Part shown: piece after piece, positions 1 through 43,253 of the stretch
How the letters are laid out: the number at the start of each line of letters is the position of its first letter
How positions within the stretch are numbered: the first letter of the stretch is position 1
Origin: a bacterium
Lineage (GTDB): Bacteria > Patescibacteriota > Saccharimonadia > Saccharimonadales > Saccharimonadaceae
Direction: 5' to 3'
Assembly: GCA_030429975.1 (NCBI GenBank)
Contig: JAUIGB010000007.1
Coordinates: 1-43,253, forward strand
Length of the DNA: 43,253 nucleotides
The notes under the pieces: generated by a model
The model's input: the letters and a program-made list of their open reading frames with translations, nothing else
Databases searched by the model: none
What the model was told of the DNA's origin: nothing
Program-made: the position numbers and the translations under genes

Positions 1-360
<360 letters not shown>

Positions 361-616
361 TTTATGATTCAGGACGATTTCGATATTTATTGGAGTTGTC
401 TTGGATTTCGCGTATGCGAACGACAGACTTGACTAGCAATTGGTGCTTGTCACCACCGTTAATCTCTAATATTACCTATATAGACATAGCAAACCTAAAT
501 TGGTACAATGTCTCTACGGGTAACTTATTACCCAATTGGACCTTGTTAGTACACCAAAAGAGGACATCGAAGAGACGCTTTATAAGGAAGAGACGCTTTA
601 TAAGCGGAAGCCTCTC
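361..616 (+). other. 23S-5S internal transcribed spacer
   Basis: This ~255-base AT-rich spacer holds no tRNA that I can recognise. It contains a small hairpin, GGGTAA-CTTA-TTACCC (about 520-535), and near its 3' end an 18-base tandem repeat described separately. The spacer should be removed during rRNA processing. Pairing with the region upstream of 23S cannot be tested because that region is outside the window. Confidence 0.7.
570..605 (+). repeat. 18-bp tandem duplication before 5S rRNA
   Basis: AAGAGACGCTTTATAAG occurs at 570-586 and again at 588-604, giving two copies with an 18-base period. The second copy can fold as CGCTT-TAT-AAGCG. The repeat ends 12 bases before the mature 5S rRNA, so it may carry a processing signal. 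It could equally be a neutral slippage duplication. Confidence 0.75.
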
Positions 617-725
617 TTCGGTGCCCATGGCGCTAGGGAAACACCTGTTCTCATCCCGAACACAGAAGTTAAGCCTAGCTGCGGCGATTATACTGCCACA
701 AGTGGGAAACTAGCACGGTGCCGAA
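617..725 (+). rRNA. 5S ribosomal RNA
   Basis: The ends pair as the 5S terminal stem (TTCGGTGCC at 617-625 with GGTGCCGAA at 717-725, two G-U pairs). The conserved internal block CCCGAACACAGAAGTTAAG starts at about 656. Length (~109 nt) and position behind 23S fit. The boundaries come from the terminal stem and may be off by a few bases. Confidence 0.93.
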
Positions 726-734
726 TTATAAGGG

Positions 735-765
735 AGACCTCCGAATAGGGGGTCTTTCTTCTTTT
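735..765 (+). terminator. Rho-independent terminator of the rRNA operon
   Basis: AGACCTCC (735-742) and GGGGGTCT (748-755) pair around the loop GAATA, with one U-G pair. The T-rich tail TTCTTCTTTT runs 756-765. It sits directly after 5S. Confidence 0.85.
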
Positions 766-793
766 GCGGACTATTAAATGATAGTAGTATAAT
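764..793 (+). promoter_or_regulatory. Promoter of the M14 carboxypeptidase gene
   Basis: TTGCGG (764-769) and TATAAT (788-793) are 18 bases apart. The predicted transcription start is near 800, just upstream of ATG 804, which is probably the ancestral start codon of the next gene. The -35 box overlaps the terminator's T-tract. Confidence 0.65.
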
Positions 794-918
794 AGTTATG
801 GGAATGACATAACATAAACAAACAATATTTTTCAAATACCATCTACAGACTTAAAAACCTGCCGGCTTGGTGTTACTTTTCTATTGTTGTTGCGACTATC
901 ATTGCACTATTAACGGTT

Positions 919-2712
919 GTGTTTTGGCCAAGAACAATCCAGTTGTCATACGGACAACAAAGTTGTATTACAAATCCCATACCAATACCATCGCTCGTAA
1001 AGTATCACTCAGACAGTTTTAAGATATACGCGTCAAATACGATAATGCCGTCAGAATTGCCTATATTCGCGCGTGATACATGTATAGTTCCTACGGTCGC
1101 GCCGTCCGTCGGTACTCATTATGCCAGTCTCTCATTATGGGGCCTGCCCTTATTACGAATACCAATTATTATTGAGGTTCCTAGTCCTCCGGTTTTATCA
1201 GCACAAGGGTTCCGAGATGCCGTTTCGACCACAGATGAATTAATAATAGAACTGAGCGATTCCGATGTTATTTTTCAATATGTGGCAAAATTTGATGACC
1301 AGGATATTTCTTGTGATATGCGTGGAAGGCAATTGATTTGTGATATTGAGTCTCTGGAACTTGACGAAGGGCGTACGTATCAATTCTCACTTGAGCGTTA
1401 TTATGGTGACAACATTGAGTCTAACGTGATCTCGCAAGAAATCACCACGATGCGATCAGCCAAGGTGTTAAAGACTTCAATAAAAGATGGAAAAACGGTC
1501 TACTCAAAACCAAAGAGCTTAGATTTATGGCTAGACAAAGAGATAGTGAACGCAAGCGCTAGGCTTAATAGAGTAAAAGGTGGCGGAGAGAATGTGCCGG
1601 TGGACGTAAAGGTTGATGGTAAAAAAATACACGTATCGTGGGATGGGGATTTAGACCGCAGAGCTAAATATGAGTTTGTATTGAATGATGTAACCGCTAG
1701 GGACGGCAGTGGCATGAAGGGTGGTTTTTCATTAGGCTTTTACACATCGGGCGGTCCTAAAGTGACGGGAATAAATGTTGGCTCCTATGGTGTTTCGACA
1801 AACTTCACGGCAACTATATCATTTGATCAAAAAATACTTGAGTCGCAAAATATTGCAAAACACATTTCCGTTACTGGCGGTGCGAAGATAGCAGGCGTAT
1901 CATCCAATAAAGTCTACATAAGTTTTACCGGAGTTGACCCTTGTACCAATATCAAGATCTCCGTGAGTGATTCATTGAAAAGCTCGTATGGCATCACTGG
2001 CGGATCATCGTGGACTTATACGACTCGCACTACATGTCACTCCGTAACAACAATAGGCACTTCAGTCCAGGGCAGGGCCATAAACGCATATTGGTTTGGG
2101 AGCGGCACAAAAACTATTGTGTTTACGGGTGCCATCCACGGTGATGAACCTAGCACCTACTCCTTGATGCATCAGTGGATAAATGCGCTCGAAGTGGGTT
2201 ATCATTTAATTCCAAGTAATATTCGCGTGGTCGTAGTGCCCGCGATAAACCCCGATGGTGTTGCCAGTGGCACCAGGTACAACGCTCGGGGCGTAGACCT
2301 TAACAGAAACTTCGATACCAGTGACTGGAAAAAGAACATAAAAAACATATATGATCAGCCGTTTCCAGGGGGAGGGGGAACCACGAGACTGTCGGAGCCA
2401 GAGTCAGTCGCCATAGCGGGGTTGGTTGGCAAACTACGACCCGCTGTAGTTCTTTCTTATCACAGTATTGGGTCTGTTGTATTAGCCAATCCAGTCGCAA
2501 AGTCCAGTCAGTATGCCTATACATACGCAACATATAGTGGCTATCTGTATTCTTCAAGCTCCGAAGATACATTTGACTACAGTATCACGGGAACCGCTGA
2601 TGATTATTACTGGGAACGACTAGGGGCGGCTAGTATAGTCGTGGAGTTGGGCAGTCATACGTACCATCAGTTCCCTCAAAATCAGGAAGCAATGTGGAAA
2701 ATGCTTAAATAA
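919..2712 (+). CDS. Membrane-anchored M14 zinc carboxypeptidase with Ig-like domains; start disrupted
   Basis: Residues are numbered from GTG 919. About 390 residues of beta-rich Ig-like material precede a C-terminal metallocarboxypeptidase domain. Zinc ligands fit HGDE (H407, E410) and H515. Substrate-binding residues fit NPDG at 444 and RGVDLNRNF from 457 (N462, R463). The catalytic Glu fits E576 in VVELG. In the family such enzymes trim C-terminal residues of peptides or peptidoglycan stem peptides; the substrate here is unknown. GTG 919 is only the first conventional start in the open frame and lacks a ribosome site. The same frame runs back to 808 and encodes a basic stretch plus a hydrophobic helix, an ideal signal anchor that GTG 919 would cut off. 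ATG 804 is one base out of frame, so a single-base change near 811 probably breaks the gene start (see findings). Sure of family, unsure of start. Confidence 0.8.
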   Translation: MFWPRTIQLSYGQQSCITNPIPIPSLVKYHSDSFKIYASNTIMPSELPIFARDTCIVPTVAPSVGTHYASLSLWGLPLLRIPIIIEVPSPPVLSAQGFRDAVSTTDELIIELSDSDVIFQYVAKFDDQDISCDMRGRQLICDIESLELDEGRTYQFSLERYYGDNIESNVISQEITTMRSAKVLKTSIKDGKTVYSKPKSLDLWLDKEIVNASARLNRVKGGGENVPVDVKVDGKKIHVSWDGDLDRRAKYEFVLNDVTARDGSGMKGGFSLGFYTSGGPKVTGINVGSYGVSTNFTATISFDQKILESQNIAKHISVTGGAKIAGVSSNKVYISFTGVDPCTNIKISVSDSLKSSYGITGGSSWTYTTRTTCHSVTTIGTSVQGRAINAYWFGSGTKTIVFTGAIHGDEPSTYSLMHQWINALEVGYHLIPSNIRVVVVPAINPDGVASGTRYNARGVDLNRNFDTSDWKKNIKNIYDQPFPGGGGTTRLSEPESVAIAGLVGKLRPAVVLSYHSIGSVVLANPVAKSSQYAYTYATYSGYLYSSSSEDTFDYSITGTADDYYWERLGAASIVVELGSHTYHQFPQNQEAMWKMLK

Positions 2713-2717
2713 CAGAA

Positions 2718-2742
2718 ATGACCACTCTCGCAGGGTGGTCAT
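2718..2742 (+). terminator. Hairpin after the carboxypeptidase gene
   Basis: ATGACCAC (2718-2725) pairs with GTGGTCAT (2735-2742), and the stem extends inward by a U-G and a C-G pair. No T-run follows, so this is a weak or Rho-assisted terminator, or an mRNA-stabilising hairpin. Confidence 0.5.
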
Positions 2743-2880
2743 TAGTGGTGGACTTATAAGTCCTAACGGTAATAACGTTTTAAAAACCGCACAGTTCTTA
2801 TACCGAACATATATATAGGATATACCATGCAAAGCATAATTACAATATTATCAATACAATACAAAATGCTATTGTAAATG

Positions 2881-2909
2881 TTGACAAAACGTCTATGCTA
2901 TGATAAAAT
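2881..2909 (+). promoter_or_regulatory. Strong promoter of the KGG protein gene
   Basis: TTGACA (2881-2886) and TAAAAT (2904-2909) are 17 bases apart, very near consensus. The first ten bases (TTGACAAAAC) also begin the promoter at 40239. The rest of the 285-base gap before the gene (2713-2880) is AT-rich and shows nothing else I can name. Confidence 0.85.
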
Positions 2910-2944
2910 GTAGTCATACACATAGCATATGTGATGTAAGAGGA

Positions 2945-2975
2945 GGGCTCGACCACTGTTAGTGGACGGGCTTTT
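2945..2975 (+). promoter_or_regulatory. Terminator-like hairpin in the KGG gene leader
   Basis: GGGCTCG (2945-2951) pairs imperfectly with CGGGCTT (2967-2973) and CCACT (2953-2957) pairs with AGTGG (2961-2965). TTTT follows at 2972-2975. The hairpin lies between promoter and ribosome site, so it may be an attenuator or a 5' stabiliser. The strong ribosome site AAGGAGGA (2982-2989) follows at once. Confidence 0.5.
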
Positions 2976-2997
2976 CATAATAAGGAGGACCCCAGAG

Positions 2998-3204
2998 ATG
3001 GCAGGTACCAAAGCTGGCGGCGTAAAAGCTGCTGCAACCAATAAGCAAAAACACGGTTCTGATTTTTATGCAAAAATCGGTCGAAAAGGTGGCCAACGTG
3101 GTCACACAGGTGGTTTTGCTGCGAACCCTCAGTTGGCACGCATTGCGGGTGCTAAGGGTGGTCGCGTTAGTCGACGCACAAAAAAGACTGCACCTAAGGC
3201 CTAA
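2998..3204 (+). CDS. Small basic KGG-motif protein
   Basis: A 68-residue Lys/Gly/Ala-rich protein with KGG-type motifs (GRKGGQRGHTGGF and GAKGGRVSRR), like the KGG repeat of general stress protein GsiB/Con-10. The biochemical role of this family is not firmly known; proposed roles are in stress and desiccation. ATG 2998 is chosen over an upstream GTG at 2962 because AAGGAGGA sits eight bases before it and 2962 falls inside the leader hairpin. A near-consensus promoter, an ideal ribosome site and a strong terminator suggest very high expression as a single-gene transcript. Confidence 0.8.
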   Translation: MAGTKAGGVKAAATNKQKHGSDFYAKIGRKGGQRGHTGGFAANPQLARIAGAKGGRVSRRTKKTAPKA

Positions 3205-3214
3205 CTCAGGCCAA

Positions 3215-3259
3215 GGGACAAACAAAATAGCCCAACTTTTGGGCTATTTTGTTTGTCCC
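3215..3259. terminator. 21-bp bidirectional terminator
   Basis: A perfect 21-base inverted repeat (3215-3235 with 3239-3259, loop CTT) whose inner stem is AATAGCCCAA/TTGGGCTATT. A and T runs inside the arms let it serve both the KGG gene and the convergent protease gene. The stop codon of the minus-strand gene (3244-3246) lies inside the right arm. Confidence 0.9.
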
Positions 3260-3711
3260 GAGTACCTACGTAACGCGCATAATCTCGCCTCGTTGGCTAT
3301 CCAGTCATGTCCACACGCTAGGCATTTATACTGCTGTGTCTTTTTTTCTATGCCCGTAGTTTCGCAAACAGGGCATGTGCTTCTCGCGTATAGCCAGTCT
3401 CTGTAGGTATCCAGATTGTCTTGAATAGTGTCGTCGTCTATGATGACGTCATAATTCTTGGCCATGTTGTTTCTTGCGTAATTCCAAGCGTCTCGCTCTA
3501 GTTTTAATAATTCAATATCCTGTATGTAGTTCTGATGCCCCAGAATTGCATGGCTTAATTCGTGCAACGTATATTCGTGGCAGTATTGTGAATTTGGATC
3601 GAAAAAGACAGTCATTTTTGTGGGCGACCACAAAAATTTATCAGACTCAACAAAATTGAGCTTCGGAAAGTCTTTCTCGAGTTCACTAATCAGGGATTGT
3701 ATCGATTGCAT
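3244..3711 (-). CDS. Small zinc metalloprotease-like protein with C-terminal zinc ribbon
   Basis: A 155-residue protein with HELSH at 50-54, the zinc-binding helix seen in ImmA/IrrE-type peptidases. A C-terminal zinc ribbon follows (CPVC at 113-116, CLAC at 130-133). No signal peptide or membrane segment is visible, so it should be cytoplasmic. ImmA/IrrE proteins often cleave a repressor, but no Xre-type repressor is adjacent, so the target is unknown. Its start overlaps the end of the upstream ROK gene by 26 bases, implying one transcript and translational coupling. Confidence 0.65.
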   Translation of the reverse strand: MQSIQSLISELEKDFPKLNFVESDKFLWSPTKMTVFFDPNSQYCHEYTLHELSHAILGHQNYIQDIELLKLERDAWNYARNNMAKNYDVIIDDDTIQDNLDTYRDWLYARSTCPVCETTGIEKKTQQYKCLACGHDWIANEARLCALRRYSGQTK

Positions 3712-4498
3712 AGTAGTAGCATCCGTATATTACTGCATGTTCCGGGTGTTTCGCTGATACGATTTTTGGGCACGGTATATGTGGAGGTAGGTGGTGCGTT
3801 AGTATATTTTTTAGTTCGGATGAGTACTCTTTGAAGTACGTTCCTATGCTTCCGCCAATAATTATCATATCTGGTTGCGTTAAGGGTATTGCTACTAACA
3901 TGCCTCTGCTAATTCTATCCGCTATATTATCCCAATCTTTTTTACTTTTGATATCACGTGCATACTTTTTATATTCTTTGTGAATTGCTTTACCACTAGC
4001 AAACGATTCCCATTCTCGTACTTTTCCGGCGTACTCAACCAGCATTCTGCCACCTTCGCTATAGCGGAGGCCTGGATCAATTGCTCCATCTGTTATAAAA
4101 CCCGTACCGATACCCGTGCTGACCGTTATATAAAGCACGGATTTAGGCATCGGATCACGTGATCTAGTCTCTGCTAAGCCTGCTAGACTGGCATCATTAT
4201 CCACTAGTATAGGAGCCCTGCCTAAGACGCCCTTTAGGGCTGTTGATACATCAAAATTCTTCCATTTTAAGTTATTACACCATACGGCTACACCGTCTTT
4301 TACTATTCCAGGCATCGCAATAGATACCGCATCTATCCGCTGACCTCCGTAATTGCTTTGTAGAGTGCTTTTTAGTAAATCTATGTAATCGGTTTGGTTC
4401 GGTGGAGTTGGGAATTTGATCATCTTGCCGGCAACGCCGTCGCGTGAGAATAGTGTTATAAGGGTTTTTGTCCCTCCGGTATCAACTGCTACTATCAT
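3686..4498 (-). CDS. ROK-family sugar kinase-like protein, zinc-site variant
   Basis: A 270-residue ROK protein. The phosphate-binding loop DTGGTKT is at 6-12, the catalytic Asp should be D102 in DNDAS, and the second phosphate loop is TGIGTGF at 128-134. In typical ROK kinases GEIGH is followed by a CxCGxxGC zinc motif; here the region reads SEGGR (147-151) and no cysteine cluster follows. Zinc binding is therefore lost and the usual sugar-contacting His is Arg. The substrate may differ from glucose or N-acetylmannosamine. Leaderless start: TAAAAT ends six bases before the ATG. Confidence 0.8.
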   Translation of the reverse strand: MIVAVDTGGTKTLITLFSRDGVAGKMIKFPTPPNQTDYIDLLKSTLQSNYGGQRIDAVSIAMPGIVKDGVAVWCNNLKWKNFDVSTALKGVLGRAPILVDNDASLAGLAETRSRDPMPKSVLYITVSTGIGTGFITDGAIDPGLRYSEGGRMLVEYAGKVREWESFASGKAIHKEYKKYARDIKSKKDWDNIADRISRGMLVAIPLTQPDMIIIGGSIGTYFKEYSSELKNILTHHLPPHIPCPKIVSAKHPEHAVIYGCYYYAIDTIPD

Positions 4499-4504
4499 AG
4501 CTTT

Positions 4505-4510
4505 ATTTTA
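4505..4510 (-). promoter_or_regulatory. -10 box of the ROK gene, leaderless
   Basis: On the minus strand TAAAAT is followed by six bases and then the ATG, which would put the transcription start on the A of the start codon. No Shine-Dalgarno sequence is possible. The -35 region is poor. Confidence 0.55.
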
Positions 4511-4535
4511 GCATGCGAAACTCCTAGTATGGTGC

Positions 4536-4564
4536 TTGTTTTTGGCTCTAAAAAGCTCTATAAT
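4536..4564 (+). promoter_or_regulatory. Promoter of the LPETG protein gene
   Basis: TTGTTT (4536-4541) and TATAAT (4559-4564) with a 17-base spacer. It leaves a leader of about 15 bases that contains the GA-rich stretch CGAGAGAG. Confidence 0.75.
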
Positions 4565-4586
4565 ATGCCTTAACGAGAGAGTGAAT

Positions 4587-4973
4587 ATGAGATTTTTTGA
4601 AGATACAAGCCAGGGTGGGTCTGTGGCAGGTTTTTTGGTTGTCGGCGCTGTTCTCTTGGCTTTGGCACTAGGTGGCGTATACTTTATACAGCAACGTGAT
4701 GACAACGCAACAACGAATACCGGTTCATCAAGTAGTCCTAAAGTAGATAAGGACACAGTAGAAGACAAATCCAAGAAAACTCCCTCGAGTGAGAAACGAA
4801 ATTCCTCTAGTGCGGTTGATGATAATAACTCGGGACGATCTTTGCCGGAGACTGGTCCGATGGATTCCTTATATAATCTTATAGCTGTATCGGCGCTCAC
4901 CGGCTTTGCTGTTGCATATGTACAGTCGAATGTTAGACAAAGAACGATAAACGTCGACGTCGAGCTGGACTAA
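4587..4973 (+). CDS. Small LPXTG-motif surface protein
   Basis: A 128-residue protein with an N-terminal hydrophobic segment (about 13-34), a Ser/Thr/Asn/Lys-rich hydrophilic stretch (about 36-84), LPETG at 86-90, a second hydrophobic segment (about 96-112) and a short tail with Arg residues. LPXTG plus a hydrophobic segment is a class A sortase sorting signal. The N-terminal segment lacks a clear cleavage site, and the tail ends in an acidic stretch rather than soon after the positive residues. No sortase gene is in the window. ATG 4587 is chosen because the promoter at 4559-4564 rules out the longer GTG/TTG-type starts further upstream. Confidence 0.8.
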   Translation: MRFFEDTSQGGSVAGFLVVGAVLLALALGGVYFIQQRDDNATTNTGSSSSPKVDKDTVEDKSKKTPSSEKRNSSSAVDDNNSGRSLPETGPMDSLYNLIAVSALTGFAVAYVQSNVRQRTINVDVELD

Positions 4974-4994
4974 TCCCACCTCTAGTGGTACAAT
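4966..4994 (+). promoter_or_regulatory. Promoter of the rpsA operon
   Basis: TGGACT (4966-4971) and TACAAT (4989-4994) are 17 bases apart, and TGG just before the -10 makes it an extended -10 promoter. The -35 box overlaps the stop codon of the LPETG gene. A short hairpin, GGGGT (5007-5011) with ACCCC (5023-5027), lies in the leader. Confidence 0.7.
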
Positions 4995-5048
4995 ATCAGG
5001 AGATTTGGGGTGCTGTTGTTGTACCCCGAAAAATATAGGAAGGAGATT

Positions 5049-5078
5049 ATGAGCTCTCTTGAGTTCATAAAGCAATAA
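5049..5078 (+). CDS. Leader peptide MSSLEFIKQ upstream of rpsA
   Basis: ATG 5049 opens nine codons (MSSLEFIKQ) ending in TAA at 5076-5078, four bases before the rpsA start and in another frame. It has the region's best ribosome site (AGGAAGGAG at 5037-5045), while rpsA has none of its own. This predicts that ribosomes load on the leader ORF and re-initiate on rpsA. Whether the peptide itself matters is unknown. Confidence 0.6.
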   Translation: MSSLEFIKQ

Positions 5079-5082
5079 ATTT

Positions 5083-6162
5083 ATGGCAAATGCCACAATA
5101 ACAATGGATGACTTGCTTGCCGGCACTAGTACTACGGCCAAGCAGCTTGTCGCAGGAGATATGGTTACGGGTACCGTGCTAACGGTGAAAAAGCACGAGG
5201 TGCTCGTTGATTTGGGCGCACAGGGTGTGGGTCTAGTGCCAAGGAGAGAGATAGGCTTCTCTCGAGCACTAAAAGAGGGTGATGAGGTTACTGCTAGCGT
5301 AGTAGATACCGAGCTAGATAACGGTAACTCGCTATTAAGCTTGCGTAAAGCCGCGAAGGATCGAGGCTGGGAAGAAGTATCTGCTAAGCAGGAAAACGGT
5401 GAGGTAATAGAGATAACACCTTACGATGCCAACCGGGGTGGTCTCTTGGTGGAGTACGAAGGCGTTAGGGGATTTTTGCCAGTTTCACAGCTATCCGCCG
5501 AACATTATCCACGCGTTGGTAGTAATGACAAGGATGAGATCCTACAGAGATTAAATGCGCTAGTAGGGCAGAATCTAAGTGTACGCGTACTGGATAGCGA
5601 TAGAAAGGCCAACAAATTGATTTTCAGCGAAAAAGAGGCTGTAAAAGAAGGTTTGGCTGCTAGGTTCCAAAGTCTAAAAATCGGAGATTCAGTAAAAGGT
5701 GTTGTAACAGGGGTTGTAGATTACGGCGCGTTTGTTAATGTTGATGGTATCGAAGGTCTGATTCACATCAGTGAGATTAGTTGGGAGCGAGTAAGCAATC
5801 CATCTGATTATGTTAAAGTTGGTGAAACAATTGAGGCTAAGATAATATCTATCGATAAGGATCGATTAAGCCTGTCTATGAAACAGCTTACCCAAGATCC
5901 TTGGCTAGATGAGGTTGATAAATTTAAAGTCGGTGATAGCGTAGAGGGCACAGTTACAAGGATTACGCCATTTGGTGCCTTCGTTCAGATTAGCCCATCC
6001 GTGGAAGCACTAGTTCATGTTAGTGAACTAGGAACTGGTGATAATATTGACCCCGAGAAAGTATTCGTTTTAAACGAACGCAAAAGCTTCACGATTCTAG
6101 ATATCGAAAAAGATAACCGCAAAATCTCATTGAGTCTGGAGAGCAAGAGTAAGAAAAAGTGA
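5083..6162 (+). CDS. rpsA: 30S ribosomal protein S1
   Basis: A 359-residue protein with four S1 (OB-fold) RNA-binding domains, beginning near residues 22, 105, 197 and 283. The third has the classic sequence GAFVNVDGIEGLIHISEISW and the fourth GAFVQISPSVEALVHVSEL. Proteobacterial S1 has six domains; four is usual in Gram-positive and CPR lineages. S1 binds mRNA near the ribosome's Shine-Dalgarno platform. In E. coli rpsA translation is self-regulated; here the leader ORF would be a natural control point. It is followed by infB 66 bases on. Confidence 0.95.
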   Translation: MANATITMDDLLAGTSTTAKQLVAGDMVTGTVLTVKKHEVLVDLGAQGVGLVPRREIGFSRALKEGDEVTASVVDTELDNGNSLLSLRKAAKDRGWEEVSAKQENGEVIEITPYDANRGGLLVEYEGVRGFLPVSQLSAEHYPRVGSNDKDEILQRLNALVGQNLSVRVLDSDRKANKLIFSEKEAVKEGLAARFQSLKIGDSVKGVVTGVVDYGAFVNVDGIEGLIHISEISWERVSNPSDYVKVGETIEAKIISIDKDRLSLSMKQLTQDPWLDEVDKFKVGDSVEGTVTRITPFGAFVQISPSVEALVHVSELGTGDNIDPEKVFVLNERKSFTILDIEKDNRKISLSLESKSKKK

Positions 6163-6228
6163 CGTTAGTTTAACAACAATTGATGCTTAAATAACAACGT
6201 GTAACAGATATGAAAAGGAGCGAAAACA

Positions 6229-8001
6229 ATGGCGGAAAAAGTCATAACAATTGCCAATTCGATTACCGTGGGCGAGCTGGCGGATACGCTCAATCTTCCT
6301 GTTACAACACTCGTCGGTGAGCTATTCAAAAATGGTGTCGCTGCAACGATAAATCAACGAATAGATTTCGAGACTGCTCAGATTATTGTAGACGAGCTAG
6401 ACTTAGATGTTGAAATACAAAAGAAGCAACAGTCCGAGGCGTCTTCTGAGAGATCTGTCCACAACTTATCCGACAAGGCCGTGGAGCGTCCACCTATAGT
6501 CGCCGTCATGGGTCATGTGGATCATGGAAAAACAAGTCTTTTGGATTCGATTCTGGACACGAAGACCGTAGACGGTGAGGCTGGTGGCATAACTCAACAC
6601 ATTAGTGCATATCAGACGGACAGGGGTGACAGAAAGATTACATTACTGGATACTCCGGGGCATGAAGCGTTCGCGGCGTTGAGGCAACATGGAGCCACTC
6701 TTACAGACGTGGTCGTTATAGTTGTGGCAGCCGATGATGGCGTTAAACCGCAAACGGTGGAAGCGATTAGATTTGCGAGAAGTGCTAACGCAAAGATGGT
6801 CGTCGCCATAAATAAGATCGATAAAGAGACCGCTAATCCGCAGCTAGTGAAAACGCAGTTAGCTACAGAGTATGACATGAACCCCGAGGAGTGGGGCGGT
6901 GATACCGTAATGGTTGAGGTTAGCGCGAAAACCGGTCAGGGCATAGATAAGCTTCTGGATATGGTATTACTCGTCGCTGATATGGAGGAGTTAAAGGCTG
7001 ATATCGACACTCCGGCTGAAGGCTTAGTTATAGAGTCTCATATGGAGCAGGGCAGAGGCTCCGTGGTCAGCTTGCTCGTGGAACATGGCGAGCTGAAACC
7101 TGGTCAACTTATGGTCGCGGGTACCGCATATGGTAAGGTCCGAACACTTCATGACTACAAGGGTAGGGCAATCAAGATTGCGGGTCCATCAACGCCATTA
7201 ACGGTGACTGGTTTCAAAGAGTTGCCACAGTTTGGTGATAATTTCACGATTGCGAAAACAGAGAAAGAAGCAAGACAGCTTACGGAAAAGAAAAGGCAGG
7301 AGAGAGAGAAAGATGCTGCCAGTACTAATGTAACTGGCGCGGACATGCTGAAGATGATTAGCCAAAAACATGAATCACAAGATTTCAAGGTAATTGTTAA
7401 GGCTGATGTACAGGGTTCCCTAACGTCTGTTATTGACAGCTTGAAACTGGTAGATACCGGGGGAGAAGTGACACTTAGGGTTATCGGTAGTGGAGTTGGG
7501 AATATATCCGAGAACGATATAAGACTTGCCGCCGACGAAAAGACGGTAGTGTATGGATTTAATGTTGAATTACCGCCTGCCGTGAAAAGATTAGCTTCAC
7601 GTGATAAGGTTCAGGTAAGAATTTTCAAAATTATTTACGAGCTACTCGATGATGCTAGAAGTTCGATGGGCGACTTGCTGGCTCCTGAGGTGGTAGAAAA
7701 AGAGATCGGTAAGCTAACTATAAAGGGTGTGTTTAGGACTCTGAAGGATTCTGTTATAGCTGGTGGCGAAGTTACCGAAGGAAAGGTAATGGCGAATGTA
7801 ATAGCTAGAGTCATCAGAGATAAAGAGAATATAGCTGAAGTTGAGGTAACTAGTGTTCAAAGGCAACAGCAGGAAGCTAAGGAGGTATTTGAGGGTGAGA
7901 TGTGTGGGCTGAGTTTAAAAACAAATAAAAAATTGCTAATAGAAGAGGGTGACAAGCTAGAATTCTTTACCCGAGAGCTTGTTAGTAGGTCAATTTCGTA
8001 A
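6229..8001 (+). CDS. infB: Translation initiation factor IF-2 (short form)
   Basis: A 590-residue GTPase that brings fMet-tRNA to the 30S subunit. An IF2_N domain lies at about 5-58. The G domain has GHVDHGKTS at 95-103, DTPGH at 141-145 and NKID at 195-198, followed by domains II, III and the C-terminal tRNA-binding domain. It lacks the long variable N-terminal region of E. coli IF-2 (890 aa). The ribosome site AAAAGGAG lies about eight bases upstream of the ATG. It shares the rpsA transcription unit. Confidence 0.97.
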
Positions 8002-8021
8002 TACATTAGAAAAGGTAATGG

Positions 8022-8040
8022 TATACTAGGTAACAAGGAG
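8022..8040 (+). promoter_or_regulatory. Possible internal -10 and ribosome site of the DUF5663 gene
   Basis: TATACT (8022-8027) lies between infB and the next gene and is followed by AAGGAG (8035-8040) at good spacing for ATG 8046. I see no clear -35 box, so the gene may also be read from the rpsA promoter. Confidence 0.4.
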
Positions 8041-8045
8041 AAGCA

Positions 8046-8522
8046 ATGTTTCAATTAGATGACAAATTTTTACAAGATATAGGACTTGGCGGATTACCCG
8101 ACGACCAAAAACGTGCATTTTTGCAGCACATATATGAGGAGCTTGAGCTTAGGGTTGGTACTAGACTGTCTGAGGGATTGTCAGATCAGCAGCTTGAGGA
8201 ATTTGAAAAGATTATTGATAGAGACCAAGGTGTTATTGAGAACTGGTTGAACGAGCATGTTCAGGACTATACCAATGACGAAGTTTTCAAGAGAATGCAG
8301 GCTGCCCTAAAACTAGAACCGACCGATCCTGTTTTGAAAGCAGAATTTGTGGCAACGAAGTGGCTTGAGGTGAATCGACCCGACTACAGGGACGTGGTTA
8401 AGGCCGTATTGGATGAACTGAAAGGCGAAATAATGGCTAACAAAGATGCGATTTTGGGTGGAATTGCTCAAAATGAAGCTGACGCTCAAGGCGGCAGTCA
8501 ACAGCCACCAGTATCTAGTTAA
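8046..8522 (+). CDS. DUF5663-type conserved protein
   Basis: A 158-residue, mostly helical acidic protein. Its N-terminal half (FLQDIGLGGLPDDQKRAF, then ELELRVGTRLSEGLSD) resembles DUF5663, a domain I know chiefly from Patescibacteria. No membrane segment, signal peptide or catalytic motif is visible. The function is unknown. Position after rpsA and infB suggests co-expression with the translation machinery. Its TAA shares bases with the convergent fmt stop codon (TTAA at 8519-8522). Confidence 0.7.
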   Translation: MFQLDDKFLQDIGLGGLPDDQKRAFLQHIYEELELRVGTRLSEGLSDQQLEEFEKIIDRDQGVIENWLNEHVQDYTNDEVFKRMQAALKLEPTDPVLKAEFVATKWLEVNRPDYRDVVKAVLDELKGEIMANKDAILGGIAQNEADAQGGSQQPPVSS

Positions 8523-9454
8523 TTACGAATTTTCGAGCTATAGCCAGAAAGAAATGCCTTTATGGGCATTTCTTTCTTTCCGAGAGGCTTTATTGAATCA
8601 ATACTAACGAATCCGTTACCCGTGCCTACTATCAGGTTATCGTCGTCGGGGGTGTCTATCGCGCCAGGAGAGGGGTTTTTATTTGAAATCACGACGCTGT
8701 GGGCATCGGTGACTATGACATCTATATTTCCGAGCTTAGTCTTGCTCTGTGGCCAGTTTTTGTAGGCTCTTACTTCATTGACTATATCAATAGCGGACTT
8801 ATTCCAGTCTATGATACCGTCCTTTTTATCGATAAGCCTACAGTATGTTATTCCTTTCTTTGACTGTGGTTGTGGCTGTAGCGACCCCTCCAATATTGAT
8901 TGGAATAGTCCAAAAAATAGCGTTTCACTAGTTTTTGAGATATGGGCGTATAGATCGAACTTGTCCTCGTCATCACCTATCTGTAGAGATTTTTGGCCAT
9001 AAATTGGCCCTTCGTCCATGCCGGACGTCAGCTTCATTATTGACACGCCGGTAGTGTCATCGCCGTTTAAAATTGCTGATTCTATGGGGGTTGGGCCCCT
9101 GTATTTTGGTAACATGGAGGGGTGAACGTTTATTATGCCTAATGGGAATATATCAATAATCTGCTGACTAATAATCTTTCCATAAGCGGCCAAAACGGCT
9201 ATATCAGCATTCATGGCGCGTATTTGTTCGATTATTTCCGTTGGTTTATTCGGCAAATACACGGGGATGTCATGGGCTTTTGCTATCTCTGCGACTTCTA
9301 GGGTCCGATTATTGCGTGAGAGAGTAGAAGAATTGTGTGAAATGACAGCAACTACATCGTAGCCTCTCTCTATTAGTCCACTGAGTATCGGTGCTGAGGT
9401 TTTTTCTAGTCCACTGACTAGTCTTTCGTTGCCAAAAAAAACTATTCTAGTCAT
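8519..9454 (-). CDS. fmt: Methionyl-tRNA formyltransferase
   Basis: A 311-residue enzyme that formylates initiator Met-tRNA using 10-formyl-tetrahydrofolate. The N-terminal Rossmann domain opens MTRIVFFGNE and holds the formyl-transfer motif INVHPSMLPKYRG plus TGVSIMKL and MDEGPI; the smaller C-terminal tRNA-binding domain follows. ATG 9454 is chosen over an upstream start 21 codons earlier because it begins the conserved first strand and overlaps the def stop by eight bases (ATGACTAG). It works as a pair with def. Confidence 0.95.
   Translation of the reverse strand: MTRIVFFGNERLVSGLEKTSAPILSGLIERGYDVVAVISHNSSTLSRNNRTLEVAEIAKAHDIPVYLPNKPTEIIEQIRAMNADIAVLAAYGKIISQQIIDIFPLGIINVHPSMLPKYRGPTPIESAILNGDDTTGVSIMKLTSGMDEGPIYGQKSLQIGDDEDKFDLYAHISKTSETLFFGLFQSILEGSLQPQPQSKKGITYCRLIDKKDGIIDWNKSAIDIVNEVRAYKNWPQSKTKLGNIDVIVTDAHSVVISNKNPSPGAIDTPDDDNLIVGTGNGFVSIDSIKPLGKKEMPIKAFLSGYSSKIRN
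8546..8580 (+). terminator. Terminator of the rpsA-infB unit, inside fmt
   Basis: AGAAAGAAATGCC (8546-8558) and GGCATTTCTTTCT (8565-8577) are a perfect 13-base inverted repeat with loop TTTATG and a T-rich 3' arm. It lies within the last codons of fmt on the other strand, so the same bases encode part of the fmt C-terminus (about KKEMPIKAF). Confidence 0.75.
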
Positions 9455-10022
9455 CAAAAATGTTCCTAGGCACCACGTCTTCATCATAATCGAGGTGTTG
9501 AAGCTCGCCCTGTTCATCTAGCCTGAAGAAGGCATCCCTTCTATCTACTAAATGGTCAACGAAGACTATACCATTAGTATGATCTATTTCATGCTGTATA
9601 ACTCTGGCCAAGAATCCCTCAACTTTAATTCTTATGGGGTCTCCGTTTTCATCAAGAGCCTTTACGCGTATTTTAGTGTGCCTGGGTACCTTGCCATAAA
9701 CATCTTTAACACTCAAGCATCCTTCAAAGTCTTCTTCTATCTTGCCCTCCCGTTTGACAATTTCGGGGTTAATGAGCACAGTAAATTCTCTAGATTCTTT
9801 GTTTTCGAAATCGCTACGTACTATGACTACGCGTTCAAGTTTGTCTATTTGTACGGCGGCTAGGGCCGCACTAATTTCATGAGGCCTAGAATCCTCCCAG
9901 TCTAGGGCGGCGCTAACCATGTCTTTTATGGTTTTTTGAACTGACGCGTCAATCTTGCGAATCCTACTAGATTTTTGTCGTAGGTGGGGGTTTGGTAATG
10001 TTATAATATCTTCTTTTTTCAT
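9447..10022 (-). CDS. def: Peptide deformylase, motif-I variant
   Basis: About 191 residues. The metal-binding motifs II and III are intact (EGCLSV and HEIDH); the enzyme removes the formyl group from nascent chains. Motif I is normally GxGLAAxQ; here it reads SAALAAVQ, so both glycines are replaced although the Gln that holds the oxyanion is kept. An alternative ATG four codons upstream (10034) directly abuts a TATACT box, so transcripts from that promoter would begin downstream of it; hence ATG 10022 is preferred. It overlaps fmt by eight bases. Confidence 0.9.
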   Translation of the reverse strand: MKKEDIITLPNPHLRQKSSRIRKIDASVQKTIKDMVSAALDWEDSRPHEISAALAAVQIDKLERVVIVRSDFENKESREFTVLINPEIVKREGKIEEDFEGCLSVKDVYGKVPRHTKIRVKALDENGDPIRIKVEGFLARVIQHEIDHTNGIVFVDHLVDRRDAFFRLDEQGELQHLDYDEDVVPRNIFDD

Positions 10023-10034
10023 TGGCCTATTCAT

Positions 10035-10040
10035 AGTATA
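10035..10040 (-). promoter_or_regulatory. -10 box before def
   Basis: TATACT on the minus strand in the 15-base gap after priA. A transcript from it would start near 10028, giving the ATG at 10022 a leader of about six bases. No clear -35 box is seen, and read-through from priA is also possible. Confidence 0.45.
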
Positions 10041-10049
10041 ACAGATAGA

Positions 10050-11993
10050 CTAAAGCAAGTTTGTAGGATCCAGCTCGAACTGCCAATGCGTGTCAGGCAA
10101 ATAATCCAGAGCACGTAATAAATCGGATCTTTTTGATGACTTTAGAACTAATTGCCACCTGAATGTATCTCGTTGTCTTTCGTAGAAAGCTGGAGTAGGG
10201 CCTAATATCTCCACGCTGCTAGGCAATTTTGCTCGAAGTAGTGTCGCGAGGGAACGGGAGTTTTTAACTACCGTCTTTTCGGTTTTGTAACTACAAACTA
10301 GGCGTAATAGGTATGTAAAGGGCGGAAAGTGCGCTTTTGAGCGTGTATTAATCTCTGCTTTATAAAATGATTCGTAGTCTGCGCGTAGACCGTAGTCTAT
10401 CGCAATGTTATTCGGGTGAAAGCTCTGTACTACTACTGATGAGGATTGTTGATTACGGCCGACTCTTCCTATGGCTTGGGTGACTAGTTGAAAAGTTCTC
10501 TCTGTTGAAGAGAAATCTGGTAACGATAATCCAGTATCTGCTTGGACGACCCCAACCATGCCTAGCTTTGGCAGGTCTAGGCCTTTTGCTACCACTTGTG
10601 TGCCAACAATTATGTCTATGGTTCCGTCGTACAGCTCTTTGTACCTATTTGCCAGAGCGTCCGTCGCGGAGCTGTCGCCATCAAATCTCGCGATTCTTAG
10701 TTTTGGATAGAGTTTCGACAACTCTGATTCAATCATTTTAGTACCGATACCTTTGTACACAATCGGGCTATTGCTACATTCGGGGCAGTTAGATGGCACA
10801 TTGCTGGCTTGCCCGCAGGTATGACACCTTAGCTTGTATTCGTCAGCATGGAGCGACATAGGTATGAAACACCGTCGACAAATAGACTGCCAGCCACATT
10901 TTTCACACAGTGCCATACTGGCACTACCTCTTCTATTATGGAAAAAGAGAACTTGACGTTTTTTCGATATAGACTCTTCTAATTTTTCCAATAATATATT
11001 CGAAAAGAACCTATGTCGAGTGAACATTTGTCGATTCGTCATATCCACCAAATGCAACTTGGGTGGTTGGAATTTTTGTGCAGGTTCAGGTAACTCGATA
11101 GCTATGCCAGCTCCTTGCTTTGCCAGGTAGTAGTCGACTACGGACGGGGTGGCACTACCAAGAATTAACTTCGCGGAGTGTTTTTTCGCCAGTACGCTCG
11201 CAACTCTCAGGGCAGAGTATCTGGGTGATTTCTCTTGCTTATAGCTGGGTTCATGAGATTCATCTACCACTATCAGGCCTATATTCTGTGTGGGTAGCAA
11301 TAGGGCTGACCTAGGTCCAATGACAATCTTTGGCGATTTGTCGTTTAGAATTTTTTTCCAGGTGTCGTGTCGTTCTGCCTCTGTTTGATTTGAATGGGAT
11401 AAATATATATTGTCAAAGCGGGCCGAGAACTCGTCCACTATTTGCGGTGTTAGCGCTATTTCTGGCACTAGTACGATAACAGACTTGCCGGATCTAATCG
11501 TTCTATCGGCACATTCAATGTATACCGACGTTTTACCAGACCCTGTTACACCGTGTAGGAGATGGGTAGTACCTGGTTGCGATTCACTTACAGTACGTAC
11601 CGCAATACGCTGATGCTTATTGAGCACATTTTTTGTTCGATTCCTAATGTTACCGCCATGTATTCGTTTTTTTGCTGGGCGTCTATTTTTTTGCACCCCT
11701 CTTGGTATTAGCAACTGTATTGCATTAGATAGATTGGTTCCATAGTATTCGCTCATCCAGGCGGCTGTTTCAACAAGGCTGATAGGTATAGGTTGCGGTT
11801 CAATAATATTTAGTATGGGTTTAGTATTATAATCTGGTTTGTCTACTTCGCGGTAAATGATACCTGTTGATAGCTTACTTCCAATCTCAATAGAGACGAT
11901 GGTTCCGATTGTTAACGGGCTTTTGTGCGCATATGTAAGAGTGCTGCTATTCTTTCTAACAATTAACGTAAGCGCAACCTCGTAATAATGCAT
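10050..11993 (-). CDS. priA: Primosomal replication restart helicase PriA
   Basis: A 647-residue superfamily 2 DNA helicase that reloads the replisome at collapsed forks. Walker A is GVTGSGKT, the DEAH-type box is DESHE, and the zinc cluster is visible in pairs (CEKCGW, CRRC, CHTCG, CPEC). Motifs V and VI (GTQVVAKGLD; QAIGRVGR) follow. ATG 11993 is preferred to a start 60 codons upstream because conserved sequence begins there and TATAAT ends seven bases before it; the extra 60 codons lie antisense to the divergent gene. Confidence 0.95.
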   Translation of the reverse strand: MHYYEVALTLIVRKNSSTLTYAHKSPLTIGTIVSIEIGSKLSTGIIYREVDKPDYNTKPILNIIEPQPIPISLVETAAWMSEYYGTNLSNAIQLLIPRGVQKNRRPAKKRIHGGNIRNRTKNVLNKHQRIAVRTVSESQPGTTHLLHGVTGSGKTSVYIECADRTIRSGKSVIVLVPEIALTPQIVDEFSARFDNIYLSHSNQTEAERHDTWKKILNDKSPKIVIGPRSALLLPTQNIGLIVVDESHEPSYKQEKSPRYSALRVASVLAKKHSAKLILGSATPSVVDYYLAKQGAGIAIELPEPAQKFQPPKLHLVDMTNRQMFTRHRFFSNILLEKLEESISKKRQVLFFHNRRGSASMALCEKCGWQSICRRCFIPMSLHADEYKLRCHTCGQASNVPSNCPECSNSPIVYKGIGTKMIESELSKLYPKLRIARFDGDSSATDALANRYKELYDGTIDIIVGTQVVAKGLDLPKLGMVGVVQADTGLSLPDFSSTERTFQLVTQAIGRVGRNQQSSSVVVQSFHPNNIAIDYGLRADYESFYKAEINTRSKAHFPPFTYLLRLVCSYKTEKTVVKNSRSLATLLRAKLPSSVEILGPTPAFYERQRDTFRWQLVLKSSKRSDLLRALDYLPDTHWQFELDPTNLL

Positions 11994-12000
11994 GTTTTTT

Positions 12001-12008
12001 ATTATACT
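12001..12008. promoter_or_regulatory. Overlapping divergent -10 boxes, priA / phosphoribosyltransferase
   Basis: The eight bases ATTATACT give TATAAT on the minus strand (12001-12006, seven bases before the priA ATG) and TATACT on the plus strand (12003-12008, eight bases before ATG 12017). The two promoters share four -10 bases, so both cannot be opened by polymerase at once. Both transcripts should be leaderless or nearly so. Confidence 0.65.
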
Positions 12009-12016
12009 TGCTCTAT

Positions 12017-12676
12017 ATGATGTATTTCCACAGCAGAGCAGAAGCGGGCGAGCAGCTAGCTCGGCTATTAGTAGAGAAATACAGATATGAGAATGTAGCG
12101 ATTGTTGCCTTGGGTGATGGTTCGGTTGCGGTTGCGGAACCCGTTGCAGAGCAACTCCATTGCGTTTTAACACTCTTGGTGTCCGAAGAGGTAGAGGTGC
12201 CTGGGGAGGGGCAACAATTTGGTGCCGTGTCCCAGACTGGTCAATTTACGTTTAGCAGTGAGTTGAAGGAAGGCGAGATAGGGGAATACGTCAATGAGTA
12301 CCATGGCTACCTTGAGGAGCAAAAGAGACAGGCCTTTAGCAAGATAAATCGTTTGGTCGGCGATGGGGGCGTTCTAGACCGAGATTTACTCCAAGATCAT
12401 GCAATTATATTAATAAGTGATGGTTTGAGGGACACAACGATACTAAATGTCGCAATGGATTTTCTCAAACCCGTTAGAGTGCAAAAAGTTATTATTGCAT
12501 CGCCCATAGCTAGTGTAGAGGTCGTTGATCAAGTTCATCTAATAGCTGACGAGCTTCACATTCTAGATGTAAAATCTAATTATATTGATACCAATCATTA
12601 CTATGATCAGAATGACCTACCGTCTCACGAAGAGACGATAGCGAAGATTAATCAGAATATTCTCAATTGGCGCTAA
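12017..12676 (+). CDS. Phosphoribosyltransferase-like protein
   Basis: About 219 residues. The opening (FHSRAEAGEQLARLL, followed by VAIVALGDGSVAVAEPVAEQL) matches the start of predicted PRTase-fold proteins annotated as phosphoribosyltransferase. The PRPP loop, normally a di-acidic pair then DDGxxTG, appears as ILISDGLRDTTIL: one Asp replaces the acidic pair and TG is missing, so catalysis is doubtful. The role is unknown; it may be a regulator or degenerate enzyme. ATG 12017 (or 12020) is preferred because the -10 at 12003-12008 excludes TTG 12008. Confidence 0.6.
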   Translation: MMYFHSRAEAGEQLARLLVEKYRYENVAIVALGDGSVAVAEPVAEQLHCVLTLLVSEEVEVPGEGQQFGAVSQTGQFTFSSELKEGEIGEYVNEYHGYLEEQKRQAFSKINRLVGDGGVLDRDLLQDHAIILISDGLRDTTILNVAMDFLKPVRVQKVIIASPIASVEVVDQVHLIADELHILDVKSNYIDTNHYYDQNDLPSHEETIAKINQNILNWR

Positions 12677-12691
12677 AATCATAAAAATCTA

Positions 12692-12720
12692 TTGTCTAGT
12701 GTTGTAAGAAAGTGTAAGCT
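12692..12720 (+). promoter_or_regulatory. Possible promoter of the wHTH-recJ genes
   Basis: TTGTCT (12692-12697) and TAAGCT (12715-12720) are 17 bases apart, with TG just before the -10. The match is modest. A purine-rich leader with GGGAGAG precedes ATG 12764. Confidence 0.4.
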
Positions 12721-12763
12721 AGAAAGTAACGAGAGTGTGGGAAGGTAGTAACCAAGGGAGAGT

Positions 12764-13063
12764 ATGCTAGACGTTTTTATCACATCAAGGGTACGACGCA
12801 AGATTGTTGTTGTATATGCCAAGTATCCAGATTTTCGCACTCATGTTCGGGGTCTCGCGAAACTAATAAAGGAAGATCCTGGAAATATACAACGCGAGCT
12901 AAAAAGATTGGAAAAGGTAGGCTTTCTTTCTAGTGAGAAACAGGGTAACACCAAAATTTATTCAACCAACAAACATTTTGCTATATTTAAGGAACTGCAA
13001 AATATTGTAATAAAATCTCAGCAACACGCGGCAAGGCCTAAACGTACCGGCTCCGACCTATAG
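12764..13063 (+). CDS. Winged helix-turn-helix DNA-binding protein
   Basis: A 99-residue protein resembling ArsR/MarR-like winged helices. The helix-turn-helix lies at about 25-60 (LAKLIKEDPGNIQRELKRLEKVGFL), followed by a wing (SSEKQGNTKIYSTN). No metal-binding cysteines or sensor domain are present, so the ligand, if any, is unknown. It ends three bases before recJ, which suggests a shared transcript and possibly autoregulation. Confidence 0.7.
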   Translation: MLDVFITSRVRRKIVVVYAKYPDFRTHVRGLAKLIKEDPGNIQRELKRLEKVGFLSSEKQGNTKIYSTNKHFAIFKELQNIVIKSQQHAARPKRTGSDL

Positions 13064-13065
13064 AC

Positions 13066-14691
13066 ATGGGTCTATTTGACGAAATTCTGAAGGTCAGAGG
13101 ACTTGTTGGCAACGAGCGTGATGCGTTTTTGAATCCAAGTTATGATAAAAAACACGATCCGTTTTTGCTACCAGATATGCAAAAAGCGGTCGATAGGTTA
13201 ATACTTGCCAGGCAAAAAAACGAAAAGATTACAATTTACGGTGATTATGATATTGATGGTTTGACGGCCACGACATTGCTGCTGGATGCGTTTGATTCGC
13301 TGGGTTACGGTTCGGTTGATGCCTTTATCCCGAGTAGATTCGTAGAAGGCTACGGCATGACGATAGACGCGGTCGAGCGTATTGCCGAGGCTGGTTCGTC
13401 GTTGATAGTCACGGTGGATTGTGGCAGTCTGAGCGAGAAAGAGATTATTAGGGCTGGCGAGTTAGGCGTAGACGTGATTGTCACTGATCATCATAACGTA
13501 GCAGCGAAACAACCACCGGCGGTTGCCGTTATTAATCCAAAGAGGAATGATCACGAGTACCCATTTATTGATTTAGCCGGTGTAGGCGTGGCGTTTAAAC
13601 TGGTACAGGCGCTACAAACTTCAATGCAGGGTCTGGATAATGGTCAAGAAAAATGGTTACTTGATTTGGTGGCCTTGGGTACTGTATGTGACGTTGTATC
13701 GTTGACAGACGAGAACAGAGCCAATGTCTATTGGGGTTTGAAAGTGATGCAGAAAACAAGAAGGCCAGGTATCAGAGCGTTAATGGCCGTGGCAGGAGTG
13801 GAGCCGAAACAAGTTACATCTAGAACATTAGGTTTTGCACTAGGGCCTAGACTTAACGCATCTGGTCGGTTGGAAACAGCACAGGTTTCACTGGACCTGT
13901 TGACATCAAAAAATGGAAATGAAGCATTGGAAAAAGCCAGGAGACTGGATGACCTCAATAGGGCGCGTCGTGCTGAGCAAGATGAGATACTCAAGGCTGC
14001 TATTGAGCAGGCAGGTAAGTATATCGATGATGCCGTGCTGGTGCTTGCGGGGGAGGGATGGAATCATGGAGTCGTTGGAATCGTAGCCGCAAAAATAATG
14101 GAAAAGTTCAAAAAGCCAACTTTCGTGATCGGAATCGAAGGTGAAGAAGCCAAGGGCTCGGCTAGAAGTTACGGTGATTTTAGCGCAGCGGATGCCATCA
14201 GGTTTTCAGAAAAGGCAATCACCAAAGGCGGAGGACATAAGTTGGCCGCTGGCGTCTCTCTTCCAACGAAGAACATAGATAGTTTTAGGAAGTTAGTGAA
14301 CCAATACTATAAGGAGCAAAGGATAGAGAACCAGGAAGTATATCTACTAACCAAAGAGGATGCAATTGCATCTATAGATGAGGTAGGCGAAGAATTAGTG
14401 CGAAAGATCAGCGCTATGGAGCCGTTTGGTAATGGTAACCCAGAGCCTGTGTTAAAAACATCAGGCCTGAGAGTGACTAGCGTAAGGACCATGGGGGTTG
14501 AGGGACAGCACGTAAAATTAGAACTCATGGGCAAGTCTGGTACGAGAATACAAATGCTAGCCTTCGGTGCACCAGATCATTTTTTTGTGGATAAGGATGC
14601 GGTAATCACGGCTTGGTATCAGCCAGTTATTAACGCATGGAAGGGTGTTTCTTCGGTGGAGGGCCGACTACTAAGAGTTGAGTGTGAATAA
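13066..14691 (+). CDS. recJ: Single-strand-specific 5'-3' exonuclease RecJ
   Basis: A 541-residue DHH-family nuclease for recombination and mismatch repair. Motif I is DYDIDG, motif II includes VDCGS, motif III is VTDHH, and the second domain has the DHHA1 signature GGGHKLAAG. Length fits the usual 550-580. It starts two bases after the wHTH stop and has no clear ribosome site, so it is probably translated by coupling. Confidence 0.95.
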   Translation: MGLFDEILKVRGLVGNERDAFLNPSYDKKHDPFLLPDMQKAVDRLILARQKNEKITIYGDYDIDGLTATTLLLDAFDSLGYGSVDAFIPSRFVEGYGMTIDAVERIAEAGSSLIVTVDCGSLSEKEIIRAGELGVDVIVTDHHNVAAKQPPAVAVINPKRNDHEYPFIDLAGVGVAFKLVQALQTSMQGLDNGQEKWLLDLVALGTVCDVVSLTDENRANVYWGLKVMQKTRRPGIRALMAVAGVEPKQVTSRTLGFALGPRLNASGRLETAQVSLDLLTSKNGNEALEKARRLDDLNRARRAEQDEILKAAIEQAGKYIDDAVLVLAGEGWNHGVVGIVAAKIMEKFKKPTFVIGIEGEEAKGSARSYGDFSAADAIRFSEKAITKGGGHKLAAGVSLPTKNIDSFRKLVNQYYKEQRIENQEVYLLTKEDAIASIDEVGEELVRKISAMEPFGNGNPEPVLKTSGLRVTSVRTMGVEGQHVKLELMGKSGTRIQMLAFGAPDHFFVDKDAVITAWYQPVINAWKGVSSVEGRLLRVECE

Positions 14692-14716
14692 TCTTGCTTT
14701 ATTACGCAACGCCTAC

Positions 14717-14745
14717 TTGCACAGAGGGGCCTTATCTGTTACAAT
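14717..14745 (+). promoter_or_regulatory. Promoter of the rpsU-yqeY-adk-map operon
   Basis: TTGCAC (14717-14722) and TACAAT (14740-14745) with a 17-base spacer. Nine bases separate the -10 from ATG 14755, so the mRNA starts within about two bases of the start codon. Confidence 0.8.
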
Positions 14746-14754
14746 ACTCTCGAT

Positions 14755-14970
14755 ATGATACAAGTTACACGAAAAGATCCTAAAGAAGCGAACGAGAATA
14801 TCATCCGTCGTTTTAACCGCAAAGTTTTACAGAGCGGCGTTTTGGCGAATGCCAAGGCATCGATGCGATTTAGCAAAGATATCAGTAAGACCGAAAGACG
14901 CTCAAAAGCAATTATCCGCAAAGAGCGCAAAAACGACAAACTAGCGAAGGCTCGGCTGGGGATTCGATAG
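14755..14970 (+). CDS. rpsU: 30S ribosomal protein S21
   Basis: A 71-residue very basic protein with the S21 pattern: N-terminal VTRKDPKEANENIIRRFNRKV and a Lys/Arg-rich helical C-terminus. It opens a four-gene operon with yqeY, adk and map. S21 sits by the 3' end of 16S rRNA at the Shine-Dalgarno platform; its own mRNA appears nearly leaderless, so it can be made without a Shine-Dalgarno contact. Confidence 0.93.
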   Translation: MIQVTRKDPKEANENIIRRFNRKVLQSGVLANAKASMRFSKDISKTERRSKAIIRKERKNDKLAKARLGIR

Positions 14971-14973
14971 ACG

Positions 14974-15429
14974 ATGAGCCTCAAGGATAAAATCCAAGAG
15001 GACACAAAAACGGCGCTATTGGGGGGTGACCGGTTTGCCGGTGATACCCTTCGCAACCTGAAGGCTGCGATACTAGACGAAGAAGTAGCGCAGGGCAAGC
15101 GTGATGAAGGTTTGTCAGACGAAGATATCGAAAAAATCATTGCTCGTGAAATTAAAAAACGCAAAGAGAGTATAGCCGTCTATGAACAAAATGGGCGTGC
15201 TGAGCTAGCGGAACAGGAAAAGAGAGAGGCCGATATTTTGTCGGCTTATATGCCAGAGCAAATGAGCGAGGATGAACTACGAAAGCTCGTAGATGAAAAA
15301 ATAAAAGAGCTTGGAGCCGATGGACCGCAGGCCATGGGACAAGTTATTGGTGCCGTAAAAAAGCAAGCAGGTAATACTGCTGATGGCGCCATGGTAGCTA
15401 GAATAGTAAAGGAAAGCTTGGGTCGGTAG
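14974..15429 (+). CDS. yqeY: YqeY / GatB-Yqey family protein
   Basis: A 151-residue helical protein with a typical YqeY opening (MSLKDKIQEDTKTALLGGD, TLRNLKAAI) and the C-terminal pattern QAMGQVIGAVKKQAGNTADG. It resembles the tail domain of GatB amidotransferase subunits and probably touches tRNA, but the function of stand-alone YqeY is not settled. The rpsU-yqeY order is common across bacteria. It starts three bases after rpsU and ends one base before adk. Confidence 0.9.
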   Translation: MSLKDKIQEDTKTALLGGDRFAGDTLRNLKAAILDEEVAQGKRDEGLSDEDIEKIIAREIKKRKESIAVYEQNGRAELAEQEKREADILSAYMPEQMSEDELRKLVDEKIKELGADGPQAMGQVIGAVKKQAGNTADGAMVARIVKESLGR

Positions 15430-15975
15430 GTGATTATATTTTTTGGTCCAGCAGGTGCCGGTAAGAGTGTCCAGGGTCAAATGTTGGCTGCCCGAAAGGG
15501 CTGGAAGTGGCTTTCTACTGGTGAAATGTTTCGTGAAAGCAGTGACAAAGAAGTCCAGGAGGTTTTAAAAACTGGCGAGTTAGTAAGCGATGAAAAAACT
15601 TATGATGTCGTTAGGGAGGCTCTGTCAAAGGTTGACAGGGACACGAAGTTAATCGTTGATGGCTTTCCTAGGACTATGGCACAAGCAGATTGGCTAATGA
15701 ATAGCGAAAATTCTGAGGGTCATCAAGTAGAGATGGTAGTCGTTCTGGAAGTTCCAGAGAGCGAGATTCAACAGCGATTATCGCTGAGAGGGAGAGATCA
15801 AGATAAACCGGAGATCGTGACGAGAAGAATGAATATCTATCGTAGAGAGATGTATCCCGTTCTTGGGTATTTCGCGGAAAAAGGGATAAGGATTGCTCAC
15901 TTAGATGGAACTGGCACTGTCGGTGAAGTTCATGACAAAATCGTTGCAGAAATAGATCATAGCGAACTAGAATAA
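15430..15975 (+). CDS. adk: Adenylate kinase, short-lid form
   Basis: A 181-residue kinase interconverting ATP + AMP and 2 ADP. The P-loop is GPAGAGKS near the N-terminus, the AMP site DGFPRT follows, and the lid begins LRGRDQDKPE. The ~27-residue lid insertion of long bacterial Adk is missing, giving the short type. The start is GTG at the first base after the yqeY stop; no ATG lies upstream of the P-loop strand. Translation is probably coupled. Confidence 0.93.
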   Translation: MIIFFGPAGAGKSVQGQMLAARKGWKWLSTGEMFRESSDKEVQEVLKTGELVSDEKTYDVVREALSKVDRDTKLIVDGFPRTMAQADWLMNSENSEGHQVEMVVVLEVPESEIQQRLSLRGRDQDKPEIVTRRMNIYRREMYPVLGYFAEKGIRIAHLDGTGTVGEVHDKIVAEIDHSELE

Positions 15976-15976
15976 T

Positions 15977-16735
15977 ATGCAAGCATCAAAAACCGATAAG
16001 CAAATCCAGGCAATGCGAGACGGGGGTAAGATTCTCGCAACTATTTTTAACGACCTTAAAAAATTTGTTCAACCTGGCATGACGGGAGTTGAAGTGGACG
16101 CGTGGGTCGAGAAGGAGATTGCACGCCATGGCGCCACACCTACGTATAAGGAGCCCGTACCCAACTTTCCGGGTGTTATATGTATTAGCGTGAACGAGGC
16201 AATAGTACATGGGGTACCGACCGATTATGTATTTGAAAAGGGTGATATAGTTGGATTCGATCTCGTGATTACATACGGTGGCATGAAAACCGATTCTGCA
16301 TTTACTATGATGATAGGCGCGGAACCAGCTGGGGCAATCAAACATCTTATAGTAAACACCGAGAGAAGTTTGTATGCAGGGATTGATGCCATACGCGGGG
16401 ATGGAACAAGGGTTGGTGATATTTCTGAGGCAGTTGAGAAGGTGCTATCCGGAGCGAAACTGGGTATCATTAGGGATCTAGTGGGACATGGAGTGGGAGA
16501 AGATATGCACATGCCCCCTAACGTACCGAACTATGGTCGTAGAGGTATGGGCGAAACTCTTCATGCGGGGGATACTATTGCGATAGAGCCGATGGCCACC
16601 TTGGGCGGAGAGGCTATCTATACCGACCCAGAAGACGATTGGACAATACTGACGCGAGACGGAAGTCTGTCTGCTCATTTTGAACATACAGTTTTGATTA
16701 CAAAAAACGGTTACGAGATTCTGACAAAAATATAG
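15977..16735 (+). CDS. map: Type I methionine aminopeptidase
   Basis: A 252-residue metalloenzyme that removes the initiator Met after deformylation. Metal ligands fit the two aspartates in VGFDLVIT and KTDSAFT, the His in GHGVGEDMH, the Glu in IEPMATLG and the Glu in AHFEHTVLI. It starts one base after the adk stop. adk-map adjacency is ancestral; in many bacteria the pair sits with ribosomal protein genes. Confidence 0.95.
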   Translation: MQASKTDKQIQAMRDGGKILATIFNDLKKFVQPGMTGVEVDAWVEKEIARHGATPTYKEPVPNFPGVICISVNEAIVHGVPTDYVFEKGDIVGFDLVITYGGMKTDSAFTMMIGAEPAGAIKHLIVNTERSLYAGIDAIRGDGTRVGDISEAVEKVLSGAKLGIIRDLVGHGVGEDMHMPPNVPNYGRRGMGETLHAGDTIAIEPMATLGGEAIYTDPEDDWTILTRDGSLSAHFEHTVLITKNGYEILTKI

Positions 16736-16779
16736 ACTATTATTATCGCTTATGGCTGTTCAAAATTGTTCTAACAGTT

Positions 16780-16785
16780 TATAAT
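16780..16785 (+). promoter_or_regulatory. -10 box of ftsA, leaderless
   Basis: TATAAT is followed by CATATCC and then the ATG, placing the transcription start at or one base from the start codon. The -35 region is weak (TGTTCA at 16757-16762). Confidence 0.6.
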
Positions 16786-16792
16786 CATATCC

Positions 16793-18034
16793 ATGCGCGA
16801 CACATCACATTATGCTGTCGGACTTGATATAGGCACAACGACCGTTCGTTGTGTCGTTGGGCACGTGGACGCAACAACCGGATCACCGTCTATTGTGGGC
16901 GTAGGTGAGACGGCCAATACTGGGATGCGAAAAGGAACAATTGTGAATCTTAACGGCCCCGCTCAGGCAATTGATGATGCGCTCGGAGAAGCCGAGAGGA
17001 TGAGCGGTCATCAAGTAGACGCCGCAACAGTTAGCGTCAATGGCTCGCATATCTTGAGCACGGTTACCGATGGCATGATTGCTGTTGGCGCAGACGATCA
17101 TGTAGTCGGTGTCGACGATATAGGGCGGATAGAAGACGTGGCCACCGTAGGAAAAGTACCACCAAATAGGGAAATATTAAAAGTTGTACCCCATAGCTAT
17201 AGGCTTGATGGTCAAGATAATATTAAAGATCCCTTGGGTATGACAGGGACTCGCCTAGAGGTTTTTGCTAATGTTATATCTGCGTTAACCCCAAACATCA
17301 ACACTTTGCACAGCGTGTTGGATATGGCAAAAGTCGAGCCAAACGACGTGGTACCCAGTGCGATAGCGGCTGCTAGGTCTGTTTTGGATGAGAAGCAGTT
17401 GGAAAACGGTGTCGCCGTTATAGATTTAGGTGGTTCCACCACGGGTATATCAATATTCGAAGAAGGTGATTTACGATTTACGTCAGTGGTGCCAGTAGGC
17501 GGCAATAACATTACTAATGATTTGGCTATTGGACTAAGGACAGATCCAGAGATTGCCGAAAAGGTAAAGCTCACACATGGGTCGGCTACTGAACAATCTG
17601 GTAGTGAAAATGTGACCGTGAAACACGATAAATCATCCCTGGAGTTCAAAAGATCCGAAGTTGATGAGATAATCGGAGCCCGCCTAGATGAGTTATTCGA
17701 GGCCGTATCAAAAGAATTAAAAAAAGCCGGGCGATACGCAAAGCTTCCTAGCGGCGTTGTTTTGGTAGGCGGTGGCGCGAAGCTCAAGAATATAGCAGAT
17801 TATGTTAAAGATAGTCTAGGTCTGGCTGTTAAAGTCGGTAAGCCCAAAGGTTTTGGCGGGGTCGCCGAAAATATGGATGAACCTCAGTATGCGACGGCGA
17901 TTGGTCTCATGCTATCTGATGTTACCAGTGAAAAACATGACGGCGGATCTCGCAAAAAGGGGCATAGTGCTAAATCAACAGCTGGTCATGCAGGCGGTAT
18001 TATCAAGCGATTCTTCGGGCGTCTAAAGACCTAA
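16793..18034 (+). CDS. ftsA: Cell division protein FtsA
   Basis: A 413-residue actin-fold ATPase that tethers FtsZ to the membrane. The phosphate-1 loop is GLDIGTTTVR, the 1C/SHS2 region follows (VSVNGSHI), phosphate-2 is VIDLGGSTTGIS and the adenosine motif is VLVGGGAKLKN. The C-terminus GGIIKRFFGRLKT is the expected amphipathic membrane-targeting helix. FtsZ follows 63 bases on with its own promoter. Confidence 0.96.
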   Translation: MRDTSHYAVGLDIGTTTVRCVVGHVDATTGSPSIVGVGETANTGMRKGTIVNLNGPAQAIDDALGEAERMSGHQVDAATVSVNGSHILSTVTDGMIAVGADDHVVGVDDIGRIEDVATVGKVPPNREILKVVPHSYRLDGQDNIKDPLGMTGTRLEVFANVISALTPNINTLHSVLDMAKVEPNDVVPSAIAAARSVLDEKQLENGVAVIDLGGSTTGISIFEEGDLRFTSVVPVGGNNITNDLAIGLRTDPEIAEKVKLTHGSATEQSGSENVTVKHDKSSLEFKRSEVDEIIGARLDELFEAVSKELKKAGRYAKLPSGVVLVGGGAKLKNIADYVKDSLGLAVKVGKPKGFGGVAENMDEPQYATAIGLMLSDVTSEKHDGGSRKKGHSAKSTAGHAGGIIKRFFGRLKT

Positions 18035-18041
18035 ACAAATC

Positions 18042-18069
18042 TTGGATTTCGATAGAACAGTGGTATAAT
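18042..18069 (+). promoter_or_regulatory. Promoter of ftsZ
   Basis: TTGGAT (18042-18047) and TATAAT (18064-18069) with a 16-base spacer between ftsA and ftsZ. The leader carries the ribosome site CAGGAG just before ATG 18098. Confidence 0.7.
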
Positions 18070-18097
18070 AAGTACAAGTAATGACTCAGGAGTAAAC

Positions 18098-19306
18098 ATG
18101 CCCGAAGTAACCCCAAGTGAGATTGAGACGTTTGCTAGCATAAAAGTCGTCGGTGTCGGCGGAGCTGGCGGTAGTGCTATAAATCGTATGAAGGATGCCG
18201 GTTTAACTGGCGTTCAGTTTATAGCGATGAATACTGATGCTCAAGCCCTGCACAACAGCAAAGCCGATATAAAGATTCACTTAGGACACAAGACAACGGG
18301 TGGCCTGGGTGCTGGTGCAGACCCTACGGTAGGAGAGGCCGCGGCTAATGAATCACGCGATGAAATAAAGTCCGCCCTAGAGGGTGCAGATATGATTTTT
18401 GTTACTATCGGTGCTGGCGGTGGAACTGGTAGCGGTGCCGGTTATATAGTCGCCGAAGTTGCACGCGAACTCGGTGTATTGGTTGTTGGGGTGGCCACCA
18501 AGCCGTTTAGTTTCGAAGGCGAAAAGCGTCGAATTAACGCCGAGTGGGCCGTTAGTAAGTTGGGAAGAAATGTTGATACACTTATTACCATACCTAATGA
18601 CAGGCTTCTACAGACAATAGACAGGCGAACGCCTTTGTTGGAAACATTTAAGATAGCTGATGATGTCTTGAGACAAGGTGTTCAAGGTATTTCCGAATTG
18701 ATCACGGAACATGGACTGATAAACCTAGACTTCGCCGACGTAAAAGCAATAATGAGTAATGCAGGTAGTGCCTTGATGGGCATAGGTCGCGCAAGTGGCG
18801 ACGATCGCGCCGCTCAGTCTGCTCAGCAGGCTATCGAATCGCCTCTCATCGAAGTATCGATAGACGGCGCCAAGGGAGTTCTATTCAACGTTACCGGTGG
18901 CTATGATATGTCTATGTCGGAGATCCAGGAAGCTGCGGAAATTATCACGAGCGCCGTTTCTCCAGATGCGAATATAATATTTGGCGCTACTTTAAAACCA
19001 GAGCTAGAGGATGAGTTAATAATTACGGTAATAGCAACAGGTTTTGATAGCGAGTTTTTCCAACAGCAGGAGGTGTCATTAAATCCCGAGGAAAACAAAT
19101 CACGCAATGATCAGTCACATAGTGCGCCAGATGATGCGGTAGAGGGCATGAATTTGGATCTAGACCAGTCTAGCGCGGAGTCGCACTTTGCCGAAGAGAA
19201 CACAGGAAATATTTGGGATACGCCACCGGAGGATGACGATGAATCGGATACTCCAGCGTTCCTGCGTCGCCGCAAAAAGAACCAGAAACCAGACAGCGAA
19301 GAATAG
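18098..19306 (+). CDS. ftsZ: Cell division GTPase FtsZ
   Basis: A 402-residue tubulin homologue that forms the division ring. The nucleotide site starts GVGGAGGSAINRM, the tubulin signature GGGTGSG is at 107-113 and the T7 synergy loop is NLDFADVKAIM. A ~60-residue acidic linker leads to a conserved C-terminal peptide (DTPAFLRRR at 384-392), which binds FtsA; a further acidic tail follows. It is followed by nrdR eight bases on. Confidence 0.97.
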   Translation: MPEVTPSEIETFASIKVVGVGGAGGSAINRMKDAGLTGVQFIAMNTDAQALHNSKADIKIHLGHKTTGGLGAGADPTVGEAAANESRDEIKSALEGADMIFVTIGAGGGTGSGAGYIVAEVARELGVLVVGVATKPFSFEGEKRRINAEWAVSKLGRNVDTLITIPNDRLLQTIDRRTPLLETFKIADDVLRQGVQGISELITEHGLINLDFADVKAIMSNAGSALMGIGRASGDDRAAQSAQQAIESPLIEVSIDGAKGVLFNVTGGYDMSMSEIQEAAEIITSAVSPDANIIFGATLKPELEDELIITVIATGFDSEFFQQQEVSLNPEENKSRNDQSHSAPDDAVEGMNLDLDQSSAESHFAEENTGNIWDTPPEDDDESDTPAFLRRRKKNQKPDSEE

Positions 19307-19314
19307 GAGTGAAA

Positions 19315-19773
19315 ATGGGGGCGAGGGTAAATATCGGAGACAGTCGTGTTATAGAATCACGAGAGGTTGGTGATGGCATGGCGGTGCGACGGCGTCGCGA
19401 AACGCCTGACGGACATCGTTTTACGACGTATGAAAGAATTGAAAAACCCAATCTGATAGTCATAAAAAAAGACGGATCGCGCGAGTTATATGACAGGCAA
19501 AAACTAACGAATGCGATCAGGCAATCGGTTGGAAAGTTCTTTGCAGGCGATGCGGATATAGAGAAGATTATTGATGCAATCGAAGACGGCCTTTTTGGAA
19601 AAGGCGAGCTAGAGTTGGCATCTAAGATGATTGGTGAATTAGTCCTTGATGAACTAGTAAAACGGAGCGAGGTGGCGTATGTTCGTTTTGCGAGCGTCTT
19701 TCATGAATTCAAGACGCTTGACGAGTTCGAGGCGATATTAGTATCTCGCCGCAAGGAAAAAAAGAACAGATGA
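19315..19773 (+). CDS. nrdR: NrdR-like regulator lacking the zinc-ribbon cysteines
   Basis: A 152-residue protein matching NrdR, the ATP/dATP-sensing repressor of ribonucleotide reductase genes. The N-terminal segment aligns over SRVIESREVGDGMAVRRRRE and RFTTYERIE, then an ATP-cone (VIKKDGSRELYDRQKL, then DELVKRSEVAYVRFASVF). All four zinc cysteines are absent: the CPFC site reads ARVNIG and the CxxC site TPDGH; there is no cysteine in the whole protein. ATG 19315 is preferred over GTG 19309 because of the ribosome site GGAG. It sits between ftsZ and a thiol-redox cluster, with no reductase gene nearby. Confidence 0.85.
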   Translation: MGARVNIGDSRVIESREVGDGMAVRRRRETPDGHRFTTYERIEKPNLIVIKKDGSRELYDRQKLTNAIRQSVGKFFAGDADIEKIIDAIEDGLFGKGELELASKMIGELVLDELVKRSEVAYVRFASVFHEFKTLDEFEAILVSRRKEKKNR

Positions 19774-20027
19774 GCGTAATGGTTTTTTATAAATCAGCGA
19801 GTGAACACGGACGCGAGGTAACTGAGTTTTTGCATGATTTCGAACGAAGAACCACCAGAAAACTGGACGAAATCGACCCGGACAGCAGAAGGGGAACTGA
19901 TTTGTGCAGGCTGTACGAAGTATTTGAATATCCCACAATCGTCGCTACTAGTGATGATGGACAATTAAGAAATAAATGGAGGGGGTCGCCTCTGCCAACA
20001 ATAGATGAGGTCAGCTACTATGTTTAG
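19770..20027 (+). CDS. Small thioredoxin-fold-like protein without active-site cysteines
   Basis: An 85-residue protein. The strand-helix start (VMVFYKSASEHGREVTEFL) and the cis-proline motif with flanking strand (YEVFEYPTIVAT) suggest a glutaredoxin/thioredoxin fold. At the CxxC position the sequence reads SEHG, so it cannot do dithiol chemistry; its only cysteine is in TDLCRLY. It overlaps nrdR by ATGA and the VKOR gene by eight bases, so the three are translationally coupled. A binding or chaperone-like partner of VKOR is possible. Fold call moderate, function unknown. Confidence 0.55.
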   Translation: MSVMVFYKSASEHGREVTEFLHDFERRTTRKLDEIDPDSRRGTDLCRLYEVFEYPTIVATSDDGQLRNKWRGSPLPTIDEVSYYV

Positions 20028-20643
20028 TTTTTTGTTCAAAGCCAAAGAAAAGCAGAAAAAGTCTAACAGAGCTATTTTTGGTACGATGCTGGCATTTGGT
20101 ATCGTCGGATTGATAGCTAGCTTTGTCTTGGCGGTGGAAGAATTTCACCTACTAAAGAATCCTGATGCAATTTTGAGCTGTTCTTTTAATCTTGTTCTCA
20201 ACTGTGCAATTGTAATGAAAACGTGGCAGGCTACTGTATTTGGATTTCCAAACATGTTTGTAGGCCTGATCGGTTTTCCGATAGTGATAACGATTGCTTT
20301 GCTTGGTTTGTCTAATGTCAAGTTTCCAAGATGGTTTTTAATCGGAGCCGAGATCGGCATAGCTTTTTGGACACTATTCGCATACTGGCTGTTTTTCAAC
20401 AGTGTCTATGCTATCCAAGTACTTTGTCCGTGGTGTTTAGTGGTTACGTTCAGCATGACAATATTACTAGCTACGATAACTAGATATAACGTCATGCATG
20501 ACACATTCGATATACCGAAAAAAGCCAACAAACAGCTAAAACAGTTATTTGAAAAAGACTTTGACAAGCTATTCGTGGCTAGCTGGATAGTACTATTAAT
20601 AATGTTGGTAATAATAAAGTTTGGGGATTCCTTGGTGGCATGA
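20020..20643 (+). CDS. Vitamin K epoxide reductase (VKOR) homologue
   Basis: A 207-residue polytopic membrane protein. The active-site CPWC is at 136-139 and a loop pair C54/C62 matches the shuttle cysteines of bacterial VKOR. In the family VKOR takes electrons from a DsbA-like thioredoxin and passes them to a quinone, driving disulfide formation outside the membrane. Start ATG 20020 has GAGGT eight bases upstream and overlaps the previous gene by eight bases. No DsbA-like secreted thioredoxin is adjacent; the preceding thioredoxin-like protein lacks both signal peptide and cysteines. Confidence 0.85.
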   Translation: MFSFLFKAKEKQKKSNRAIFGTMLAFGIVGLIASFVLAVEEFHLLKNPDAILSCSFNLVLNCAIVMKTWQATVFGFPNMFVGLIGFPIVITIALLGLSNVKFPRWFLIGAEIGIAFWTLFAYWLFFNSVYAIQVLCPWCLVVTFSMTILLATITRYNVMHDTFDIPKKANKQLKQLFEKDFDKLFVASWIVLLIMLVIIKFGDSLVA

Positions 20644-21428
20644 TTGACGTCGTTTTGCCCGCCGTGGTCGCGGCATTCATTTTTGTAAGTTTCGTTTTCG
20701 TGATCGCGTTGTGGCAAAAGAGGTTTGACTTGATAGATCCTGCATGGGGGCTTGTCATCGTGGCTATCGCGATGTCGGCATATACGAATCAAAGCGTGAT
20801 TAGCTATTTGTCAGTACAGACAATAGTCGTTGTCATGGTAGTGTTATGGGCGACTAGGCTGTCATTGCATCTATATACTCGATGGCTACGTGCCAAAAAG
20901 GAAGATTGGAGATATTCGGAGCTTGTTAAAAAAGCCAAAAATAGAAGGGGTGGAATGTTGGCAAACATGTACGCTCGTGTCTATTTAACTCAAGGACTAT
21001 TCGCACTTGTTATATCGGCTCCCGTGCTGATAGTGTGCATGGCTGCACCTGACGTTCCGTCTATATATACAAAGATAGGCGTTATCGTTTGGCTAGTTGG
21101 ATTTGCTATAGAGCTCGTGAGTGATGCTCAACTATCCGAATATCTACGTACAACAAAGGACAAAACAAAACTGATGACTACTGGAATGTGGAAATATTCT
21201 CGTCATCCCAACTACTTTGGCGAAGTAACGATGTGGTGGGGAATATTTATTGTAGCTCTAGGAGTACCTAATGGGTGGGTGTCTATTATTGGACCCTTAA
21301 CAATAACTTTCATACTATTATTTGTCAGTGGCATACCTATGACCGAGAGTAGATTCAGGGGTAGAAAAGGTTGGGATTCATACAAAAAACGTACTAGTGC
21401 GTTTATACCCCTGCCTCCGAAATCATAA
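20640..21428 (+). CDS. DUF1295 membrane protein (steroid reductase / ICMT-like fold)
   Basis: A 262-residue protein with about seven hydrophobic segments and the family signature near the C-terminus (GMWKYSRHPNYFGEVTMWW), then ESRFRGRKGWDSYKKRT. DUF1295 relates to 3-oxo-5-alpha-steroid 4-dehydrogenases and isoprenylcysteine methyltransferases, so it probably reduces or methylates a lipid or isoprenoid using NADPH or SAM. The actual substrate is unknown. It overlaps the VKOR gene by ATGA. Confidence 0.8.
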   Translation: MIDVVLPAVVAAFIFVSFVFVIALWQKRFDLIDPAWGLVIVAIAMSAYTNQSVISYLSVQTIVVVMVVLWATRLSLHLYTRWLRAKKEDWRYSELVKKAKNRRGGMLANMYARVYLTQGLFALVISAPVLIVCMAAPDVPSIYTKIGVIVWLVGFAIELVSDAQLSEYLRTTKDKTKLMTTGMWKYSRHPNYFGEVTMWWGIFIVALGVPNGWVSIIGPLTITFILLFVSGIPMTESRFRGRKGWDSYKKRTSAFIPLPPKS

Positions 21429-21494
21429 GCGATTTGACCACATCCGCTAAACAGATTAAACTATTTATATTATTCGTATAAATGGGTGGGAACT

Positions 21495-22004
21495 ATGTTG
21501 AAAAAGGGTAAAAAACAAATTAATAGTGTTTGGAACATCCTGGCGGTAACTAGGTTATTACTGGGATTTGTATTTTTATGGGCATTTTTTGATAAATGGC
21601 TTGGCTTGGGATATGCGACTACTACAGAAAACGCATGGATTCAGGGTGGATCGCCAACTGAAGGATTTCTGACTGGCGTGAGCAGTGGAGAAGGTATGTT
21701 CTCTAGCTTCTTTTCAGGTTTGGTTGGCCAGGTATGGGTAGACTGGGTTTTCATGCTAGGCCTGCTGGGCATTGGTGTTGCCTTACTACTAGGCATAGCG
21801 TTGAAACTAGCGGCAGTATCCGGCGCCGCTATGTTAGTTTTGATGTGGATGGCTTTGTTGCCACTGTCAAACAATCCCCTAGTTGATGATCATATTGTCT
21901 ATGCGGTTGTACTGTTCGCGATAGCAATGGCAGAACCACGTTGGAGTCTGACGAAATGGTGGCATTCACAAAATATCGTCAAAAAGAATAAGTGGCTTCA
22001 GTAG
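21495..22004 (+). CDS. DoxX/DoxD-like membrane protein
   Basis: A 169-residue protein with four predicted membrane helices and the DoxX-type N-terminus (LLLGFVFLWAFFDKWLGLGY). DoxX/DoxD relatives include subunits of thiosulfate:quinone oxidoreductase and redox-linked membrane proteins; activity cannot be read from sequence. ATG 21495 is preferred over GTG 21486 because GGTGGGA lies just upstream. It follows the VKOR-DUF1295 group after 66 bases and may extend that redox cluster. Confidence 0.7.
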   Translation: MLKKGKKQINSVWNILAVTRLLLGFVFLWAFFDKWLGLGYATTTENAWIQGGSPTEGFLTGVSSGEGMFSSFFSGLVGQVWVDWVFMLGLLGIGVALLLGIALKLAAVSGAAMLVLMWMALLPLSNNPLVDDHIVYAVVLFAIAMAEPRWSLTKWWHSQNIVKKNKWLQ

Positions 22005-22012
22005 CCAGATGC

Positions 22013-22042
22013 TTGCAAAATAACAGGGGAGGGCGTTATAAT
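22013..22042 (+). promoter_or_regulatory. Promoter of the ileS leader, overlapping the previous terminator
   Basis: TTGCAA (22013-22018) and TATAAT (22037-22042) are 18 bases apart. The -10 box is inside the loop of the terminator hairpin that ends the DoxX gene. The transcript should start near 22049. Confidence 0.65.
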
Positions 22043-22061
22043 AACAGAGACGCCCTCTTTT
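22029..22061 (+). terminator. Terminator of the DoxX-like gene with a promoter in its loop
   Basis: GAGGGCGT (22029-22036) pairs perfectly with ACGCCCTC (22050-22057); TTTT follows. The 13-base loop carries the next -10 box. Confidence 0.75.
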
Positions 22062-22240
22062 GGTAAAAGAGGATAGTGGCCATCAACCATCAATGTCATT
22101 GGGAAGAAAGGCTTAGCGCCAACTAGAACCCGACGTGTACGCGACGACATAGCGATCAATTAAGAGCCAAAGAATCACTTCTTTTGGAAGCCAGATGGAA
22201 CCGCCCGAAAGGGTTCTGGCGGACAAAAGAAGTGTTTTTT
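22049..22240 (+). promoter_or_regulatory. Structured leader RNA of the ileS operon; T-box candidate
   Basis: About 190 bases of non-coding leader with riboswitch-like logic. (1) CCTCTTTT (22054-22061) pairs with AAAAGAGG (22065-22072). (2) A terminator forms from CACTTCTTTTG (22176-22186) and CAAAAGAAGTG (22224-22234) followed by six T. (3) AAAAGAGG can instead pair with CTTCTTTT (22178-22185), breaking the terminator. A Stem I-like helix is TAGT/GGC (22074-22080) with GCC/ACTA (22118-22125), enclosing two ATC (Ile) triplets. TGGAACCGCC (22196-22205) resembles the T-box consensus TGGNACCGCG. A T-box senses uncharged tRNA, which fits ileS downstream. Against it: tRNA-Ile usually has A73 and would predict TGGT, not TGGA. 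Confidence 0.55.
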
Positions 22241-22255
22241 ATGAAAGGAATCAAT

Positions 22256-22471
22256 ATGACAGCCGAGAAGCTCGATAATACACAGGATAATCTACCTCTT
22301 GACAGAGAGGCGGTGGTTGAAAAGTTACGACTTTTTGGAATTGATGTGTATCGCTCTGACTTTACAACCATGATGGACGAGGATGTTATCCAAGTTGCCG
22401 ACTGGCTATTAGAATCGGCAGGATATAACGTAGTTGATGTTGATTCCGATAACAATGGAGAACAACGCTAA
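22256..22471 (+). CDS. Small conserved-looking acidic protein upstream of ileS
   Basis: A 71-residue acidic protein I do not recognise. It has a helical pattern (REAVVEKLRLFGIDVYR, DVIQVADWLLESAGYNVVDV) and no membrane segment or cysteine. ATG 22256 has AAAGGA at good spacing; ATG 22241 would start right at the terminator's T-run. Its TAA shares an A with the ileS ATG (TAATG), so ileS is translationally coupled. It may be a dedicated coupling ORF or a small partner of IleRS. Confidence 0.65.
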   Translation: MTAEKLDNTQDNLPLDREAVVEKLRLFGIDVYRSDFTTMMDEDVIQVADWLLESAGYNVVDVDSDNNGEQR

Positions 22472-25338
22472 TGAAATTTAAATCAGGAACCAGGCGACGC
22501 GCCGCCGAATACGAAAAAGACATCGCCCAGCAATGGAAGCGTAATAAAACCTTTGAAAAATCGGTTGAGCAAAGACCTGCCGATAATAGCTACGTATTTT
22601 ATGATGGCCCACCTTTTTTGACCGGAACTCCGCACCACGGTCATCTTCTAATATCCACAGTTAAAGATTCCGTTGCACGGTTTCAGACCATGTTGGGACA
22701 TCGCGTCGAGCGTCGATGGGGATGGGATTGTCATGGGCTACCCGCTGAGTTGTTTGTAGAGAAAAAATTAGGGATAGAGAGCAAGAAGGAAATTGGAGTC
22801 AAGATTAGCGTCGCGGACTACGTCAAAGAGTGCCGTGCCGCTATGGTAAAAACTGGTACTGAATGGGAAGACACCATTGAGCGCCTAGGTCGTTGGGTGG
22901 AATTTCAGGGTGCATACAAAACCATGGATCCTGAATACATGGAAAGCGTCTGGTGGGCGTTCAAAAAATTATACGAAGACGGCAAAATCTACGAGGGCGA
23001 AAAGATTCTAGTCTACTGCACCAAAGACGCTACTCCTATTAGCAAGTCAGAGGTGGCCATGGAAAACAGTTATCAAATAGATACCGATCCAAGTGTATTC
23101 GTATATTTTCAATTAGAAGATTCAGATGAATATGTGCTGGCCTGGACGACTACACCGTGGACATTGCCCGCAAACGTTGCGCTGGCTGTAAATCCAAGCC
23201 TAGATTACGCGCTCGTCGAGTACGATGGCAAGAAGGTCTATGTGGCAGAGGACGCCATAGAAAAAGTGTTTACAGACAAAAAGCATCAGCCTCTAGATTA
23301 CAAAAAGCTAAACACACTAAGTGGTAGTACGCTTGTAGGGCGCAAGTACCATCCACTATTTGAAAATCACGGACCTCAGGCTCATCGCGTTTTGGCGGCG
23401 GAATTCGTCACGGCCGATAGCGGTACGGGCATAGTGCATCAAGCACCTGCCTATGGCGAAGAAGACTATGAACTTTGTAAACGAGAAGACGTGCCTATCG
23501 TTTCACTAGTAGATGAAAACGGAATATATACCCAGGGTCCGTGGCAGGGAAGTAATATTTGGGACGTGAACAAGGAAATTGCCAAGACACTAGTGCATGA
23601 CGGCCGGGCGTTGAAAATGGAATATATTCGTCACGAATATCCGCACTGTCATCGTTGTGGTAGCAAACTAATGTACAGGGCCCATCCAAGCTGGTTTATG
23701 GATATCGAGGGACAACGACAGCAGATGCTAGATGCCGTCGAAAAAACCAATTGGGTACCACAGGCGCTTCGCGATGGTCGTTTTCGCCACACAATAGAAT
23801 CGGCACCAGATTGGAACCTATCACGTGATCGATATTGGGCAACACCTATACCGGTATGGCGTGGAGTTCGTAATGACGGGACTCAAGTCGTCAAGGTAAT
23901 TGGTTCGTATGATGAATTTGCCGATCTAACTGGCAAAAAACTGGATGACTATCATCTGCCAAACGTCATGGACGTCGAGTTCGAGTACGATGGCGTGATT
24001 TTGCGACACATTGGTAAGGTTCTGGATTGTTGGTTTGAAAGTGGCAGTATGCCATTTGCGCAGTTCCACTATCCATTTAGCAAAGACAATGAATTTGATC
24101 CGGAAAATCCCGCGGCTGACTTTATTGTTGAAGCTATAGATCAAACGCGTGGCTGGTTCTACTCGATGACCGCCGTAAACGTTGGACTTTTTGGCAAGGC
24201 GCCTTTCAAAAACCTTATCTGTACAGGTTTCATAAATGCGGCTGACGGCAAGAAAATGAGTAAAAAGCTCAAAAACTACACCGATCCAATGGAACTGATG
24301 AACCAATACTCGTCCGATTCATTCCGTCTATTATTGTTGTCGAACCCGGTAGTTGGGGGTGAGGACTTTAACCTAAAAGACAAAGACGTTGGTGACGTGG
24401 CGCGAAAACTAGGCATGATTTGGAATATGTACGACTTCTTTACTATGTACGCCGAAGTTGATGGTTGGGAATTTGATTCATCAAAGCCATTCACATTGAA
24501 TCCGGATGACCTAGAAAATCCGCTGGATAAATGGATTGTCAGTCGAGTACATCAGCTAGCCAGCGACGTTCACGAAGGCATGATGAAATATCAGCTGGAT
24601 AAGGCTGTAAAGCCAATATTCCCATTTATAGACGATGCGAGCAACTGGTTTGTGCGGCGCAGTAGGCGACGTTTTTGGAAGTCCGAGGATGACGGTGACA
24701 AGGCAGATGCATACCGTACTTTGCATTATACGTTGATGAAGCTTTCGGTAGTCCTGGCTCCGTTTACGCCGTTTTTGGCAGAGGAATTGTACCAAAAACT
24801 AGGTGGTGGCAACGAATCTGTACATTTGTTGGATTGGCCCAAGAATTACAGCGTTGACGAACAGGTGTTGTCCGACATGGCTACGGTTCGCGAGTATGTT
24901 AATCAATCGCTAAGTATACGTTCATCAGAGAGGGTCAAGATTCGGCAACCACTATCTAGTGTCACGGTTCCAACTCTAGGAGAGAGCGTTAATTTCGAAG
25001 ATATCTTGACCGAAGAGTTAAATGTTAAAAAGGTGCTTCAAGGTGATGAATTATCTTTGGATATGAAGATAACACCCGAGCTAAAGCGCGAAGGTCTCAT
25101 GCGCGAGGTTATTCGTCATGTGCAGACCGCCCGCAAAGACGCTGGTTTGAATGTTGACGATAGGATACGATTGCACCTTGGTTCTAGTGACGAACAATTA
25201 CAAAAGGCTATAGAGGAACACCAATCGACCATTTTATCTGAAACCCTAGCGACCGAACTAGTCAATCATACGTTCGATTACAAAACGACTGCGCAGGTAG
25301 AGGATGCCCATCTGTCGATTTCACTGGAGAAGGCATGA
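22471..25338 (+). CDS. ileS: Isoleucyl-tRNA synthetase, eukaryote-like (type 2)
   Basis: A 955-residue class I synthetase. The HIGH motif is in GPPFLTGTPHHGH (HHGH at 55-58) and KMSKS appears as KMSKK at 595-599. The CP1 editing domain is intact in length and has the AWTTTPWTLPAN motif. The GPPF-TG-PHxGH form is the eukaryote-like IleRS clade, which in the family is often less sensitive to mupirocin. The C-terminus lacks an obvious zinc-finger cysteine set. It overlaps the Nudix gene by ATGA. Confidence 0.96.
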   Translation: MKFKSGTRRRAAEYEKDIAQQWKRNKTFEKSVEQRPADNSYVFYDGPPFLTGTPHHGHLLISTVKDSVARFQTMLGHRVERRWGWDCHGLPAELFVEKKLGIESKKEIGVKISVADYVKECRAAMVKTGTEWEDTIERLGRWVEFQGAYKTMDPEYMESVWWAFKKLYEDGKIYEGEKILVYCTKDATPISKSEVAMENSYQIDTDPSVFVYFQLEDSDEYVLAWTTTPWTLPANVALAVNPSLDYALVEYDGKKVYVAEDAIEKVFTDKKHQPLDYKKLNTLSGSTLVGRKYHPLFENHGPQAHRVLAAEFVTADSGTGIVHQAPAYGEEDYELCKREDVPIVSLVDENGIYTQGPWQGSNIWDVNKEIAKTLVHDGRALKMEYIRHEYPHCHRCGSKLMYRAHPSWFMDIEGQRQQMLDAVEKTNWVPQALRDGRFRHTIESAPDWNLSRDRYWATPIPVWRGVRNDGTQVVKVIGSYDEFADLTGKKLDDYHLPNVMDVEFEYDGVILRHIGKVLDCWFESGSMPFAQFHYPFSKDNEFDPENPAADFIVEAIDQTRGWFYSMTAVNVGLFGKAPFKNLICTGFINAADGKKMSKKLKNYTDPMELMNQYSSDSFRLLLLSNPVVGGEDFNLKDKDVGDVARKLGMIWNMYDFFTMYAEVDGWEFDSSKPFTLNPDDLENPLDKWIVSRVHQLASDVHEGMMKYQLDKAVKPIFPFIDDASNWFVRRSRRRFWKSEDDGDKADAYRTLHYTLMKLSVVLAPFTPFLAEELYQKLGGGNESVHLLDWPKNYSVDEQVLSDMATVREYVNQSLSIRSSERVKIRQPLSSVTVPTLGESVNFEDILTEELNVKKVLQGDELSLDMKITPELKREGLMREVIRHVQTARKDAGLNVDDRIRLHLGSSDEQLQKAIEEHQSTILSETLATELVNHTFDYKTTAQVEDAHLSISLEKA

Positions 25339-25769
25339 AACATCCAGAGGCTGGAGTAGGCGTTATCGTCATGCGTGACGGTAAGTTTTTGGTACTACAG
25401 CGCCAGGGGAGTCATGGCGAGGGAACGTGGTCTGTCCCTGGAGGTTGGATGGAATTGGGCGAAAGTTTTGAACAAGCTTCCGTGCGTGAAATAGACGAAG
25501 AAACAGGTATGAAGATAAAAAATGTTCGTTTTGCGGGCGTGACCAACAATGTCATGCTGGACGAGAACGTACACAGTATTACTATATGGACTATGGCCGA
25601 CTGGGCTGGTGTCGAGCCGTCCATAACAGAGCCAGAGAAGTGCGCAGATCAGCGTTGGGTAGATTTCGACACGTTGCCCTCGCCACTGTTCAAGGCACCT
25701 GAAGAGCTACTAAAAAGTGAATTTTTGCCGGCAATCAAGGAACAACTTGCGAGCACAAAGAATAGTTAA
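25335..25769 (+). CDS. Nudix hydrolase
   Basis: A 144-residue protein with a complete Nudix box (GGWMELGESFEQASVREIDEETGM, shown here in parts: GGxxELGE then REIDEETGM). It hydrolyses a nucleoside diphosphate-linked compound; strand pattern and the G-VPGGW start resemble MutT/ADP-ribose-type enzymes, but the substrate cannot be told. It is coupled to ileS by ATGA and ends in a hairpin shared with the convergent gene. Confidence 0.88.
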   Translation: MKHPEAGVGVIVMRDGKFLVLQRQGSHGEGTWSVPGGWMELGESFEQASVREIDEETGMKIKNVRFAGVTNNVMLDENVHSITIWTMADWAGVEPSITEPEKCADQRWVDFDTLPSPLFKAPEELLKSEFLPAIKEQLASTKNS

Positions 25770-25780
25770 CACGTTAACTA
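25763..25780. terminator. Palindromic hairpin between convergent genes
   Basis: TAGTTAAC (25763-25770) and GTTAACTA (25773-25780) are perfect inverted repeats; the actual loop is at least CACG. It contains the Nudix stop codon (25767-25769) and ends one base before the convergent gene's stop. There is no T-tract, so termination strength is uncertain. Confidence 0.45.
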
Positions 25781-25781
25781 T

Positions 25782-26213
25782 CTAGATTACATCTGATATT
25801 TGAATCAAAAAGTATACGAAAGCGGATGCATACATGCCATCTAGTATCCAGCCATGTCGCCATTCGGCCCATTGTATCCAGTGCGCCCAGTCCAGAAACT
25901 TATCTAGCCATTTGGGTCCACGTTTCCAAAAAAGCCATAGAAAATCAGGTAAGAGTCCAAAAAACGCGCCAATTCCAACAATCAGCCACTGTTCGGGGAA
26001 TAATATGAAAATCAAAGCAACGGCGGCAATACTGATGACGGCATCCGCGCCGATTTGTATCTTTAAAAATCTAGAGTACGGGGGTTCTTCGCCGTATGCG
26101 TGGGGTAGGATATCCATAACGAAGTGCGATGCTGTAGCTATAAAGGGAACCAATGGCGCCGGTGCTATAGCTCCTACTATTGAACCCGCCAAGATATGGT
26201 TGAATGCCAACAT
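25782..26213 (-). CDS. Small membrane protein of the DUF457/YdjM type
   Basis: A 143-residue protein with three or four hydrophobic segments and the conserved polar pattern NHILAGSIVGA, SHFVMDILPH and GLLPDFLW seen in membrane-bound metal-dependent hydrolase-like proteins (PF04307). Those His/Asp residues may bind a metal at the membrane surface. Function is not established for the family. The -10 box TATTAT ends six bases before the ATG, so the mRNA should be leaderless. Confidence 0.7.
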   Translation of the reverse strand: MLAFNHILAGSIVGAIAPAPLVPFIATASHFVMDILPHAYGEEPPYSRFLKIQIGADAVISIAAVALIFILFPEQWLIVGIGAFFGLLPDFLWLFWKRGPKWLDKFLDWAHWIQWAEWRHGWILDGMYASAFVYFLIQISDVI

Positions 26214-26219
26214 ATGAAC

Positions 26220-26225
26220 ATAATA
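26220..26225 (-). promoter_or_regulatory. -10 box of the DUF457-type gene, leaderless
   Basis: TATTAT on the minus strand ends six bases before the ATG; TTTATT lies about 17 bases upstream as a weak -35. Confidence 0.5.
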
Positions 26226-26233
26226 TCAGTTAG

Positions 26234-26262
26234 TTGACTTTTAATAAAGCTTATGCTATGAT
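26234..26262 (+). promoter_or_regulatory. Promoter of the small ORF at 26288
   Basis: TTGACT (26234-26239) and TATGAT (26257-26262) with a 17-base spacer. The segment TATGCTATGATAA (26252-26264) also occurs in the KGG gene promoter at 2894-2906. Confidence 0.7.
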
Positions 26263-26287
26263 AATAGGGTAAAGAATAAATACAAAA

Positions 26288-26491
26288 ATGCGTATGTTTA
26301 ATCGAAAAGTCAGTTTCCAAAAGCACGATCCGCTAGACGACGGATTGAGTGATGCTATTGCGGCCGAAAAGAACGAAGAAGACGCGTTTACGCTAGTAGA
26401 TCCATCTGGCGAGGAATTATCCAAAAAGTGGGATTCAATCGTAAAAGATGCCAAAAAAGATCCAAACTGGTTTAGTTTTAGCAAAGATTAA
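26288..26491 (+). CDS. Small acidic hypothetical protein
   Basis: A 67-residue protein I do not recognise, mostly charged, with no cysteine or membrane segment; Trp residues sit in SKKWDSIV and DPNWFSF. It has a good promoter and lies 18 bases before the zincin gene, itself with a -10 box. ATG 26294 is an alternative start. Confidence 0.55.
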   Translation: MRMFNRKVSFQKHDPLDDGLSDAIAAEKNEEDAFTLVDPSGEELSKKWDSIVKDAKKDPNWFSFSKD

Positions 26492-26494
26492 TAC

Positions 26495-26500
26495 TATAAT
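26495..26500 (+). promoter_or_regulatory. -10 box of the zincin gene
   Basis: TATAAT ends nine bases before ATG 26510. The predicted leader is about two bases or none. It directly follows the stop codon of the previous gene. Confidence 0.5.
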
Positions 26501-26509
26501 AGGTATAGT

Positions 26510-26887
26510 ATGCAGAGCCTGACAGACAGAGAATTTGACGAATTAATTACACGAGCCATGGACGAATTGCCCCAGGAATATATAACTGGATTGGAAAACG
26601 TCGCTATCGTTATGGAAGACGAGCCGACACCGGAACAGCGCCAAAAGATGAAACTGCGTAACAATACGTTGTTGCTTGGATTATATGAGGGCGTGCCGCT
26701 AACTCACAGAGGTAATGGGCCTGTTGTAGGCATGCCAGATAAAATTACGCTGTTCAAACATCATATACTGGCCGCTGCACATGTCAAAGGTGACGTGTTC
26801 GAGGAGATAAAGCGTACTTTGTGGCACGAAATAGCGCATTACTATGGGTTGGATCACGACCGAATACACGAGCTAGAGAATAGCTAG
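26510..26887 (+). CDS. Metallopeptidase-family (zincin_1) protein
   Basis: A 125-residue protein with the zincin pattern TLWHEIAHYYGLDHDRIHELE: HEIAH gives two zinc His and the Glu base, and the later His in GLDH is the third ligand. This C-terminal placement and length match the minimal metallopeptidase family PF06262. No signal peptide, so probably cytoplasmic. Substrate unknown. Confidence 0.82.
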   Translation: MQSLTDREFDELITRAMDELPQEYITGLENVAIVMEDEPTPEQRQKMKLRNNTLLLGLYEGVPLTHRGNGPVVGMPDKITLFKHHILAAAHVKGDVFEEIKRTLWHEIAHYYGLDHDRIHELENS

Positions 26888-26930
26888 TTTTACATCTGTA
26901 TTTTTAGTACTTATAATATCATTTTTGCTA

Positions 26931-26959
26931 TTGTCAAACAGTGCTTAACGTGCTATAAT
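26931..26959 (+). promoter_or_regulatory. Promoter of the Ig-repeat surface protein gene
   Basis: TTGTCA (26931-26936) and TATAAT (26954-26959) with a 17-base spacer. The leader is about 60 bases long and carries a hairpin. Confidence 0.8.
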
Positions 26960-26987
26960 TAAGATTAGTTGAGAGTTAATTTAGATT

Positions 26988-27012
26988 AACCTGCTGGTGG
27001 CGAGCGGGTTTT
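26988..27012 (+). promoter_or_regulatory. Leader hairpin of the Ig-repeat surface protein gene
   Basis: AACCTGC (26988-26994) pairs with GCGGGTT (27004-27010), and TTTT runs 27009-27012. As in the KGG gene leader, a terminator-like hairpin sits just before the ribosome site (GGGAG, 27018-27022). Confidence 0.45.
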
Positions 27013-27027
27013 AATATGGGAGATTAC

Positions 27028-29553
27028 ATGGGAACTGCTACAAAGAAACTAAATAAACGAATCTTGAATATGGGATTTGCTTTCGTGCTTGCGCTGAGCA
27101 CGGTTACTACTAGCGCTTCTGCCTTTTTGGGCCAGACCGCTAGCGCTACTACTGCGCCACTAAGTGTAGAAACGCTTTGTGTTGACGAGAAGGTTCAAGT
27201 AAAAGTAACCGCTCGTCAGGCCGAGCTACCTGGTATACCAGCCAATGCGAACGCATGGAGCGCAGGTATATTGGGTGAGAATATAAATTATGTTTCTGAT
27301 TTTGGTAGCCAACGTAATACGCTCGATGAAGATGATGTAGATACCCACACGTTTGTAACCGGTCAAACGGCAGTTCCTGCAGGTAGTGTTTCTGCGCATG
27401 TTTTTGGCTGGTATAAGACTGGTCTAACATGGTTATTTACTGGTCAATCTTATGAAAACACACTAAACGCAAGTTATCTTGCGGTTAACTGTGATGCAAC
27501 AGCCCCTGTAGCAACAGTCTCGTACGCACCCGATTCACTAACTAATTCTTCTGTACTGGCAACTATTACCGCAGACGAGGAGATTCAGGACGTAACAGGC
27601 TGGACTCGCGTTGACGCAATAACACTAGAGAAGTCATTCACAGCTAATACTGATGAGCTTGTAACTGTAGCTGACCTTGCTGGAAATACGACAGACGTAA
27701 ATGTTCTTATTGACTGGATTGACACTGAAAAACCTACAATTCTAGCAACGCCAAACGCTCCAGCATACATTTCTGGAACACAGGAATTTGATATACATGT
27801 AACCGATAATTACCCACTAGACCCAACCAAGAATAAATACACCTGGGTTGAGGTTTATGGTGATCCAGACCAAACTAATAAAAAGGGCGCCAAGGTAGAT
27901 TTATCTGACGGTTCGGGAGTATTTACCCTTGATACAACATTGCTGCCTGATGGTGAGTACATCCTGCGCGTAGGTAGTGTCGTGGATGCTGCCGGTAACA
28001 CATCTGGTGACAAAACCTTCCGACACTTTACCGTTGATAATACTAATCCGCAGCTAAAGATATGGAGTCCGTCTGACGAAGACCTTATATCAGGCGTCTT
28101 TGATGTAACGGGCGAGGCAACTGATGCGACTTCAGGTGTCGCTGACGTGACTTATCGAGTTCGTGAGTATACAAATAACGGCTCACTGGGCGACGAGGTA
28201 ATCTCTTGGACTTCAGTACCATTTGATTCCGTAACTGGTGAGTGGAGCTTCCCGCTAGATCTAGACGACGGTAAATACAGGATAATAGTTCGTACGACTG
28301 ATAATGCCGACAATGGCCGAACAAAACGAGTTGACGTTACGGTCGATAGTTCTGCACCTATAGTAACAATCAGTAATCCAGTAGACGGTCAAACATACGC
28401 AAACGATGTAGATCTGGTTGCATCAATCGTTGACGATAATCTTAGCCATCGATACCTAACGATTAAGCGCAATGGTGCTGCATACAATATCCCAGGTGTT
28501 ACAAATACATCTATCTATAGTGATGAGTTCGTAAATGAGACCTTGGCGACTCTAACGCTTGAAGGTGATTACACTGTAAAGCTAGAGGCTCGAGATAAAG
28601 CAGGAAACAAGACGAGTGTGTCTGTTAAGACGGTATCCTTTACTATAGATAAATCCGCTCCAACTATCGATATTTCAAACTTAGTCGTATCTACCGATAA
28701 GCTTTTAAGCTTTGATTTGCTAGCGTCTGATCTGGGACCATCTGGCCTGGAAATAGTCGCGGCGAACATATATGACTCGACAAACACGACCAAGCTAATA
28801 GAGCTCGGTAGCGGTAGCCCTACAAGGTTGAACACTCCACATAGCGGTCTGCCATTTGGCACATCTGATTTTGGTACTACGATTGATAATGTAGACGTGA
28901 GTGGACTGGCTACGGGCACATACACTATTAGGGCGTTTGCACGTGATCATGCTAACAATGAACTACGATTCCACCTGGTGCAGTTTGACGTAGACAATAC
29001 AGCGCCTGACATCTCTGTAGTATCAGCAGATGAAAATAGCGCACAGGGGGTAACCGAGCCAGGTTTGACCGTAGAGGTATTTGTCGATGGCGTATCGTTT
29101 GGTACGACTGTTGCGGACGTGTCTGGTGACTGGGAGCTTGCATTCGGATCAGAGCTAGCCCCTGGATCATATGAGGTAACGGCTACTACCGAAGATACTG
29201 CTGGTAACGACGGTACATCCTCCGTATTTGATTTAGTAGTATTGGATTCCTCTAGTAATGACGGAAATCCGAACAACAACGATGGTGGCGATAACGCTAC
29301 TCCTGTAACTTTCCAGACTACAACACCCGATAATGAGGGCGACGAGGAAGAAGTTCTAGGCGCGCAGGATCAGAATGATGACAACGGTGCTGACAATACC
29401 GGAAACGGTGAAGAAGTGCTAGGTGATTCTGATAAAAAAGACGAAACATGGACAATCCTTGGACTTACTTGGTACTGGTGGCTACTTATCCTAGTGGCTC
29501 TGGGCGTAATCGGACGATGGGCATACGGACGATTCGGTTCTCGGAACCAATAG
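27028..29553 (+). CDS. Large secreted Ig-repeat surface protein with C-terminal anchor
   Basis: An 841-residue protein. A signal peptide (basic start, hydrophobic core FAFVLALSTVT, AxA-type sites near 33-41) is followed by a unique N-terminal region, then at least four bacterial Ig-like repeats, recognisable by DNTNP, DSSAP, DKSAP and DNTAP at their starts. An acidic Asn/Asp-rich linker contains EEVLGA and EEVLGD. A C-terminal hydrophobic segment with Trp residues (LTWYWWLLILVALGVIG) and a basic tail anchor it. Likely an adhesin or host-contact protein; the partner is unknown. ATG 27028 has GGGAG at good spacing; ATG 27016 lies before that ribosome site. Confidence 0.8.
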   Translation: MGTATKKLNKRILNMGFAFVLALSTVTTSASAFLGQTASATTAPLSVETLCVDEKVQVKVTARQAELPGIPANANAWSAGILGENINYVSDFGSQRNTLDEDDVDTHTFVTGQTAVPAGSVSAHVFGWYKTGLTWLFTGQSYENTLNASYLAVNCDATAPVATVSYAPDSLTNSSVLATITADEEIQDVTGWTRVDAITLEKSFTANTDELVTVADLAGNTTDVNVLIDWIDTEKPTILATPNAPAYISGTQEFDIHVTDNYPLDPTKNKYTWVEVYGDPDQTNKKGAKVDLSDGSGVFTLDTTLLPDGEYILRVGSVVDAAGNTSGDKTFRHFTVDNTNPQLKIWSPSDEDLISGVFDVTGEATDATSGVADVTYRVREYTNNGSLGDEVISWTSVPFDSVTGEWSFPLDLDDGKYRIIVRTTDNADNGRTKRVDVTVDSSAPIVTISNPVDGQTYANDVDLVASIVDDNLSHRYLTIKRNGAAYNIPGVTNTSIYSDEFVNETLATLTLEGDYTVKLEARDKAGNKTSVSVKTVSFTIDKSAPTIDISNLVVSTDKLLSFDLLASDLGPSGLEIVAANIYDSTNTTKLIELGSGSPTRLNTPHSGLPFGTSDFGTTIDNVDVSGLATGTYTIRAFARDHANNELRFHLVQFDVDNTAPDISVVSADENSAQGVTEPGLTVEVFVDGVSFGTTVADVSGDWELAFGSELAPGSYEVTATTEDTAGNDGTSSVFDLVVLDSSSNDGNPNNNDGGDNATPVTFQTTTPDNEGDEEEVLGAQDQNDDNGADNTGNGEEVLGDSDKKDETWTILGLTWYWWLLILVALGVIGRWAYGRFGSRNQ

Positions 29554-29567
29554 TCTATAGTCGTACG

Positions 29568-29601
29568 AAAAAGCGAGAGGCGTAATACCTCTCGCTTTTT
29601 T
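29568..29601 (+). terminator. Terminator of the Ig-repeat protein gene
   Basis: GCGAGAGG (29573-29580) and CCTCTCGC (29588-29595) around CGTAATA, preceded by five A and followed by six T. Confidence 0.9.
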
Positions 29602-29615
29602 AGTGGGTAATACGG

Positions 29616-29621
29616 TATAAT
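29616..29621 (+). promoter_or_regulatory. -10 box of the CAP-domain protein gene
   Basis: TATAAT lies 19 bases before ATG 29641. The matching -35 position falls in the preceding terminator and is not a good match. Confidence 0.45.
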
Positions 29622-29640
29622 AAGCGTTAGTAATAACACC

Positions 29641-30537
29641 ATGAAAACAAATACAAAACGCAAATCAAAAATGACCACACGCAGGCGTGTTCACCACCAT
29701 GTAAAAATGGCGGTTATTCCGCACAAAAAGAATCAGTTTCGACCACATATGGTTCGTTTGCATGGAATTGCCAGCGTACTAGTTATTGTAGTTTCGTTGG
29801 TGCTGGGCTCTAACTGGCTAACATCTGGATCTGTTCTGGGTAGCAAGGCAGATATCAGCGTGTCGGAGCTACTGGCCAGTACTAATGTAGAGCGCGTGAG
29901 CAATAACAAGAACAGGCTTCAATTGAGCGATAAGCTATCGCATGCTGCCTTTTTGAAAGCGGAGGATATGTTCGCTAGGCAATATTGGGCCCATGATGCG
30001 CCCGATGGGACCAAGCCGTGGAAGTGGCTTTCGGAGGTTGACTATAACTATGATTATGCAGGCGAGAATCTGGCGAAGAACTTTCAGTCTGCTAGGTCTG
30101 TCGTTGGTGCTTGGATGGCCTCTGGAAAACACAAGGATAATGTACTAGGTCCACAATATACGGAGGTTGGATTTGCCGTGGTAGACGGCGTGTTAAATGA
30201 AACGAATACTACTCTGATAGTTGCGCTATTCGGTCGTCCAACCGAGGCTATAGCTGGCGCGTCTACTGCGCCAGTAGAGAACGGGGCTCCGGTGGGAGGT
30301 TTGAGCGTGATGTCACAATTTGGGGTAGCGTTACAATCCGTAAACCCAGCAGTTTTGAGCTCTGTTGCTCTGTTGATGTCGGCGACGATAGTGGCATTAT
30401 TCGCGCATGGTCATCGTCGTCAGTTGCCTAGTGCTATACGGCAGACGTGGATGTATCACCATGGAATATTAAAAGCGGGAGGACTAATTGCCGTAATATT
30501 CGTATTAGTGGCATTGTACTCTGGCGGACAAATCTAA
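29641..30537 (+). CDS. CAP (SCP/PR-1) domain membrane protein
   Basis: A 298-residue protein: a very basic cytoplasmic N-terminus (about 1-42, rich in Lys, Arg, His), a membrane helix (about 43-60), the motif SVLGS, an extracellular CAP domain (about 75-200) and two more membrane helices near the C-terminus. CAP signatures include HDAPDG, AGENLAKNF, WMASGKHKDNVL and YTEVGFAVV. In bacteria CAP proteins are secreted and of mostly unknown activity; some bind lipids or cell wall. Two C-terminal helices are unusual. Its neighbour is the large surface protein, so both may act at the cell surface. Confidence 0.82.
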   Translation: MKTNTKRKSKMTTRRRVHHHVKMAVIPHKKNQFRPHMVRLHGIASVLVIVVSLVLGSNWLTSGSVLGSKADISVSELLASTNVERVSNNKNRLQLSDKLSHAAFLKAEDMFARQYWAHDAPDGTKPWKWLSEVDYNYDYAGENLAKNFQSARSVVGAWMASGKHKDNVLGPQYTEVGFAVVDGVLNETNTTLIVALFGRPTEAIAGASTAPVENGAPVGGLSVMSQFGVALQSVNPAVLSSVALLMSATIVALFAHGHRRQLPSAIRQTWMYHHGILKAGGLIAVIFVLVALYSGGQI

Positions 30538-30543
30538 TATACT
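30538..30543 (+). promoter_or_regulatory. -10 box of galU, leaderless
   Basis: TATACT ends eight bases before the galU ATG and overlaps the TAA of the CAP gene (30535-30537) by adjacency. No Shine-Dalgarno is present. Confidence 0.5.
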
Positions 30544-30551
30544 AATACATT

Positions 30552-31379
30552 ATGGCTACTGTAACAAAAGCAATTATACCCGTCGCCGGCTGGGGAACAC
30601 GGCGTCTACCTATCACAAAAGCTATCGAAAAATGCATGTTGCCCGTAGGTAATCGTCCTATTGTCGATTATGTAGTCCGCGATTGCATAAAGGCTGGAAT
30701 AAACGACATTATCTTTGTCGTGAATAAAGGAAGTACTCAACTACAGCAATACTATACAGACAATCAGGCTTTGAACGACTACCTGATAGAGGTTCAAAAG
30801 CAAGACATGTTAGATTTGGCGCATCCACCCCGAAACGTCGCGTTTCACTTCGTTGAGCAGAACTCAAATGGTAAATATGGTACCACTATTCCAGTAGCTC
30901 TAGTCGTGCCGCATATTAAAAAAGGCGAATCGGTATTGGTAGCAATGGGTGATGATTTCGTATATAACGCCGACGGGTCGTCGGATTTAGCCAATCTGGT
31001 GCATGCGGTGCCAGAAGGTGGATGTGGTATGTTGTCATCTACGGTACCACAGGATCAGGTGAGCAGGTACGGAGTTATAGATTTTGACGAAGAGACTGGT
31101 GGATTCCTAAGAATAGTTGAAAAACCATCGGTGGAACAAGCACCTAGCAATCAGATAAATATCAGCAAGTATGTTTTTAATTATGATATGTTGGTTCGGA
31201 TCGCGAATCATGCACAGCTGGAGATATCGGGCGAATATCTGATAACAGACCCCATCAGTCAGGCCGTTCTGGACAATGTGGTCGTTACCGTAGTCCCGTC
31301 AAAAGGCGAGTTTTTGGATTGTGGCAACGTACATGGATGGCTACACGCCAACAACTTGATTGTAGAGCACCAGCGTTAG
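30552..31379 (+). CDS. galU: UTP-glucose-1-phosphate uridylyltransferase
   Basis: A 275-residue enzyme making UDP-glucose from UTP and glucose-1-phosphate for cell-surface glycans. The nucleotide-binding start is IIPVAGWGTRRLPITKAIEK (G-x-GTR), with VDYVVRDCIKAGI, the active-site MGDDF and IVEKPS motifs. Length is slightly below the usual ~290. It ends four bases before the convergent ThrE-type gene. Confidence 0.93.
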   Translation: MATVTKAIIPVAGWGTRRLPITKAIEKCMLPVGNRPIVDYVVRDCIKAGINDIIFVVNKGSTQLQQYYTDNQALNDYLIEVQKQDMLDLAHPPRNVAFHFVEQNSNGKYGTTIPVALVVPHIKKGESVLVAMGDDFVYNADGSSDLANLVHAVPEGGCGMLSSTVPQDQVSRYGVIDFDEETGGFLRIVEKPSVEQAPSNQINISKYVFNYDMLVRIANHAQLEISGEYLITDPISQAVLDNVVVTVVPSKGEFLDCGNVHGWLHANNLIVEHQR

Positions 31380-31383
31380 GTTC

Positions 31384-32880
31384 TTAGAGCTTTGGCTTAT
31401 TTTTATCGTTACCCGTATTCCAGATATGGCTGATACTTCTCATTATATTGGAGGAGCTGAATCGATGTCGACGTGTTCCCACTAATTGATCTATCATGAA
31501 ATTTGCAAACGGTTGGACGTTTCGTGTATGGGTAGCCTGATGGTGTAGTGGTCGGGCTAACATAGAGCCGAATGACGCGCCCACCGCTATAGCCAGGGCG
31601 GTTGCTATGGCTGTAAATAGTGTCGCCATTCCTAGGTCAAATAATGGATCGCTTGGCGGATTGTTCGACAAAAGCATCAGTCCATTAAATAGAGCCAGTC
31701 CCGGGACTAGGGGTAGGATTCCAGCCGCGACAATTCCCGTTGACGGTGTTCGCCACCTTCTGGAAAAAATAGTTGCTATCAGACCTATGAACACGGCAGC
31801 TACGCCACTGGCGGGGACAATGGAAATATCCACCACGGAGGCCGTATACATTATTATCAGAGCAAAGGCACCAACTATGCCAGCCCAAGCGACAGCTCTC
31901 ATTCTGGTCTGTGTACCTATGGCGAATCCTGCCGCGGCGATGAACGCACCAACTATTTGGTATCCAACAGTGTTTAGGTGTAGAGGTTCAGCAAGGACAT
32001 TTATACCCATCCCCAATTTTCCTGCTATGTACAGTCCTATGATTACGCCTACCACGATTCCAATAGTCATTAGTATCACCTTTAGAATACGTGCGTTCGC
32101 CGTTACGTAATATTCTTCTATGGCATCCTGAATAGCACCAACTATCAGTAGTCCAGCAACCAACATAACTATGCCACCAACTACTATTAGAGTCGGTTGT
32201 ATGCCGGCAAAGAATTCGACGCCGTTTTTCGCGAAAAAGCTAATTAGCGCGGCTGCAATCGTAACGAATAGGGCGGCGCTAACTTGGCGAAAGAAAGCTG
32301 ATATCCCCTGACGATGCAAAAAACCCACTAGCCGATCAACCATCACTGCAATGACGAACGTGAGTAGCCATATACGCCAGTTTGGAGAGAACATCATCGA
32401 CACACCGCCGGCAATCATGGCGTTACCGCATGTGACCAACCAACCAGGGTAGGTTATAGGATTTTTTAGTATATTATCTAGTTCCGACTCGGCGCTCGAT
32501 AGACTCCGTCTGCCTTCTTTGATGTCGTATACCAGCTTTTGGACCAGTTGTAGAGTCATATTATTCAAAGACCGAGGCACTACTGGACGGATCATAGTTA
32601 GAGGCTCTTTCTCGACGCCACGTAGCTGAGATATCATGATAATATCGGCACTTACGTCGATATGAACGGGTTTTTTACAGTATGTTTCGGTTATATCAAG
32701 TAAACGGGACACGACGCGACTGGCGGGAACGCCCAAGGACAGCATTGTGTCTCCGACTGTCATCGCTAAACGTAACGCCCTCATGTTTGGGGTTAAATTT
32801 TCGCCAAACTTTTCTATGGTGGGAAAAGCGGATGCTATCTCTTCTTTTTTTCGTAGTCGTATATTAAACGGCCAAATCAT
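31384..32880 (-). CDS. ThrE-type threonine/serine exporter family protein
   Basis: A 498-residue protein in one chain with both halves of the ThrE family: a cytoplasmic N-terminal part (ASRVVSRLLDITETYC, similar to DUF1212) and about ten membrane helices. In Corynebacterium ThrE exports threonine and serine. For an auxotrophic epibiont, export would be odd; a transport role in the other direction or for other small solutes is possible. It runs convergent with galU and divergent from rplU. Confidence 0.75.
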   Translation of the reverse strand: MIWPFNIRLRKKEEIASAFPTIEKFGENLTPNMRALRLAMTVGDTMLSLGVPASRVVSRLLDITETYCKKPVHIDVSADIIMISQLRGVEKEPLTMIRPVVPRSLNNMTLQLVQKLVYDIKEGRRSLSSAESELDNILKNPITYPGWLVTCGNAMIAGGVSMMFSPNWRIWLLTFVIAVMVDRLVGFLHRQGISAFFRQVSAALFVTIAAALISFFAKNGVEFFAGIQPTLIVVGGIVMLVAGLLIVGAIQDAIEEYYVTANARILKVILMTIGIVVGVIIGLYIAGKLGMGINVLAEPLHLNTVGYQIVGAFIAAAGFAIGTQTRMRAVAWAGIVGAFALIIMYTASVVDISIVPASGVAAVFIGLIATIFSRRWRTPSTGIVAAGILPLVPGLALFNGLMLLSNNPPSDPLFDLGMATLFTAIATALAIAVGASFGSMLARPLHHQATHTRNVQPFANFMIDQLVGTRRHRFSSSNIMRSISHIWNTGNDKNKPKL

Positions 32881-32950
32881 CTTCTACCTCTCTCGTATAC
32901 CAACTAGCAGTATAACAAATCCTCGACAAAATCATAAGGTGTTTGGGGTC

Positions 32951-32979
32951 TTGTAAATATTACTCTAATCTGTTAAAAT
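32951..32979 (+). promoter_or_regulatory. Promoter of rplU
   Basis: TTGTAA (32951-32956) and TAAAAT (32974-32979) with a 17-base spacer. The short leader contains AGAGG before ATG 33008. Confidence 0.7.
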
Positions 32980-33007
32980 TGGTTACTGAATCATTAAAGA
33001 GGTACAT

Positions 33008-33313
33008 ATGAAAGCAGTAATCAAGGTAGGCGGCAAGCAATATCTAGTCGCCGAGAAAGAGACCCTCCTGGTGGACCGCCTCCCGGATGGAACAAAAGAG
33101 CTCAAACTTGATGCACTCCTGACAATCGACGGTGACAAAACGGTCGTTGGCAAGCCACTGGTAAGTGGTGTAAAGGTGAGCGCGAAAGTTACAGAGCCAG
33201 AAGTAAAAGGCGAAAAACTACGCGTAATTCGATACAAATCAAAGAAACGTGTACACAAAGAAACTGGCCATCGTCAGCGATATAGCCAAATACAAATTAC
33301 TTCAATCAAATAA
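33008..33313 (+). CDS. rplU: 50S ribosomal protein L21
   Basis: A 101-residue protein with the L21 start MKAVIKVGGKQYLV and the C-terminal RYKSKKRVHKETGHRQRYSQI signature (given as RYKSKKR and GHRQRY). In most bacteria rpmA (L27) follows; here a terminator and parA follow instead, so L27 must be elsewhere. Confidence 0.97.
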   Translation: MKAVIKVGGKQYLVAEKETLLVDRLPDGTKELKLDALLTIDGDKTVVGKPLVSGVKVSAKVTEPEVKGEKLRVIRYKSKKRVHKETGHRQRYSQIQITSIK

Positions 33314-33314
33314 C

Positions 33315-33343
33315 AAAAATCCCCGCAGACAGCGGGGATTTTT
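33315..33343 (+). terminator. Terminator of rplU
   Basis: AAAAATCCCCGC (33315-33326) pairs with GCGGGGATTTTT (33332-33343). Only two bases separate its end from the -10 box of parA. Confidence 0.93.
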
Positions 33344-33345
33344 GT

Positions 33346-33351
33346 TATAAT
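33346..33351 (+). promoter_or_regulatory. -10 box of parAB, leaderless
   Basis: TATAAT ends eight bases before the parA ATG. The -35 position would fall inside the terminator stem, so promoter and terminator overlap. Confidence 0.6.
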
Positions 33352-33359
33352 GAATACAA

Positions 33360-34145
33360 ATGAGCGAGGGGAAAACTACAGCTGTTATAGCTGTTACAAA
33401 TCAAAAGGGTGGGGTGGGCAAGACCACCAGCGCTATTAACATTGCCTATTTTTTGGCGAAATCTGGCAAAAGAGTCCTGTTAGTGGACCTGGATCCGCAG
33501 GGAAACGCCAGTAGTGGTCTGGGTGTCGATAAGTCTAATTTAGAGATAACTATGGGCGAAGTGATGTCTGGCGAGGAAGTGTTAGCCACGGCGATCAAGC
33601 CGACATCGCACAAAAATCTGGCTATAGCCCCGACGACACCTCATTTAGCAAATGTCGAGGTAGGGTTGGCGAGCGGAAAGAATAAGTTTACTAGGCTAAA
33701 AACGGCGCTATCTAGCGTCGAGGGTTACGATGTTATCTTGATTGACTGTCCACCTAGCCTCAGCCTATTAACGGTCAACGGATTGATCGCCGCAGATTAC
33801 GTGCTACTTCCTGTACAGGCTGAGTTCTATGCTCTAGAGGGTCTGGGTCAGCTATTAGAAACCATGAAGTTAGTGCGTAAAGGGATGAATACACATCTAG
33901 AGTTAATAGGCGTATTGCCAACGATGATGGACGCGAGGACTACGTTAAGTAACCAGGTGCACCAAGAGATAAAAAAACATTTTGGTGAAAAAGTATTCCA
34001 AACCAGCATACCCAGAAACATTAGGCTAGCAGAAGCACCTAGCCATGGCGTGCCTGTCGGTGCATATGACAGATGGAGTAAGGGAGCTCGTGCGTACAAG
34101 GCGGTCGCCAAAGAGTTGGAGCAACGACTGGAGGCGAAGAAATGA
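33360..34145 (+). CDS. parA: Chromosome partitioning ATPase ParA (Soj)
   Basis: A 261-residue Walker-type ATPase. The deviant Walker A KGGVGKT is at 16-22 with the signature Lys; A' is LLVDLDPQGN and Walker B is VILIDCPPS. There is no N-terminal HTH, so it is the chromosomal Soj-type. It works with ParB in origin segregation and overlaps parB by ATGA. Confidence 0.95.
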   Translation: MSEGKTTAVIAVTNQKGGVGKTTSAINIAYFLAKSGKRVLLVDLDPQGNASSGLGVDKSNLEITMGEVMSGEEVLATAIKPTSHKNLAIAPTTPHLANVEVGLASGKNKFTRLKTALSSVEGYDVILIDCPPSLSLLTVNGLIAADYVLLPVQAEFYALEGLGQLLETMKLVRKGMNTHLELIGVLPTMMDARTTLSNQVHQEIKKHFGEKVFQTSIPRNIRLAEAPSHGVPVGAYDRWSKGARAYKAVAKELEQRLEAKK

Positions 34146-35020
34146 GCGTGAAGAAAGGTTTGGGACGAGGATTCGACTCGCTAATACCTGCGGAGTTGAT
34201 AGAAGAATCATTGGACCCCACGGCGGAACAAGATGTTAAGCTTAGTGAGCTAAAGCAACTGCTAATTTCAAAAGTCCATCCAAATCCAGACCAGCCACGA
34301 AGAACATTTGACGAGCATGCTTTAGAGGAAATGGCTGAATCGATCCGTATACACGGAGTTATACAGCCCATTGTTGTAACGCCAAAGGGCGATAGTTTTG
34401 AAATAGTTGCCGGTGAGAGACGATACCGCGGGGCCAAAGAAGCCGGACTAGACAAAGTGCCCGCTATCGTCAGGACCATGGATGACCAGAATAAACTAGA
34501 GGTCTCCTTGATAGAGAATCTGCAAAGAAGAGATCTAAATGTCCTAGAAACGGCAACCGCTTATCTAAAACTACGAGACCAGTTCAATATGTCACTGGAG
34601 CAGATTAGCAAGAGCGTTGGCGGCAAGTCTATAAGCTCTATAAGTAACGTTTTGAGACTATTGAGGTTGCCAGAGAGCGTAAAACAGGCGCTACGGGATG
34701 GAAAGCTGAAGGAGGGGCAAGCTAGGCCATTGGTTAATGCCGATTCAAAAATTATAGAAGACATACTACCTCAGATAATTGCCGAGGAGTGGAGTGCCCG
34801 AAAAATAGAACAGTTCATAGTAGACGTAAAAAAATCGGGTAAGGCAGTGAAGACCTCTGTTCCAAAGGTAGCCTTGCATACACCAGAGGCCAGCAGGCTA
34901 TCAAAGCACTTGGGAGTAAAAGTACAGATTCGCTCTAATACCAAAGGTTCTGGTACTATAACCATCAAGTTCAATAGCGATAAAGACCTCGGTCGTCTGA
35001 CCGACATACTTGGACGCTAG
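34142..35020 (+). CDS. parB: Chromosome partitioning protein ParB (Spo0J)
   Basis: A 292-residue CTP-dependent DNA clamp. The N-terminal CTP-binding part has the sequence PNPDQPRRTF and the GERRYRGAK motif; a helix-turn-helix follows (LEQISKSVGGKSISSISNVLR), then a C-terminal dimer domain. The first residues (MSVKKGLGRGFDSLIP) are the usual ParA-contact region. No canonical parS site was seen in this window. Its stop codon shares CTAG with that of convergent lepB. Confidence 0.95.
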   Translation: MSVKKGLGRGFDSLIPAELIEESLDPTAEQDVKLSELKQLLISKVHPNPDQPRRTFDEHALEEMAESIRIHGVIQPIVVTPKGDSFEIVAGERRYRGAKEAGLDKVPAIVRTMDDQNKLEVSLIENLQRRDLNVLETATAYLKLRDQFNMSLEQISKSVGGKSISSISNVLRLLRLPESVKQALRDGKLKEGQARPLVNADSKIIEDILPQIIAEEWSARKIEQFIVDVKKSGKAVKTSVPKVALHTPEASRLSKHLGVKVQIRSNTKGSGTITIKFNSDKDLGRLTDILGR

Positions 35021-35625
35021 AATACTCTAATATCGGTGACAGGTAAGATTCGCATGGCCACTGGGCCAACTACATCATACAGTGGAACGAAGCCCAAGCC
35101 ATTTCGTGAATCAAATGAATATGAGCCGTCGCGATGATCGCCCGCTACGTATATCGTTCCTTCGGGTACGGTAACTTCTTTTTCCGCGCCGCTAGTGGGG
35201 CTACCGGGCTCACCGCCATTTGCTTCATCGGGGTCAAAACCGCCAGGATGTGACTCGTTATATACTGTGAACTTTCCGTTTTCTAGCTTTACGCGTTCAC
35301 CCGGCAGGCCGATGACCCTTTTGACGATAAATTCATCGGGGCTACCTATGGTATAGCGAGGGTTTTTGAAGACAATTATTTGACCGCGTTCCGGTAGGTA
35401 GGACTGATTCGTTAATTGTGACCACGTTACAGGCAAACGATTAACGATAAGTCTATCACCGGTGGACATGGTAACTTCCATACTAGGTCCTTCCACGTTA
35501 AAACTGCGAAAGACATATGTATTTATCAAGACTGTGCCTATAAGTACTGCGATTCCAAACACGATCAAACCACCGGCATCCCGGATCCAAGGGTGTTTTT
35601 GGACAAGTGATGTAGCAAATTGCAT
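35017..35625 (-). CDS. lepB: Signal peptidase I
   Basis: A 202-residue membrane protease with one N-terminal membrane helix. The catalytic Ser is S48 in GPSM and the Lys is K102 in IVKRVIGLPGE; the downstream box GDHRDGSYSFDSRNGLG is present. It removes signal peptides from exported proteins, such as the Ig-repeat protein here. Its minus-strand -10 (TATAGT, 35634-35639) ends eight bases before the ATG. Confidence 0.95.
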   Translation of the reverse strand: MQFATSLVQKHPWIRDAGGLIVFGIAVLIGTVLINTYVFRSFNVEGPSMEVTMSTGDRLIVNRLPVTWSQLTNQSYLPERGQIIVFKNPRYTIGSPDEFIVKRVIGLPGERVKLENGKFTVYNESHPGGFDPDEANGGEPGSPTSGAEKEVTVPEGTIYVAGDHRDGSYSFDSRNGLGFVPLYDVVGPVAMRILPVTDIRVF

Positions 35626-35633
35626 TATGTATT

Positions 35634-35639
35634 ACTATA
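35634..35639 (-). promoter_or_regulatory. -10 box of lepB, leaderless
   Basis: TATAGT on the minus strand is followed by eight bases and the ATG. The gap to the divergent LCP gene is only 81 bases, so both promoters lie in it; the LCP gene side has TATAGT at 35688-35693 and TATATA at 35694-35699. Confidence 0.45.
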
Positions 35640-35706
35640 ACGCAAGCAGTTTGAATGCGCCAGCTATGACAAAGCGTAAAAATTTTGTATAGTTATATAA
35701 GTATTT

Positions 35707-37356
35707 ATGGCAAAGAAATCACAATCTATGGATGGATTCGTTCCGCGCAGACCAAATCGCAAGGTAGGCGGTTCTATTGGGGGTGAAAAGTCAGATTCAA
35801 AAAATGCCGTGGCATCGGAATCTAGCGATGATGGCAAGAAAGAAAAAAACAAGGAAAAACTCAAGGAATCGTCGATTAAGGGCCTCGGCAATCTAGACAG
35901 GAGCGAGATTGACGACTCGCTCAAGGGCATAGATGACGACGAAGAAAAAGATTCTAAGAGTCGGAAATCTGTAGCAAAGAAATTTTCTCGTAAGAAGTGG
36001 ATAATTAGGGGCGCAATACTTCTAGTCGTAGTGCTAATAGGCGTGGGGGCTTTTCTGGGAATAAGAGCTTGGATCGCAGGTTCCAATATATTCGGTGGCA
36101 GTGTTTTCGATATATTTCAGACAGTACCCCTCAAGCAGGATGCAAATGGACGTAGCAACATATTAATCTTGGGTACATCAGAAGACGACCCTGGACATCA
36201 AGGCGCTGACCTGACGGATTCGATGATGATACTTAGCATCAATCAAACCAAAAAAGACGCGTTTATGATTAGTATCCCGCGTGATTTAGAGGTGCAATAT
36301 GGAATCCCATGTCTGCCTGGCTATGCCGGCAAGATAAACGCGCTGTATACCTGTTTGCATGAAGGCACGGGGGTGGAACATGACAGGAAGGCCCTGCTAA
36401 AAGAGGCTGACTTCGTGGGGGATATCTTTGGAATAGACATACAGTATGGGGTAAATGTTAACTATACGGTTATGCGCGAGTTGGTAGAGGCGGTTGGTGG
36501 TAGTATAACTGTAACAATAGAGAGTCGGCACCCCGATGGACAGTTGGATAGCAACTTCGATTGGAAGTGTGGGTCGACGTATGCCCAACGCATCAAAAAA
36601 TGTCCGCCTAGGGGGCATTTCATAGATTATCCGAACGGCCCTGTGAAATTGGACGCCGAACATGCACTATATCTCGCACAGGCTCGTGGTGACAGGGCTC
36701 CTACTTATGGTTTCGAGCAGTCAAATTTCGATCGCGAGAAGAATCAGCAAAAGATTATAAAAGCTCTTCGCGAGAAGGCAGTCAGCGCAGGCGTACTAGC
36801 TGATTTTAATAAAGTGAGGGCTATAATAGACGCCCTAGGCAAGAATCTACGAACAACTTTTGAGTTCAAGGAGTTCAGAACCCTCGTAGCACTGGCTCAA
36901 GAGATAAAGAGCGAAGATATTCGATCGATAAGTCTTATTGACGGCGATAATCCAGTAATGGGTGGTGACGGCAATCCATCTGCCGGTCGTTACCAGTTTG
37001 ATGCATTACGGGAATTCATCAAGCAAAAACTCTCATCAAACCCTGTGGTACGCGAGGCAGCCCCTGTCGTTGTATTAAATGGGTCTGGCGTGGTAGGTGC
37101 CGCGGGAACAGAGGCGGATAAACTAGAGTCTGCTAAATATACGATTGCGTATACCGGTGACGCCCCGGCAGGAGATTACAAGAACTATACTATTTATCGT
37201 GTTGGAAAAGATGACAATTCAGAGACGATTAAGGCGCTGGAAAAACGTTATGGCGTAAAGGTGGCAAAAGGCGATCCGCCTATATCTGTCAGTGCCAATG
37301 TCAAAGTCGTGGTGATAGTAGGTCCGAAGCCAACTGATAGCACTAGCAGTAATTAA
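35707..37356 (+). CDS. LytR-CpsA-Psr (LCP) family glycopolymer transferase
   Basis: A 549-residue membrane protein. A ~95-residue charged cytoplasmic N-terminus leads to one membrane helix (about 98-120), then the LCP domain (NILILGTSEDDPGHQGADLTDSMM, split here as NILILGTSED and LTDSMMILSI; then SIPRDLEV), then a LytR_C domain (VVLNGSGVVGAAG). LCP proteins attach glycopolymers from lipid carriers to peptidoglycan or surface proteins. GalU in this window could feed such glycans. Confidence 0.9.
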   Translation: MAKKSQSMDGFVPRRPNRKVGGSIGGEKSDSKNAVASESSDDGKKEKNKEKLKESSIKGLGNLDRSEIDDSLKGIDDDEEKDSKSRKSVAKKFSRKKWIIRGAILLVVVLIGVGAFLGIRAWIAGSNIFGGSVFDIFQTVPLKQDANGRSNILILGTSEDDPGHQGADLTDSMMILSINQTKKDAFMISIPRDLEVQYGIPCLPGYAGKINALYTCLHEGTGVEHDRKALLKEADFVGDIFGIDIQYGVNVNYTVMRELVEAVGGSITVTIESRHPDGQLDSNFDWKCGSTYAQRIKKCPPRGHFIDYPNGPVKLDAEHALYLAQARGDRAPTYGFEQSNFDREKNQQKIIKALREKAVSAGVLADFNKVRAIIDALGKNLRTTFEFKEFRTLVALAQEIKSEDIRSISLIDGDNPVMGGDGNPSAGRYQFDALREFIKQKLSSNPVVREAAPVVVLNGSGVVGAAGTEADKLESAKYTIAYTGDAPAGDYKNYTIYRVGKDDNSETIKALEKRYGVKVAKGDPPISVSANVKVVVIVGPKPTDSTSSN

Positions 37357-37361
37357 CATGC

Positions 37362-37367
37362 TATACT
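37362..37367 (+). promoter_or_regulatory. -10 box of the polytopic membrane protein gene
   Basis: TATACT ends nine bases before ATG 37377, just after the LCP stop codon. The transcript should have no useful leader. Confidence 0.45.
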
Positions 37368-37376
37368 AAATTAAGT

Positions 37377-38177
37377 ATGGAACTACTGCGAGTTGTTCGA
37401 AAGAGGCGATCGTTATTAAGCGAGCTTGTATATATCTTGCTGAACGTAGGTTTGGCTGTAGCTGTATTGGCCGCCGTCTGGGGCACTGGTTCGCCGTGGC
37501 TCGGTCTGGCCATAGTACTTATTAGTAAGTGGAGAGTGATAGCCGTACGGCCAAGATACTGGTTTGCGCACCTAGAGGCTAACATGGTGGATATATTGGT
37601 TAGCGTAGGTATGGTAGGCCTGATATATCAGGCTGGAATAGCCGAAACACTACAAGGACTAGTAGTTCAGATCGTACTGGCGGTTCTTTATGCGGTTTGG
37701 CTATTGTTGATCAAGCCTAGGGGCAATAGAAATATGGTAGCGATACAGGCCGCTACGGCTATCGTCGTAAGTACTATAGCGCTTACGAGCATCTCTTATG
37801 AATGGCCCTCTAGTCTATATGTTATAGGGATGTGGCTTATCGGCTATACAACCGCTAGGCATGTGTTGGCATCATACTCAGACGAGAATCTGCGCTTTAT
37901 GTCGCTTGTAGCTGGATTTATTGCCGCGGAGATAGGATGGATCACATACCATTGGACGATTGCTTACTCTTTACCATACGGCGCTGGTTTAAAGTTACCA
38001 CAGGTCACATTGATATTATTGGGATTGAGCTTTTTGGCAGAAAGGGTGATTAATTCGTACCATAAACACGACAGGGTGCGAAGAAATGATATACTGTTGC
38101 CGACACTGCTAGTCATGGCAGTTATAATAGCAATACTATTTACCCCGTTAAACGAAGCGGCAATAGGGGCAATATAA
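37377..38177 (+). CDS. Polytopic membrane protein of unknown function
   Basis: A 266-residue protein with about eight hydrophobic helices separated by short loops, a basic N-terminus (RVVRKRRS) and few conserved polar residues inside the membrane. I do not recognise the family. It lies between an LCP transferase and an HtrA protease gene, which hints at an envelope role. It ends 19 bases before htrA. Confidence 0.7.
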   Translation: MELLRVVRKRRSLLSELVYILLNVGLAVAVLAAVWGTGSPWLGLAIVLISKWRVIAVRPRYWFAHLEANMVDILVSVGMVGLIYQAGIAETLQGLVVQIVLAVLYAVWLLLIKPRGNRNMVAIQAATAIVVSTIALTSISYEWPSSLYVIGMWLIGYTTARHVLASYSDENLRFMSLVAGFIAAEIGWITYHWTIAYSLPYGAGLKLPQVTLILLGLSFLAERVINSYHKHDRVRRNDILLPTLLVMAVIIAILFTPLNEAAIGAI

Positions 38178-38196
38178 TCAAGAAGAAAGGGTGGCG

Positions 38197-39363
38197 ATGA
38201 CAGAAGACGAGCAAAAACAACAAGCGAATAAGAAAACTGCGGTAAGTCAGGGTTCTAAAAAAGCACATCGCAATTTTACTGGGGCGGTTTTGTTGGTTTT
38301 GTTATGTTTTATTGCAGGTTTTGGCGGTGGTTATACCGCGTTACGATTAAACGATGTAGTAATGATAGACAGGTCGTTTGGTAATGATGGCAATAATCTG
38401 GTTGTCAATGAAGAAGAAACAATCGCCGATATAGCAAAAAGAGTGAGTCCGAGCGTCGTGTCGATCACCACCACTGGACAAAAATATTCATTCTTTGGAG
38501 ATCAAGTAGAGGAAGGAGCGGGTAGTGGTTTTATACTGTCTGCTGATGGGCTAGTATTGACCAACAAGCACGTAGTCAAGGATAGTACGAAGTTAACTGT
38601 TATAGGTAGCGATGGCGCCTTGTATGACAAAGTAGAGATCATTGGCACTGACCCGTTAAATGACCTGGCATTTCTCAAGATAAAGGGCGTAAAGAATCTA
38701 AAACCAGTGAAGCTGGGTGATTCTAGCTCGGTATCTGTCGGCCAAAAGGTCATAGCAATAGGCAACTCACTTGGTGAGTTTCAGAATACCGTAACGAGTG
38801 GAATAATCTCTGGCACAGGTCGTCCCATCTATGCTCAGGAGGGCGGCCGGGTAGAATCGTTAACTGATCTGTTGCAAACAGATGCCGCGATTAATCCTGG
38901 CAACTCCGGTGGCCCATTGGTCAACTTGGCAGGCCAAGTGATTGGCGTCAATACCGCGATCGCGGAGGACGCGCAGAGTGTTGGATTCTCAATACCTATA
39001 AACGCCGCAAAAGGTATCATTAAGCATTTGAACAAAACCGGTAAAGTAGAAAGGGCATATTTAGGGGTAAATTACATTCAAATCACCCCGGAGGTTGCTA
39101 GGGAATATGACCTGCCCGTAACGAAGGGTGGCTACGTGTTCCGCGAGGATGGCACTGCAATATCTAGCGGTAGTCCGGCGCAAAAGGCAGGTATAAAGGA
39201 CAAGGATATAATAACCAAGGTTGGGGATTTGGTTGTTGGTAAACATGGCAGTGTGGCGAGCCTGGTCTCGGAGTATGCCACGGGTGATACCGTAAAGATA
39301 ACAGTATTACGAGACGGTAAGAGTATAGAGATGACAGTGAAGCTCGCTACCTACGGTGACTAA
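38197..39363 (+). CDS. HtrA/DegP-type serine protease with PDZ domain
   Basis: A 388-residue membrane-anchored protease for quality control of exported proteins. One N-terminal membrane helix (about 29-50), a trypsin-like domain with H125 (TNKHVV), D156 (NDLAFL) and S237 (GNSGGP), and a C-terminal PDZ domain (GSPAQKAGIKDKDII). ATG 38197 is preferred over GTG 38191 because AAAGGG is at the right spacing. It ends one base before convergent prmC. Confidence 0.93.
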   Translation: MTEDEQKQQANKKTAVSQGSKKAHRNFTGAVLLVLLCFIAGFGGGYTALRLNDVVMIDRSFGNDGNNLVVNEEETIADIAKRVSPSVVSITTTGQKYSFFGDQVEEGAGSGFILSADGLVLTNKHVVKDSTKLTVIGSDGALYDKVEIIGTDPLNDLAFLKIKGVKNLKPVKLGDSSSVSVGQKVIAIGNSLGEFQNTVTSGIISGTGRPIYAQEGGRVESLTDLLQTDAAINPGNSGGPLVNLAGQVIGVNTAIAEDAQSVGFSIPINAAKGIIKHLNKTGKVERAYLGVNYIQITPEVAREYDLPVTKGGYVFREDGTAISSGSPAQKAGIKDKDIITKVGDLVVGKHGSVASLVSEYATGDTVKITVLRDGKSIEMTVKLATYGD

Positions 39364-39364
39364 T

Positions 39365-40177
39365 TTATTCGTGAACGAAGTAGGTTATAAGACCAATTGA
39401 TTTTTTGTGGTAGTAGCTATGTTCTTTGGCATATGCTACTACTTCTTTGTGCTGGCGTATGTCGGATTCTAGTAGCAGGTGCGCACCACTTTTTTGTAGT
39501 GTTTCCGCCTGATCTATAAGTTTATAAATGAGCGATAATCCGCCCTCATCGGCGAAAAGTGCCATCTCCGGTTCCGTACTAGTCTCGGGCGATACCTCCC
39601 ATCCTCTATTGATGTAGGGCAGATTAGATACTGTGATGTCTGGGTTTTTGGAAACACCATCTAATAGATTGTCGTTGATAAAATGAACGTCGGCTTTTAG
39701 GTCCTCGGCGTTTTCACGCGCTAGGTTTAGCGCATGAGTACTTATATCGGTTAGCGTGACGTCTAGTTTTGGCCACTGTAGTTTAGCCGTTATCCCTATA
39801 CAGCCCGTACCGGTGCCTACGTCAACTAGTGTCATTTTCTTGTAATCTTTTGGGAGGATTTCCGTTAATATTTTTATAAATACTTCTGATTCCGGGCGGG
39901 GAATTAAAGCCGCTGGAGTGGTTTTGAACGGATAGCCATAGAAATCCTTGTGACCGATTATGTATGCTATAGGAGTGCGTTCAATGCGCATTTGGAGGCG
40001 CGCGCTGGCTATCTCCTGGTGTCTTTCGGATAAATCGTCATCCCCATGTGCATGAAGGTACGTACGGGGTTGTCGTAGTGTGTGCGCTAGAATCAGTTCT
40101 GCGTCAAGGCGTGAAGATTGGATATCAGCTAGTGACAGTTCACGTGTGGCGACAAGTATCCAATCGTCGATACTCAT
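39365..40177 (-). CDS. prmC: Release-factor glutamine methyltransferase PrmC, NLPY variant
   Basis: A 270-residue SAM-dependent methyltransferase that modifies the Gln of the GGQ motif of RF1/RF2. The linker motif IPRPESE and the SAM-binding loop VDVGTGTGCIGI are typical. The catalytic NPPY is replaced by NLPY at 185-188. ATG 40177 is preferred over an upstream start 26 codons earlier because GATAAT ends six bases before it. Its substrate prfA lies next but one upstream. Confidence 0.9.
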   Translation of the reverse strand: MSIDDWILVATRELSLADIQSSRLDAELILAHTLRQPRTYLHAHGDDDLSERHQEIASARLQMRIERTPIAYIIGHKDFYGYPFKTTPAALIPRPESEVFIKILTEILPKDYKKMTLVDVGTGTGCIGITAKLQWPKLDVTLTDISTHALNLARENAEDLKADVHFINDNLLDGVSKNPDITVSNLPYINRGWEVSPETSTEPEMALFADEGGLSLIYKLIDQAETLQKSGAHLLLESDIRQHKEVVAYAKEHSYYHKKSIGLITYFVHE

Positions 40178-40183
40178 ACTTAC

Positions 40184-40189
40184 ATTATC
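40184..40189 (-). promoter_or_regulatory. -10 box of prmC, leaderless
   Basis: GATAAT on the minus strand is followed by ACTTAC's complement (six bases) and the ATG. No ribosome site. Confidence 0.45.
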
Positions 40190-40238
40190 CCACCCCTGTC
40201 GATAATTTGCAATTAATTCATGATATTGGGTCAGTATA

Positions 40239-40267
40239 TTGACAAAACAAAGCATATACGCTATAAT
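40239..40267 (+). promoter_or_regulatory. Perfect consensus promoter
   Basis: TTGACA (40239-40244), 17 bases, TATAAT (40262-40267): a full sigma70 consensus. The leader has AAAAAAGGA before ATG 40312. Confidence 0.93.
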
Positions 40268-40311
40268 GAGAGTATATAGTACGCATAAAACAAAAAAGGA
40301 TCACCACAACA

Positions 40312-40896
40312 ATGAGCGAAGCACTAACGGCAAAAAGACCCGATCAGGATTATGAGAATCCGGTTATTGTTACTGTAGATAGTACGAGAGAGGGGGAATT
40401 ATTTAAATCTCCAAGCAGTGATATAGATAAGCTTCGTGAAGGTTTAGGAATTACCGCTTTGGGTGGTAACGTAGTTGGACTAGTGCAGGACGACAAGGGC
40501 GCTCATTATATAGATTTGAATTCTAATGACTTTGGTACGCTAATCGAGGAACAATCTTATGAACATCTGCATCTTCCACCCACCGAAGTTGGCGTAGAGA
40601 GTGCCCTGGCCATTCCGCCAGTGGATGAGCTAGAGAGTGCCGAAGGCGCTGAATATACCTCGTCGTACCCTAGAACAGTTCAATCTCAACGCGAATTACA
40701 AGCCTTGCTAAAGGCGGCGAGCGAGGTCGAAGGTTTGAACGTACGGAATGTGGTAATCGATCCAGAAAAACGAAAAAGCTGGAAGGGCGAGAACAACGGC
40801 CTTATAGAAGTACTGCTAATATCAAGCGGTGCCGACATGAACGCGTTCGAAGAAAAATTCAAAGAGTACTCAAAGACAGATAATTCCGAAAAATAA
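40312..40896 (+). CDS. Acidic hypothetical protein under a consensus promoter
   Basis: A 194-residue acidic soluble protein I do not recognise. No signal peptide, membrane segment or cysteine. The middle (about 80-125) is Pro/Glu/Ser-rich and probably disordered; the C-terminal ~75 residues look like a small alpha/beta domain (LQALLKAASEVEGL, VRNVVIDPEKRK, GLIEVLLISSG). The full-consensus promoter and its own terminator suggest strong single-gene expression. Confidence 0.65.
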   Translation: MSEALTAKRPDQDYENPVIVTVDSTREGELFKSPSSDIDKLREGLGITALGGNVVGLVQDDKGAHYIDLNSNDFGTLIEEQSYEHLHLPPTEVGVESALAIPPVDELESAEGAEYTSSYPRTVQSQRELQALLKAASEVEGLNVRNVVIDPEKRKSWKGENNGLIEVLLISSGADMNAFEEKFKEYSKTDNSEK

Positions 40897-40907
40897 TATA
40901 AAAATAC

Positions 40908-40939
40908 ACTAATAAATCCCAAAGCTGGGGTTTATTAGT
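40908..40939. terminator. Bidirectional terminator between the acidic protein gene and prfA
   Basis: ACTAATAAATCCC (40908-40920) pairs with GGGGTTTATTAGT (40927-40939), one U-G pair, loop AAAGCT. The prfA stop codon (40935-40937) lies in the right arm. Confidence 0.7.
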
Positions 40940-42005
40940 TTGAGGCGTTTTTTGCCGCTAATTCGCGCTCGTAAGCTTGTAGATTTTCAATAAGGTCGTC
41001 GATTTGGCCGTTCATTGCTTGTGGTATCGAGCTACGAGAATACCCTATACGGTGATCGGTGATGCGATCTTGTGGAAAGTTGTAAGTCCTTATTTTTTCA
41101 GAACGATCACCAGTGCCTATTAATCCCCGTCGCTCGGCGTCAAGTTTGGCGTTTTCTTCGTCGATTTTTTGTTGTAGCAGACGGCTACGTAGAACGCTCA
41201 TCGCCTTGTCCTTGTTCTTTAGTTGGGATTTCTCGTCTTGATTAGTTACTACCAATCCTGTTGGCAGGTGGGTGATACGTACTGCACTGTCGGTGGTGTT
41301 CACGGATTGTCCACCATGACCGCTCGCACGAAAAATGTCTATGCGAAGGTCGTTCGGGTTAATTTCTATGTCGGTTTCCTCGGCTTCGGGCAGGACAGCG
41401 ACTGTTACCGTACTTGTGTGAATTCGCCCCTGGGATTCAGTGGCCGGTACGCGCTGCACGCGGTGTACTCCTGACTCAAACTTTAACTTGGAATAGGGTG
41501 AGTCCCCTGCTATTTTAAATATAACTTCCTTATAGCCGCCAGTATCGTTGGCACTTTCACTTATTAACTCTGTTTTTAATCCGTTGGCTTCGCAGTAACG
41601 TAGATACATACGATACAGTTCACTGGCAAATAGGCTAGCCTCGTCACCGCCAGCGCCTGCGCGGATTTCAATAATTACATTTTTGTCGTCGTTTAGGTCC
41701 TTTGGCGAAAGCATGATGAATAGTTCTTCCTCCAATTTTTCCAATTTCGCTTCGGTCTCGGATATCTCGGACTTCGCTAATTCCGCTAACTCATCACCTC
41801 CCGTGGACAGTTCCTTCGCCTCGGCTAACTGAGCCTCTAGGGTGTCGCGCAAAGCGACCTTTTCTATTATGGTCTCTAGTTCTGTGAAGCGTTTGTTTTT
41901 ATTAGTGAAATCAGGGTCGTTATATGCGTCTGGACGTGTCAAAAAATTACCGAGTTCGTCTTTTTCAGTGCTTAGGTCATTTAGGTTTAAATCTATTTTT
42001 GGCAT
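40935..42005 (-). CDS. prfA: Peptide chain release factor 1
   Basis: A 356-residue class I release factor for UAA and UAG. The codon-reading PAT is at 187-189, which marks RF1 rather than RF2, and GGQ is at 231-233. Residues around it ([18 protein letters not shown]) are typical. It is separated from prmC by the acidic hypothetical gene on the other strand, a split of the common prfA-prmC pair. Confidence 0.96.
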
Positions 42006-42025
42006 AATTCTTATCTTATTCTAAC

Positions 42026-42055
42026 AAAAAGGACCGTAAATCACGGCCCCTTTTT
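42026..42055 (-). terminator. Terminator of rpmE
   Basis: On the minus strand GGGGCCGT (42050-42043) pairs with ACGGTCC (42037-42031), followed by five T (42030-42026). A-rich sequence on the far side means it may also act on plus-strand transcripts. Confidence 0.75.
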
Positions 42056-42066
42056 ATATATGCTTG

Positions 42067-42393
42067 TTATTTTTCTGACGTAGCCTTTTTCTCGGCGTTT
42101 GCTTTGGCTTTTTTAGCCTTGTTCGCCAAGTTGTGCTTACGCTCTGCAGCTGCAGCGGCGCGCGCCTTAAATCGGTCTACGCGACCTTCTGTGTCGATGA
42201 TTTTCTCTTCGCCGGTGAAGTACGGGTGAGACGCGCTAGAAACATGCACCTTTATGAGTGGGTACTCGTTGCCATCTTCCCATTTTACAGTCTCGTCGCT
42301 CGCAGCGGTTGACTGTGTAAGAAAAGAAAAGCCAGCAGTGTCGTCCGAAAAAACGACCGGTCGATATGAGGCCGGATGTAGGTTACTCTTCAT
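42067..42393 (-). CDS. rpmE: 50S ribosomal protein L31, type B, with basic tail
   Basis: A 108-residue protein with the L31 type B pattern ([40 protein letters not shown]). There are no CxxC zinc cysteines, as in the zinc-independent form. A ~35-residue Ala/Lys-rich tail follows the conserved domain, probably contacting rRNA. TATAAT on the minus strand ends ten bases before the ATG. Confidence 0.92.
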
Positions 42394-42403
42394 AATCCGT
42401 AGT

Positions 42404-42409
42404 ATTATA
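42404..42409 (-). promoter_or_regulatory. -10 box of rpmE
   Basis: TATAAT on the minus strand, ten bases before the ATG, leaving a leader of about three bases. Confidence 0.55.
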
Positions 42410-42445
42410 GCGTGCTTCTACGAATATGTCAAAGGGTTTTAGAGG

Positions 42446-42925
42446 TTATTTTGTTTTTTCGTTGTCGTGGTCACGGTGTAGTAGGCGAGCAGCAGCGTCT
42501 CGTAGGCCACGCCTGCTGGCTCGTTCTTCTTCAATTTTTGCATGTAATTTATTAATTGCACGAATTGCGCCCGGTGTTTGTGATAACAGCTTGAATTCCT
42601 TGTCTAGGGCTGATAGGTCGTCGTCGCTCATGTCTTCGAGCCCTACGTATGTAGATCGAGCTCCCTTTGTGGCGCGAATCAACTCGTCTAGTTTGAGCTG
42701 AACCGCCTTGCCGTCGCGATTTTGCGTGTTCTGAATCAGAAATACCATGAGGAAGGTGATAATAGTCGTACCCGTATTTATCACGAGCTGCCAAGTGTCG
42801 GAGAAGTCAAAGATGGGTCCGGTGCTAGCCCAGACGGCGACGACCAGAATCGCACCCAAGAATACCGACGCGCTACCCGTCCAGACGGATATTTTATTAG
42901 CTATTACACGAAACGCACTTTTCAT
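42446..42925 (-). CDS. Low-affinity iron permease family protein
   Basis: A 159-residue protein with two membrane helices and the family signature in the second part (SDTWQLVINTGTTIITFLM, then VFLIQNTQNRDGKAVQLKLDELIR). The bacterial branch (PF04120) is named after fungal Fet4, but transport by these short proteins has not been shown clearly. A charged C-terminal tail extends beyond the core. TATACT on the minus strand (42935-42940) ends nine bases before the ATG. Confidence 0.85.
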   Translation of the reverse strand: MKSAFRVIANKISVWTGSASVFLGAILVVAVWASTGPIFDFSDTWQLVINTGTTIITFLMVFLIQNTQNRDGKAVQLKLDELIRATKGARSTYVGLEDMSDDDLSALDKEFKLLSQTPGAIRAINKLHAKIEEERASRRGLRDAAARLLHRDHDNEKTK

Positions 42926-42934
42926 AACGTGACC

Positions 42935-42940
42935 AGTATA
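42935..42940 (-). promoter_or_regulatory. -10 box of the iron-permease-like gene
   Basis: TATACT on the minus strand ends nine bases before the ATG at 42925, again without room for a ribosome site. It is divergent to the rpsB promoter 36 bases away. Confidence 0.5.
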
Positions 42941-42975
42941 TCACTAATGGTTGTAGATATACTATATGTGTAGTG

Positions 42976-43004
42976 TTGACTATTTTTGTCACCTCTGTTA
43001 TATT
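42976..43004 (+). promoter_or_regulatory. Promoter of rpsB
   Basis: TTGACT (42976-42981) and TATATT (42999-43004) with a 17-base spacer. Transcription should start near 43011, giving a leader of about 74 bases. Confidence 0.8.
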
Positions 43005-43041
43005 CGTATGGTATTTAATTTTAATGACACAACCGTCGACA

Positions 43042-43081
43042 TACTCCTGTGATCAGGGTCGGCGGCGAGGAAAAAGGAGTA
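43042..43081 (+). promoter_or_regulatory. rpsB leader stem masking the ribosome site
   Basis: TACTCCT (43042-43048) is a perfect complement of AGGAGTA (43075-43081), which contains the Shine-Dalgarno AGGAG for ATG 43085. Pairing would hide the ribosome site. The 26-base loop is G-rich. In other bacteria rpsB mRNA is repressed by S2, so this may be an S2-binding site. Confidence 0.6.
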
Positions 43082-43084
43082 CAG

Positions 43085-43253
43085 ATGACTGTAAAAGTCG
43101 ATATTAAAGATTTGTTCGAGGCCGGTGTGCATTTCGGACATAAAACCAGCCGATGGCATCCAAAGATGGCGCCCTATATTCATAGCAAGCGTCAGGATAG
43201 CCATATTGTAAACCTAGAAAAGACAGTGGATGCTCTGAACGAAGCGCTACCGT
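43085..43253 (+). CDS. rpsB: 30S ribosomal protein S2 (5' part only)
   Basis: The first 56 codons of S2, cut by the window end. The start [30 protein letters not shown] and [11 protein letters not shown] match S2 ([19 protein letters not shown] type). The ribosome site AAGGAG precedes ATG 43085 at six bases. Confidence 0.95.

Follow-up and report, generated by a model that had tools for sequence, protein, structure and literature searches.

Comparative evidence for a divergent tRNA-Ile T-box upstream of ileS in Saccharibacteria

The window analysed here is a stretch of 43,253 nucleotides from a Saccharibacteria-like genome, and all the features described below lie on its forward (+) strand. 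The gene ileS occupies positions 22471 to 25338 and was identified with the TIGR00392 equivalog model (814 bits, cut-off 621), in agreement with the first-pass annotation, which had placed ileS downstream of a riboswitch-like leader. A small ORF of 71 amino acids without a Pfam match (22257-22471) lies between the terminator of this leader and ileS; in tblastn searches it matched the window's own genome only, and none of the loci of 30 relatives. Further upstream, a consensus scan located a promoter-like site, TTGCAA-N18-TATAAT (22013-22042), with 10 of 12 matches, from which a transcript start at about 22049 is predicted; the -10 TATAAT is kept in same-genus relatives. An inverted repeat, GAGGGCGT...ACGCCCTC, with TTTT after it (22029-22061) places this hexamer in its loop, an arrangement that the same-genus relatives also retain, so that the terminator of the upstream gene seems to overlap with the promoter of ileS. 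The leader region itself folds better than shuffled sequence (z -3.0).

When 198 genomes of the same family were searched at the DNA level, 64 of them, from 28 of 61 genera, proved to carry the leader; 30 of the loci were read, and in nearly all of them it adjoins ileS. These 30 leaders were aligned with MAFFT, the alignment not being fitted to a covariance model, and the covariance model built from them found matches in 261 of the class's 393 genomes, which fall into 119 of its 153 genera. In a set of 80 named Saccharibacteria ileS loci, where the genomes are named Candidatus Saccharibacteria, Saccharimonadia, TM7 or Patescibacteria and others just 'bacterium', the element was present at 77, always upstream of ileS and on the coding strand, and it lies 62 nt or less from the ileS start in 52 of the 77. 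About one third of the Saccharibacteria loci carry extra sequence, often one gene, between the T-box and ileS. The genes found there (L237 1872, L238 1838, L297 1980 onward) encode a 3-methyladenine glycosylase (PF03352) and a cupin, and another one a possible CYTH-like protein without a Pfam match; they would share the isoleucine switch.

In the MAFFT alignment of 30 sequences, 93.3% of the cells are paired and 21 of 38 pairs show compensatory changes, values that were reached by none of 500 shuffles, and slid controls drop to 36-46% paired. For the 77 sequences, the corresponding values are 96.7% of cells paired and compensatory changes at 31 of 35 pairs, with a covariation score of 0.669 against at most 0.118 in slid controls; this second alignment was fitted to the covariance model, so that its counts lean towards the structure, and it shares some sequences with the 30-leader set.

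The element opens with a short Stem I of 4 bp and a 7-nt apical loop (22076-22079/22087-22090), which is 100% paired with compensatory changes at three of its four pairs in the 30 sequences, and 99% paired with changes at all four in the 77. The first-pass annotation had drawn a Stem I-like helix at 22074-22080/22118-22125, and this was wrong. The loop of the supported Stem I holds the isoleucine specifier codon AUC (22082-22084), invariant in the leaders compared (30/30 and 77/77 Saccharibacteria leaders, in all 107/107 before ileS). It is followed by Stem II (22099-22133), whose lower helix (22099-22103/22129-22133) and upper helix (22110-22112/22118-22120) are supported by covariation, and which carries the S-turn strands AAGAA (22104-22108) and CUAGAA (22123-22128); the motifs of the two strands are found in 102 and 104 of 107 sequences. 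A Stem IIA/B pseudoknot (22134-22154) comes next, with helices IIA at 22134-22136/22144-22146 and IIB at 22140-22142/22152-22154, and two-sided changes were seen in both helices in the MAFFT alignment.

The 3' half of the element begins with an RRRNG purine string, AAGAG (22162-22166), a motif of which a similar form occurs in 104 of 107 sequences. It lies 5' of Stem III, a helix with one bulge (22167-22174/22179-22187) that covaries in the 77 sequences and is followed by AA (22188-22189), so that the order 5'-RRRNG-Stem III-AA-3' is found at 22162-22189. The antiterminator hairpin (22190-22220) consists of helix A1 (22190-22195/22215-22220) and helix A2 (22203-22206/22211-22214), 99.6% and 94.2% paired in the 77 sequences, both with compensatory changes; A2 ends in a G.U pair that is frequent among the leaders. 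Between A1 and A2 lies the T-box bulge UGGAACC (22196-22202), and a 7-nt UGGN bulge was present in 167 of the 167 leaders examined. The UGGN of a T-box bulge pairs with the NCCA end of a tRNA. The antiterminator is enclosed by an intrinsic terminator (22174-22240), whose core of 11 perfect base pairs (22176-22186/22224-22234) is followed by a U tract (T6 in the DNA, 22235-22240); this helix is 97.9% paired in the alignment, with compensatory changes at 5 of 11 pairs.

The Rfam check that had been proposed for this leader gave no T-box match in the window, either at the gathering score or at E 10. The single Rfam match in the window was a miRNA and was judged meaningless. This lack of an RF00230 match in the window itself, together with a T-box call that is based on comparing sequences, would suit a chance resemblance to a T-box, the hairpin being an ordinary one for constitutive termination or for processing; however, the entire five-domain architecture covaries and homologous leaders elsewhere carry specifiers fitting other synthetases, and we give this explanation practically no credence. 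Judged by comparison, the leader at 22072-22240 is best read as a real, strongly conserved RNA, a divergent but bona fide T-box for tRNA-Ile. In this the first-pass annotation, which had suggested that a Saccharibacteria-like genome might carry a divergent T-box upstream of ileS, is upheld by the covariation, the invariant AUC, the 7-nt UGGNACC bulge, the sub-threshold RF00230 matches in relatives and the fact that the relatives are named Saccharibacteria.

The switch proposed in that annotation fared differently. It had AAAAGAGG (22065-22072) pairing either upstream with CCTCTTTT (22054-22061) or downstream with CTTCTTTT (22178-22185), and a sequence check found all three segments at these positions, as it did the perfect 11-bp terminator with its six-T tail and the T-box-like TGGAACCGCC at 22196-22205. 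On these grounds AAAAGAGG might be the antiterminator of a riboswitch of a new kind whose three pairings exclude one another, since 8 bp of complementarity with 22178-22185 do exist in this genome; yet the pairing of AAAAGAGG with CTTCTTTT is not conserved even among same-genus relatives, in most of the 30 relatives whatever lies upstream of Stem I pairs with this arm no better than shuffled sequence, and the adjacent 5' strand of Stem III does the job, with covariation. We find such a riboswitch hardly credible. The 5' hairpin formed by CCTCTTTT and AAAAGAGG (22054-22072), seen in the sequence and in the MFE fold, is lineage-specific, lies outside the conserved T-box and is not kept in relatives. 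It is Stem III, and not AAAAGAGG, that competes with the terminator; covariation among ileS leaders, named beforehand as a check, was obtained for the T-box helices, while the switching helices and the Stem I first proposed remain without support.

The alternative between Stem III and the terminator is seen in most of the leaders compared. In all of the 30 and in 65 of 68 Saccharibacteria leaders, the stretch that follows A1 forms strong pairing with the Stem III region upstream, with mean energies of -19.2 (30 leaders) and -14.4 kcal/mol (68 leaders), compared with -5.6 and -5.9 for shuffled sequences, and the nested terminator topology is present in 95 of 98. A canonical terminator, with the 3' strand of the antiterminator as its 5' arm, was found in none of the 30 and in one of the 68 Saccharibacteria leaders, with energies equal to those of the shuffles; as a positive control, several long T-boxes from elsewhere in the Patescibacteria do yield canonical terminators by the same method. 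Outside the class, the nested helix occurs in about half of the leaders and the canonical terminator in a few. The 3' arm of Stem III overlaps the 5' arm of the terminator in 91 of 97 leaders, so the comparison marks the two as mutually exclusive, just as it supports the helices, the specifier, the bulge and the terminator. A1 and A2 can, as far as their pairing goes, persist in both states, and the choice would lie between Stem III and the terminator.

As the leader ends in an intrinsic terminator, it is taken to be a transcriptional T-box. The Class III T-boxes described so far, with an ultrashort Stem I, are translational (PMC7583486, PMC10482949), and by analogy the leader could be a T-box descendant that binds tRNA-Ile and acts mainly on translation, its hairpin being a sequestrator rather than a terminator. 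Against this, the hairpin of 97 of 98 Saccharibacteria leaders is followed by a U tract, and its pairing stops before the ribosome-binding region; in the window, the hairpin and its U6 end just before the ATG at 22241, with the SD-like AAAGGA unpaired downstream. We regard translational control as unlikely. A tRNA-Ile T-box riboswitch controlling transcription of the ileS operon, in which the choice between Stem III and the terminator is the switch, is in our judgement very probable.

For a leader with UGGA rather than UGGU, the first-pass annotation had raised the question of another ligand. The tRNA genes were read locus by locus, which yielded a tRNA-Ile(GAU) gene in 11 related genomes, and each of these genes has A73. 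UGGU, the majority form in the class, fits A73, and the window's UGGA mispairs with it. A leader sensing a tRNA other than tRNA-Ile, such as one with U73, would account for the pairing of UGGA with UCCA ends, and the tRNA-Ile gene of the window's genome is indeed absent from the assembly: neither tRNA-Ile(GAU) nor tRNA-Ala(UGC) is among its 39 tRNAs. These two genes stand side by side in relatives, and in the window's genome they probably sit in an unassembled rRNA operon. However, AUC is invariant in the class, the regulated gene is ileS, and four genomes (G007, G039, G058 and G127) combine a UGGA T-box with a tRNA-Ile(GAU) bearing A73. We consider a different tRNA very unlikely; A73 in these UGGA-bearing relatives, together with the UGGU majority, suggests that the window's UGGA is a tolerated mismatch and not the sign of another ligand.

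For the tRNA-Ile T-box, we infer tRNA binding, sensitivity to charging and termination in the cell, and propose the following course of events. The leader would bind the anticodon of tRNA-Ile(GAU), and an uncharged tRNA would use its 3' end to pair with UGG in the 7-nt bulge that separates A1 from A2. This pairing would stabilise the discriminator together with the purine string and Stem III. The 3' arm of Stem III (22179-22187) would be unavailable for the terminator as long as that helix is formed, and ileS would thus be transcribed. With charged tRNA-Ile the discriminator would not be held, the 3' arm of Stem III would pair with 22224-22234, and the terminator would close around the antiterminator hairpin. 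By energy, the terminator state is favoured over the Stem III state by about 11 kcal/mol, and the ON state therefore depends on help from the tRNA or from the order of folding.

By published descriptions, the leader has much in common with the Class III T-box, the short-Stem-I type known from ileS of Nocardia farcinica and Mycobacterium tuberculosis (PMC7583486, PMC10482949, PMC7778990): a short Stem I with AUC in its apical loop, no IDTM, the Stem IIA/B pseudoknot, Stem III with the purine string, the 7-nt bulge between A1 and A2, and ileS downstream. The S-turn motif of its Stem II is as in N. farcinica ileS (PMC7583486). The apical loop, with 7 nt, is slightly larger than the 5-6 nt described for Class III. 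Further differences are that the leader ends in an intrinsic terminator, whereas described Class III members act translationally, by SD sequestration (PMC7583486, PMC10482949), and that its host belongs to the Saccharibacteria (Patescibacteria), while the Class III ileS T-box is from Actinobacteria. With the canonical transcriptional T-box of RF00230 (B. subtilis tyrS, glyQS) it shares the UGGNACC discriminator, a terminator with a U tract, and a synthetase operon with a specifier codon that matches the gene; unlike that T-box, it lacks a long Stem I and an IDTM. In the textbook T-box, the 5' arm of the terminator is the 3' strand of the antiterminator (PMC7583486), whereas the terminator of this leader uses the 3' arm of Stem III and encloses A1 and A2.

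Leaders of this kind are also found elsewhere in the Patescibacteria. RF00230 matches the leader of one relative over its full length (40.4 bits, E=1.6e-5). Of 20 leaders taken from further lineages of the Patescibacteria it matches 14, with up to 74.9 bits (E 2e-14); all 15 of these matches, at 30-75 bits, are below the gathering score of 93. In a phylum-wide sample, 94 of 287 Patescibacteria genomes had RF00230 matches, nine of them over the cut-off. Among the control genomes, only 2 of 14 reach the cut-off, and the C. glutamicum control also gives an RF00230 match; with so few controls reaching it, we take a miss at the gathering score to reflect the limits of the model; passing that score does not define a T-box. 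In leaders from beyond the class, the specifier agrees with the gene that follows, with AUC before ileS, GUC before valS, ACC before thrS, and GAC or AAC before a non-discriminating aspS; in L211, AAC precedes a bacterial-type aspS. This agreement is strong evidence of function, independent of the Saccharibacteria alignment. These leaders share with the Saccharibacteria form the S-turn, the pseudoknot, RRRNG, the T-box sequence and the synthetase genes, and differ from it in their varied specifiers (GUC, ACC, GAC, AAC) and in that some are longer elements with canonical terminators.

In the open-access literature we found no relevant report of T-boxes in Saccharibacteria, Patescibacteria or CPR, and the short-Stem-I model of TBDB was searched only in Actinobacteria, besides Class I matches with a truncated Stem I (PMC7778990). 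We consider it likely that the Patescibacteria (CPR) hold a phylum-wide, unreported set of T-boxes, most of which the Rfam gathering score hides, and that the Saccharibacteria form is an ultrashort transcriptional T-box that switches by a new topology, its terminator enclosing an intact tRNA-binding hairpin, with the decision made at Stem III. The elbow-binding domain of Stem I has been described as essential for transcriptional T-boxes, and T-boxes as regulators of Gram-positive bacteria (PMC7583486); both statements would be challenged by a compact T-box that acts on transcription in bacteria which depend on a host and have minimal genomes. The Stem III switch offers a testable alternative to the textbook exchange of antiterminator and terminator, and the leader a very small natural tRNA-sensing terminator. 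Epibionts obtain amino acids from their host, and the leader suggests a way in which they could sense isoleucine starvation.

T-box regulation in the Patescibacteria appears, from the genes that follow, to extend beyond the synthetases. Long T-boxes (L303, L309, L311, L320, L321 and L324) precede genes that were identified by eye as argininosuccinate synthase, tyrS, proS, hisS and anthranilate synthase, and some Patescibacteria genomes have 5-7 RF00230 matches each. Near aspS of another Patescibacteria genome, L212 carries at 1195-1249 a sub-threshold match to a type III hammerhead ribozyme (37.4 bits, E 1.8e-4).
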